Assembly: GCA_025057155.1 (NCBI GenBank)
Contig: JANWYD010000026.1
Span: 1-43,409 of the forward strand
DNA length: 43,409 bases
Direction: 5' to 3'
Source: Chloroflexaceae bacterium
GTDB taxonomy: Bacteria > Chloroflexota > Chloroflexia > Chloroflexales > Chloroflexaceae
In this document: piece after piece, positions 1 through 43,409 of the stretch
Position numbering within the stretch: the first letter of the stretch is position 1
Layout: each line of letters starts with the position of its first letter
Position numbers and translations under genes: made by a program
The notes under the pieces: generated by a model
Told to the model about the DNA's origin: nothing
Database searches by the model: none
What the model saw: the letters and a program-made list of their open reading frames with translations, nothing else

Positions 1-888
1 ATCTGGGAATTCGACGCTGAAGATGAAGAAAGCGCCTGCCTCGCACAGTGGATTAAGAACGAAGTGCAGGCAGGGAGCTTCGAGCCGCACGAGGTCGCCA
101 TTCTTGTGCGCCAGCGTGCGGATGACGTAGAGGAGCGGCTTGCTCCAATGTTTACGGTGCACGGGCTCAGGCTCCGAAACGTCGCCCGCAAGGTGGGCGA
201 TATTGCCATTCAGGACCTGCTCAGCGAGGATCTCACCCACATTATCCTGCGGCTGCTTCGCCTTGGCGCGTCTGATCGAAGTCCAGAGCACTGGACCGCC
301 GCCCTGCAGGACATACAGGTTCTTGAGGCGATTGATCCTGACGACGAGGTGAAACAGCAACGCATTCAGGAGCGGTTGCAGAAATTTGCGTCCGGGATGC
401 GGCGTCTGCTAAAGCGCCTCGATCCTGTCCCGGAGTCCGCAGTGGACGCTGCGTGCAAGGCACTCAATTTCATTGGAGCGAATCGTCTGCGGCAGGCGTT
501 TCCCGCGTATCAGCGACAACCCGACTTTGATCGGGTGTGGAACGGATTCCTGCTTCTACTACAGGAATCGCTCCAGCAGGCGGGCACGTGGTCGGATGCT
601 CTCGACAGATTTGAGGGTCGGGGCCAGGTCCCGCTAATGACGATCCACAAGAGCAAGGGCCTCGAATTCCACACGATCGTGTTCTACGGATTAGATAATA
701 ACACTTGGTGGAGTCTGACGCCTGATCGCAAGGAAGAGCTGAATTCCTTCTTTGTAGCCTTCACACGCGCGAAGCAGCGGGCCTTCTTCACGCTCTGCAC
801 CAAGCGCGGCAAGCCGATTGACTGGCTGGAAAACTTCCTCCTGCCTGCTGGCGTTCGACGGGTGCGTTTTGAACACAGGAGGAATTAA
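1..888 (+). CDS. UvrD/Rep-family DNA helicase, C-terminal part
   Basis: Partial gene: the frame is open to the first base, so the N-terminus (Walker A and B) lies outside the window; about 295 codons are visible. The C-terminal part carries superfamily-1 motif V (TIHKSKGLEF, nt 640-669) and motif VI (VAFTRAKQ, nt 754-777), which in UvrD/Rep/PcrA enzymes couple ATP hydrolysis to 3'-5' DNA unwinding. The conserved arginine and the KSKG loop are intact. The tail after motif VI is short (about 35 residues), so the usual Tudor-like end of PcrA is absent. It may be a stand-alone helicase or the helicase part of a defence system; the missing upstream sequence would decide. The family call is sure, the specific role is not. 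Confidence 0.85.
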   Translation: MWEFDAEDEESACLAQWIKNEVQAGSFEPHEVAILVRQRADDVEERLAPMFTVHGLRLRNVARKVGDIAIQDLLSEDLTHIILRLLRLGASDRSPEHWTAALQDIQVLEAIDPDDEVKQQRIQERLQKFASGMRRLLKRLDPVPESAVDAACKALNFIGANRLRQAFPAYQRQPDFDRVWNGFLLLLQESLQQAGTWSDALDRFEGRGQVPLMTIHKSKGLEFHTIVFYGLDNNTWWSLTPDRKEELNSFFVAFTRAKQRAFFTLCTKRGKPIDWLENFLLPAGVRRVRFEHRRN

Positions 889-1275
889 TGAGGAAGTCTG
901 GGGCATCGGCACTGTTAACTCCGGTCTCAACTAACATTATCAGTTCGGCTGCGTTGCTCTACCTGCATCAGAGCTGCAAAACTTCACCCGTTAGTTCGAC
1001 ACTCCATCACTACCCGCTGCTTTGGCAGGGCCCGTCAACCTCGCTAACGAGGCCCTGCGCGCGCACCTCGCGCGGCTGGAGTTGCGGGAGGGCATTGCCG
1101 GTCGCCTTTCGTCAAGCCCCGGCGGGGCTTCCACGGCCTCAGCGAGGGCTTATGATGGTTAAGAAATAAAGCCGGTACAGCCCGCGCAGGCGGGCTTCGC
1201 ATCGGTAGCCCGCGGCTTTAGCCCGCAGCGCTCCACAGGACGCTGTATACGGGCAATCCAAAATCCGAAATGGCG
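889..1275. other. Intergenic stretch with a possible decayed coding segment and hairpins
   Basis: No convincing gene. An ATG at 888 behind AGGAGG opens a 93-codon frame, but its composition does not look like protein. Around 1010-1160 two overlapping frames look more protein-like in sequence: YPLLWQGP in one, then VNLANEALRAHLARLE in another, as if a small gene had suffered a frameshift. I do not recognise a family. At 1179-1196 there is a 7-bp GC-rich hairpin (AGCCCGC/GCGGGCT, 4-nt loop) without a T-tract, possibly the end of the helicase transcript. Confidence 0.35.
1255..1271. repeat. GGATTTT-type short repeat
   Basis: AATCCAAAATCCGAAAT just past the stop codon of the minus-strand higA. 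It belongs to a short A/T-rich repeat family (GGATTTTGGATTT on one strand) that recurs at gene boundaries near 10610, 23116, 32340, 33858 and 38141 in this otherwise GC-rich window. Confidence 0.6.
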
Positions 1276-1653
1276 CTACGCCGCCCGTTGCCGCAGTTCA
1301 TAGGGCTGGATCAAGACCTCCGCCGGCGCCCCCAGGCCCTGGTGCAGCTTGCGGATCATCGCCAGCGTCAGGGCCCGCTGGCGATTGAGCACCTCCGAGA
1401 CCCGCGCGCGGCTGCCGATGTATGGCTCCAGGTCACGCCGGGTAAGGCCGCGGCTTTCCATGATGTACTCGATCATTGCAATCGGATCGGGCGCCGTGAT
1501 CGGCACGTGTTGCGCCTCGTAGGCTTCAACCAGCGTGGTGAGCACATCCAGGCGATCACTTTCCGGCGTGCCGAGAGGCGCGGAGAACAGGGTCTCGATT
1601 TCCGCAAGCGCCGCCTGATAATCCCCATCATTGCGAATCGGTCTAATCTCCAT
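1276..1653 (-). CDS. higA: HigA-type antitoxin, XRE-family helix-turn-helix
   Basis: 125 residues. The C-terminal half (about 57-116) is an XRE-like helix-turn-helix: IEYIMESRGLTRRDLEPYIG followed by a recognition helix SRARVSEVLNRQRALT. The N-terminal half contains DYQAALAEIETLFSAP, typical of HigA antitoxins of the long class. HigA binds and neutralises the HigB mRNA interferase and represses its own operon. It starts 14 nt after the end of the toxin gene, in the toxin-first order characteristic of higBA. A degraded second copy of its N-terminal half lies at 3245-3380. The C-terminal ends RQRAA are intact and no frameshift is seen. Confidence 0.9.
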   Translation of the reverse strand: MEIRPIRNDGDYQAALAEIETLFSAPLGTPESDRLDVLTTLVEAYEAQHVPITAPDPIAMIEYIMESRGLTRRDLEPYIGSRARVSEVLNRQRALTLAMIRKLHQGLGAPAEVLIQPYELRQRAA

Positions 1654-1667
1654 GATGACGCCTCCAG

Positions 1668-1961
1668 CTAAACACGCTCCGCGTCAATCTGATCGTATTC
1701 CTGGTGCGTGCCAACAAAACCGATGCAGACAATTCCAAAGTCGTAATTGACGGCCACCACAAGGCGATAGTTGTTCCCGCGGATATTAAAGACTACCCGG
1801 TTATTCGCCAGGATGCTCGCCGTGGCGTAAGTCTTGCGAATATCACCCGGGGTTTTCCAATCGGCGTGTTTTACATCGTAGTACCAGGCTTTCAGCGCCT
1901 GTTCCGCGTCCGCGTGGCGTTCCCAGAACTCTCGCAGGATCTTTTTGGCGATAATGCGCAC
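1668..1961 (-). CDS. higB: HigB-type mRNA interferase toxin
   Basis: 97 residues from a GTG start at 1961, chosen because the protein then begins MRIIAKKILREFWERHADAE, the usual HigB (PF09907) N-terminus. A longer frame from 2021 would begin inside the -35 element of the promoter at 1993-2021, so it is rejected. Conserved features visible are WKTPGDIRKTY, the NNRVVFNIRGNNYRL strand pair and FVGTHQEYDQI near the end. HigB is a RelE-fold endoribonuclease that cleaves mRNA, usually on the ribosome. It is co-transcribed with higA, 14 nt downstream. Confidence 0.88.
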   Translation of the reverse strand: MRIIAKKILREFWERHADAEQALKAWYYDVKHADWKTPGDIRKTYATASILANNRVVFNIRGNNYRLVVAVNYDFGIVCIGFVGTHQEYDQIDAERV

Positions 1962-1992
1962 GGCCTGGCTCGGGCAAGGCGGGACCCTGTCC

Positions 1993-2021
1993 AGTATAGC
2001 ATGTTCCCACAACGGGATCAA
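1993..2021 (-). promoter_or_regulatory. Sigma70-type promoter of higBA
   Basis: Read on the minus strand: -35 TTGATC (2016-2021), 17-nt spacer, -10 TATACT (1993-1998). Transcription would start near 1986, giving a leader of about 25 nt before the GTG of higB. HigA-type antitoxins normally repress such a promoter. Confidence 0.75.
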
Positions 2022-2201
2022 TTCGTGACTTCGACCGAACGCATACTGTTTTCATTTCACCCTCTGGCGCACGACGACAACGCTGCCCGTTGCTCCGCCG
2101 CTCCGCGGCACCGCTCACCCGACGGCTTCCGCACCGGGCCGGCGCTGTTTGCGGGAACGCTGGCGCTCACGCCGCACCCTGCCCGCTGCTTCCTCCGAGG
2201 A

Positions 2202-2227
2202 TTGCACGCATGTTCGTGTGCTATAAT
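2202..2227 (+). promoter_or_regulatory. Extended -10 promoter upstream of the MNT-HEPN pair
   Basis: TGCTATAAT at 2219-2227 is an exact extended -10. A TTGCAC lies at 2202 but only 14 nt upstream, so the extended -10 probably does the work. The nearest downstream frames are the PemK-like remnant (2331) and mntA (2398). The stretch 2022-2330 holds only this and the higBA promoter. Confidence 0.5.
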
Positions 2228-2330
2228 GCGATGTGACAGGCTTGCTCGTTTCGAGGCCCCTGGCGCTGCGCGGTATGGACGATGAAGTTGCGCCGCTCTC
2301 CACCGCCGCTGATTCGAAGGTGGTGTTTGT

Positions 2331-2420
2331 ATGAAGCAGACCGGGCAAGTCGTGGCGTTCCGGTTTCCTCAGACCGACCTGTCGGAGGGCAGCGCCGATG
2401 ACCACCTCGCTTACGTCTAG
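2331..2420 (+). pseudogene. N-terminal remnant of a PemK/MazF-type toxin
   Basis: An ATG at 2331 opens MKQTGQVVAFRFPQTDLSEG. That is the N-terminal strand-loop-strand of PemK/MazF endoribonucleases, typically MKxGxVVLVRFPxTDLxxG followed by RPALVL. After residue 20 the similarity stops, and the frame runs nine more codons into the start of the nucleotidyltransferase gene before a TAG. The rest of the roughly 110-residue toxin is gone. The GGAGG that serves as ribosome binding site of mntA lies inside the TDLSEG codons. Recognition rests on about 20 residues, so it is good but not certain. Confidence 0.6.
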
Positions 2421-2748
2421 ATACCCGCCGGTGACCGATGAACTATTGCGCGAAATAGTGGAGCGCATCCGAGCGACCGGCAACCCGCTCAAAATTGTGC
2501 TGTTCGGCTCGCACGCTCGTGGCGACGCTCGCCCGGACAGCGACCTCGACATCCTGGTGATCGAGGAGTCGGACCTGCCGCGCTACAAGCGCGCGCCGCG
2601 CTACCTGCGCGCGCTTGTCGGTCTGTTTCCAGCAAAAGACGTTGTCGTCTGGACGCCGGCCGAGGTGCAGGCGTGGGCCACCGTGCCCCATGCGTTCGTC
2701 ACGACCGCGCTGCGTGAAGGCAAGGTGCTGTATGAGCGAGGCGATTGA
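2398..2748 (+). CDS. mntA: MNT-domain nucleotidyltransferase, antitoxin of a HEPN-MNT pair
   Basis: 116 residues. The minimal nucleotidyltransferase signature FGSHARGDARPDSDLD sits at residues 36-51, with GS at 37-38 and the metal-binding aspartates at 49 and 51. In studied HEPN-MNT pairs this protein inactivates the HEPN toxin by transferring AMP units to it. The start at 2398 is supported by GGAGG at 2384-2388. Its stop overlaps the HEPN start by 17 nt, so translation is probably coupled. The third acidic residue of the active site may be the aspartate in KDVVVWTP, which I cannot confirm by eye. Confidence 0.88.
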   Translation: MTTSLTSRYPPVTDELLREIVERIRATGNPLKIVLFGSHARGDARPDSDLDILVIEESDLPRYKRAPRYLRALVGLFPAKDVVVWTPAEVQAWATVPHAFVTTALREGKVLYERGD

Positions 2749-3151
2749 CCTGGCGCGCGGCTGGCTGGCCAAGGGGGATAGCGACCTGTTTAGCGCGAGG
2801 CTCATCGCGACAAGCTCTGGCCCATATGATACGGCCTGCTTCCATGCCCAGCAGGCCGCTGAGAAGTATCTGAAGGGACTGCTCGCTTTCGCAGGGCAGC
2901 CGGTTCCACTCACCCATAACCTTGAGGAGCTTGAGCGCTACTGTGCGACGCTCAATCCAGCGCCGGATTTCACGGGGCTGGACCTGACGCAGTTGACCCC
3001 CTACGCCGTCCAGTTGCGGTATGACCCTGGTTTCTGGCCCGATCAGGCTACTGCGGTCGAGGCGCTCGCCCTGGCTGAGCGAGTCCGCACGGCGGTACTG
3101 GCCGTGTTGCCCCAGGCCGCGCATCCGCAGAGAACAAATGCATTCATGTAG
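2732..3151 (+). CDS. HEPN-domain protein, toxin of a HEPN-MNT pair
   Basis: 139 residues from the ATG at 2732; a longer frame from 2615 is not needed. The HEPN helix signature FHAQQAAEKYLKGLL lies at residues 37-51, followed by THNLEELERY, both typical of PF05168. HEPN proteins are all-helical and many are RNases using an Rx4-6H motif. A clean RxxxxH is not seen here, so RNase activity is unproven. It overlaps mntA by 17 nt, in the MNT-first order. Together with higBA and the remnants around it, it forms a toxin-antitoxin island. Confidence 0.85.
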   Translation: MSEAIDLARGWLAKGDSDLFSARLIATSSGPYDTACFHAQQAAEKYLKGLLAFAGQPVPLTHNLEELERYCATLNPAPDFTGLDLTQLTPYAVQLRYDPGFWPDQATAVEALALAERVRTAVLAVLPQAAHPQRTNAFM

Positions 3152-3244
3152 CGCGTCGCTAATCAACGCTGTGCGACTTGCCAAAACTACAACAGAAAAG
3201 GGCGATCAATCCACTTCCACCAGCGGCCCGATCGCCGTCAGGAT

Positions 3245-3380
3245 GTGGTGAGCACATCCAGGCGACCCTTTCCGACGTGCCGAGAGGCGCGGAGAACAGG
3301 GTTTCGATTTCCGCAAGCGCCGCCTGATAATCCGCCTTATTCCGCATTGGTCTGATCTCCCTAGTGACGTCTCGAGCCAG
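3245..3380 (-). pseudogene. Degraded duplicate of the higA N-terminal half
   Basis: This segment is a near copy of 1535-1670, the 5' half of higA. The encoded DYQAALAEIETLFSAPLGT is identical over its whole length, while flanking codons have diverged. At the position of the higA ATG this copy reads AGG on the minus strand, so the start codon is lost. The reading frame is also shifted after the LGTSER segment, and the helix-turn-helix half is missing. No higB copy lies upstream; a PIN-like remnant is there instead. Confidence 0.8.
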
Positions 3381-3416
3381 GGGTTTAGAACATCGATTGT
3401 GGCGGGTAGGCGGAGT

Positions 3417-3640
3417 ATGGCGCAGCTATACGTCAATGAGAATTTCCCACTGCCGGTCGTTGAAGAACCGCGTCGGCGTGCTGACCAGCCACGACAGCGG
3501 TCAGGCGGGGCAGGCAACGCCCGATGAAAAGGTCCTGGAATTTGCTGCGGCTGAAACGCGCATCCTGATCACCCTTAACCGCAAGCATTTCGTTCGCTTG
3601 CAGCGGGTGCGGCCAGACCACGCTGGCATTTGTGGAACAC
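3417..3640 (+). pseudogene. Frameshifted DUF5615 PIN-like toxin
   Basis: The ATG at 3417 begins MAQLYVNENFPLPVVEE, the start of DUF5615 PIN-like proteins (usual form xLxxDENFPxPxVxxLRxxGHDV). The frame then shifts near 3475. The rest of the fold is readable in another frame: GVLTSHDSGQAGQATPDEKV, then FAAAETRILITLNRKHFVRL and PDHAGI. After HAGI the usual final strand (VCTxDxD) is absent. At least one small deletion and a 3' truncation make it non-functional. These putative RNases are normally paired with DUF433 antitoxins; none is visible here. Confidence 0.7.
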
Positions 3641-3760
3641 CTTTGTGCCCCGGCGTCTTTGCGTCATCCGGAAGCCTGGGGGATGATCATCGACGCGAAG
3701 ACACAAAGACGCGAAGAATACATAAAACGATCTTTGCGCCTTCGCGTCATTCCCAAGCCC

Positions 3761-4546
3761 TTACGTGCGCCCGCGGGTGCGCTGGCGCAGGGCCTCGAAG
3801 AGGATAACGCTTCCGGCGATGGCGGCGTTGAGCGACTCGGCGCGGCCAACCATGGGGATGCCGATGCGATGGGTGGCGTGGGCCAGACCCTCCTGGCTGA
3901 CGCCGTGGGCCTCGTTGCCGATGATCAGCGCCACGGGTTGCTTCCAGTCGGCGGCGTAGTAGGGCATAGTCGCCCCCGCTTCGGCGGCGTAGACCGCCGG
4001 GCAGGCGCTCAACTCGGCGCCGATGGCCTCCCAGTCGAGGTCGGCGCGAATGGGCAGGGTGAAGTGCGCCCCCATTGCGGCCCGCAGCACCTTGGGGGCG
4101 TACACATCGGCGGCGCCGCGAGCGCAGAGCGCCAGTCCCACGCCGGCAGCCTCGGCCGAGCGCAGCAGCGTCCCGACATTGCCCGGGTCCTGCAACCCGT
4201 CGAGGACCAGGCGCAGGCCGGGCCGCGGGGCGAGTTCGGGCCAGGGGAAGGCCGCGACCACGCCCTGGGGGTGCCGGGTGTCGGCAGCGGCGGCGATCAC
4301 GGCGGGGCTGGCCTGGTAGCAGGCCGGGCGCCCGGCAAGCCGGGCGAGCAGGTCCGCCCCCTCGGGAGTGCGTTCGAGTTGCTCGGGGGCGTACAGCGCC
4401 AGCCGCGGAGCGACCCCGGCATCCAGGGCGGCGGCGACGAGGCGCACGCCTTCAAGAAAGAGGCTGCGCTCGCGGCGGCGCTCCCGGGGGAGATCGCGCA
4501 GCGAGCGCAGGAACTTGACGTGCGGATTGGCGGTGCTGGAGATCAC
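3761..4546 (-). CDS. TrmH/SpoU-family RNA 2'-O-methyltransferase
   Basis: 261 residues from a GTG start that overlaps the rplT stop codon (GTGA, 4543-4546), so the two are translationally coupled. All three SPOUT signatures are present: motif 1 [20 protein letters not shown], motif 2 [11 protein letters not shown], and motif 3 [20 protein letters not shown] with its trefoil-knot asparagine. The N-terminal [16 protein letters not shown] region is the substrate-binding L30-like domain start seen in rRNA methyltransferases of this group. Such enzymes use S-adenosylmethionine to methylate a ribose 2'-OH, usually in 23S rRNA. Location behind rplT, as in many bacteria, fits a ribosomal role; the exact target nucleotide cannot be told. 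Confidence 0.9.
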
Positions 4547-4992
4547 AAATCGGCTGATGGGGCGGACGCAGCGCCCTGGGACGCGGCGATGATCACCGGG
4601 CGGGCCGGGCGTCCGCCGACGGCGGCCGGGCGCGGGCCGGCAGGCACGCTCATGGCCGCCGCCACCACGTCGCTAAACGCCCTGGGGTCGCGCACGGCCA
4701 GATCGGCCAGCATCTTGCGATCAATCTCGATGCCGGCCTGCTTCATGCCTGCCACCAGGCGGCTATAGGTGGTGCCGTTAAGGCGCGCCGCGGCATTGAT
4801 GCGCATGATCCACAGGCGGCGAAAGTCGCGCTTGCGATGGCGGCGATCACGGTAGGCATAGGCGAGGGCGTGCATTACCGCCTCGTGGGCAACCTTGTAG
4901 TGGCGGCTGCGGGCGCCGCGGTAGCCCTTCGCCTGCTTCATCAACTTCTTGTGACGCTTGTGCGTCATGACGCCACGCTTGACACGGGCCAT
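4543..4992 (-). CDS. rplT: 50S ribosomal protein L20
   Basis: 149 residues. The first 115 or so are a classical L20: [20 protein letters not shown], then [20 protein letters not shown], the basic segment [20 protein letters not shown], and the globular end with [20 protein letters not shown] and [10 protein letters not shown]20 binds 23S rRNA early in assembly and in several bacteria represses its own operon. The tail of about 30 residues ([16 protein letters not shown] and on) is beyond the usual 117-120 residues, low in complexity, and may be unstructured. A strong GAGGAGG lies 9 nt before the ATG. Confidence 0.96.
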
Positions 4993-5194
4993 GGTCGGCG
5001 TTCCTCCTCTGTGACGGGCAGGCCAGGGGGTGGCTGCATCCCTGAGCTGCGCCCGATAGAACAGTAAGCAATCTTACTCTATACAAACAGGCCGGGTGAA
5101 GACCTGTTTTCGTCACCTGTGCAGCGAAGCCGCACAGCGTTGAGGGAATGACGCAGGGAGAGCATAGCCCTCCCGAACCCTCCTCCGGTAAACG
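4993..5194 (-). promoter_or_regulatory. Structured rpmI-rplT intercistronic leader
   Basis: 202 nt between rpmI and rplT, unusually long inside this operon (infC and rpmI are 1 nt apart). On the minus strand it contains a hairpin at 5117-5137 (CTGTGC/GCACAG with partly paired interior) and a 7-bp AAACAGG/CCTGTTT stem just downstream. L20 is known in Escherichia coli and Bacillus to bind operon mRNA structures and repress; these stems are candidates, by inference only. Confidence 0.4.
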
Positions 5195-5395
5195 CTACTT
5201 CAGACCGTAAGGCAACGCCACCTTCAGGTGCGAGCGGTTCGCGGGTGACGAGGGCAATCCCTTGCCCCACTGGCGCTGCGAACGACCGGAGCGCTTGATC
5301 TTGTTCCCACGGACGCCCTTCTGTTGCAGCACCTTGCCACTGGCGGTCACTTTAAAGCGGCGCTGGGCGCCCTTGTGGGTTTTCATTTTGGGCAT
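5195..5395 (-). CDS. rpmI: 50S ribosomal protein L35
   Basis: 66 residues, the usual L35 length. MPKMKTHKGAQRRFKVTASG and KRSGRSQR match the family. It lies 1 nt downstream of infC and upstream of rplT, the standard infC-rpmI-rplT order. Confidence 0.96.
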   Translation of the reverse strand: MPKMKTHKGAQRRFKVTASGKVLQQKGVRGNKIKRSGRSQRQWGKGLPSSPANRSHLKVALPYGLK

Positions 5396-5396
5396 A

Positions 5397-6215
5397 TTAC
5401 TTCCTCACGCGGCGACCGAAGTCCTCCTCGTCCTCATCATCAAACTCATCAGCGTCAAACTCATCATCGTCGAGCATGTCATCCTGCAGATCGCCCTCGT
5501 CCTGCAGATCGCCCTCGTCCTCATCATCGAGTTCTTCAGCCTGCAGATCCGCTTCCTCGTCAAGTTGCCCGGCCTGGACATTGGTCTCGTCTTCAAGATC
5601 CTCGTCAGCTTCAGGCGTCGGAGCGCTGGCCGGGCGCTCGGCGGCAACCCCCTGCCGCGCCAGTTTCGCCTTCTCCTTCTGAGCCTGCTGCGCGGCTTTG
5701 AGGACCTTGGGGTTCGGGGCGAGCAAGAGCGACAGCACCCGGCCTTCGAGCAGGGGCTTCTGCTCTACCACGGCGATATCGCGCAACTGCTCGGCGATAT
5801 CTTCCAGCATCTTGCGCCCGATGTCGGGATGCGCCATTTCCCGACCGCGAAAGCGCACGTTGAACTTGACCTTATCCCCCTGGAGCAAGAACTTCCTGGC
5901 CTGGTTCGCCTTGGTGGAAATGTCGTGCTCGGCGGTTTTCGGCATCAGGCGGATCTGCTTCAGATCGGCCTGCTTCTGATTGCGCCGCGCCTCGCGTTCC
6001 TTCTGGCTCTGCTCATAGCGGAACTTGCCATAGTCGAGCAACCGGCACACCGGCGGCACGGCGTTTGGGGCCACCTCAACCAGATCGAAGCCCCGTTCCT
6101 CGGCCAGGGCGAGGGCCTCGCGAATGCCGACAATCCCAACTTGCGCGCCGTTCTCGTCGATCAGCCGCACCTCGCGCGCGCGAATGCGATTGTTGATACG
6201 GAACCGATCCCTAAT
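5397..6215 (-). CDS. infC: Translation initiation factor IF-3, ATT start, long acidic tail
   Basis: 272 residues. The start is ATT at 6213-6215, because an AAGGAG sits 7 nt upstream (6223-6228), an in-frame TGA lies just beyond, no ATG/GTG/TTG exists between, and the protein then begins with the family's RDRFRINNRIRAREVRLI. ATT is the start codon through which E. coli IF-3 discriminates against its own mRNA, so autoregulation is likely. The N domain and C domain (residues about 16-185, with DLVEVAPNAVPPVCRLLDYG and GDKVKFNVRFRGREMAHP) are normal. A further tail of about 80 residues is dominated by Asp and Glu and includes an exact 18-bp tandem duplication (5483-5500 and 5501-5518). The protein ends in the basic GRRVRK. 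Tails are known in some IF-3s, but this one is long. Confidence 0.95.
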   Translation of the reverse strand: MRDRFRINNRIRAREVRLIDENGAQVGIVGIREALALAEERGFDLVEVAPNAVPPVCRLLDYGKFRYEQSQKEREARRNQKQADLKQIRLMPKTAEHDISTKANQARKFLLQGDKVKFNVRFRGREMAHPDIGRKMLEDIAEQLRDIAVVEQKPLLEGRVLSLLLAPNPKVLKAAQQAQKEKAKLARQGVAAERPASAPTPEADEDLEDETNVQAGQLDEEADLQAEELDDEDEGDLQDEGDLQDDMLDDDEFDADEFDDEDEEDFGRRVRK

Positions 6216-6366
6216 GGCCTGACTCCTTCGTCTTCATAATCTTGCCCGACCATAAGCGCATCTGCCGCTCACTGAGCGGCAGGGCCATGCGTAAGCGACA
6301 TGTGCGGGTCGCAGCGCCTCTCCTTCCTCTCTTCAGTCGGGCGAGCCACCCATTGCCAATATCGAA
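6216..6366 (-). promoter_or_regulatory. 5' leader of the infC operon with a strong hairpin
   Basis: About 150 nt lie between the predicted start of transcription and the infC ATT. They contain a near-perfect hairpin at 6262-6282 (CTGCCGCTCA/TGAGCGGCAG), extended by outer GCAT/ATGC pairing. No T-tract follows on the minus strand, so it is not an obvious intrinsic terminator. An autoregulatory element like the L20 leader upstream of infC in Firmicutes is a possibility. Confidence 0.4.
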
Positions 6367-6371
6367 AAACC

Positions 6372-6400
6372 ATTATAACAGTCTCAAGGCAGGGCGTCAA
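6372..6400 (-). promoter_or_regulatory. Near-consensus promoter of infC-rpmI-rplT-trmH
   Basis: Minus strand: -35 TTGACG (6395-6400), exactly 17 nt, -10 TATAAT (6372-6377). It is one of the best promoters in the window, as expected for a ribosomal operon. Confidence 0.85.
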
Positions 6401-6523
6401 ACGCTTTCATCCGCAACAGTGTACATCCGCCGATTACATCCTCACCGCAGCGAGCGCGGAGGGTTTCACCAGGCCTGTGCTCCGGGTGTCTCCGGATGCG
6501 CCGGGGTAAACCGGAACAGGCGC

Positions 6524-7821
<1,298 letters not shown>

Positions 7822-7825
<4 letters not shown>

Positions 7826-8037
7826 GGCGCGACCCTCCGCGCCAGCGCCTCATAGACGCCGACATCCGGCAGCAGCCGCCAGTACCGCGCCTCGCGCAGA
7901 ACCTGCCAGAAGCGCTGGAGATCCAGCCCCGTCAGGGCGATACCGAGGAAGACCAGGCTAATCCTGAGGCCGATCCAGAACTTCCAGCTACGCAAAGACG
8001 CCTCCGCAGGCCACAGTGGACAATCCAACCCGCTCAT
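7822..8037 (-). pseudogene. Truncated lysylphosphatidylglycerol-synthase-like (flippase) membrane protein
   Basis: 71 codons. Residues about 17-50 (SWKFWIGLRISLVFLGIALT, then GLDLQRFWQVLREARYWRLL) look like the first membrane helix and following amphipathic segment of LPG-synthase/AglD2-type TM proteins, which have about 300 residues. After LLP the sequence becomes DVGVYEALARRVAP and stops. Either the body of the gene has been deleted and joined to another tail, or this is a small membrane protein in its own right. Its stop overlaps the oxidoreductase start by 4 nt. Confidence 0.5.
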
Positions 8038-8173
8038 CTTACCCGGTCAGGCGCACCATTGTCAACGCGCCTCCGGCGTTCGAACGCAACGTCGAGAAAC
8101 ACCCGTCAGGCGCAGCAACGCCGCGCGTCATTGACGAGGCGCTCACTGCAGCCGCGGGACTTCCACAAGGCTC

Positions 8174-8201
8174 TTGAAAAATAGAACAGACGTGCTATAC
8201 T
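8174..8201 (+). promoter_or_regulatory. Promoter of the 56-residue protein gene
   Basis: -35 TTGAAA (8174-8179), 16-nt spacer, -10 TATACT (8196-8201), with an extended TGC in front of the -10. The gene begins about 55 nt downstream of the expected start site. Confidence 0.65.
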
Positions 8202-8262
8202 GTAAGCGGGCAACGGCGAACATATTTGCCCCAACCGCAACTGACCTCGAAAGGTGGCGGAG

Positions 8263-8433
8263 ATGTACGAGAAGACCATCATCTACGACCCGGAGACTCG
8301 CGATTTCGCCATGTACCTCGATGGCGAACTGGTCGGCTTTGCGCGCACCTATCAGGAAGCCGAGGCAACCCTGGACGAGCTTGTCAGCGAACTGCTCCAC
8401 GAGCGCGCGCGCGTCTACCGGGACGCCGCCTGA
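8263..8433 (+). CDS. Small conserved-looking acidic protein, unknown function
   Basis: 56 residues beginning MYEKTIIYDPETRDFAMYLD and continuing GELVGFARTYQEAEATLDEL before a basic end. It has its own promoter (8174-8201) and a purine-rich GGTGGCGGAG before the ATG. Strand periodicity (TIIYD, DFAMYLDGELVGFAR) followed by a helix (YQEAEATLDELVSELLHERA) suggests a small beta-beta-alpha fold. I recall similar short proteins from Chloroflexia genomes, but no function is known to me. Confidence 0.7.
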   Translation: MYEKTIIYDPETRDFAMYLDGELVGFARTYQEAEATLDELVSELLHERARVYRDAA

Positions 8434-8474
8434 GCGCCCGGGCGAGTAGCATCACGCCCCGCGGGCCGGGGCGC

Positions 8475-8493
8475 GGAGAAACCGGGTTTCCCC
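8475..8493. repeat. GGAAACCAGGTTTCC-type palindrome, copy 1
   Basis: GGAGAAACCGGGTTTCCCC, a variant of a short palindrome found at six gene boundaries (others at 10823, 12936, 28674, 32260, 38338). The surrounding 8434-8727 region holds no other gene; an extended -10 TGGTATAAT lies at 8534-8542. Confidence 0.55.
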
Positions 8494-8533
8494 GCCTGTC
8501 AGGGGCGATATCGTCCGCAACGGTTGCCGGCGC

Positions 8534-8542
8534 TGGTATAAT
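8534..8542 (+). promoter_or_regulatory. Extended -10 promoter element
   Basis: TGGTATAAT without a recognisable -35. It faces the small gene at 8728 and leaves a leader of about 180 nt. Confidence 0.4.
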
Positions 8543-8727
8543 CACAGACGCATGGAGCCGACGCCGCCGTAGCGCAACCCTCCCCGTCGGGCACGGGGGC
8601 CGGGAACGCTACGCCCTGCCACAAAAGCAATCGGATAACCTGGTTATCCGGAGAAGCTCTCAATGGCCGGGGGTCCGTTCCCAAACGGCGGCGCAAGCAG
8701 CCTTCTGCCAGTGTGAGGAACCACGTT

Positions 8728-8964
8728 ATGGCCGAGCAATCCTGGTGGCGTCGCCTGGTTGCGGCAATCGATCGAGAGTACGAACGGCGCATTCGGGCGG
8801 CGAGCCTGGTCACCGAGTACGGCGCGCCCCACCACGCTGAGCACGAGGAAGCGCACGAGGAAGAAGGCGAAGTGGCCGAGATTGTGAACGTGCCGCGGGG
8901 TACGGCCATCGGGCGCGAGCGCCGGGCCGCATCGCACGGGTCGGGTTCGGAGCGCGAAGATTGA
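8728..8964 (+). CDS. Small charged protein, unknown function
   Basis: 78 residues from the ATG at 8728, which has TGAGGAA 7 nt upstream; a GTG at 8713 is a less likely start. The N-terminus MAEQSWWRRLVAAIDREYER is a basic amphipathic helix. The middle (residues about 29-50) is rich in His and Glu (HHAEHEEAHEEEGEVAEI) and could bind metal, and the C-terminal end is basic and Ser-rich. No family recognised. Confidence 0.55.
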   Translation: MAEQSWWRRLVAAIDREYERRIRAASLVTEYGAPHHAEHEEAHEEEGEVAEIVNVPRGTAIGRERRAASHGSGSERED

Positions 8965-9040
8965 GGCATGGCCGTACTCGAGCGGAACTGGCATTAATTG
9001 TCCCGGCGGGGGTGATCGGAATGCAGGCCCGGAGCACGGG

Positions 9041-9535
9041 TCATCTGCGCTCGTCATTCGCGGCGAGGCGCGCGGCCGCCAGTTCGACCAGTTCAGGAAG
9101 GATCAGCCCCGGCAGCACCAGCCCGCCCACCCGCACACGCTGGCGCCGGATGGCGGGATCGGCGACCATGGTTCGGGTTTGCTCGCTGTTGAGCCAGGCC
9201 AGCAGCTCGCCGAAACTCGCTCCGAGCGACTGCTCCAGGCCGATAAGGATTGAACGGGCCAATCCCTGCCGCTCCGAGCCTTCCTCAGGCGCCAGGGCTG
9301 CGGGCGGCAAGGCCACGATCGTCGGCGTCGCCAGATCCAGTTGCACCAGAACGCGGATAAAATCCTCGCCCGGACGCGGCCCGCTCGCATCGAAGCCGAC
9401 CACGCTGCCCGCTTCCGCTCCGGCAGCCTCGCGCTCCGCCGGGTCAACGATTGCCACCCGCGCGCCAATGTCGAACCCCAATCCTTCGTACCATACGATG
9501 CCTGGACCATCGTCATCGCCTCGGCTCAGGGACAT
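9041..9535 (-). CDS. Hypothetical protein
   Basis: 164 residues; ATG at 9535 preceded by AGGAGGAA. Acidic and Ala/Gly/Leu-rich, no signal peptide and no clear membrane segment. Segments such as DFIRVLVQLDLATPTIVALP look like a beta-alpha unit, and the end (LVLPGLILPELVELAAARLA) is helical. I do not recognise the family. A TATAAT on the minus strand at 9644-9649 may be its -10, with a poor -35. Confidence 0.6.
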   Translation of the reverse strand: MSLSRGDDDGPGIVWYEGLGFDIGARVAIVDPAEREAAGAEAGSVVGFDASGPRPGEDFIRVLVQLDLATPTIVALPPAALAPEEGSERQGLARSILIGLEQSLGASFGELLAWLNSEQTRTMVADPAIRRQRVRVGGLVLPGLILPELVELAAARLAANDERR

Positions 9536-9863
9536 GGCTTCCTCCTGAAGTGAACATTGCTCGATGAGAGACTCGGGGAGGGCGGCGCGCTCCCGGAAAA
9601 ACCTCGTTTTGTCCCGTCATTGCGCAGCGCAGTCGCGCTGTTAATTATACTGATGTTACACGAAAGCAAGAAGGTTCCGAGCAGGTTGCGGGTTGATGCA
9701 ACACCGTTTGGGGCGCATTCCAGACTCAGGCTTTGTATGCTGATCAGGGCGGCTACGTCGCCCTGATCAGCATACGACACCTTGTCGGACAACGCGGCTG
9801 CCTCAGGCCCTGAGGGACCCGAAGATGCCGCATCTGTCGCTGACCGCCGGTTGGAGCAGGGGG
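9536..9863. other. Intergenic region with possible minus-strand promoter and a long palindrome
   Basis: No gene seen. It contains a minus-strand TATAAT (9644-9649), a CAGCGC/GCGCTG hairpin right beside it, and the 17-bp palindrome described separately at 9735-9775. Confidence 0.5.
9735..9775. terminator. Perfect 17-bp inverted repeat, possible terminator
   Basis: Arms GTATGCTGATCAGGGCG (9735-9751) and its exact complement (9759-9775) enclose a 7-nt loop. It lies about 90 nt past the stop of the minus-strand methyltransferase gene. Neither strand has a T-tract after it, so Rho-independent termination in the classical sense is doubtful. The centre on the minus strand, GACGTAGCCG, recurs in the palindromic CRISPR spacer at 41795-41833. 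Confidence 0.5.
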
Positions 9864-10586
9864 CTAACCTCGCCCCGTGGCAACCAGGAGCACCGGCAAC
9901 GGCTCCGGCTCTGGCTCCTCCTCGGCAATGGCCGCGCAGGCAGTGCGCTCCGCAGGGTCGAGGCCAGGCAGAAGCGGAGCCAGCGCCGGCCATGCGAGCA
10001 GGGGCAGCATCGCCGCCAGCGGATCAAGGCCCGGCGGTTCGAGGAGATAGGCTCGCAGGCGCACCTCGCGCAGCCCCGCCCGGCTGAGCGCGGCGTGCAG
10101 GTCGCCGCCGAGGTCATCGGCGGGCGGGAGCGACAGATCGGGCGGCAGGCGCCGCGGGGCCAACGGCCAGCGACGGGGCCGCACCCACTGCCGGGTGGCG
10201 CTGGCTACCACCAGCACGCCGCCGGGTCGCAGCACGCGCCGGGCCTCGGCCAGGGCGCTGTCGGGATCGGCGAACAGCCCCAGGGCCGTCACGCACCACA
10301 GGAGATCGACCGTCGCAGCGCGCAGGGGGAGGTAATGCGCGTCGGCCCGCACCAGACGCGCCGCGGGCGCCGTTGTTTGGGCGGCGGCCAGCGCGTCTGC
10401 GTCATGATCAATCCCTATAATCACAGCGCCAGGGCGGCTCCGGGCGGCCAGCCAGACCGTGGTGGCCCCGGATCCGCAGGCCAGGTCCAGAGCCGTGCCT
10501 GCCCCCAGGGGGCTGACCGCCTCCAGAGCAGCCCGCAGCAGGGCCGTATGTGGTTCACGCAGGGCTTCGAAATCGCAGGGGGCCAT
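9864..10586 (-). CDS. Class I SAM-dependent methyltransferase
   Basis: 240 residues. Motif I LDLACGSGATTVWLAA, the acidic motif II end IIGIDHDADAL, the ADAHYLPLRAATVD segment and the RRVLRPGGVLVVAS post-motif are the pattern of type-11 (UbiE/BioC-like) methyltransferases. Substrate not evident; the C-terminal half is Pro/Leu-rich and not diagnostic. No good Shine-Dalgarno precedes the ATG. A strong palindrome at 9735-9775 lies downstream. Confidence 0.85.
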   Translation of the reverse strand: MAPCDFEALREPHTALLRAALEAVSPLGAGTALDLACGSGATTVWLAARSRPGAVIIGIDHDADALAAAQTTAPAARLVRADAHYLPLRAATVDLLWCVTALGLFADPDSALAEARRVLRPGGVLVVASATRQWVRPRRWPLAPRRLPPDLSLPPADDLGGDLHAALSRAGLREVRLRAYLLEPPGLDPLAAMLPLLAWPALAPLLPGLDPAERTACAAIAEEEPEPEPLPVLLVATGRG

Positions 10587-10609
10587 GGCGGGTGACAGGT
10601 GTTATATCA

Positions 10610-10640
10610 TTTTGGATTGTGGATTTCGGATTTTAGATTG
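10610..10640. repeat. GGATTTT-type short repeat
   Basis: TTTTGGATTGTGGATTTCGG continuing to a TTTTAGATTG end, just upstream of the methyltransferase gene. Same family as at 1255, 23116, 32340, 33858 and 38141. Confidence 0.6.
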
Positions 10641-10751
10641 CTATACAGGGCATCTGAATGCGACCTGGTGACGATGCGCATGCACTCTATTCACCCGGAA
10701 TTGGTATAACCTGGTTGACGCGCCAGCGCGTCGTGGGTATGCTACCTGTGG

Positions 10752-10772
10752 GCGCAACCCGGAGGGTTGCGC
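10752..10772. repeat. Short GC hairpin element
   Basis: GCGCAACCC/GGGTTGCGC, 9-bp perfect stem with a 3-nt loop, followed by TAC. A relative is at 11853-11873. An extended -10-like TGGTATAAC lies nearby at 10702-10710. Confidence 0.5.
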
Positions 10773-10822
10773 TACAATTCTGTTCTCGGACGGCAATGCT
10801 GTTCCCGGACGGGCAGGGGCGT

Positions 10823-10841
10823 GGGAAAACCAGGTTTCCCC
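10823..10841. repeat. GGAAACCAGGTTTCC-type palindrome, copy 2
   Basis: GGGAAAACCAGGTTTCCCC, the most symmetrical copy of the family, about 30 nt before the start of the next gene. Confidence 0.6.
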
Positions 10842-10869
10842 GTCTTTACATCAGTGCGGAGCGCAACCT

Positions 10870-11808
10870 ATGCTGCCACCAATCGCCCTGCAGCGCCTGC
10901 GGGCCTACGAAGGGCCGCATATCTACGGCCCCTGGACGGGTGTGCTGCTGCGGGTGCGCTGTGATAGCGATCGCTCGCTGCGGCTGCGCGCGGCAATCAA
11001 GGACGGGGCGCAGTTCATCGGTCTGGTGATTGCCTATCTCGAGGTCACAGCGCGCGCCGATGGGCCGGGCTACGCGCTTACCGCCACGTTCACCACCGAC
11101 GCGCCACGGCTGGGGGCCGATCTTTGCGCCTACGTGGTGGAGGGCATTAGCGCCGAGGCGTGCGGCGATGAGACCTGGGATCGTGACGGGCCGCTCTTCG
11201 CCCTTCAGGCCCGGCGGCGCGCCGAGGGACTGCCGGTGGCGGCCCTGCAACTCATCGCCGAGGCCCGGCGCCGCAACCTGCCCTGCTTCACGCGGGCCGA
11301 CGGGCGGGTGCAGATTGGCTATGGCGCGCGGGGCTGGAGCTTCGACCCTGAGCCGCTCCGCGCACGGGGCGCGCAGGCGCCCCAACCGCCCTGGGAGCGC
11401 CTCGGACGCATCCCTATTATCGCTGTGACCGGCGGGGCGCTGCGGAGCGTCGCGGTTGAGCGCATGGCTGCGGAACTCGCGGGCCTCGGAGCGCAACCCG
11501 CCGTGATTGACCAGGCCGGCTTTACGGCCATCCGTGAACTGCTCGCCGATCCACGCACCGAGGCGCTGGTGGCCGGTCTCGATACTGGCGACATCCTGCG
11601 GCGCGGGGTGGCCTTCGACGCCTGCGACCTGGCGGTGATCAGCGACCGGGGCGATGAGGCGCCGCCTGATGCCGATGATGACGACGAGTGGCTCCGCGCC
11701 CTCGGCGTGCCGATGCTACTCGCCGCCCAGCCTGCGCGCATCAACCTGGGCGACCCGCATCTGCTGCCCCTGGTGCCGTATGCACCGTATGGGGTGCTGG
11801 GGTTGTAG
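10870..11808 (+). CDS. Degenerate cyanophycin-synthetase/Mur-ligase-like protein
   Basis: 312 residues. Recognised by several landmarks of cyanophycin synthetase (CphA) and its relatives in order: RAYEGPHIYGPWTGVLL at the N-terminus (RALRGPN in CphA), a helical AARRRGIP-like segment (AEARRRNLPCFTRADG), the VQIGYGARG strand (LVQLGYG in CphA), IPIIAVTGGALRSVAVERMA at about residue 181, and GVAFDACDLAVISDRGDE (GLGFDRCDVAVVTNI). In active Mur-type ligases the glycine-rich loop reads VTGTNGKTT; here it is VTGGALRSV, with neither the lysine nor the threonine. The ATP-grasp half of CphA is absent. The protein is probably not an ATP-dependent ligase; a binding or regulatory role is possible. Function unknown. 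Confidence 0.6.
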   Translation: MLPPIALQRLRAYEGPHIYGPWTGVLLRVRCDSDRSLRLRAAIKDGAQFIGLVIAYLEVTARADGPGYALTATFTTDAPRLGADLCAYVVEGISAEACGDETWDRDGPLFALQARRRAEGLPVAALQLIAEARRRNLPCFTRADGRVQIGYGARGWSFDPEPLRARGAQAPQPPWERLGRIPIIAVTGGALRSVAVERMAAELAGLGAQPAVIDQAGFTAIRELLADPRTEALVAGLDTGDILRRGVAFDACDLAVISDRGDEAPPDADDDDEWLRALGVPMLLAAQPARINLGDPHLLPLVPYAPYGVLGL

Positions 11809-11812
11809 AATC

Positions 11813-11877
11813 CCCGGACAGGCGGGCAACCTTCAAGGCGCCCTTCCCTGGCGGGCAACCTTGAAGGTTGCCCTACC
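11813..11877. terminator. Palindromic region between convergent genes
   Basis: Between the stops of the CphA-like gene and korB. It contains a perfect 10-bp palindrome GGGCAACCTT/AAGGTTGCCC (11853-11873) and a second, partly complementary copy of the same sequence at 11824-11843. The location suits bidirectional transcription termination, though there is no long T-tract. Confidence 0.55.
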
Positions 11878-12909
11878 TTACCGAAATTCGTCATTCACTC
11901 CCGCCAGTGCTTCTGGCGGGGGACGCAACACATCGGCGGGCAGTTCGGCCAGGGGCGTCGGCCCGAGGCCCAGGCTCTCGGCCAGGGTGGGCCGGTCTTC
12001 GCTCAGGTAGATCAGGCCGGTGATGAACTCGCCCGCAGCCCGCGCCCGCTCCAGCAGCATCAGAGCCGCCAGGCGGTCAGAGGGGTCGTGATCGGCGGCC
12101 AGGCGACGCAGGCGGATGACCGGGCCGTCGTGGAGCCGCACGTCGCGCACCTCCCCCGGCGCAAACTCCTCGACCATTTCCTCGTAGCGCGGGATGAAGG
12201 TCACGTCGTGCAGCGGCTCTTCGTGGGCTTTGCCATAGGCGTAGCTCTTGGTCGAGTCATCGTGGTTGTTGAAGGTGACGCAGGGGCTGATCACGTCAAT
12301 TACCGCCGTGCCATGGAAGGCGAAGGCGGCCTTGATCAGCTCACGCACCTGCTTCGCGTCGCCAGCGAACGAGCGGGCCACGAAGCCGCAGCCGGCGATC
12401 AGGGCCTCGGCGCACAGGTCAATCGGCGGCAGCAGGTTCACCCCGGCGTGCTTCAGCCTGGCCCCCTCGTCGGCGGTGGCCGAGAACTGCCCCTTGGTCA
12501 GGCCGTAGACCCCGTTGTTCTCGATGATATAAACCATCGGCACATTGCGCCGCAGCAGGTGCTTGAAGCCGCCCAGCCCGATGCTGCCGGTGTCGCCGTC
12601 GCCGCTCACGGCGAGGGGGATCAGGGTGTGGTTGGCCACGTGCGCGCCGGTGGTCACCGCTGGCATGCGTCCGTGCAGCGAGTTGAAGCCGTGCGAGCGC
12701 CCCAGGAAGTAGGCCGCTGACTTGCTCGAGCAGCCAATGCCGCTCATGCGGATTACCCGATGGGGCGGCAGCGACAACTCAAAGGCCGCGGCGATGATCT
12801 GGCTGGAGACCGAGTCGTGACCGCAGCCGGCGCACAGCGTCGAAGGCGCGCCGCGATAATCCGCTTTGGTTAGACCAAGAGCGTTGACAGGCTGGCGTGC
12901 GGTGGTCAT
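11878..12909 (-). CDS. korB: 2-oxoacid:ferredoxin oxidoreductase, beta subunit
   Basis: 343 residues from the ATG at 12909 (AGGAG 9 nt upstream); the frame continues upstream without a start that looks native. CAGCGH at 26-31 and the thiamine diphosphate motif GDGD (103-106) to ENN (130-132), with GVYGLTKGQFSAT following, are the signature of KorB/PorB-like subunits, and the two-subunit architecture favours 2-oxoglutarate:ferredoxin oxidoreductase. With korA it would oxidise 2-oxoglutarate to succinyl-CoA, reducing ferredoxin, or run in reverse for CO2 fixation. Its partner lies 2.2 kb upstream, beyond a protein kinase gene, which is unusual. Confidence 0.9.
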   Translation of the reverse strand: MTTARQPVNALGLTKADYRGAPSTLCAGCGHDSVSSQIIAAAFELSLPPHRVIRMSGIGCSSKSAAYFLGRSHGFNSLHGRMPAVTTGAHVANHTLIPLAVSGDGDTGSIGLGGFKHLLRRNVPMVYIIENNGVYGLTKGQFSATADEGARLKHAGVNLLPPIDLCAEALIAGCGFVARSFAGDAKQVRELIKAAFAFHGTAVIDVISPCVTFNNHDDSTKSYAYGKAHEEPLHDVTFIPRYEEMVEEFAPGEVRDVRLHDGPVIRLRRLAADHDPSDRLAALMLLERARAAGEFITGLIYLSEDRPTLAESLGLGPTPLAELPADVLRPPPEALAGVNDEFR

Positions 12910-12935
12910 AGCTAGTGCTCCTGTTGGAGAAAGGA

Positions 12936-12954
12936 GGGGAAACCAGGTTGCTCC
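12936..12954. repeat. GGAAACCAGGTTTCC-type palindrome, copy 3
   Basis: GGGGAAACCAGGTTGCTCC, about 30 nt upstream of the korB start. Confidence 0.5.
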
Positions 12955-13044
12955 GCGCCCCTGCCTGGCGGGAGAGTTGCGCCTTTCCGGGTGGGGGCGC
13001 AAAATCGTTCGCTCAGAGCCGGTGAAGCCGGGTCTCCTCTCGAA

Positions 13045-13173
13045 TGTAGGGTTTTCTGGCAATACCTTGCATTGCATTCCCCATCCGGGGCATTGGCGCG
13101 CCCGGTCCCCCGCGCTCGCGCGCGGGCAAGAGCAAGTGGGTTGGGGGTGAGGGTCGTATGCGCATTCAGATGT
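13045..13173. repeat. Interspersed repeat, copy A
   Basis: Begins TGTAGGGTTTTCTGGC, passes through CCATCCGGGGCATTGG and GGGGGTGAGGGTCGTA, and ends CGCATTCAGATG. A diverged second copy is at 17032-17157 in the same orientation. The kinase stop codon (13166-13168) lies inside this copy, so the last codons of the kinase may derive from the repeat. Confidence 0.65.
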
Positions 13174-14974
13174 CGAGGTTGGGCGACGTCGGCGAAGGCG
13201 GCGGCGGCGGCGCCGCGCTCGGCGTCGGCATGGGCGGCGCCATGGGCGGCGGCGCCGCAGTCGTCGTCGGCATGGGCGGCGGCGCTGCTGTCGTCGTCGG
13301 CATGGGCGGCGCCATGGGCGGCGGCGCCGCAGTCGTCGTCGGCATGGGCGGCGGCGCCGCGGTCGGTGTCGGCCCGGACGGGGCCTGGAAAGGCGACCAC
13401 GCGCTCACCGGGACCGATACGACCACAGGAGACACTCCTTCCACCTCAGCGATATTGGTGATAATCGTACCCGGCGAGACGGTTTCGCGCACCTGCACAT
13501 CAATCCGCAGGTTGGCCGGAAAGATGTCGCTGACGGTCAACACGCACGTGATCACCTGGTAGCCGCTGCACGTGCCCGATTCCGTGCCAACATTCAACAC
13601 CTCTAGATCAGGACTGATCCGACTCACCAGGGTCACCTCACGGGCGGGGTAATCCCAGACCATGACGCTGATATAGTAACTGAAATTCATACCCGGCGCC
13701 GCTTCTGAAACCGATGCCATACTCACGAGGCGCGGCATCGATTCGCCGGGAGCAACGGTCGGCGTAGGCGTGGGATATAGCCAGGTGTCTGACCGTTCGG
13801 CGCCGGATGGCCAGGGACCCGCGGCGGCCGGCGTGTACGTCGGGTATGGGATTGGCGCCTGGTGCGGAACCGATGCCTGTGGGCGAGCCAGGCTGGTGAA
13901 CCAGAAGAAGAACACCCCGGCAACGACAGCTATAGCCATGAACAGCCATATCCAGCTCGGAATACGTTCACGAGCGGCGCGCTCGCCGGCCGGCGCGGGG
14001 GGATCGAAGCTGGTCGTGGGGCGTTCAAAGGTTGGCGACGCCGGTTCAAAGGTCGTCGCGGGGCGGGGAACGGTCGGCGTGGTCAGGGTGAAGGTCGGGG
14101 CGGGAGGCGGAGTGGACGCAACCGGTTCCGCCGGCGGGCGCAGTTGGAGCGTCGGCGGGGATTGCCCTGCCGCCAGGGCCGTCAGGTCCGCGGCCAGCTC
14201 CCCCGCCGACCGGTAGCGCGCGCGGGGATCCTTCGCCAGCGCCCGCTCAATCACTATCCGGGTCGCGGCGGGCAACCAGGGCCGGTGCGCCCGCACGTCG
14301 GGGATTGGCTCGGTCACGTGGGCCACCAGCGTGCCGAGGGGCGTATCGGTCTGGTACGGTGGCCGCCCGGTGAGCATTTCAAAGAGCATGACCCCCAGGG
14401 CGTACACGTCCACCAGCGGCGACAGGCCGCCGGGCCGGGACAATTCGGGGGCCATGTAGTCAGGCGTGCCGATCACCGCGCTGCGGGTCAATACGGTCGA
14501 AGCCTGCATCATCCAGACCACGCCAAAATCAGCCAGGTAGGGCTGGCCGGTCTGGTCGAAGAGCACATTGTCGGGCTTGACATCGCGGTGGATTAGCCCG
14601 GCGGCGTGGGCGGCGTCAAGGGCCGGGGCCAGCTCGGCGATGATCCGCGCCGCCTGGGCCAGGGGCAGGGGGCCGCGGCGCAGGCGGTCCGCCAGGGAGC
14701 CGCCGGTCATCAGGCGCATGACCATGTACGGCTGGCCCTCGTGTTCGCCGGAGTCATAGAGGGGCACAATCGCTGGATGCTCGAGTGCTGCCACGGCCTC
14801 GACCTCGCGGCGGAAGCGGGCGCGGAAGGCGGGGTCGTGCAGTAGTTCGCGGGGCAGTACCTTCACTGCCACTTCGCGCTCGGCCTCCGGATCGAAGGCC
14901 CGGTAGACAACGGCCATGCCGCCGCGGCCCAGTTCGCTCCGGATCTGGTAACGCCCGATGGTTCGCGGGAGCAT
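13166..14974 (-). CDS. Transmembrane Ser/Thr protein kinase with DUF11-like outer domain
   Basis: 602 residues from ATG at 14974 (AAGGA upstream). Kinase domain about 9-270: glycine loop LGRGGMAVVY, lysine in VAVK (38), HRDVKPDN (129-136), DFG (149-151), APE (175-177), all intact. A Pro/Thr-rich linker leads to a single membrane helix near residues 338-360 (WLFMAIAVVAGVFFFWF). Outside the cell there is another PTPTP linker, then a roughly 110-residue beta-rich domain resembling DUF11 (PGMNFSYYISVMVWDYPARE, ANLRIDVQVRETVSPGT). The C-terminus is a run of tandem PMPTTTAAPPP and PMAPPMPTTTAAPPP units. PknB-type architecture, but without PASTA domains. It sits between the korA and korB genes on the same strand; a target is not evident. 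Confidence 0.9.
   Translation of the reverse strand: MLPRTIGRYQIRSELGRGGMAVVYRAFDPEAEREVAVKVLPRELLHDPAFRARFRREVEAVAALEHPAIVPLYDSGEHEGQPYMVMRLMTGGSLADRLRRGPLPLAQAARIIAELAPALDAAHAAGLIHRDVKPDNVLFDQTGQPYLADFGVVWMMQASTVLTRSAVIGTPDYMAPELSRPGGLSPLVDVYALGVMLFEMLTGRPPYQTDTPLGTLVAHVTEPIPDVRAHRPWLPAATRIVIERALAKDPRARYRSAGELAADLTALAAGQSPPTLQLRPPAEPVASTPPPAPTFTLTTPTVPRPATTFEPASPTFERPTTSFDPPAPAGERAARERIPSWIWLFMAIAVVAGVFFFWFTSLARPQASVPHQAPIPYPTYTPAAAGPWPSGAERSDTWLYPTPTPTVAPGESMPRLVSMASVSEAAPGMNFSYYISVMVWDYPAREVTLVSRISPDLEVLNVGTESGTCSGYQVITCVLTVSDIFPANLRIDVQVRETVSPGTIITNIAEVEGVSPVVVSVPVSAWSPFQAPSGPTPTAAPPPMPTTTAAPPPMAPPMPTTTAAPPPMPTTTAAPPPMAPPMPTPSAAPPPPPSPTSPNLDI
13213..13365 (-). repeat. In-gene tandem repeat coding a Pro/Thr/Ala-rich tail
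   Basis: Units of about 30 and 45 bp alternate, built on GGCATGGGCGGCGGCG and GTCGTCGTC (plus strand). They encode repeats of PMPTTTAAPPP with PMAPP inserts at the C-terminus of the kinase. The two longer blocks are almost identical, so copy number is likely to vary by slippage. Confidence 0.75.
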
Positions 14975-15156
14975 CAAGTTGGTCCTTCGCGATTGGTGCT
15001 AAAGCCAGGTTTGCCCTGTCGAACACCCCCCCTCGATGTCCTTCCACGTCAACTGCGCAATTTCATCCCACGACGGCGAGCCTGGTTCGAGTTTCGCCCG
15101 TTTGATGCGCCCCGGTTTCCGCTTGAGGATCTCACTGACTGTTGTTTCCAGATCCA

Positions 15157-16965
15157 TCATACCAATTCCCGCACCGCCTCCGCAACAAACTCCGCCGTGA
15201 GGGGCAGGCCGTCGCTATGAGCCACGCTCAGCAGGCGCGCGGCGTGCTCGGGGCAGTGCGTGCGCAGCAGGTCGCGCATCTGGCCGTCGTGGTTCAGTTC
15301 CACCACGACGCAACGCCGGTGCCGCGCCACGAAGCGGCGTGCCGCCTCGCCCAGGGGCACGGCCCGCAGGCGCAGGAAACTGGTAGGCAGGCCCTGGGCG
15401 CGCAGCAGGTCGCGCGCCTCGCGGATCACCGCCTCCGTCGAGCCGAACCCGATCAACCCCACCGTCGCCTCAGGATCATGCTCCTCGAGCGGCCGGGGCG
15501 CAAGCCGCCGCGCCGTTTCATACTTGCGGCTCAGGCGCTCCATGTTGGCCTTCCAGTCCTCCGGGCGCTCGCTGTAGACGTTGCGCTCGTTATGCCCGGT
15601 TCCCCGGCTGAGGGTGGCGGCGAGCGGATGGGGGTTGCCGGGCAGGGTTCGGGCGCCGATCCCGTCGCCATCGGGGTCGGCGAAGCGCACGAAGCTGCCG
15701 AGGCGTTCCAGGTCGGCGGCGCTCAGCACTTTGCCCCGGTCCATAGGCGCGTCGGGATAGACCAGCGGTTCGCTGGTCCAGAGATTCATGCCCAGATCAA
15801 GGTCGCTGAGAACAAAGACGAGGGTCTGGAGGCGTTCGGCCAGGTCGAAGGCGCGCCAGCCAAATTCGAAGCACTCGGCCACGTTCCCTGGCAGCAGCAC
15901 GACGTGGCGCGCGTCTCCGTGGCCGAGGAAGGCGGCGGCCCGCAGATCGCCCTGGGCGGTGCGCGTCGGCAGGCCGGTGCTGGGACCGACGCGCTGCACG
16001 TCCCAGACGACGCAGGGGATTTCAGCGAAGTAGGCCAGACCGGCGAACTCGGTCATCAGCGAGAGGCCGGGGCCGGAGGTGCAGGTCATGGCGCGGGCGC
16101 CGGCCCACCCTGCGCCAACGGCCATGCCCAGGGCGGCGATCTCGTCTTCGGCCTGCACGATGGCATAGGTGGGATGCCCGTCGGGGCCGGTGCGCAGGCG
16201 TGGCAGGTAGGCGCCGAGGGCGTCGGCGAGGCTGGTGGCCGGGGTGATGGGGTACCATGCCAGGAAGCTTACGCCGCCGAAGATCGCGCCGAGGGCGGCA
16301 GCGGTGTTGCCGTCAATCAGGATCTTGCCTTCAGTCGCCCGCAACGGCGCCAGGCGGAAGCGCGGCGCGGCGAGCGCCTGGGGATAGGCGGCTACGAAAT
16401 GCTCGTAGGCGCCCCGCACCACGCTGAAGTTCAGCGCCGCAGGCTGCGCCCTGCCCTTGAAGTGATGCAGCAGGGCGCTGTGGATATGCTCAGGTTCGAT
16501 GCCGATCAGGGCGGCCAGCGCGCCCACGTAGACCATATTGGCGGCATACTCGCGCAGACGCAGCTCAAAGCCGCTGGCGGCGACGATCTCTTTGACCGGC
16601 AGGGGATAGCCGGTCACGTCATCGCGCCGGGGGCGCCAGGGGCCGTCCGCGGGGTACAGGCAGATCCCGCCGGGAGGCAGGGCCGCCAGGTCGGCCTCGG
16701 CGGTGCGGGGGTTGAAGGCGATCAGGATTGGAGCTGCGGCAGGGCGGGCGCTGTAGCTCCGGGCGCTCACACGGATGGTGAACCAGGTGGGTTCACCCTG
16801 GATATTCGAGGGAAAGAGGTTCTTGCCATTCACCGGGATGCCCATACGGAAGATGGCTCGCAGAATGGCCTGGTTGGCCGTCTGGCTCCCGGAGCCGTTG
16901 ATCGTCGCCACGGTAATGGCGAACTCATTGATAGTTGGCACGTCTGGGATGTTTGTGGGCGTCAT
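15157..16965 (-). CDS. korA: 2-oxoacid:ferredoxin oxidoreductase, fused gamma-alpha subunit
   Basis: 602 residues; ATG at 16965 with GGAG 6 nt upstream. The N-terminal domain (about 15-200) is the gamma part, with TINGSGSQTANQAILRA and GIPVNGKNLFPSNIQGEPTW; the alpha pyrimidine-binding part follows (GNTAAALGAIFGGVSFLAWY, then TCTSGPGLSLMTEFAGLAYF), and the transketolase C-like domain closes it. This fused form is typical of actinobacterial-type KorA, about 600 residues. KorA binds 2-oxoglutarate and pairs with KorB, which carries thiamine diphosphate and the iron-sulphur cluster. Here korB is separated by the kinase gene. Confidence 0.92.
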   Translation of the reverse strand: MTPTNIPDVPTINEFAITVATINGSGSQTANQAILRAIFRMGIPVNGKNLFPSNIQGEPTWFTIRVSARSYSARPAAAPILIAFNPRTAEADLAALPPGGICLYPADGPWRPRRDDVTGYPLPVKEIVAASGFELRLREYAANMVYVGALAALIGIEPEHIHSALLHHFKGRAQPAALNFSVVRGAYEHFVAAYPQALAAPRFRLAPLRATEGKILIDGNTAAALGAIFGGVSFLAWYPITPATSLADALGAYLPRLRTGPDGHPTYAIVQAEDEIAALGMAVGAGWAGARAMTCTSGPGLSLMTEFAGLAYFAEIPCVVWDVQRVGPSTGLPTRTAQGDLRAAAFLGHGDARHVVLLPGNVAECFEFGWRAFDLAERLQTLVFVLSDLDLGMNLWTSEPLVYPDAPMDRGKVLSAADLERLGSFVRFADPDGDGIGARTLPGNPHPLAATLSRGTGHNERNVYSERPEDWKANMERLSRKYETARRLAPRPLEEHDPEATVGLIGFGSTEAVIREARDLLRAQGLPTSFLRLRAVPLGEAARRFVARHRRCVVVELNHDGQMRDLLRTHCPEHAARLLSVAHSDGLPLTAEFVAEAVRELV

Positions 16966-17031
16966 TGTTTCTCCATGAGTGGTCTGTAAATGAAGTCTTT
17001 CGCTGAACCCTCAACCCTCTCCCTTCTCAGG

Positions 17032-17157
17032 TGTAGGGTTTTCCGGCGCATCCTCGCCTCGCATGCGCCATCCGGGGCATTGGGACGCCCAACTCCCCCC
17101 TCTCCTGCCTGCGGGAGAGGGGGGCGGGGGGTGAGGATCGTAAGCGCATGCGAATGC
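17032..17157. repeat. Interspersed repeat, copy B
   Basis: Begins TGTAGGGTTTTCCGGC, contains CCATCCGGGGCATTGG exactly as in copy A (13045-13173), then a CTCCTGCCTGCGGGAG hairpin, GGGGGGTGAGGATCGTA and GCGCATGCGAATG. Similarity to copy A is highest at the two ends and weak in the middle. Confidence 0.65.
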
Positions 17158-17249
17158 CGAAAACCCCTGCTCGCCCAAAAAACCCTGCCCCTGAGAGAAG
17201 GCTGGGAGGGGGGCGAAAATGCAAGAAAACTTCGTTCACAGACCAGTAA

Positions 17250-17352
17250 ATGATGCATCCGGCAAGCCATTTGTCATGCTGAGCGCGGCGAAGCATCTCG
17301 GCCGGGACCCTTCGCTGCGCTCAGGGTGACAGGGAACTTGCCGGATGCGCCA
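17250..17352. repeat. Long imperfect palindrome, MITE-like
   Basis: Outer arms ATGCATCCGGCAAG and CTTGCCGGATGCGCC, inner arms TGTCATGCTGAGCGCGGCG (17272 on) and the complement-like TGCGCTCAGGGTGACA (17316-17331), with centre CATCTCGGCCGGGACC. The two halves match over about 40 positions. The inner part, TGTCATGCTGAGCG...CTCAGGGTGACA, is a palindrome I have met in other GC-rich genomes. No transposase here; non-autonomous mobile element is one reading. Confidence 0.6.
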
Positions 17353-17402
17353 GTAAGCGGCATGTTTCGCCAGTCTCGTTAGCCAGATGGTCGGGGAAGA
17401 GG

Positions 17403-17435
17403 GTTTCCGGGAGGGCTTCGCCCTTCCGGACCCTC
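17403..17435. repeat. GGAGGGCTTCGCCCTCC-type hairpin
   Basis: GTTTCCGGGAGGGCTTCGCC followed by CTTCCGGACCCTCC. The same element, also behind a GTTTCC, occurs at 38384-38416. The stem is closed by a stable cTTCGc loop. Confidence 0.55.
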
Positions 17436-17559
17436 CTGGAACGTGCCGGAGGTTGCGCGGAGGCGCAGCCTCTCCGCGCCTCCCTTGCAAGGGGGCGGAG
17501 GTTTAGCGAAAAACTCAATTGACAGACCAGGCTGCCCTTACCGAAAACCCCTTCGCGAC

Positions 17560-18264
17560 TCACCGCGACTGCACGCCCCCGGCGCGCAGCAGCGCCCGCA
17601 GGGTGCGCATGCCCTGATGCTCCAGGCGCGTCGCCTGGGCCAGGAAGAGCTGGGCGGTGGTCAGGGCGTCGTTGAGCGCGTTGTGCTGGGGATAGACCGG
17701 CAGGTTGTACTGGATGGCCAGGGCGCGGAGCTGAATGGCAGGAACAGGCATATCGCGGCTGATCTCGCCGAGCAACTGGGCGTTCTGGTGCAGCGTAGCC
17801 GCGAGGCGCGAGGTGTCCAGAATCGGGCCGTGCAGGCGCGTGCAGTAGCTCAGGTCGAGAGCCTGATTGAGGAAGCCGACATCAATACGCGCCACGTGCA
17901 CCACCAGCACCCGCTGGGCCAGGCGGTCGAGCAACTCCGGCAGTACGGCGTCAATAGGCGGGGCATCGGCCAGGTCGGCGCGCAGCAAGCCGTGGATGCG
18001 GATGGAAGACGCCTCGACCATCAACCCCGCAGGCGGGCGAATCAGCGAGTACCAGCGCCGGTCGAGACGGACGCGGGCCTGATCGATCTCCACCAGGCCT
18101 ACAGCCAGGAGGGCGTCGCGCCGGGCGTCGAGGCCGCTGGTCTCGACATCAAGCACCACATAGCGCACATCGCGCCAGTACGAACGTCCATCGGGCCACG
18201 GTCCGACTTCATAGGCGCGCACCAGGTCGGACACGGCCCGCTTGCGTTGCCAGGGCAACCTCAT
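17560..18264 (-). CDS. DnaQ-like (DEDDh) 3'-5' exonuclease
   Basis: 234 residues from ATG at 18264, with AGGGGG 6 nt upstream; the frame extends further but without a better start. Exo I VVLDVETSGLD (D39, E41), Exo II VVHVARIDVGFLN (D127) and Exo III HNALNDALTTAQLFL (H193, D198) give the full DEDDh set of the DNA polymerase III epsilon family. The usual HNAxFD of Exo II is here HVARID, still with the aspartate. Genes of this type are often next to the DUF294/CBS protein, as here, and are then not the replicative proofreader. Nuclease substrate unknown. Confidence 0.88.
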   Translation of the reverse strand: MRLPWQRKRAVSDLVRAYEVGPWPDGRSYWRDVRYVVLDVETSGLDARRDALLAVGLVEIDQARVRLDRRWYSLIRPPAGLMVEASSIRIHGLLRADLADAPPIDAVLPELLDRLAQRVLVVHVARIDVGFLNQALDLSYCTRLHGPILDTSRLAATLHQNAQLLGEISRDMPVPAIQLRALAIQYNLPVYPQHNALNDALTTAQLFLAQATRLEHQGMRTLRALLRAGGVQSR

Positions 18265-18455
18265 CGTTATCCCCCTCGCGAAGTGGGGCAGAGCGGCGCG
18301 TCCCTCGGCGCGAACGGAGACGTGTCCAGGAGCGCCGGACATTCATCCGGCATCCCTTGAACCACGGCTTTCCGCGCATCCGTGACTGCCGTAAGGCAGA
18401 GGCGCGACGCCCCACAAGCAACACCCCGAGCCCGTTGCGTCTCCGCGCCGTTGCG

Positions 18456-20336
18456 TCATCCTGCGATTCGCCCGGTCTGATAGACCGTGGCAATGCCCCG
18501 CTGGACGCGGGCGATGGCCTGGAGCGATTCCTTCAGTTCACGTTGTTCGAGCGGGCTCAGGTCAGTATAGACGATCAGATTGGTCGGCTCCTCGCCGCGC
18601 TCAATCTGGGCGCGCTGGTGGCGCAGGCGCAGCAGGCTGAGCAATTCAAAGGCGCTGACCAGGCTTTCGGCCTCGGTTTCGCCAATGCTGGCCGCGGGCC
18701 ATGAGCGGCGCAGGCGCCCGACAGTGCTGGTGTCAATGCACCCCGCTTCGAGGGCGAAGATGCGGGCCAGATCCACCACCATCGCCGTGCCGCGATGTTT
18801 GAGATCGATCAGGTTCTTTTGATCGCCGCGACGCTCCAGCACCACATTGCGAAACAGGTTCAATGGCGCCGGATTGCGCAACGCGGCGCGGGCCAGCCGG
18901 CCCAGGAAGATCTTATTGCCGCGGGCGCGGACGATAATCGGGCGCAGACCCCCTTCGGCATAGAGGGTGCCGTGTATCTGGCGAAAGTCAAAGAAGATCC
19001 CCGAGCGCAGGAGGGCCTCCTCATCAGGCACATCGATCCAGTGCGCAAAGGTGGCCTGCCAGACCGAGAGGGGCTGGCGCCACTGCGGATTGGAGGCCAT
19101 AATGTTGCCCCGGCAGCGGGGGAAGCCACAGGCGACCAGCCGTTCCACCACCGTTTCGGCCAGCACGCGGAAGTACTCGGGAGCATCGGGCGGATGCTCA
19201 TCGGCGTAGATCAGCGCGTTATCCTGGTCGGTGCGGAGGGTCTGCTCATAGCGGCCTTCACTGCCCAGCACAAGCCAGGCATAAGGAACAGGCGGCGGGC
19301 CAAGCTCGGTTTCGACATCGCGCAGGATGCGCTGGATAAGGGCGTCGTGGGCCACTGCCACAACGCGCCCAATATCCGAGACGCGCACCCCGGCATCGAG
19401 CAGCGCGCCGACGGTCGCGGTCACCTGATCGCCGTAACGTCGCAGATCGTCGAGGGTCGTGGCGCGTTGGAGCTGCCGCGGCAGGAAGAGAGGGCTGTTG
19501 CTCTGGCGGCGCAGAATATCGGTATGCGTCACCATGCCCACCACCACGCCATCACGTGTCACCGGCAGATGATGGATATGGCGCTCAAGCATAAGCAGCA
19601 TAGCCTCGAAGGCCAGCGCCGTGACGGGCAGCGAGACGACGGGGGCAGTCATTACCTGGCGCAGGGGCGTGCTGTCGGGCAGCCCGGCGGCCAGCACCCG
19701 GTTGCGCAGATCCCGGTCGGTGATGATCCCCGAGTTCTGGTCGTAGACCTCGTAGGGTGGCAGATTGACCAGCAAACAACTCACATTATGGTCGCGCATC
19801 ATCTGGGCCGCCTCACGCACCGTGGCGTCAGGATGGATCGCGATCAGCGGCTGGCTGATCAACTCCTGGAGCCGGGTCTGGAAGAGGGAGGGTTCGGCGG
19901 TCTGATGCCGGCTGCGCACGGCGAAGGTGAGGCGGTGGAGAGCCGAGGCGGCGAAATAGCTGGCAAAGGGTGGATATTCAGCCTGAAGGCGGTAGAAGAT
20001 CTCGGCAGGGAGGAGGTAGGCCAGCACCTCGGTGCGGGTGCGCACGGTGACAATGGGCGAGCGGCGGCGAATGAGCGAGGGGTAGCCGAAGGCTTCGCCA
20101 GGGCCGAGGCTGTCGAAGACCAGCACCTCGCCCTCTTCCTCGCGCACAAAATCCACCATGCCCTTGCGCACGATGTAGAGAAACTCGGCTGGCGGACCGC
20201 CGAAGGTCAACACATCATAATGGGCCGGGAAGTATTCAATCTGAATGTGTTCAGCGGCAAGCATAGCCGCCTCGGGCGGCAGTTGATCAAAGGGCGGATA
20301 GGCGCGCAGAAAGGCGGCGATCTCGTCCATATGCAT
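18456..20336 (-). CDS. cNMP-binding/CBS/DUF294 nucleotidyltransferase-like signalling protein
   Basis: 626 residues. Domains in order: cyclic-nucleotide-binding-like fold (about 15-135, with LYIVRKGMVDFV and LGPGEAFGYPSLI), a pair of CBS domains (about 160-285: REAAQMMRDHNVSCLLV, GIITDRDLRNRVLAAGLP, VVGMVTHTDILRR), DUF294 nucleotidyltransferase (about 345-460: LGSEGRYEQTLRTDQDNALI with GSxGRxEQ and DxDN) and the DUF294 C-terminal domain. Such proteins are thought to sense nucleotides; their nucleotidyltransferase chemistry resembles that of GlnD. Followed by the DnaQ-like exonuclease 190 nt downstream, a pairing seen widely in bacteria. ATG at 20336 or 20330; the Shine-Dalgarno is weak for both. 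Confidence 0.88.
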   Translation of the reverse strand: MHMDEIAAFLRAYPPFDQLPPEAAMLAAEHIQIEYFPAHYDVLTFGGPPAEFLYIVRKGMVDFVREEEGEVLVFDSLGPGEAFGYPSLIRRRSPIVTVRTRTEVLAYLLPAEIFYRLQAEYPPFASYFAASALHRLTFAVRSRHQTAEPSLFQTRLQELISQPLIAIHPDATVREAAQMMRDHNVSCLLVNLPPYEVYDQNSGIITDRDLRNRVLAAGLPDSTPLRQVMTAPVVSLPVTALAFEAMLLMLERHIHHLPVTRDGVVVGMVTHTDILRRQSNSPLFLPRQLQRATTLDDLRRYGDQVTATVGALLDAGVRVSDIGRVVAVAHDALIQRILRDVETELGPPPVPYAWLVLGSEGRYEQTLRTDQDNALIYADEHPPDAPEYFRVLAETVVERLVACGFPRCRGNIMASNPQWRQPLSVWQATFAHWIDVPDEEALLRSGIFFDFRQIHGTLYAEGGLRPIIVRARGNKIFLGRLARAALRNPAPLNLFRNVVLERRGDQKNLIDLKHRGTAMVVDLARIFALEAGCIDTSTVGRLRRSWPAASIGETEAESLVSAFELLSLLRLRHQRAQIERGEEPTNLIVYTDLSPLEQRELKESLQAIARVQRGIATVYQTGRIAG

Positions 20337-20672
20337 CTCACGATCGACAGGCGCTCGCGGACAGGGTTCACATGCACACCTGCGTGGAGGTGTGGAGCTG
20401 TAGAGCTGTGGAGGTGAGGGCCAGAATGTCGGGCAGGGTTGAATAGCGCCTTGGTTCTGGTTCAGGAGTGGTTATCCAAACTTTTCCACACCTCCACACC
20501 TCCACGCCCCCACAGACGCGGTGCGGTGGAACGGCGGAGCGACAGTCAGGACCGGGCGACCGGGTGTGAAGCAAGTTTTAACCTCATTGTACAGGCAACG
20601 CCAGCCCCGGCAAGAGGCAAAAAAAGCCCTCGCGGGCAGCGAGGGCGGTCAGGAGGTGACGCGGTCGAAGCA
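20337..20672. other. Intergenic region with inverted GTGGAGGTGTGGAG repeats
   Basis: Contains a left arm GCGTGGAGGTGTGGAG (from about 20382) with GAGCTGTGGAGGTG, and an opposed CACACCTCCACACCTCCACG (20484-20505). Together they make a loose inverted repeat of about 125 bp. The spoVS terminator is at its right end. Confidence 0.5.
20619..20646 (-). terminator. Rho-independent terminator of spoVS
   Basis: Minus strand: GCCCTCGC, 5-nt loop, GCGAGGGC, then seven T. Perfect 8-bp stem, 27 nt after the spoVS stop. It is the only classical intrinsic terminator I can see in the window. Confidence 0.92.
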
Positions 20673-21011
20673 CTAACGCCGCTCGATAAGCAGACGGATC
20701 GCGGTGCGCTCTTCTTCATCAATGGCCACGTCAATAAACGAAGGCACGCAAACGATATCAATCCCTTCCTCGTTCAGGTAGCTTCGGGCGATCGCGACGG
20801 CCTTAATGGCCTGGTTGGTGGCGCCCGCGCCGATCGACTGCACCTCGGCCATCCCATTCTCACGGATAACACCGGCAATGGCCCCGGCCACGGCACTTGG
20901 GCGCGAGCGCGTCGACACTTTCAGCACCTCTGCTGAACGCTGGGTTTCGACGCCCTGAGGGGCGGCGGCGCCAACAGCGCGAGCGATAGGCAGCTGCTGA
21001 GAGTTGGTCAT
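20673..21011 (-). CDS. spoVS: Stage V sporulation protein S (SpoVS) homologue
   Basis: 112 residues from ATG at 21011, with a perfect AGGAGG 5 nt upstream. Residues about 27-112 are a full SpoVS/Alba-like domain: EVLKVSTRSRPSAVAGAIAG, IGAGATNQAIKAVAIARSYL and the ending EEERTAIRLLIERR. A 25-residue N-terminal extension precedes it. In Bacillus SpoVS affects sporulation and septation; in Thermus and Deinococcus relatives occur in non-sporulating cells. It lies directly downstream of rny, with its own extended -10 promoter and terminator. Confidence 0.93.
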   Translation of the reverse strand: MTNSQQLPIARAVGAAAPQGVETQRSAEVLKVSTRSRPSAVAGAIAGVIRENGMAEVQSIGAGATNQAIKAVAIARSYLNEEGIDIVCVPSFIDVAIDEEERTAIRLLIERR

Positions 21012-21145
21012 GTGGTCCTCCTCTGTGTGGTTTGGGTCCGATATGATTGGCTGGTCTTCAGACCGCGTCTCAAGGCTCATCGCAGCCTTGCCTCCTCTCG
21101 TGAGATGGGGTGGTGCGCGGCTCGCAGCACGCTTACAGGTATTCA

Positions 21146-21154
21146 ATTGTACCA
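21146..21154 (-). promoter_or_regulatory. Extended -10 promoter of spoVS
   Basis: Minus strand TGGTACAAT, about 135 nt before the spoVS start codon. No clear -35. Confidence 0.5.
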
Positions 21155-21194
21155 CAAGCGGTCGGACTGCACCCGCCCAATTTCCAGGAATCGG

Positions 21195-21220
21195 GATGAC
21201 GGGCGATCAGGCCCGTCATC
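21195..21220 (-). terminator. Hairpin after rny
   Basis: GATGACGGGC/GCCCGTCATC, 10-bp perfect stem with a 6-nt loop, starting 11 nt past the rny stop. The following bases have few T. It may be a terminator or a 3'-end stabiliser. Confidence 0.55.
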
Positions 21221-21230
21221 CGAGCTATAG

Positions 21231-22763
21231 TCAGCGCGCGTAGTCAACAGCTCTCGTTTCGCGAATAATTGTCACCTTGATTTGACCGGGATATTGCAAG
21301 CTTTCCTCGATCTTTTTGGCGACATCGCGGGCGAGGTGAATACTGGCAAGATCATCGATCTGGTCAGGTTGGACCATTACGCGCACCTCGCGGCCCGCCT
21401 GTACGGCGAAGGCCCGTTGCACGCCGGGGAAGGACGTGGCAACGGTTTCCAGGGCTTCCAGGCGCTTGATGTACAGGTCAAGCGTCTCGCGGCGCGCGCC
21501 GGGGCGCCCGCCGGAGATAGCGTCGGCGGCGATGACCAGAAAGGCCTCGACAGTGGTCGGTTCTTCGTCGTAGTGGTGCGCGGCGATGGCATGCACAATG
21601 GCCGGGGAGCGCCCCAGGCGCCGGGCGATGTCGGCGCCGATGAGCGCATGCGGCCCCTGCACCTCGTGATCGACGGCCTTGCCAATGTCGTGGAGCAGGG
21701 CGGCCGTCTTGGCGACGTTGACGTTGGCGCCGAGTTCGGCGGCCATATGCGCAGCCAGGAGGGAACATTCCAGCGAATGTTGCAACACGTTCTGACCATA
21801 GCTGGTGCGATACTTCAGCCGCCCGAGCAGCTTGATCAGATCCGGGTGCAGGCCCTGCACGTTCGCCTCATAGGCGACGCGCTCGCCCTCCTCGCGCATC
21901 ACGTTCTCCAGTTCGAGCTGGGTTTTCTGCACCACTTCTTCAATCCGGGCGGGATGGATGCGCCCGTCTTTCAGAAGTTTGATCAGCGCCACCCGCGCCA
22001 CTTCCCGGCGCACCGGGTCGTGGCACGAGAGGGTCACAGCTTCGGGAGTGTCGTCAACGATGATATCCACGCCGGTGTACTGTTCGAAGGCGCGGATATT
22101 GCGCCCCTCCCGTCCGATGATCCGACCTTTAAGTTCTTCGCTGGGCAGGTTCACCGTCGAGACGGTCATCTCGGCGACATAGTCGGTGGCGCAGCGCTGG
22201 ATCGCCAGGCCGATCACCTTGCGCGCCGTTTTCTCGGCCTCATCGCGCGCCTGCTGCTCGATCTCGCGAATGCGACGCGCAGCCTCGTCGCGGGCCTCGC
22301 GCTCGACCTGGGCCAGGATCAACGCCCGCGCCTCGTCGCGCCCGAGTTGCGAGATCCGCTCAAGCTCGGCGACCTGCTGGAGCTTGAGCCGTTCGGCCTC
22401 CTGGTGCAATTGCTCGATCTGCCGCTCGCGGCTCTGGAGCTGGCGTTCGCGCCGTTCCAACCCTTCGAGCTTGCGATCGAGATTCTCCTCCTTGCGTTGC
22501 AGGCGCTCTTCCTGCTTCTGCAAGCCCTGGCGGCTTTCGCGCAATTCCGCCTCGGCATCGTTGCGGATGCGCAGGGCCTCGTCCTTTGCCTGAAGCAGAA
22601 TTTCCTTTTGCTGGGATCGCGCTTCTTCGAGCAATAAGCGAGCTTCGGCGGTTTTCTGCTGAGCCAGCGAGTTGAGGCCGTGGTTGACATAGGCTATGCC
22701 CAGCCCGGCGCCAATGCCCAGACCCACGACCAGGGCCAGCGCGACCCACAGGAGATCTGTCAC
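21231..22763 (-). CDS. rny: Ribonuclease Y
   Basis: 510 residues from GTG at 22763 (GGAGG 5 nt before). An N-terminal membrane anchor ([20 protein letters not shown]) is followed by a long charged coiled coil (about 35-200, [20 protein letters not shown]), a KH domain (about 200-265: [20 protein letters not shown] with GREG) and an HD domain (about 325-420: [13 protein letters not shown]). RNase Y is the membrane-bound endonuclease that starts mRNA decay in many bacteria lacking RNase E. The length is typical. It is transcribed from a consensus-like promoter at 22876-22904 and neighbours spoVS, as in several phyla. Confidence 0.96.
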
Positions 22764-22875
22764 AGTGGCCTCCTATGCAGTTGTTAATGTGCACCATGCG
22801 GGGCGACCCGCTTACGTCCGCCCCGCTGTGCTGAGTCGAACCGGAATATGGAGATCATACCCCACAGGTAGGCTA

Positions 22876-22904
22876 ATAATACTAACGTCGAGTCGGGCTG
22901 TCAA
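22876..22904 (-). promoter_or_regulatory. Promoter of rny
   Basis: Minus strand: -35 TTGACA (22899-22904), exactly 17 nt, -10 TATTAT (22876-22881). Leader of about 105 nt before the GTG. Confidence 0.8.
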
Positions 22905-23024
22905 GAATATTCCCGCCCGCAGATGCGGGCGATCCGGCCGTTACTTGCGCAGGCTTGCCCCGAGCGCGCAGCGGCGCGGCGGAGGGGCGTGTCAACCTCC
23001 TCGCGCCCCCATGCGGCCGGCGGT

Positions 23025-23053
23025 TTGCCCCCTACGAGCGCTTCTGGTATAAT
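23025..23053 (+). promoter_or_regulatory. Promoter of the lipoprotein gene
   Basis: -35 TTGCCC (23025-23030), 17 nt, -10 TATAAT (23048-23053) with extended TGG. About 200 nt of leader, including GGATTTT-type repeats, precede the gene. Confidence 0.7.
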
Positions 23054-23115
23054 CCTGCGGGTGTTTGCCCACCGCGTCATCAAATATCTCCGCCGATGTC
23101 TGGCACGCTGGTAGT

Positions 23116-23225
23116 GTGGATTTCGGATTTTGGATTAGTTGTCCGGTCGTCGGTGGTAGATTGCCCCAGTTGGATATGGTTCGCCAGGATCCAATCCAAA
23201 ATCCACAATCCAAAATCCAAAATCA
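23116..23225. repeat. Inverted pair of GGATTTT-type repeats
   Basis: GTGGATTTCGGATTTTGGAT at 23116 faces CCAATCCAAAATCCACAATC plus CAAAATCCAAAATC at 23191-23225, giving an imperfect stem with a loop of about 55 nt in the lipoprotein leader. Confidence 0.6.
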
Positions 23226-23261
23226 CATATCACCCCCAGACGTTCCAAGGAGGATCTCCGT

Positions 23262-24089
23262 ATGATCCCAAAGCCCTGGCACGCCATCGTCGCGCTGGTC
23301 GCGCTCCTAGGCGTCCTGCCCCTGCTGGCCACCTGTGGCAGCCAGCCAGGCAGCCCTGGCGCCAGCCTGTACGTGCAGCAGGTGACGGCCAATCCCGGCG
23401 CCTATGCCGGCAAGGAGATCACCGTTGACGGCGCCTATGTCTGGCGCCCCGGCGATCCTTCGCTCTCGGTGCTGGCCCTGGGAGTCAGCACGCTCGACAA
23501 CGGCCTCGATGCCCAGCCCCTGGGTGATGCGATCTGGCTGGAGGGCTTTCCCGCCGAGGTTACCGAACACCTGCACCGTCCGGGCGATGCCGTCTATGGT
23601 TTCGTGCGCGTGCGCGGCGAGTTTCTGGCGAGCGGCGGCTATGGCCCTGGCGGGCAGTACCAGTACCAGTTGAACGTTAAGAGCGCTGAGCCGATCGAAC
23701 GGGTGCGCCGCGTGGAGCAGCGCATTGAGGACCGGCCCCTCGAAGACGGCAAGGTCTCCTTCTTTGAGTTGCAGCGCAATCCGGAACGCTACAATGGCCA
23801 GACGGTCACCACGCAGGGGTACTACTTCTGGAACGGGGTGATCTACGTGCTTGCCGAGGGGATCAGCACCGAGGAAGATGGCTCCAGCCCGCAGCCGCTT
23901 GGCAATCCGATCTGGATGGAAGGCTTTCCGCCCGATCAGTCGGCTCTGCTCAACCTGGGGCCGAATAACAGCTACGTCTGGGGCGCGGTCGAGGTGACCG
24001 GCGTCTTTCAGACCGGCGGCGGCTTCGGCAAGGATGGGGCCTATCAGAGTCTCCTCGTCGTAAACCCGAACGGCGCCCGGCCCCTGTAA
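23262..24089 (+). CDS. Secreted lipoprotein with two copies of the same domain
   Basis: 275 residues. The signal peptide ends in a lipobox (LLATC, Cys23), so it is probably anchored to the membrane. The mature part contains two related units. The first has QQVTANPGAYAGKEITVDGA, then VSTLDNGLDAQPLGDAIWLE and GFP; the second has LQRNPERYNGQTVTTQGYYF, then ISTEEDGSSPQPLGNPIWME and GFP. The shared D/E-G-xxPQPLGxxIWxEGFP segment shows an internal duplication. OB-like beta proteins resemble this in outline (G-x-x-V-T-V-x-G), but I do not recognise the family. A GGAGG stands 9 nt before the ATG. Confidence 0.8.
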   Translation: MIPKPWHAIVALVALLGVLPLLATCGSQPGSPGASLYVQQVTANPGAYAGKEITVDGAYVWRPGDPSLSVLALGVSTLDNGLDAQPLGDAIWLEGFPAEVTEHLHRPGDAVYGFVRVRGEFLASGGYGPGGQYQYQLNVKSAEPIERVRRVEQRIEDRPLEDGKVSFFELQRNPERYNGQTVTTQGYYFWNGVIYVLAEGISTEEDGSSPQPLGNPIWMEGFPPDQSALLNLGPNNSYVWGAVEVTGVFQTGGGFGKDGAYQSLLVVNPNGARPL

Positions 24090-24146
24090 AGCCGCGTCGG
24101 CGACGCGGTCCCGGCAGAGCCGCGGCGCTGCCGTCCTGCCCCCGTA

Positions 24147-24169
24147 GAGCCGCGGCGGCGCCGCGGCTC
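24147..24169. terminator. GC-rich hairpin after the lipoprotein gene
   Basis: GAGCCGCGGC/GCCGCGGCTC, 10-bp perfect stem with a 3-nt loop. A weaker GCCGCGTCGGCGACGCGG hairpin lies just before it. No T-tract. Confidence 0.45.
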
Positions 24170-24182
24170 CGCACCATAGACG

Positions 24183-24815
24183 ATGTATTATTTCATCGAG
24201 CCAATGACCGAGGAGGATATTCCGGCGGTCCAGCAGATCGAGGCCCAGAGTTTCCCGATCCCCTGGTCGGCTAACACTTACCGCCGCGAACTGCGCGACC
24301 CCCAGCATTGCCGCTACATCGTCGCTCGCGCCAGCCCTACGCCCCCGCCCCAGGGCAAACCTTCTCCGCCCCCGCGCCGCCTGGGGCTCCTTGCCCATCT
24401 GTTTAGCGCCTTCACCGCTCAACCCGGCCAGACCGACGCGGCGACCGCCGCCCCTATCGTCGGCTATGGCGGCCTCTGGCTCAGCGCCGACGAGGCCCAT
24501 ATTACCACCATCGCCGTAGACCCGGCCCACCGCCGTCGCGGGGTGGGCGAATTGCTGCTCAACGGCCTGATTGACCAGGCCTATGAGCTTGGCGCCACGA
24601 TGATCACCCTCGAAGTGCGCGTAAGTAACGACGCTGCCCAGCGTCTCTACCTCAAATACGGCTTTAAAGTCGTCGGCACGCGCCGCCGTTACTATACCGA
24701 TAATGGCGAAGACGCCTTGCTGATGTCGATCGAGGCCCTTAACACTCCCGCCTATCGCCAGCGCCTCAACGCCCTGCGCCGCCAGTTCTTCGCCCGCCTC
24801 CAGCGGCAGGCGTGA
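24183..24815 (+). CDS. rimI: RimI-like GNAT acetyltransferase
   Basis: 210 residues. IEPMTEEDIPAVQQIEAQSF and PIPWSANTYRREL match RimI, the enzyme that acetylates the N-terminal alanine of ribosomal protein S18. The acetyl-CoA loop is VDPAHRRRGVGELLL, and the end VRVSNDAAQRLYLKYGFKVV with RRRYYTDNGEDALLM completes the fold. Between the second and third strands lies an extra, Pro-rich stretch of about 45 residues (ASPTPPPQGKPSPPPRRLGL and on), so the protein is longer than the usual 150. No clear Shine-Dalgarno. Confidence 0.85.
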   Translation: MYYFIEPMTEEDIPAVQQIEAQSFPIPWSANTYRRELRDPQHCRYIVARASPTPPPQGKPSPPPRRLGLLAHLFSAFTAQPGQTDAATAAPIVGYGGLWLSADEAHITTIAVDPAHRRRGVGELLLNGLIDQAYELGATMITLEVRVSNDAAQRLYLKYGFKVVGTRRRYYTDNGEDALLMSIEALNTPAYRQRLNALRRQFFARLQRQA

Positions 24816-25230
24816 TGTTATGTACTGCAGAGGGCGCGGAGAGCTTCGGAAGGCGCATTCTCTGCGCGCTCTGCGTAAACCTGAACGGCTCCAGGATTGT
24901 TGCAAAGCAGAGTCTCTGGGGCTGGCCCCAACACCCCCGGGTTCCAAAAATGACTTTATCGCGCCGCCGGGGCGCCCCATACCCTGCCGCGAGAGGTGGA
25001 CTTTATCGCTCCAAGCCAGGGTCGCGTTTCCTTGACAAGCGATCGCCACGATGCTATGCTGGAATACAATAACTTGCGCATACGTTGCGGTCGCGGAGGA
25101 TCGCGAGGGGTTCAGGCGCGGTCGGGCGGTACACGCCGACCGCGTTCGTGATCAGCGGAGGGGGCGCCCGTGGCCACATGGCCCCCTGTTCCGTGACCTC
25201 GCGCCACCCAGAGCAAGAGGAAGCGCGGCT
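24816..25230. other. Intergenic region upstream of relA
   Basis: 415 nt without a gene. The first part has an inverted GCAGAGGGCGCGGAG/CTCTGCGCGCTCTGC pair (about 24828-24876). The relA promoter is at 25032-25060. Confidence 0.55.
25032..25060 (+). promoter_or_regulatory. Promoter of relA/spoT
   Basis: -35 TTGACA (25032-25037), exactly 17 nt, -10 TATGCT (25055-25060). The reading frame of relA is open upstream of its start to 25051, which lies inside this promoter, so the ATG at 25231 is preferred. Confidence 0.75.
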
Positions 25231-27663
25231 ATGGACAGCGATACCGCCATTGTTGTCGGCGGGCAACCCGTCACGCAAACAACCGCTTTGGCGCCTCAGG
25301 CTGTGGCAGGAGGGCAGCGCCGTTCCGAGCCGCAATCGCGCGACGAACCTGCCGCAGCCGCTCTCCTGAGCCGCCACCCTATCCTCCAGCACCCCTTTAT
25401 TGAATCCATAGTCGAACATCTGCGCAAGCAGGATCAGCCCGACGTCAGCCTGGAGAGCGTGCGCGCCGCCTATCTCGAAGCCTATCACAGCCCTGCCGTC
25501 GAGGCGCTGATCGCCCGGCTCCTATCCTACCTCCCCGACGCCGATACCGACCTGGTGCGCCGCGCCTATGCCCTGGCCGCCATTGCCCACAGCGGCCAGT
25601 ATCGACAGAGCGGCGAACCCTACATTGACCACCCCGTCGCCGTGGCGGCGATCATTCTCGATCTGCGCCTGGACGCCGAGTCGGTCGCCGCCGCCCTGCT
25701 GCACGACGTGGTTGAAGATACCGGCGTCAGCCTGGAGGTCATTGAGCGGTTCTTCTCCGAAACCATCGCCCACCTGGTTGATGGCGTCACCAAGCTGTCA
25801 GGGCTGGAGAACAAGACCAAGGAGGAGTTGCAGGCCGGCTCCTACCGTAAGATGTTCATTGCCACCGCCGATGATCCGCGCGTGATCCTCATTAAACTGG
25901 CCGACCGGCTGCACAATATGCGCACCCTGAGCGCTATGCCCCCGGCCAAGCAGAGCCGCGTGGCCCGCGAGACCCTCGATATCTACGCTCCCCTGGCCCA
26001 CCGTCTGGGGATGTGGCAGGTCAAGTCCGAACTCGAAGATCTGGCCTTCAAGACGCTCTACCCCGAGCGCTACCAGGAGATCTCGGCCGGCCTGGCCATG
26101 CGCAAAGAGGCTCGCGAGCGGATCATTCAGCGGGTCATCAAGCGCATGAAAGAGGCCCTTGAGAAGGAGGGCATCCGCGCCCAGGTCACCGGCCGCCCCA
26201 AGCATATCTACTCCATCTGGCGCAAAATGGAGCGCAAGGGCGTTCCGCTGGAGCGGATCTACGACCAGCTCGCCATCCGGGTGATTGTGCAGGAGCCAGA
26301 CCCCGATCGCGCCAAGGGCGCATGCTACCGCGTCCTCGGCCTGGTGCATAGTATGTGGACGCCGGTGCTCTCGGAGTTCGATGATTATATCGCCGTTCCC
26401 AAGGAGAGCAGCTACCAGTCGCTGCATACGACGGTGATCATTCCCGGCGGCCATTACTGCGAGGTGCAGATCCGCACCGAGGAGATGCACCAGGTCGCCG
26501 AACATGGCATCGCCGCCCACTGGCGCTACAAAGAGGGCTTTGGCCAGCGGAGCGATCAGAATTATGAGGCCAAAATCAAATGGCTGCGCGAGCTGATCTC
26601 CTGGCGCATTGAGCTGACCGATGCCCGCGAGTTCATTGAGAGCCTCAAGCCCGAACTCGAAGAACTGGTCTATGTCTTTACGCCCAAAGGCAAGATCATT
26701 GACCTGCCCGAGGGTTCGACCCCGGTTGATTTTGCCTACCACATCCACTCGGAGGTGGGCCACAAGTGCATCGGCGCGAAGGTGAACGGTCGCCTCGTCC
26801 CCCTCGACTATCGCCTCCAGAACGGCGAGATCGTTGACATTATGACCTCAAAGTCCTCGAAGGGGCCGAGCCGCGACTGGCTGAACTTCGTCAAAACGCC
26901 GAGCGCCCGCAACCATATCAAGCGCTTCTTCCGCCGCGCCGAGCGCGAAGAGAACATCGCCGCCGGTCGCGATCTGCTCGAGAAGGAACTCAAGCGGCTG
27001 GGGCTGACGGTGAGTTTCGAGCACCTGGCGGAACTGGCAGGCGCGCGCTCGGTCGAGGATCTCTTCCACCACATCGGCACCGGCGAGATCACTGCGCGCA
27101 CTGTGGCCCAGAAGGCCCTCGCCGAGCAGGAAGAGCAGCAGCGGGCGGCCAATCCGGCCTTCGATCTGCCCCAGACCCCGATTACCGGGCGCAACCAGCC
27201 GGTGGGCGTGCAGGTGGTGGGCGTGGGCACGGTCTACCATCGCCTGGCCAGGTGCTGCAACCCGGTGGTGGGCGAGCCAATTGTCGGCTTCGTCACTCGC
27301 GGGCGCGGCATTACCGTGCATCGCGCCGATTGTCGGACCATCGTCAACGAGCGCGACCGCAACCGCCTGATTGATGTGACCTGGGGCGGGCAACAACCCC
27401 GCGGCTACCCCGTGCCGATCCGCATTGAGTCGTGGGATCGCGTCGGCCTCTGGCGCGATATTTCCAACGTCATCGCCGAGGCGGGCATCAACATCGAAAA
27501 GGTGGAACAGGGGCAGACCCGCCGCGCCGGGCGCGCCGTGCTGCACGTGGTGCTCACCCTGCAGAGCGTCAGCCAGCTCGCCACTATCCTCGACCGGCTC
27601 AATCGCATCAGCGATGTGATCGAGGCCCGCCGCGAGAGCGGGGTGAAGACGGCGGGGGATTAG
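25231..27663 (+). CDS. relA: Bifunctional (p)ppGpp synthetase/hydrolase, RelA/SpoT family
   Basis: 810 residues from ATG 25231, with AGAGGAAG upstream. Domains in order: an N-terminal stretch of about 100 residues longer than usual, the HD hydrolase (HDVVED at 158-163, so degradation is likely active), the synthetase (KHIYSIWRKMERKGV; YQSLHTTVI), TGS (VYVFTPKGKIIDLPEGSTPV), a zinc-finger-like part with HRLARCCNPVVGEPIVGFVT, and a C-terminal ACT domain. The enzyme makes and breaks the stringent-response alarmone. It is followed after 6 nt by mutY. Confidence 0.95.
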   Translation: MDSDTAIVVGGQPVTQTTALAPQAVAGGQRRSEPQSRDEPAAAALLSRHPILQHPFIESIVEHLRKQDQPDVSLESVRAAYLEAYHSPAVEALIARLLSYLPDADTDLVRRAYALAAIAHSGQYRQSGEPYIDHPVAVAAIILDLRLDAESVAAALLHDVVEDTGVSLEVIERFFSETIAHLVDGVTKLSGLENKTKEELQAGSYRKMFIATADDPRVILIKLADRLHNMRTLSAMPPAKQSRVARETLDIYAPLAHRLGMWQVKSELEDLAFKTLYPERYQEISAGLAMRKEARERIIQRVIKRMKEALEKEGIRAQVTGRPKHIYSIWRKMERKGVPLERIYDQLAIRVIVQEPDPDRAKGACYRVLGLVHSMWTPVLSEFDDYIAVPKESSYQSLHTTVIIPGGHYCEVQIRTEEMHQVAEHGIAAHWRYKEGFGQRSDQNYEAKIKWLRELISWRIELTDAREFIESLKPELEELVYVFTPKGKIIDLPEGSTPVDFAYHIHSEVGHKCIGAKVNGRLVPLDYRLQNGEIVDIMTSKSSKGPSRDWLNFVKTPSARNHIKRFFRRAEREENIAAGRDLLEKELKRLGLTVSFEHLAELAGARSVEDLFHHIGTGEITARTVAQKALAEQEEQQRAANPAFDLPQTPITGRNQPVGVQVVGVGTVYHRLARCCNPVVGEPIVGFVTRGRGITVHRADCRTIVNERDRNRLIDVTWGGQQPRGYPVPIRIESWDRVGLWRDISNVIAEAGINIEKVEQGQTRRAGRAVLHVVLTLQSVSQLATILDRLNRISDVIEARRESGVKTAGD

Positions 27664-27669
27664 GCGCCC

Positions 27670-28605
27670 ATGCCTCCCGCGACAGTTGAGGCCCTCCTCG
27701 CCTGGTTCGCGCGTCACGGTCGCGATCTGCCCTGGCGTCGCACGCGCGACCCGTACCGCATCCTCGTTTCCGAGATCATGCTCCAGCAGACCCAGGTGGA
27801 GCGGGTCATCCCCAGGTACCACGCCTTCCTCGAAGCCTTTCCCACCCTCGAACGGCTCGCCGGCGCGCCGACGGCGGAGGTGATCCGCCTCTGGGCCGGC
27901 CTGGGTTACAATCGCCGCGCCGTGAACCTGCAACGAACCGCCCGCATCATCGTGGAAGCGCACGGCGGGGTGTTTCCCCGTGAGGTGGCGGCGCTGCGGC
28001 GCCTTCCCGGCATCGGCCCCTACACCGCCGGGGCGGTGGCGTGCTTCGCCTTCGAGCAGGACGTAGTCTTCCTCGATACGAACATCCGCCGGGTGCTGCG
28101 GCGCGCCTGCATCGGCCCCGACGAGGCCGCCACGGGGGTGAATGACCGCCAGTTGCTGGCCCTGGCGGCGACGCTGGCGCCGCCGGGCCGTGGCTGGGCC
28201 TGGAACCAGGCGCTGATCGAGCTGGGCGCGCTGGTCTGCACTGCCGCCAATCCCGCCTGCTCCCGCTGCCCCCTGCGACCGACCTGCCGCGCCTATGCCG
28301 CCCGCGCCGCCGCCGACGCGGCGCTGATCGGGGCGATGGCTGCCAGCGCGCCCTCGCCGGCACCGCGGCGCGTCGCTGAACGCAAGGCTGAACCCTACGT
28401 CGGCTCGCGGCGCTGGTATCGGGGCCGCGTGGTTGATGCGCTCCGCGCTCTGCCTCCCGGCGGCGCCCTGCCCCTGGCCGAGCTTGGCCCGCGTCTCAAG
28501 CCCGACTACACCCCCGCCGATGAGGCGTGGCTGCGCGGCCTGGTGGCCGACCTCGACCGCGACGGGTTGATCGTCTTCGAGGGTGAGCGCGTCAGGTTGC
28601 CGTGA
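27670..28605 (+). CDS. mutY: A/G-specific adenine DNA glycosylase
   Basis: 311 residues. HhH-GPD superfamily: LPWRRTRDPYRILVSEIMLQ with QTQVERVIPRY, the helix-hairpin-helix LPGIGPYTAGAVACFAF with the catalytic aspartate in FLDTNIRRVL, and the cluster ligands CTAANPACSRCPLRPTC (C-x6-C-x2-C-x5-C). QQTQVERV and LPWR point to MutY rather than endonuclease III. MutY removes adenine opposite 8-oxoguanine. The usual NUDIX-like C-terminal domain that recognises 8-oxoG is not evident; instead a short basic and winged-helix-like end (YVGSRRWYRGRVVDALRALP) follows. No clear Shine-Dalgarno; the gene is 6 nt behind relA. Confidence 0.88.
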   Translation: MPPATVEALLAWFARHGRDLPWRRTRDPYRILVSEIMLQQTQVERVIPRYHAFLEAFPTLERLAGAPTAEVIRLWAGLGYNRRAVNLQRTARIIVEAHGGVFPREVAALRRLPGIGPYTAGAVACFAFEQDVVFLDTNIRRVLRRACIGPDEAATGVNDRQLLALAATLAPPGRGWAWNQALIELGALVCTAANPACSRCPLRPTCRAYAARAAADAALIGAMAASAPSPAPRRVAERKAEPYVGSRRWYRGRVVDALRALPPGGALPLAELGPRLKPDYTPADEAWLRGLVADLDRDGLIVFEGERVRLP

Positions 28606-28673
28606 CGGGCGCGCAGAGCGGCGCGGGGCGCAAAACCCGCAAGGTCGGGCTGCCGGCTGTCCTCGGCGCAGGA

Positions 28674-28689
28674 GGGAAGCCTGGTTGCC
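28674..28689. repeat. GGAAACCAGGTTTCC-type palindrome, copy 4
   Basis: GGGAAGCCTGGTTGCC, a diverged copy between the convergent mutY and cardiolipin synthase genes. Confidence 0.4.
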
Positions 28690-28697
28690 GCGCCTAA

Positions 28698-30161
28698 TCA
28701 CAGCAGCGGCGACATAAGCCGGGTCAGATTCTCGAAGAGCCGCTGGTGGAGCGGGCGCCGGCGCCACTCCTCGAGGGTCAGCTCCCGCGAGCGGGCGGCG
28801 TAGTCGGCCTCGGCCCGCCGCAGATCGGCCACCACGCGGGGATCGTAGCAGAGCAGCGTCACTTCCAGGTTCAATTCAAAAGAGCGCATGTCCATGTTGC
28901 TTGACCCGATCACCGCGATGTCATCATCAACGCTGATCGTCTTGGTGTGTAGCAGAATGGGGGAATAGTAGAGACGGATTTTCACGCCTGCGCGCAGCAG
29001 TTCCTCATAGTAAGAACGTTGCGCGTAGGCCACGAGAAACTGATCGCGGGCCTCGGAGTTGAACATCGTCACCTCGACCCCGCGCAGCGCGGCGGAGATC
29101 ACCGCCATCATCAGGGCCTCATCGGGCACGAAGTACGGGTTGCAGATCACCAGTTTCTCGCGCGCGGCATGGATCAGATCCACGAACAGGCGCAGATTGT
29201 TTTCGCGCTCGAAGCCCGAACCGCTCGGCAGCACCTGACACAGCGACGAGCCGCCAGGGGTAAAGGTCATCGCGCCGAGGGGGTCATCGGGATCGGCGAG
29301 CCGCTGCCCGGTCTCGGAGTACCAGTCGGTGCGGAACACGGCGTCCAGGGCGTCAACAGCGGGGCCGCGCACACGGGCCACCAACTCGTCGTAGTAGAGG
29401 TTGTCGCGACGGTGGTAGGCGCGGTGGATAAGGTTGAGCGAGCCGGTGTAAGCGATTTCGCCGTCAATCACCACGATCTTGCGGTGGTTGCGCAGATCGG
29501 GCCGGTTGACATCATCGAGGCGGTAGAGGGGCAGCATCGGGCAGGCGTTGATGCCGGCGGCCCGCATGCGCCGCAGGGTGGCGCGGTAGGGAGGGTACTT
29601 GCGGCTGCCCACCGGGTCGTAGAGCGCCCGCACCGCAACGCCGCGGGCGACAGCCCGCTCCATGGCCCGAAAACACTCCTCGGTGGCCGCATCGGCGATC
29701 AGAATGTAAAACTGCACGTGGACGAAGCTCCGGGCGGCGTCAATATCCGCCGCGAGGCGCGCCAGAATGGCGTCATAGTCGGTGAGGATCTCCACCCCGT
29801 TCTCCGCCGTGGCCGGCAAGGCCCCCAGGGCGGCGCTCAGATCCACGAAGGGCCGGTAACGCGCCGGGATGTCCGGCGCCAGCAGCGGGCGCGTCTCTGG
29901 CGCGGCCTGCGCCTGGGCGACGAGCTGCCTGATGTAGCCATTGATCTCCTTCTGGATCGCCAGGCGCCTGCTGGAAAGCTTCGGCGAACCGAGCAACAGA
30001 AAGAGGATCAGGCCCGGCCAGGGAAAGGCAAAGATCAATAGCATCCAGGCCGTCGCCGAAGAGGGCTTGCGGTTCACCGGCACGATGAACAGCATTACGA
30101 AGGGGATGAGCCAGGTAAGGATCGTCAGGGCCAGGGCGATCCAGGTCCACAGCGGGGTCAT
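28698..30161 (-). CDS. cls: Cardiolipin synthase, phospholipase D type
   Basis: 487 residues. Two N-terminal membrane helices (WTWIALALTILTWLIPFVML, then WMLLIFAFPWPGLILFLLLG), then two HKD motifs: HRKIVVIDGEIAYTGSLN near residue 225 and HTKTISVDDDIAVIGSSNMD near residue 402. Both have the H-x-K-x4-D and the following GS(S)N that define the ClsA-type active site. It condenses two phosphatidylglycerols (or PG and a second phospholipid) to cardiolipin. Length is normal. The upstream mutL gene lies 19 nt beyond its start, on the same strand, so the two may be co-transcribed. Confidence 0.93.
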   Translation of the reverse strand: MTPLWTWIALALTILTWLIPFVMLFIVPVNRKPSSATAWMLLIFAFPWPGLILFLLLGSPKLSSRRLAIQKEINGYIRQLVAQAQAAPETRPLLAPDIPARYRPFVDLSAALGALPATAENGVEILTDYDAILARLAADIDAARSFVHVQFYILIADAATEECFRAMERAVARGVAVRALYDPVGSRKYPPYRATLRRMRAAGINACPMLPLYRLDDVNRPDLRNHRKIVVIDGEIAYTGSLNLIHRAYHRRDNLYYDELVARVRGPAVDALDAVFRTDWYSETGQRLADPDDPLGAMTFTPGGSSLCQVLPSGSGFERENNLRLFVDLIHAAREKLVICNPYFVPDEALMMAVISAALRGVEVTMFNSEARDQFLVAYAQRSYYEELLRAGVKIRLYYSPILLHTKTISVDDDIAVIGSSNMDMRSFELNLEVTLLCYDPRVVADLRRAEADYAARSRELTLEEWRRRPLHQRLFENLTRLMSPLL

Positions 30162-30180
30162 GGGCGCTCCGTAGAAGCCC

Positions 30181-31992
30181 TCACGCCCGGCGCCCGAACT
30201 GGCGCTCGATCTGGGCGGGGGTGAGCAGGATCATGGTCGGGCGGCCATGGGGGCAGGTGCGGGGGCTGGCGCACTGTTCGAGCTGGCGTAGGAGCTGGCG
30301 CATCTCTTCGAGGGCCAGGGGCTGCCCGGCGCGCACCGAGGTGTGACAGGAGAGCGTGATCAGCACCGCCTCGCGCCAGTCGAGGGGGGTGGAGCCGCCC
30401 TGACCGGCCAGGCGGTCGGCGAGTTCGTGGAGGGCGCGGGGCAGATCCTCGAGAGGCAGGGTGGCCGGGGCGGCGCGCACCAGCACCCCGTCGCCCCAGG
30501 GGTCGAGGGCGAAGCCCCAGTTGCTCAGTTGCTCGGCGTTGCCCAGCAGCAGGGCCGCCGCCGCGGGGGCCATGGGCACGGAGCGGGGCAGCAGCAACGC
30601 CTGCGACTCCACCGCGCCCCGGGCGTGCTGGGCCATCAGCCGCTCGTAGGTGATGCGCTCGTGGGCGGCGTGCTGGTCAATCAGATACATCCCTTCGGGG
30701 GCCTCGGCCACAATGTAGCTCAACCCCACCTGGCCCACCACGCGCAGCGGCGGCAGCGCCGCGGGCGGGGCCGCGGCGCGTTCAAGCGGCGCCGTGGCAG
30801 GCGGCGCGCCGGATGCCCGGCCCGGCAGCTCGGGCGCGCCTGCGTCCCAGCGGCTGCGCTCGCGGTCCCAGGCCGCGGCGCCCGCGCCCCACGCCGGACC
30901 TTCATCGTCGCGCGGCGCAGGCATGCCGACCTGGCGCACCTCGAAGCGGCGTTGCAGGCCCCCATCGTCGCCGCTCCAGGCGGGAACCTCGGCCCCGCCG
31001 ACCAGGGCCTCGCGCACGGCGCGGCCAACGACGCCCAGGACGCGCGGGGCGTAGCGGAACTTGACCTCGCCCTTGGCGGGATGCACATTGACATCCACCG
31101 CCAGGGGATGCACGCGGATGTCGAGTATGGCCAGGGGATGGCGGCCCTTCATCAGCAGGGTGTGATAGGCCTCCTCCACCACCGCGGCAAGGGCGCCGCG
31201 CGGTTGCAGGGCGCGCCGGTTGACGAAGAGGTGCAGGTAGCCGCGCGAACCGCGAGTCAGGCCCGGAGGCGACACCAGGCCCGTGACGCGCACCGCCTGC
31301 TCGTCCTCGCCGGCGTCGGCCTCGACGGGCAGCAGTTGCCGGGCCACGTCCAGCCCGTACAACTCGATCACCACCCCCCGCAGGTCGCCGTCGCCGCTGG
31401 TTTGCAGCGCCAGGCGCCCCTCCAGCAGCAGGCTGAAGCGCACCTCGGGGTAGGCCAGGGCGTACTGCTGCACCACGGCGCTGATGGCGCTCAACTCGAC
31501 GGCTTCGGAGCGCAGATACTCGCGCCGCACGGGGGTGTTGTAGAACAGGTTGCGCACGGTGATGCTGGTGCCCACCGAGCACCCCCGCGGCTGGCGCGCC
31601 TGCAATTCGCCTCCGGCGATGCGCAGTTCGACGCCAGGCTCCTCCCCGGCCGCGCGGGTCACGCAGATCACCTGGGCGACGCTGGCAATCGAGGGCAGGG
31701 CCTCGCCGCGAAAGCCCAGAGTGGTGATGCGCCACAGATCCTCGGCGCTGCCGAGCTTGCTGGTGGCGTGGCGCTCGAAGGCCAGTTCCACCTCGGCAGC
31801 CGGAATGCCGCAGCCATCGTCGAGCACCTTGATCTCGCGCAGGCCGCCCCCCCGCGCCTCAACGCTGATCCGCCGCGCCCCGGCGTCCAGAGCGTTCTCG
31901 ACCAGTTCCTTCACCACCGACGCCGGGCGTTCGACCACCTCACCGGCGGCGATCTGCGCCGCTACCGTCGCATCCAGCACGCGGATCGGCAC
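30181..31992 (-). CDS. mutL: DNA mismatch repair protein MutL with endonuclease motif
   Basis: 603 residues from GTG at 31992 (GGGAGG 6-7 nt upstream). The longer frame up to 32118 has no family match in its first 42 residues. GHKL ATPase motifs: AAGEVVERPASVVKELVENA, then DDGCGI, TLGFRGEALPSIASV and the GTSITVRNLFYNTPVRREYL signature. Dimerisation domain: DQHAAHERITYE near residue 440 is the D-Q-H-A-x2-E-x4-E metal site of nicking MutLs, with CPHGRPTM and QFGRR ending the protein. It is therefore expected to nick DNA, as in bacteria without MutH. A Pro/Ala/Arg-rich linker of about 100 residues separates the halves. Confidence 0.95.
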   Translation of the reverse strand: MPIRVLDATVAAQIAAGEVVERPASVVKELVENALDAGARRISVEARGGGLREIKVLDDGCGIPAAEVELAFERHATSKLGSAEDLWRITTLGFRGEALPSIASVAQVICVTRAAGEEPGVELRIAGGELQARQPRGCSVGTSITVRNLFYNTPVRREYLRSEAVELSAISAVVQQYALAYPEVRFSLLLEGRLALQTSGDGDLRGVVIELYGLDVARQLLPVEADAGEDEQAVRVTGLVSPPGLTRGSRGYLHLFVNRRALQPRGALAAVVEEAYHTLLMKGRHPLAILDIRVHPLAVDVNVHPAKGEVKFRYAPRVLGVVGRAVREALVGGAEVPAWSGDDGGLQRRFEVRQVGMPAPRDDEGPAWGAGAAAWDRERSRWDAGAPELPGRASGAPPATAPLERAAAPPAALPPLRVVGQVGLSYIVAEAPEGMYLIDQHAAHERITYERLMAQHARGAVESQALLLPRSVPMAPAAAALLLGNAEQLSNWGFALDPWGDGVLVRAAPATLPLEDLPRALHELADRLAGQGGSTPLDWREAVLITLSCHTSVRAGQPLALEEMRQLLRQLEQCASPRTCPHGRPTMILLTPAQIERQFGRRA

Positions 31993-32130
31993 GGCAAGCC
32001 TCCCTCGTTCCCCTTCAGAGGCGGACGGAACATGCGCGCGCATTTGCGCATTGGGACGGGACATGCCCTGTCGGTTCCCGTACCCTCCAGTCGCACCCAT
32101 CTTGCGGCAAACGAACATCCTTGCGGATGC

Positions 32131-32158
32131 ATTGTAGCAGGTTTGCGCCAGATGGCAA
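32131..32158 (-). promoter_or_regulatory. Promoter of mutL-cls
   Basis: Minus strand: -35 TTGCCA (32153-32158), 16 nt, extended -10 TGCTACAAT (32131-32139). Leader of about 130 nt before the mutL GTG. Confidence 0.65.
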
Positions 32159-32259
32159 TCACCGCTGCGTCCTGGTTATAGCCGGTTGATAGACTGTACG
32201 GGAATGGCGTAGGAGGGTCTGGGAGAGCCAGCTCTCTCTCGTGATGTTGGCAGGGCAGA

Positions 32260-32276
32260 GGAAACCAGGCTTCCCC
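32260..32276. repeat. GGAAACCAGGTTTCC-type palindrome, copy 5
   Basis: GGAAACCAGGCTTCCCC, with a GTTGGCAGGGCAGA left flank like the copies at 10823 and 38338 (which have GGCAGGG nearby too). Confidence 0.5.
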
Positions 32277-32339
32277 CCTTGCCCTGCCCGAAGGCATATC
32301 ATCGCCAGGTCTGATTAGAACGCCAGAGATGGGAGTCGC

Positions 32340-32366
32340 AAATCCAGAATCCACAATCCGAAATGG
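32340..32366. repeat. GGATTTT-type short repeat
   Basis: AAATCCAGAATCCACAATCC followed by GAAATGG; in the inverted orientation relative to the copy at 10610. Confidence 0.6.
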
Positions 32367-32389
32367 CATGAGAGGATAGCGAACCCGGT

Positions 32390-33859
32390 ATGCTGCCAGC
32401 CTTGCTTGCGCTTGCGATCATCATCTTCCAGACCGTGCTGGCCACGCTGATTGCCGTGCGCTCGCGCGACCAGCTCGCCTCGCGCCTGTTCATTGGTTTT
32501 TCGATAGTGTTGATCGCCATGGTCAGCGGCACACTCCTGCGCGATGTGGCCGGCACGCCCACGGCGGCCTACGTGAGCCTGGGGCTGTCCACGGTGATGC
32601 TGGGGTGTTACTTCGCTCTGTTGCCGCTGCTGCTCAGCGCGCTGTTTGTTCCGCAGTGGTGGGAAGGCCCCACTTTGCTGCAACGTCCCATCTTCTGGAT
32701 CAGTCTGCCCTATGTCCTCATCACTGCCGCGATCAGTGTTGATTTCATCGCCAGGCTCGGCTTCGTGATCGAGGGCGTCTACTTTGCGGACGTCTACCGG
32801 ATCAAGTACGCCCGCCCGGTCGGGACGGCTTTGATCTTGCTCGCAGCAATTGGCCAGCTTGTGCTGCTGGTCATGCTGGGCTTCACCTTCTTTGATCGCC
32901 GGCATCGCCAGGCGCGGCCGGCGATCGTTCTGCTGGCCCTGTGTTTCGTCTTCTCGCTGGTGATGGGCGGCCTCACCCCGCGCATCGGTCCTGTCGCCAA
33001 TCAGATCATCCAGATCCAGACTTTCCCCCTGGTCGCCACGCTGGGCTACCTGGCGCTGGGCACGCGGCTCTTCTCACCCACGCGCGCCGCGCTCGACGTG
33101 GCTCTGGGCGCGCTGCGCGAGGCCATCGCGGTTACCGACGCCTCCGGCGCAATCGTCTTCGCCAACCCCAGCGCCCGGCGCCTGGGGCTCCAGGTTGGCG
33201 AGCCGCTTGACAGGCGCCTCGGTCCCCAGGTCCGAGACGTGCTCGCGGATCAGGCGGCCGACAACGGGCGCCTCGCCTTTGGACTGCGGACCGCCGACTA
33301 TTACCTCGAAGTGGTGGTTGTGCCGATCCGCGACCCGCGCGGCGCATACCAGGGCGCCCTGGCGCTCGTTCGGGACGTAACTGAGACGGCGCGCTACCAG
33401 AGCCTGCTTGAAACCGAACGCGCCCGCCTCGCCGCGACGGTGGCCGATCTCCAGCGCGCCCAGGAGCAGGAGAAGCGCCTGGTCGCCACGGTGCGCGCCC
33501 TTTCCTTTCCGCTCATCCCGGTGCTGCCCGGCGTGCTGGTGATGCCGCTGGTCGGCGAGTTGAACGGCGCGCGGACGCACGAGTTCCTCGAGGCGCTCCT
33601 GCAGGGCATCGAAAGCCGCCGCGCCTCGACCGTCATGCTCGACATCACCGGCGTCATCCAGCTCGACGCCGAGGGCGCCCGGGGTCTGCTGACGGGCATC
33701 CGCGCCGCCGCCCTGCTGGGCGCGCGCTGCGTGCTGGTGGGCGTGCAACCCGACGCGGCCCAGGCGCTGATCGCCAGCGGCATAACCCTGAGCGAGGCGC
33801 CGACCGCCGCTACCCTCGAGCAGGCCGTGGTCGGGCAACTCGCGCGAAAGCATTTCTGA
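32390..33859 (+). CDS. Seven-helix membrane sensor with PAS and STAS domains (RsbR-like)
   Basis: 489 residues. Residues about 1-225 contain seven predicted membrane helices (LLALAIIIFQTVLATLIAV, then LSTVMLGCYFALLPLLLSAL and others). A PAS domain follows (about 230-335: LREAIAVTDASGAIVFANPS), then a short coiled coil, then a STAS domain at about 380-485 (VMLDITGVIQLDAEGARGLL). The STAS part resembles RsbR co-antagonists: the first phosphorylatable threonine of DITG is present, but the second (DT in RsbRA) is alanine. It would transmit a membrane or PAS signal to a partner-switching or stressosome system. Such parts lie 2-4 kb downstream (PP2C, STAS, RsbW-like). Confidence 0.8.
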   Translation: MLPALLALAIIIFQTVLATLIAVRSRDQLASRLFIGFSIVLIAMVSGTLLRDVAGTPTAAYVSLGLSTVMLGCYFALLPLLLSALFVPQWWEGPTLLQRPIFWISLPYVLITAAISVDFIARLGFVIEGVYFADVYRIKYARPVGTALILLAAIGQLVLLVMLGFTFFDRRHRQARPAIVLLALCFVFSLVMGGLTPRIGPVANQIIQIQTFPLVATLGYLALGTRLFSPTRAALDVALGALREAIAVTDASGAIVFANPSARRLGLQVGEPLDRRLGPQVRDVLADQAADNGRLAFGLRTADYYLEVVVVPIRDPRGAYQGALALVRDVTETARYQSLLETERARLAATVADLQRAQEQEKRLVATVRALSFPLIPVLPGVLVMPLVGELNGARTHEFLEALLQGIESRRASTVMLDITGVIQLDAEGARGLLTGIRAAALLGARCVLVGVQPDAAQALIASGITLSEAPTAATLEQAVVGQLARKHF

Positions 33860-33912
33860 TTTTGGATTTTGGATTTTGGATTTTGGTGCTTCCCAATCCA
33901 AAATCCAAAATC
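33858..33912. terminator. GGATTTT repeats forming an 18-bp hairpin between convergent genes
   Basis: Left arm GATTTTGGATTTTGGATT (33858-33875) and right arm AATCCAAAATCCAAAATC (33895-33912) are exact complements. The left arm begins at the stop codon of the PAS-STAS gene and the right arm ends 3 nt from the stop codon of the PP2C gene. The position and A/T-rich arms fit a bidirectional terminator, built here from the same repeat family that sits at other boundaries. Confidence 0.7.
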
Positions 33913-33915
33913 GTA

Positions 33916-34833
33916 TCAGGGCGTGGGTGTGGAAGGGGTGGAACTGGCGGCTGGCGCGGGCAGCGGCGGTTCCACCGGCATAGCCCAGAGTATGCCGCCG
34001 ACGCCGAGGAGCACGAGGAGGGTCAGGGCAGCCAGAGCCAGCCCCAGGCGGGAGAGTGGGCGTTCGAGGGGCGGCGCGGGCGGCTCAACCACCATCGCGG
34101 CGGACGGCTCGGCGCGGGCGGCGCGCCCGTCCAGTTCGTCAATCTGGGCGACTACCACGGTGATATTGTCAATGCCGCCAAGTTCATTGGCCCGCTCCAC
34201 CAGTTGCTGCGCCGCCTGATCCGGCGGCTGCAAGCCGGCAATAGCGGCGATCTCCTCATCGCTGACCAGGCCGTGCAGCCCATCGGTTGAGAGCACCACC
34301 GTATCGCCCGCCTGCAGAGGGTGGACAAACACGTCCACCTCCACCCGGGCGCTATGGCCAAGGGCGCGGGTGATGATATTGCGTATCAGAGAGGCGCGCG
34401 CTTCTTCGGGGGTGATCAGACCGGCGGCGATCTGGTCGGAGACAAAGGAATGATCGCGGGAGATCTGGCGGATCTGCTCTTCGCGCACCAGGTAGGCACG
34501 GCTATCGCCGACGTTCGCCACGAACAACTGATTGGCGACGAGCAACGCGGCGACGCCGGTGGTGCCCATGGCCCCGTGCCCCTCGGCGTAAACGCGCGCG
34601 TTGGCGCTGACGAAGGCGGCGCGCAGCGCCTCGGCGGGAGGCGCGGCGGGATCGAAGGCCGCAATGATCGCCTCCACCGCCCGGGCGCTCGCCACTTCGC
34701 CCGCGGCGTGACCGCCCATCCCGTCGCATACCACCAGCAGCGTGGCCTCGCCGAACTGCCTGACGCCGTAGGCGTCCTGATTCACCTCGCGCCGCTTGCC
34801 GGGATGGGTGCGGGCGCTGTAGCGTACTCTCAT
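33916..34833 (-). CDS. PP2C-type Ser/Thr phosphatase with C-terminal membrane anchor
   Basis: 305 residues; ATG at 34833 with AGGAG 7 nt upstream. PP2C motifs run REVNQDAYGV, VVCDGMGGHAAGEVAS (metal aspartate), GTTGVAALLV, NVGDSRAYLV, LSTDGLHGLVSDEEI and GGIDNITVVVAQID. A helix near residues 260-282 (LGLALAALTLLVLLGVGGIL) and a short Pro/Ser/Thr-rich end follow, so the catalytic part is cytosolic and membrane tethered. It could reverse the Ser/Thr kinase at 13.2-15.0 kb or act in a partner-switching system with the nearby STAS/RsbW genes. A 59-residue membrane protein gene lies 68 nt upstream. Confidence 0.93.
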   Translation of the reverse strand: MRVRYSARTHPGKRREVNQDAYGVRQFGEATLLVVCDGMGGHAAGEVASARAVEAIIAAFDPAAPPAEALRAAFVSANARVYAEGHGAMGTTGVAALLVANQLFVANVGDSRAYLVREEQIRQISRDHSFVSDQIAAGLITPEEARASLIRNIITRALGHSARVEVDVFVHPLQAGDTVVLSTDGLHGLVSDEEIAAIAGLQPPDQAAQQLVERANELGGIDNITVVVAQIDELDGRAARAEPSAAMVVEPPAPPLERPLSRLGLALAALTLLVLLGVGGILWAMPVEPPLPAPAASSTPSTPTP

Positions 34834-34872
34834 TGGAACGCTCCTTTCCCAGCCGCCGGCATATGTAGCGAG

Positions 34873-34881
34873 AGTATACCA
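34873..34881 (-). promoter_or_regulatory. Extended -10 promoter of the PP2C gene
   Basis: Minus strand TGGTATACT, about 40 nt before the start codon; no clear -35. Confidence 0.45.
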
Positions 34882-34901
34882 CAGCGGCGCGCGAAGCGCC
34901 G

Positions 34902-35081
34902 TCAGCGCACCAGACGAGCGAAGATCAGGATCGCCGCCGCCACCGCTAGCAACAGCAGAAAGGCCAGATTGCCCGTTGCGCTGGTATAGAGCACGGCGAA
35001 GGCCACGAACAGCAGCGCCACAAAGGTGCAGCCGCGCCGCACCCGGCGAACGCTTTCTTCGGCGTCGTTCGGGTTGGTCAT
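34902..35081 (-). CDS. Small membrane protein, unknown function
   Basis: 59 residues. An N-terminal charged part (MTNPNDAEESVRRVRRGC) precedes two membrane helices, TFVALLFVAFAVLYTSA and LAFLLLLAVAAAILIFARL, separated by a TGN turn. Ends in RLVR. No Shine-Dalgarno is evident, but the pattern of a hairpin-like membrane protein and the third-position GC of its codons argue that it is real. It lies 68 nt upstream of the PP2C gene on the same strand. Confidence 0.6.
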   Translation of the reverse strand: MTNPNDAEESVRRVRRGCTFVALLFVAFAVLYTSATGNLAFLLLLAVAAAILIFARLVR

Positions 35082-35292
35082 GGGATAACGAAAAACATGC
35101 CTATCGGGCGACCGCGCCGCTCTGATCCTCCCGCTAGAGACGGACTCTGCATCGGCCCTGGCGGATAGCAGGTGACGCGTTCAAAGACCCTCTGGGCATA
35201 TAGTACCATAGGAGGATGGCGCCGCCAGCGCTGATGCGGTATTGTAATCGAGAGGCAACCATTCTCCTCCATCCAGCCGGGCACGCGCATGC

Positions 35293-35298
35293 TATAAT
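35293..35298 (+). promoter_or_regulatory. -10 element for the HEAT-STAS-RsbW operon
   Basis: TATAAT with TGC directly in front (extended -10, from 35290). No good -35. Start codon 74 nt downstream. The rest of 35082-35371 shows nothing else. Confidence 0.5.
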
Positions 35299-35371
35299 GT
35301 TGCGCACGCACAGGATGACAAAACGTTCATCGGGCGTCATCGGTCCGATCTAGCACACCCGCGAGGAAGCC

Positions 35372-36463
35372 ATGTTTGATCAGGACGCCTGGCGCGCGCG
35401 CATCGCCGAGCGGTTAAGCACCTTCGCCCGCAATCCTCGTCAGGAAATTCACATCACCGGCACCGGCTCGTTGCTGGCCTACCTGGCCGTGAGAACTCTG
35501 GAGCCATTTCTCGAGGCCTACCAGAACGAGCCAATCGCCGCGGTGCTGACGCTGGCCGAGATCTCGCGCGGGCCGGGCGCCGATCTGATCGTGCGGCGTG
35601 CCGGGCAGATGCGCTACCAGGTCGCGCGCCTGATCGAGCGCGAGTTGCGCACCCGGCCGGAGATGCGCGCCGCCGTTGAGCAGCTCTTCATCGGCCTTCA
35701 GGTGATCACCCTGGCCCGCCAGCGGCTCAACAGCTCCCGCGACGAATGGTTCAGAACGACGCTGCTGGCCGAGCTTGATGGCTTCACCCCCGGCGAGTTC
35801 GCCCGCCTGCGGCGCGACCTGGTTGACGCGAGCTGGCAGTCGCGCTACGAAACCATCCGCAGCCTGCGGAGCCGCAACGGCCATTTCAGCACCAGCGACC
35901 TGGTGTTATTGCACGACGGGCTGAGCGATAGCGCCTCACATGTGCGTGCAGCCGCAGCGCGCATGCTCGGGCAGTTCGCCGGCACGCCTCCCACGCCCCT
36001 GGTCAAGGCCCTTACCCGCGTGGCCCTCTATGACTGCGACCTGGAGACGCGCTACGCCGCCGCGCGGACGCTCGGCGCCCTGCGCGACCGCATCGCTTCG
36101 CCGCAGTTGATCGATTACCTGGGCCAGTGTCTGGTTGACGAGGATAGCTTCGTGCGCTCCGCCGCCGCCATGGCTCTCGGCCAGCTTGGCGAACTCGCCG
36201 GGGCCCCCACGCTGGTCGCCCGCCTTGTCAGCCTGCTCAGCGACAGCGACGCCTACGCCCGCGAGGCCGCCGCCCGCGCCCTCGGACGCATCGGCCCCGC
36301 CGCCGCCACCTCGTCGGTCTTCAAGGCCCTTACCCGCGCCGTGGAGGACCCTGACGCCAGCGTTCACGAAGCCGCCGTGGAGTCCCTCCGGCAGTTGCGC
36401 AAGGTGCGCGCCACGCTGCCGCTCAACTCCTCCCGCTTCCCCAGCGAACCCTTGATGGTCTGA
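35372..36463 (+). CDS. HEAT-repeat protein
   Basis: 363 residues, GAGG 6 nt before the ATG. The C-terminal half has at least four HEAT/PBS-lyase-like repeats: SDSASHVRAAAARMLGQFAG, then DCDLETRYAAARTLGALRDR, DEDSFVRSAAAMALGQLGEL and DSDAYAREAAARALGRIGPA, ending in DPDASVHEAAVESLRQLRKV. The N-terminal 180 residues are helical and unlike HEAT. HEAT arrays bind proteins, and as the first gene of an operon with a STAS antagonist and an RsbW-like kinase it may be a scaffold or input. The specific role is unknown. Confidence 0.8.
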   Translation: MFDQDAWRARIAERLSTFARNPRQEIHITGTGSLLAYLAVRTLEPFLEAYQNEPIAAVLTLAEISRGPGADLIVRRAGQMRYQVARLIERELRTRPEMRAAVEQLFIGLQVITLARQRLNSSRDEWFRTTLLAELDGFTPGEFARLRRDLVDASWQSRYETIRSLRSRNGHFSTSDLVLLHDGLSDSASHVRAAAARMLGQFAGTPPTPLVKALTRVALYDCDLETRYAAARTLGALRDRIASPQLIDYLGQCLVDEDSFVRSAAAMALGQLGELAGAPTLVARLVSLLSDSDAYAREAAARALGRIGPAAATSSVFKALTRAVEDPDASVHEAAVESLRQLRKVRATLPLNSSRFPSEPLMV

Positions 36464-36466
36464 AGC

Positions 36467-36817
36467 ATGGAGATCGCCCACCGCCAGATGAACCGGGTGG
36501 ACCTGCTGGAGATCGCCGGGCGGGTGGACGCGGCGACCGCGCCGCAGTTCAAGCGCCAGCTTGATACCCTGCTTGACGCCGGGCGCAACCGGATCGTGCT
36601 CGATCTGGCGAAGCTGGAGTCCATCAGCAGCGCCGGGCTGCGGGTGTTGCTGGAGGCGCGCCGGCGCGCCCGCGACTGGAACCTGGCCGAGGAGGAGGGC
36701 GGCGACATCCGCATCGCCAATCTTCCGCCGCGGATCAAGGAGGTCTTCGATCTGACCGGCTTCACCACGCTCTTTGAGCTGTACGACGATACGGTCGAAG
36801 CGGCCGGTTCCTTCTGA
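36467..36817 (+). CDS. STAS anti-sigma-factor antagonist (RsbV/SpoIIAA-like)
   Basis: 116 residues. EIAGRVDAATAPQFKRQLDT, then VLDLAKLESISSAGLRVLLE with the phosphorylatable serine of the SSAGLR motif. Unphosphorylated proteins of this kind bind the RsbW-type kinase and free its sigma factor. It is 3 nt behind the HEAT gene and 3 nt ahead of the kinase gene, so the three form one operon. Confidence 0.92.
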   Translation: MEIAHRQMNRVDLLEIAGRVDAATAPQFKRQLDTLLDAGRNRIVLDLAKLESISSAGLRVLLEARRRARDWNLAEEEGGDIRIANLPPRIKEVFDLTGFTTLFELYDDTVEAAGSF

Positions 36818-36820
36818 GCT

Positions 36821-37252
36821 ATGGACAGTATTACGCTGCCCGCGACGCTGGAGGCCCTGGCCCGCATCAGCGCCTTCATTGCCGATGCTGCCGAACGCGC
36901 CGGCCTCGATGAGCAGGTCGCCTGGCAGGTGCAACTCGCCGTGGACGAGGCGGCGACCAATGTCATCCAGCACGCGTATGCCCCCGATGCGCCCGGCGAG
37001 ATGACCCTCTCCTGGCGCCGTGAGGGCGACTGCTTTATCGTCACGCTGCGCGACTTCGGGCGCCAGTTCGATCCGGGCAGCATTCCCCCGCCCGATCTCT
37101 CCGCGCCGCTCGGTGAGCGCCGGGCCGGCGGTCTGGGCCTCTACTTGATCAGCCGGCTCATGGACGAAGTGCGCTTCGACTTCAACCCCCAGAGCGGGAA
37201 CGTGCTCACAATGACCAGGCGCCTCACCCCGCCGGAGGCGCTCAGCCATTGA
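36821..37252 (+). CDS. RsbW/SpoIIAB-like anti-sigma kinase
   Basis: 143 residues. The GHKL ATPase fold is marked by the N-box DEAATNVIQHAY, LRDFGRQFDPGS (G1-like) and GGLGLYLISRLMDEVRF. Kinases of this family phosphorylate the STAS antagonist on serine and hold back a sigma factor; no sigma gene is in the window. Its immediate partner is the STAS protein upstream. Confidence 0.92.
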   Translation: MDSITLPATLEALARISAFIADAAERAGLDEQVAWQVQLAVDEAATNVIQHAYAPDAPGEMTLSWRREGDCFIVTLRDFGRQFDPGSIPPPDLSAPLGERRAGGLGLYLISRLMDEVRFDFNPQSGNVLTMTRRLTPPEALSH

Positions 37253-37345
37253 GGTTCCACGCCTCCTTGCCCCCTTTGCCGCCTTCTGATGCCGAGTACG
37301 GCACGGCTCAGCGTTCTCGGCGGATCGATTATTCCGGTCAGCGCT

Positions 37346-38122
37346 CTAGTCGCGCACGGGGACGCCCCGCTCGCGCAGGTAGCGCTTCACCTCGGCAATG
37401 GTGTACTCGCCGAAGTGGAAGATCGAGGCCGCCAGCACCGCGTCGGCGCGCCCTTCGGCAATGCCCTGATACATGTGTTCAGGCCCGCCCACGCCGCCGG
37501 AGGCGATCACCGGCACCGGGACCGCCGCGCTCACCGCCCGCAGCAATTCCAGATCGTAGCCCGTCTTCTGGCCGTCGGCGTCCATACTGTTGATGCAGAT
37601 CTCCCCGGCGCCCAGGTCCACCCCGCGGCGGATCCACTCAATCGCGTCGAGGCCAGTGGGCCGGGGATTGGCCCCGGTATGGGTAAACACCTCCCAGCGC
37701 GGCGGCTCGCCGGGGGCGCTGACGCGCCGCGCGTCCACCGAGAGCACGATGCACTGGCTGCCGAAGCGCTTCGCGCCCTCTTCGATCAACTGCGGGTTGA
37801 GCACCGCCGCGGTATTGATAGACACCTTATCGGCCCCGGCGCGCAGCATGCGGTACATATCCTCGACCGTTCGCAGGCCGCCGCCGACGGTCAGAGGAAT
37901 GAAGACCTGCGACGCGGTCCGCTCGACCACGTCCGCCATAATCGCCCGTTCATCGCTGGAGGCCGTAATGTCGTAGAACACCAGTTCATCGGCTCCAGCG
38001 GCGTCGTAGGCCGCGGCCAGGGCCACCGGGTCGCCCGCGTCGCGATGGTTGACGAAGGAAACGCCCTTCACCACCCGCCCGGCCTTCACGTCAAGACAGG
38101 GGATAATTCGTCGCGTGAGCAT
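37346..38122 (-). CDS. hisF: Imidazole glycerol phosphate synthase, cyclase subunit
   Basis: 258 residues from ATG at 38122 (AGGAGT 8 nt upstream). The frame stays open far upstream, but only this start fits. [20 protein letters not shown] with the catalytic aspartate, [26 protein letters not shown] and the second aspartate in SVDARR are intact, and the barrel ends [20 protein letters not shown]. HisF joins HisH to make imidazole glycerol phosphate and AICAR. No other his gene is adjacent. Confidence 0.96.
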
Positions 38123-38140
38123 CGTGTTACTCCTGATATT

Positions 38141-38177
38141 ATTTTGGATTTCGGATTTTGGATTTTGGATTTTGGTA
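38141..38177. repeat. GGATTTT-type short repeat
   Basis: ATTTTGGATTTCGGATTTTG followed by GATTTTGGATTTTGGTA; the longest tandem run of the family. Confidence 0.7.
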
Positions 38178-38337
38178 CTACATAACGAGACTTCTCGTTG
38201 TAGGGGAAGCTTGAAAGGGCGCAGCCCCCGCCACTTCCGCCGAGACGAAGTCTCGTTGTCGTATTGGAGGCTTTCTGGTTCACGGGTTGGACGCCGGTTG
38301 TCGTTTCTCCGCGTGGCCTCCCCGCAGGCAGGGAGCA

Positions 38338-38355
38338 GGAAAACCAGGTTTCCCC
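38338..38355. repeat. GGAAACCAGGTTTCC-type palindrome, copy 6
   Basis: GGAAAACCAGGTTTCCCC, nearly identical to copy 2 at 10823-10841. Confidence 0.6.
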
Positions 38356-38383
38356 ACGCTCCTTCAAAAGACCGAGGAACGAG

Positions 38384-38416
38384 CGTTTCCAGGAGGGCTT
38401 CGCCCTCCCAGATCCT
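38384..38416. repeat. GGAGGGCTTCGCCCTCC-type hairpin
   Basis: GTTTCCAGGAGGGCTTCGCC followed by CTCCCAGATCCT; the counterpart of the copy at 17403-17435. Confidence 0.55.
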
Positions 38417-38442
38417 TGCTATCCAGGCATCACGCCTTCCCC

Positions 38443-39201
38443 CTAGTTGGGCCGCGCTTGCCCTTCGCGCCCCCCTTCCTCGGCGGGAGGCGAGCCGGCT
38501 GCGCCGGCGCCGGCCTCCTCGCCCTGGCGGCGGGCATCGGCGATCAGCGCGCGGGTGGCGCGGGTGGCCCAGAGCGCCAGGAAGGCCGGGGTGATCAGCG
38601 CCAGCGGCGCCACCAGGATCAGACTGATCAGCAGCAGCGCCCCCATCAGCAGGAGGGTCACGAAGGTGTAAATGGGGCGGCCAAGCGCCAGCAGCAGGGC
38701 ATTGCGCCCGATGAGCCGCAGGGAGGGGACCTCCTGGAGCATAAGCAACGGGAAGGCGTAGAGCGTCAGGCCCAGCCAGAACAACGACAGGTAGAGCCAC
38801 AGGCCAAGGAGGAAGCCGCCCAGGAGGGAGTTCATCCGCAGGTAGAAGCCAAGATTGAAGAGGATCAGCAGCGCCCCGCCGGCAGCGATGAGGGTGATCA
38901 GCAGCGCGGGCTGGAGATAGCGGCGCATCCCGGCGAAGAAATCGGCGACCTTCGTGGCGCGGCCATCGGTCACCCGGCAGGCGACGTAGAACAGCCCGGC
39001 GTTGGCCAGGCCGACGGGCAGAACTCCCAGCGCCCCGGCCAGCAACGCCGCCAGCGGCGCTCCCTGCGCCAGGGCGCTCAGGGCGAGCGCCCACAGCGGC
39101 AGGCTCAGCGTCGCCCAGATCAGGTTGCCGACCAGCAGCAGGAACACCTCGTCGAAGAGGTCGCGCAGAGCCGCGCCGAGCGCCTGAAACGGATTACGCA
39201 T
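38443..39201 (-). CDS. Multi-pass membrane protein, YesL/DUF624-like
   Basis: 252 residues if started at the ATG at 39201 ([20 protein letters not shown]); an upstream in-frame start at 39222 would add 7. Five or six membrane helices are readable ([20 protein letters not shown] and [20 protein letters not shown] among them). The early LGNLIW-like motif and later [20 protein letters not shown] are reminiscent of YesL/DUF624 proteins, with moderate confidence. The C-terminus is a basic/acidic, Ala-rich tail. The gene shares a short divergent promoter region with the PSD-like gene; an extended -10 TGGTATAAT is at 39237-39245 on this strand. Confidence 0.6.
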
Positions 39202-39236
39202 GTCATCGTGCCGGGCGAGCAATTATCACTTTTGTC

Positions 39237-39245
39237 ATTATACCA
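39237..39245 (-). promoter_or_regulatory. Extended -10 promoter of the YesL-like gene
   Basis: TGGTATAAT read on the minus strand, about 36 nt before the start codon; weak -35. Confidence 0.5.
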
Positions 39246-39265
39246 GAAGCGCCCGCCCTGCCCGG

Positions 39266-39294
39266 TTGCGCTGCGCCAGCGCCCATGCTACAAT
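39266..39294 (+). promoter_or_regulatory. Promoter of the PSD-like/RibD-like pair
   Basis: -35 TTGCGC (39266-39271), 17 nt, extended -10 TGCTACAAT (39286-39294). Divergent from the promoter at 39237. Confidence 0.6.
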
Positions 39295-39399
39295 CCGGAA
39301 GAATTCACTGTTTCGGGTCCCTCCGCGCCAGCGCACCGGGCCCCTGCGAGGCGACCGGTTCGTCGCGGCAGGTCCTGCATCTGCGTATCCTGCCCGCCT

Positions 39400-40074
39400 A
39401 TGGAAGAGCAGACCGTCTCCGGCGATCGCCATTCACTCATCCCCGGGCTCGACCCCGAGGCCACCCCCCTCCTGGGCCTGGGGATCGGCCTCACCGGCCT
39501 GGCCCTTGGCCTGCGCCCGCGCCTGGCCCCGCTGCCGCTGGCGCTGACCGCGCTGGCTGCGGCCCTCTACCGCGACCCGGAGCGGACGACCCCTAACGAA
39601 CCGGGAACGCTGTTTGCCCACGCCGACGGCGTGCTCGCGCGCGTGGAGGAGGTGTACGAGCACCGTTTCATCCACTCGGACTGCCTGCGCCTCGCCGTGG
39701 CGATCGCCCCGTTCGACGTGCCGGTTTGCCGCAGCCCGCTCGCGGGAACAGTGCGACTGGTGGAGCATATCAGCGGCGAGCACCGGCCCGCGAGCGACCC
39801 TGAGGCGGGCGACCGCAACACCCGCGCCTACATCGGACTCGACACCGAATGGGGGCCAATCCTGGTAGCGCTGGTGGCCGGCCCGGTAGGGCGGCGCATT
39901 CTATGCCGGGTGCAGGCAGGCGAGCGGGTCGAAGCCGGCGCGCGCCTGGGCACGGTACGCTTCGGCGCGCGCGCCGATCTCTACGTGCAGCGCGACGCGC
40001 TGCACCTGACGCTGTCGCCCGGGCAGCGCCTGGTCGCTGGAGTGACGCGCATCGGCGAGACGGCCCCACTGTAA
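39400..40074 (+). CDS. Phosphatidylserine-decarboxylase-like protein lacking catalytic residues
   Basis: 224 residues. The family layout is clear: an N-terminal membrane pair (LLGLGIGLTGLALGLRPRLA, then PLPLALTALAAALYRDPERT), the RDPERTTP motif, ADGVLARVEEV, and the C-terminal AGERVEAGARLGTVRFGARA. Active short-type PSDs have DVHxxR and end with RFGSRxD, where the serine becomes the pyruvoyl group. Here residue 108 is proline (FDVPVCRSP; codon CCG) in place of the histidine, and residue 190 is alanine (RFGARAD; codon GCG) in place of the serine. Neither decarboxylation nor self-cleavage is expected. It overlaps the next gene by one base (TAATG). Confidence 0.75.
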   Translation: MEEQTVSGDRHSLIPGLDPEATPLLGLGIGLTGLALGLRPRLAPLPLALTALAAALYRDPERTTPNEPGTLFAHADGVLARVEEVYEHRFIHSDCLRLAVAIAPFDVPVCRSPLAGTVRLVEHISGEHRPASDPEAGDRNTRAYIGLDTEWGPILVALVAGPVGRRILCRVQAGERVEAGARLGTVRFGARADLYVQRDALHLTLSPGQRLVAGVTRIGETAPL

Positions 40075-40961
40075 TGACCCTCGACCTTCACGGCCCCGGC
40101 GCGCCGTACACCCTGCTCTTCGACGATGACGACGCCTCTGGCCCCGGTCTGCCGGAGGCGTTTCGGGCCATCTACGGCGGCGACTGGCGCCTGCTCGACC
40201 CCGCCGACGAGCGCCCGTACATCTACACCAACTTCGTCGTCTCGCACGACGGGCGCATCTCCTTCGACGAGCCGGGGCAATCCAGCGGCGCGCCGGTGAG
40301 CCTCAACGCGCCCCACGACACCTGGCTCATGGCCCTGCTACGCTCCCGCGCCGACGCCATCCTCACCGGGGCCGGCACCCTGCGCGCCGCCCTTCGCCAC
40401 CGCTGGACGCACTGGGCGCCCTTTCCCGCCGACCGCGGGGCCTTCGACGCCCTGCGCGCCATCGAGGGCCGCGCGCCGCTGCCGCTCTTCGTAGTCATCA
40501 CCGGCAGCGGCGACCTGCCCGCCAGCGCGGCGGCATTGCGCGTGCCGGGCCAGCAGACGCTCATCGCCACCACCGCGGCCGGAGCGGAACGCGCCCGCGC
40601 CGTCCTGGACGGCCTGCCCCACCTCAGCTACCACATCAGCCCCGGCGAGCGGGTGGACCTGGCCGGCCTGGCTCGCCACCTGCGGCAGCAGGGCGTGCGG
40701 ACGCTGCTGAGCGAAGGGGGCGCCCACATCTACGGCGCATTAATCGCCGCCGGGCTGATAGACGAAGTCTTCACCACCAGCAGCCCGGTGATCATCGGCA
40801 ACCGGGCGGCCCCGGCCCGCGCGCGCCCCTCGCTGGTGGAGGGCGTAGCCTTCGCCCCCGGAGCCGCGCCGCGCCTGCGCCTGGTAAGCCTGCGGCGCCA
40901 CGGCGACTACCTGTTCCAGCGGGCGCGCCTCAGCGCCGTTCCGCCCCCGCCAGGGAAGTGA
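40074..40961 (+). CDS. RibD C-terminal-type (dihydrofolate-reductase-like) reductase
   Basis: 295 residues. NFVVSHDGRISFDEPGQSSG, then RSRADAILTGAGTLRAALRH, the DLPASAAALRVPG-type segment, and TLLSEGGAHIYGALIAAGLI (usually LLxEGGxxLxxxLxxxxLvDE), followed by DEVFTTSSPVIIG. The deaminase half of RibD is absent. Such stand-alone proteins reduce pyrimidine or pterin-like substrates with NADPH; the substrate here is unknown. The start ATG overlaps the stop of the PSD-like gene, so the two are probably translated together. Confidence 0.85.
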   Translation: MTLDLHGPGAPYTLLFDDDDASGPGLPEAFRAIYGGDWRLLDPADERPYIYTNFVVSHDGRISFDEPGQSSGAPVSLNAPHDTWLMALLRSRADAILTGAGTLRAALRHRWTHWAPFPADRGAFDALRAIEGRAPLPLFVVITGSGDLPASAAALRVPGQQTLIATTAAGAERARAVLDGLPHLSYHISPGERVDLAGLARHLRQQGVRTLLSEGGAHIYGALIAAGLIDEVFTTSSPVIIGNRAAPARARPSLVEGVAFAPGAAPRLRLVSLRRHGDYLFQRARLSAVPPPPGK

Positions 40962-41293
40962 ACCATGACTACCCGGCGGCGTCGCGCGCCGAGGACGCAG
41001 CGCATTACATCCGAACCCCTACCGCGCCGCAGACCCTCGCGCAGGCCAGCGCCACTATGGTACAGGCGCGTGGTATAATACGGGCCATCAGAAGCGAGAT
41101 GGCCGGCCCTCAGCTACAGGGCGACACCCGGGCGATGGAGAAGCGCGGATGCCGCGCGACCGCATAAGGATGCGCCAGAAGCGCGTCGGACACCCGCGGC
41201 GCACCTTAAAAAGCGGGCCAGATTGGCGGCAAAACCGGCACACCGCGCAACAGGCCCGAAATAGCGCATAGCAACGCCCTCGCGACGCGCGAT
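40962..41293. other. Region between the reductase gene and the CRISPR array, candidate leader
   Basis: 332 nt with no gene. A short GTG/ATG frame at 40958 is not convincing. The right part (about 41080-41293) would be the CRISPR leader if transcription runs left to right. It is less A/T-rich than typical leaders. Confidence 0.5.
41071..41079 (+). promoter_or_regulatory. Extended -10, candidate promoter of the CRISPR array
   Basis: TGGTATAAT, exact extended -10, about 215 nt before the first repeat and pointing into the array. No -35 recognised. Confidence 0.5.
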
Positions 41294-43330
41294 GTCCGAA
41301 TAACCTCAATCCCCGCGAGGGGATTAAAACACGAAGAACGTCCACGAACCATGCGGGAATTCCGCTTTCGCCTGTCCGAATAACCTCAATCCCCGCGAGG
41401 GGATTAAAACCCTCTTCCTCTTCTCCCTCGTCCTCTCGTTTCTTCGCGTCCGAATAACCTCAATCCCCGCGAGGGGATTAAAACTCATGATTGCTATCAT
41501 TTACTACACAATCAAGTTCGTGTCCGAATAACCTCAATCCCCGCGAGGGGATTAAAACCGTATCCTTCCGTGCCTACAAGGTGCGGCCCATACGCATCTC
41601 GTGTCCGAATAACCTCAATCCCCGCGAGGGGATTAAAACTGGAACAACGGCGCCGTATTGCGTGGAGGAATTATGTCAGCGTCCGAATAACCTCAATCCC
41701 CGCGAGGGGATTAAAACTAATTACCCAGCAGCATCATTCTGGCGCATTGCGAGATGAGTCCGAATAACCTCAATCCCCGCGAGGGGATTAAAACCGCCGA
41801 GCGAGACGTAGCCGTCTCGCTCGGCGCGCTAGAGTCCGAATAACCTCAATCCCCGCGAGGGGATTAAAACAGAAAATACGGCGAGCCGGCGCCAAGGGGG
41901 AACGACATTGTCCGAATAACCTCAATCCCCGCGAGGGGATTAAAACTTGGACGCAACCAACCCGGCGCGCGCACATTACAACTGCGTCCGAATAACCTCA
42001 ATCCCCGCGAGGGGATTAAAACGCTCGCCGACGTTCAGCGACACCAACGGCCAGATCACCTGGTCCGAATAACCTCAATCCCCGCGAGGGGATTAAAACA
42101 TCCAGGTGCCGCACCATTGGGATAATAATAAATCCGTGTCCGAATAACCTCAATCCCCGCGAGGGGATTAAAACAATATGGGAAAGAGACATTACATTCC
42201 TTGCATGTATCAAGTCCGAATAACCTCAATCCCCGCGAGGGGATTAAAACCCGGTACAGGTATCGGCGTTGGCGTCGGGATATAAAAGTCCGAATAACCT
42301 CAATCCCCGCGAGGGGATTAAAACGTACCTCTCGAACTCGAACGACACTTCGCCATTCTCATTGTCCGAATAACCTCAATCCCCGCGAGGGGATTAAAAC
42401 GTATTGAGGGTTCTCCCCGGAGCCTAGCCTGTCCTCATATGCGTCCGAATAACCTCAATCCCCGCGAGGGGATTAAAACTCACGATCCGGTATCGGGCGG
42501 GGATTGCCGATGGGAGCTGGGTCCGAATAACCTCAATCCCCGCGAGGGGATTAAAACGCGGCGAGAAGGTTGACCGGCAGCACAACCTCCACCACGGTCC
42601 GAATAACCTCAATCCCCGCGAGGGGATTAAAACTTGTCCGTCTTATATGGGATAGAAAGCAGAATGTCAATCACGTCCGAATAACCTCAATCCCCGCGAG
42701 GGGATTAAAACGACCCTTTCAAGATACGTCAACAGGGCGGTTCGAACTGAGTCCGAATAACCTCAATCCCCGCGAGGGGATTAAAACAGTTTTTCCAAAC
42801 AATCCTCGCACAGCACGACGTCCTCGGTCCGAATAACCTCAATCCCCGCGAGGGGATTAAAACGCATACGTCCTAGCGTCATCATCACCATTGCTAATAT
42901 GTCCGAATAACCTCAATCCCCGCGAGGGGATTAAAACTCGTCGGAAAATTGGTAATGACCCCGTCAACCAATCCCTCTCGGTCCGAATAACCTCAATCCC
43001 CGCGAGGGGATTAAAACCCATCGCGGCCCCGCTGCACCTCACGCCGGATATAGGCGACCACGTCCGAATAACCTCAATCCCCGCGAGGGGATTAAAACCA
43101 ACATTCCAACACTCGTATCTGCGTGATTTTCTTAGCCAGCAAAGTCCGAATAACCTCAATCCCCGCGAGGGGATTAAAACCGGGATCTGTTTCGCCGTCA
43201 GCTGGAACGGCAGGCCGTCCGAATAACCTCAATCCCCGCGAGGGGATTAAAACGAAGATTGCGGGCATTGGAAATCAAACCGGATTACCGTATGTCCGAA
43301 TAACCTCAATCCCCGCGAGGGGATTAAAAC
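41294..43330 (+). CRISPR. CRISPR array, 27 repeats of 37 bp and 26 spacers
   Basis: Every repeat begins GTCCGAATAACCTC and ends GAGGGGATTAAAAC; all 27 copies read the same, the first at 41294-41330 and the last at 43294-43330. The repeat contains a 7-bp stem AATCCCC/GGGGATT closed by a GCGA loop. Its last eight bases ATTAAAAC resemble the 5' handle (ATTGAAAC-like) of crRNAs in type I and III systems, so transcription is most likely plus, leader on the left. Spacers are 36 to 45 nt, a broad range. There is no degenerate terminal repeat on either side, and no cas gene in the window, so the subtype cannot be told. Spacer 7 (41795-41833) is palindromic. Apparent reading frames through the array are translations of the repeat. 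Confidence 0.98.
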
Positions 43331-43409
43331 ATCGTATCCGTATTCTCCATCGACTTCGAGTGAAGGGCGGTAAGAATAAAACCCAGAGCGGGGGTTAGAA
43401 GTGTCTGGC

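Follow-up and report, generated by a model that had tools for sequence, protein, structure and literature searches.

The locus

The window, by which we mean the whole stretch of 43,409 nucleotides analysed here, carries on its forward strand an open reading frame that runs uninterrupted from an ATG at 39400 to a TAA at 40074 and encodes 224 amino acids. The initial annotation described it as an intact gene for a phosphatidylserine decarboxylase (PSD) relative that has kept the fold, with proline at 108 and alanine at 190 in place of the catalytic histidine and the pyruvoyl serine, and the results below bear out each of these points. Copies with this histidine and serine are referred to here as canonical, and the group without the histidine to which the window protein belongs as derived. 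The features are as follows.

39400..40074, +: derived PSD-family protein, 224 amino acids, with Pro108 and Ala190 replacing the catalytic His and the pyruvoyl Ser
39460..39567, +: two hydrophobic N-terminal helices (codons 21-56; helices 21-38 and 44-56), presumed membrane anchor, from AlphaFold2 secondary structure and hydropathy
39625..39627, +: D76 codon, counterpart of E. coli Asp90 (maturation triad), kept in 41/41 derived members
39655..39681, +: YEHRFIHSD, codons 86-94, fixed motif of the derived group (Y86, H88, R89, H92 and D94 in 41/41, E87 in 40/41)
39721..39723, +: P108 codon, position of the catalytic His (E. coli His144); P32, A7 and S2 among 41 derived members, H in 16/16 canonical Chloroflexales copies
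39850..39852, +: W151 codon, Trp in 40/41 derived and 0/16 canonical copies
39967..39969, +: A190 codon, position of the pyruvoyl Ser (E. coli Ser254); A18, S12, G6, T3 and C1 among the 40 derived members read, S in 16/16 canonical copies
39991..39996, +: R198-D199 codons; R in 39/40 and D in 40/40 derived members read, R in 3/16 and D in 4/16 canonical copies
40074..40961, +: RibD_C-like reductase, 295 amino acids (PF01872, 88.1 bits), overlapping the PSD stop by one base

The reductase frame begins inside the PSD stop codon (TAATG), which agrees with the one-base overlap annotated initially. The promoter that had also been attributed to the gene was not recovered: a sigma-70 consensus scan of 39000-41100, which leaves other promoter types outside its scope, returned no promoter-like and no terminator-like site.

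Family membership and predicted fold

The window protein belongs to the PSD family by its Pfam score (PF02666, 87.5 bits, cut-off 22), and all 48 rows of our alignment A2 match the same model. It also hits 11 NCBIfam models for PSD or archaetidylserine decarboxylase, each below its own cut-off, with a top score of 132.9 bits against 183; for the archaetidylserine decarboxylase model TIGR00164 the score was 108.8 against the 230 bits of the equivalog cut-off. A second, active PSD encoded elsewhere in the same genome (5.1 Mb in 189 contigs, with a completeness rating of 100%), a possibility that the initial annotation proposed to check, was rejected, as the PF02666 search gave a single match.

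A sequence search against solved structures returned E. coli PSD alone, at E-values of 1.2 and 1.4. The AlphaFold2 model is confident (pLDDT 91.2, pTM 0.86) and its best Foldseek match is likewise E. coli PSD (7cnx, 3.3e-6, TM 0.53). With VIA-align, E. coli PSD (Z 13.2, rmsd 4.3 Å over 152 residues) tied with EIIA(Glc) (Z 13.1, rmsd 2.3 Å over 121 residues), and M23 peptidase domains reached Z values of up to about 10 against the window barrel. The window protein has no Pfam match to either of the last two groups, and a shared fold would not in itself indicate function. With short-type bacterial PSDs (PF02666; NCBIfam PRK05305 models; E. coli structures 7cnx and 6l06) the protein shares the family, the predicted fold, the counterpart of Asp90 and the N-terminal helices, which presumably anchor it in the membrane by analogy with E. 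coli PSD (PMC7952604). It differs from them in lacking the catalytic histidine, the pyruvoyl serine and a genomic phosphatidylserine synthase (PssA), in scoring under every NCBIfam PSD cut-off and in possessing a new fixed motif.

Loss of the catalytic residues

According to Cho et al. (2021, PMC7952604), D90/D142-H144-S254 drive self-cleavage of E. coli PSD. Ser254 is needed for this step, the S254A protein remaining uncleaved, while His144, there called absolutely conserved, is needed for decarboxylation, and its mutants are cleaved slowly and make no phosphatidylethanolamine (PE). Motif alignment by eye, starting from the E. coli residue names, gives D76 as the counterpart of Asp90, D106 of Asp142, A101 of Tyr137, P108 of His144 and A190 of Ser254, and the alignment with the 16 canonical Chloroflexales copies agrees with the numbering of the two replaced positions. 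A substitute serine for self-cleavage, which would have spoken against the initial annotation, is not found in the neighbouring sequence: in the window protein the four residues on either side of 190 include neither Ser nor Thr nor Cys, and T185 comes closest. A sequencing or assembly error at 108 and 190 was rejected, the same DVPVCR and RFGAR stretches being found in four genus-mates.

When 61 Chloroflexales genomes, some of them incomplete drafts, were searched with the window protein, a homologue was found in 55, of which 41 carry the derived type (34 in family f1 and seven in f4) and 14 the canonical type only (six in f2 and eight in f3). We take f1 to be Chloroflexaceae, f4 Roseiflexaceae and f3 Herpetosiphonaceae, partly from record titles; by the same token G031 is presumably Chloroflexus aurantiacus, G042 Roseiflexus sp. 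RS-1 and G053 Herpetosiphon aurantiacus. Two genomes, G015 and G026, carry both types, which brings the canonical copies to 16. His108 is present in none of the 41 derived members and in all 16 canonical copies; Ser190 is kept in 12 of 40 derived members, one further copy being cut off at a contig end, as against 16/16. In other families of the Chloroflexota, 19 of 20 outer loci have both His and Ser, the exception being L089, with Gln and Thr.

In a tree of the 48 rows, a branch with support 99/97 sets apart the 27 derived rows, which are placed near the canonical Chloroflexales copies. When the tree is built without columns 108 and 190, the serine label takes five changes, two of them forced by well-supported branches (L089 was excluded from this count). 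For the 28 pairs that can be formed from eight derived genes, dN/dS ranges from 0.04 to 0.25, a rough estimate for those pairs in which dS exceeds 1. The derived type is thus a group and no local oddity; among 400 Chloroflexota genomes drawn evenly, 58 matched the derived profile. Since 5 of the 46 f1 and f4 genomes, one of them rated 100% complete, are without the gene, it is not indispensable. No canonical PSD was found at the E-value used in 39 of the 41 derived genomes, including that of the window. We found no description of the derived group in listings of the open-access literature.

A reaction-centre match is present in 39 of the 41 derived genomes (exceptions G006 and G045). A tie to phototrophy was nevertheless rejected: G010, G023, G035, G039 and G058, from the same two families, have a reaction-centre match and no homologue, and G040 combines a reaction centre with a canonical PSD.

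Absence of phosphatidylserine synthase

With the PssA model TIGR00473, 13 of the 61 genomes exceed the cut-off and three more reach 83-90 bits. These 16 coincide exactly with the set of genomes that have a His+Ser PSD, and in every one of them the match adjoins the PSD; at the outer-family loci it does so in 15/20. The remaining 45 genomes gave no PssA with this model, the top score being 43.4 bits. In the genome of the window, the best scores for a PS synthase were 38.4 bits with TIGR00473 (cut-off 107) and 21.1 bits with NF006946 (cut-off 314), a search that a PssA unlike both models would escape. Three of the four weak TIGR00473 hits in this genome were read; they are fitted best, though in no case over the cut-off, by the models for PgsA, archaetidylinositol/PI-phosphate synthase and ClsA/PgsA. 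An E. coli-type PssA was rejected as another source of phosphatidylserine (PS), its model being over cut-off in none of the 61 genomes; a weak hit in the window (28830-28952) falls within an ORF on the reverse strand (28698-30161) of the PLD type, which is cardiolipin-synthase-like and has PLDc domains.

That the gene encodes a maintained pseudoenzyme, as the initial annotation had it, is well supported by a phylogenetically coherent group of 41 genomes without the histidine, by purifying selection and by the lack of a second PSD-family gene and of a recognizable PssA in the window's own genome.

A newly fixed motif

The initial annotation also suggested a new role. Such a role is likely in view of a motif that it had not noticed, YEHR[FY]xH[ST]D at positions 86-94, which is fixed in 41/41 derived members down to about 45% identity, and equally so in those that keep Ser190. 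In the canonical Chloroflexales copies, Y86, H88, H92, D94 and W151 are each found in 0/16, R89 being already present in 16/16 and E87 in 12/16. The outer loci have the motif in 0/20 and isolated residues only (H92 in two; Y86, D94 and W151 in one each; D199 in six).

Scanning one genome for each of 84,980 species with the pattern YEHR[FY][LVI]H[TS]D, which variants of the motif would escape, returned 47 stretches, of which 42 are relatives. All but one of these bear titles of Chloroflexota groups (Chloroflexus, Oscillochloris, Chloroploca, Viridilinea, Roseiflexus, Kouleothrix or unnamed bins); the remaining one is titled Gracilibacteria and presumably corresponds to G020:C714, which falls in f1. 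At position 108 the 42 relatives have P32, A7 and S3 and no His, and at 190 they have A19, S12, G6, T3 and C1, one not being covered. Exceptions to the other fixed residues are Cys (L155) and Phe (L140) at 151 and Glu (L142) at 199.

Losses and gains in the fold

The AlphaFold2 model of the canonical copy from G053 (pLDDT 91.1, pTM 0.86) has the same order of main strands as that of the window protein. In the AlphaFold2 topology, the hairpin 77-87/93-101 bears D76 and residues 101-108 at its open end and has residues 88-92 as its tip; residue 151 is the tip of the hairpin 142-149/152-159; and residue 190 lies between strands 182-186 and 191-197, which puts 198-199 at the other end.

Gains and losses were compared between 27 derived and 20 canonical rows, L089 being omitted, and a position was counted as lost if conserved in at least 95% of canonical and at most 60% of derived rows. 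With loops assigned from strand topology to an active-site end and a far end, classes that were drawn after the conserved positions had been seen, seven of the nine lost positions are at the active-site end (101, 102, 108, 131, 164, 186 and 190) and two elsewhere (205 and 216). Fifteen barrel positions are fixed in derived and not in canonical rows; nine are at the far end (86, 87, 88, 89, 92, 94, 151, 198 and 199), one is at the active-site end (187) and five are elsewhere (65, 72, 146, 153 and 194). Mean conservation rose by 0.78 bits at the far end and by 0.61 at the remaining positions and fell by 0.14 at the active-site end; 4 of 155 circular shifts attained the difference seen between far and active-site ends. 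Because the remaining positions gain as well, the contrast comes mostly from the active-site end, whose relaxation gives the stronger signal; the far end stands out more by the identity of its fixed residues than by average conservation. Strand topology would thus put a new fixed patch and the old active site at opposite ends of the fold.

Neighbouring genes

A close homologue of the reductase lies directly downstream of the derived gene in 25/25 f1 genomes that have one. Nine f1 and seven f4 derived genomes (16/41), some of which are incomplete drafts, have no close homologue, and the RibD-like reductase is accordingly a frequent (25/41) and not an obligatory neighbour. In five f2 genomes a homologue is found apart from the His+Ser PSD, in four of them on another contig of a draft. 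The homologue beside the derived gene in G006 (C376:4007-4855, reverse strand) has an in-frame TAG.

Other neighbours were counted by tblastn at 28 f1 loci, which do not include that of the window, six f4 loci and the 20 outer loci. A gene for an ECF sigma factor lies downstream in 16 of the 28 f1 genomes, 5 of the 12 negative loci having at most 1.5 kb of downstream sequence, and 13 of these 16 also have an anti-sigma-like gene. The link is absent from the six f4 loci examined, where the derived gene follows ffh and rimM (6/6). In the window's own genome, the sigma orthologue (91% identical) is on contig C4 and not at the locus. The derived gene has no fixed partner across the genomes examined.

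Directly 3' of the reductase, in the spot that ECF sigma and anti-sigma genes occupy in the sister genomes G001, G002 and G004, the window has a CRISPR array (41294-43330), in which a repeat of about 37 nt occurs 27 times at a spacing of 73-82 nt. On the other side of the PSD gene, a divergently transcribed ORF (38443-39222, reverse strand) has no Pfam or NCBIfam match and is kept beside the derived gene in several f1 genomes.

Discussion

The explanation that we favour, and consider somewhat better than an even bet, is that a retired phosphatidylserine decarboxylase has been reused as a membrane-anchored protein with a new, putative working site at the far end of its barrel. On the way to the Chloroflexaceae and Roseiflexaceae copies, the catalytic histidine would have been lost and PS synthase as well. 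The pyruvoyl serine, no longer needed, would then have been replaced by drift, with Ala, Gly, Thr or Cys taking its place along several branches; this order suggests itself because the histidine is missing throughout the derived group while the serine varies. The PSD fold and the hydrophobic N-terminal helices would have been retained, and the opposite end of the barrel would have gained a fixed patch made up of Y86, H88, H92, D94, W151 and R198-D199, E87 and R89 having already been common. The window protein would accordingly sit on the membrane as one uncleaved chain and work through the new site, whose most likely task, in the upkeep of the membrane or envelope, would be to bind some ligand, metal or partner protein. 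What the sequences show directly is the absence of both catalytic residues and of a recognizable PssA, purifying selection, a single group on the tree and the fixed motif; the order of the losses, the far-end position of the patch, placement on the membrane, lack of cleavage and the function of the site are what we infer. Cleavage may occur in the 12 of 40 derived members that have kept the serine, by analogy with the slow cleavage of E. coli His144 mutants described in PMC7952604.

It is tempting to take this a step further, to a catalytic or metal-binding site formed by H88, H92 and D94 with Y86, R89, W151 and D199, opposite the abandoned pyruvoyl site, which would turn the protein into a novel membrane enzyme or membrane receptor of the Chloroflexaceae and Roseiflexaceae. 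We advance this version tentatively and think it rather improbable as it stands; if true, the working site would have migrated within a single fold, out of the funnel on the membrane side and over to the far tip.

The new residues may instead be a structural compensation, a His-Asp-Tyr network that stabilizes the uncleaved chain or the dimer of an otherwise passive fold. The position of the motif at a hairpin tip and next to loops, and its fixation in the very group that lost processing, would fit such a network; its equal fixation in members that keep Ser190 does not, and charged or polar residues at hairpin tips are seldom so strictly conserved for stability alone. We therefore regard compensation as unlikely. 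A slightly lower probability attaches to a non-catalytic sensor that binds a lipid, such as phosphatidylglycerol (PG), through the old substrate funnel and reports the state of the membrane, with the ECF sigma/anti-sigma pair as a possible recipient. Lipid binding, which the initial annotation had put forward, is plausible, and in its passive form it has to be taken seriously as a rival by analogy, because a malarial PSD that has lost cleavage (S308A) retains its binding to PS and PG and binds neither PE nor phosphatidylcholine (PMC10172927). The ECF sigma gene found downstream in 16 of 28 f1 genomes would suit a sensor, and a tie between a PSD-family gene and envelope stress has a precedent in E. 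coli, where psd-mscM is under the control of sigma-E and CpxR (PMC8138132); in the derived group such a tie would be partial. Against a sensor of this kind, the positions that have relaxed are those of the funnel and the active-site end, and the sigma link is absent at the six f4 loci and broken in the window's own genome.

Further alternatives carry little weight. The initial annotation proposed a scaffold for the co-transcribed RibD-like reductase, and both the one-base overlap and the adjacency in every f1 genome with a close reductase homologue invite this reading; we now hold it to be very improbable, given the derived genomes without a close homologue, the f2 homologues lying away from the canonical PSD and the in-frame TAG in the adjacent copy of G006. 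Even less is to be expected of a decarboxylase that operates through another residue or cofactor. The retention of D76 in 41/41 members and of Ser190 in a few lineages could be read in that direction; yet the His144 mutants in the E. coli work (PMC7952604) make no PE, there is no alternative serine near 190 and no PssA would supply PS. Just as improbable is a decaying relic, which might account for the 5 of 46 f1 and f4 genomes without the gene and is made unlikely by the low dN/dS, by the lack of an internal stop in any listed match and by the motif fixed in 41/41 members.

Reuse of a retired decarboxylase invites comparison with the trypanosome prozyme, a catalytically dead paralogue of AdoMetDC that activates the active paralogue in the same cell, as summarized in PMC5201418; in both cases a relative of a pyruvoyl decarboxylase is retained after catalysis has been lost. 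Unlike the prozyme, the derived protein would have no active paralogue to regulate in the 39 of 41 derived genomes without a canonical PSD, the window's genome with its single PF02666 match among them.

The derived group looks like a well-ordered natural record of the retirement and reuse of an enzyme: PssA and the catalytic histidine are missing from the same genomes, the pyruvoyl serine is variable and a new fixed site is found in the same protein. In metabolic models of Chloroflexus, Roseiflexus and their relatives, the PF02666 matches of this group are easily misread as PE-making enzymes. The YEHR[FY]xH[ST]D motif can be used to label these genes in a re-annotation and lends itself directly to mutagenesis.

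Retirement may perhaps have happened more than once. L089 (4824-5582, reverse strand, genome G316) is another divergent member of the PSD family, which falls outside the derived group and has Gln at the histidine and Thr at the serine position, no YEHR motif and no PssA match nearby. It adjoins the derived rows in the 48-row tree with weak support (86/51) and on a very long branch, and may represent an independent case. Finally, the canonical His+Ser PSDs at L048, L049 and L050 (genomes G037, G026 and G015) lie in longer open frames of 442-499 amino acids with a convergent PssA match, and G015 and G026, with both PSD types in one genome, constitute a natural pair for comparison.
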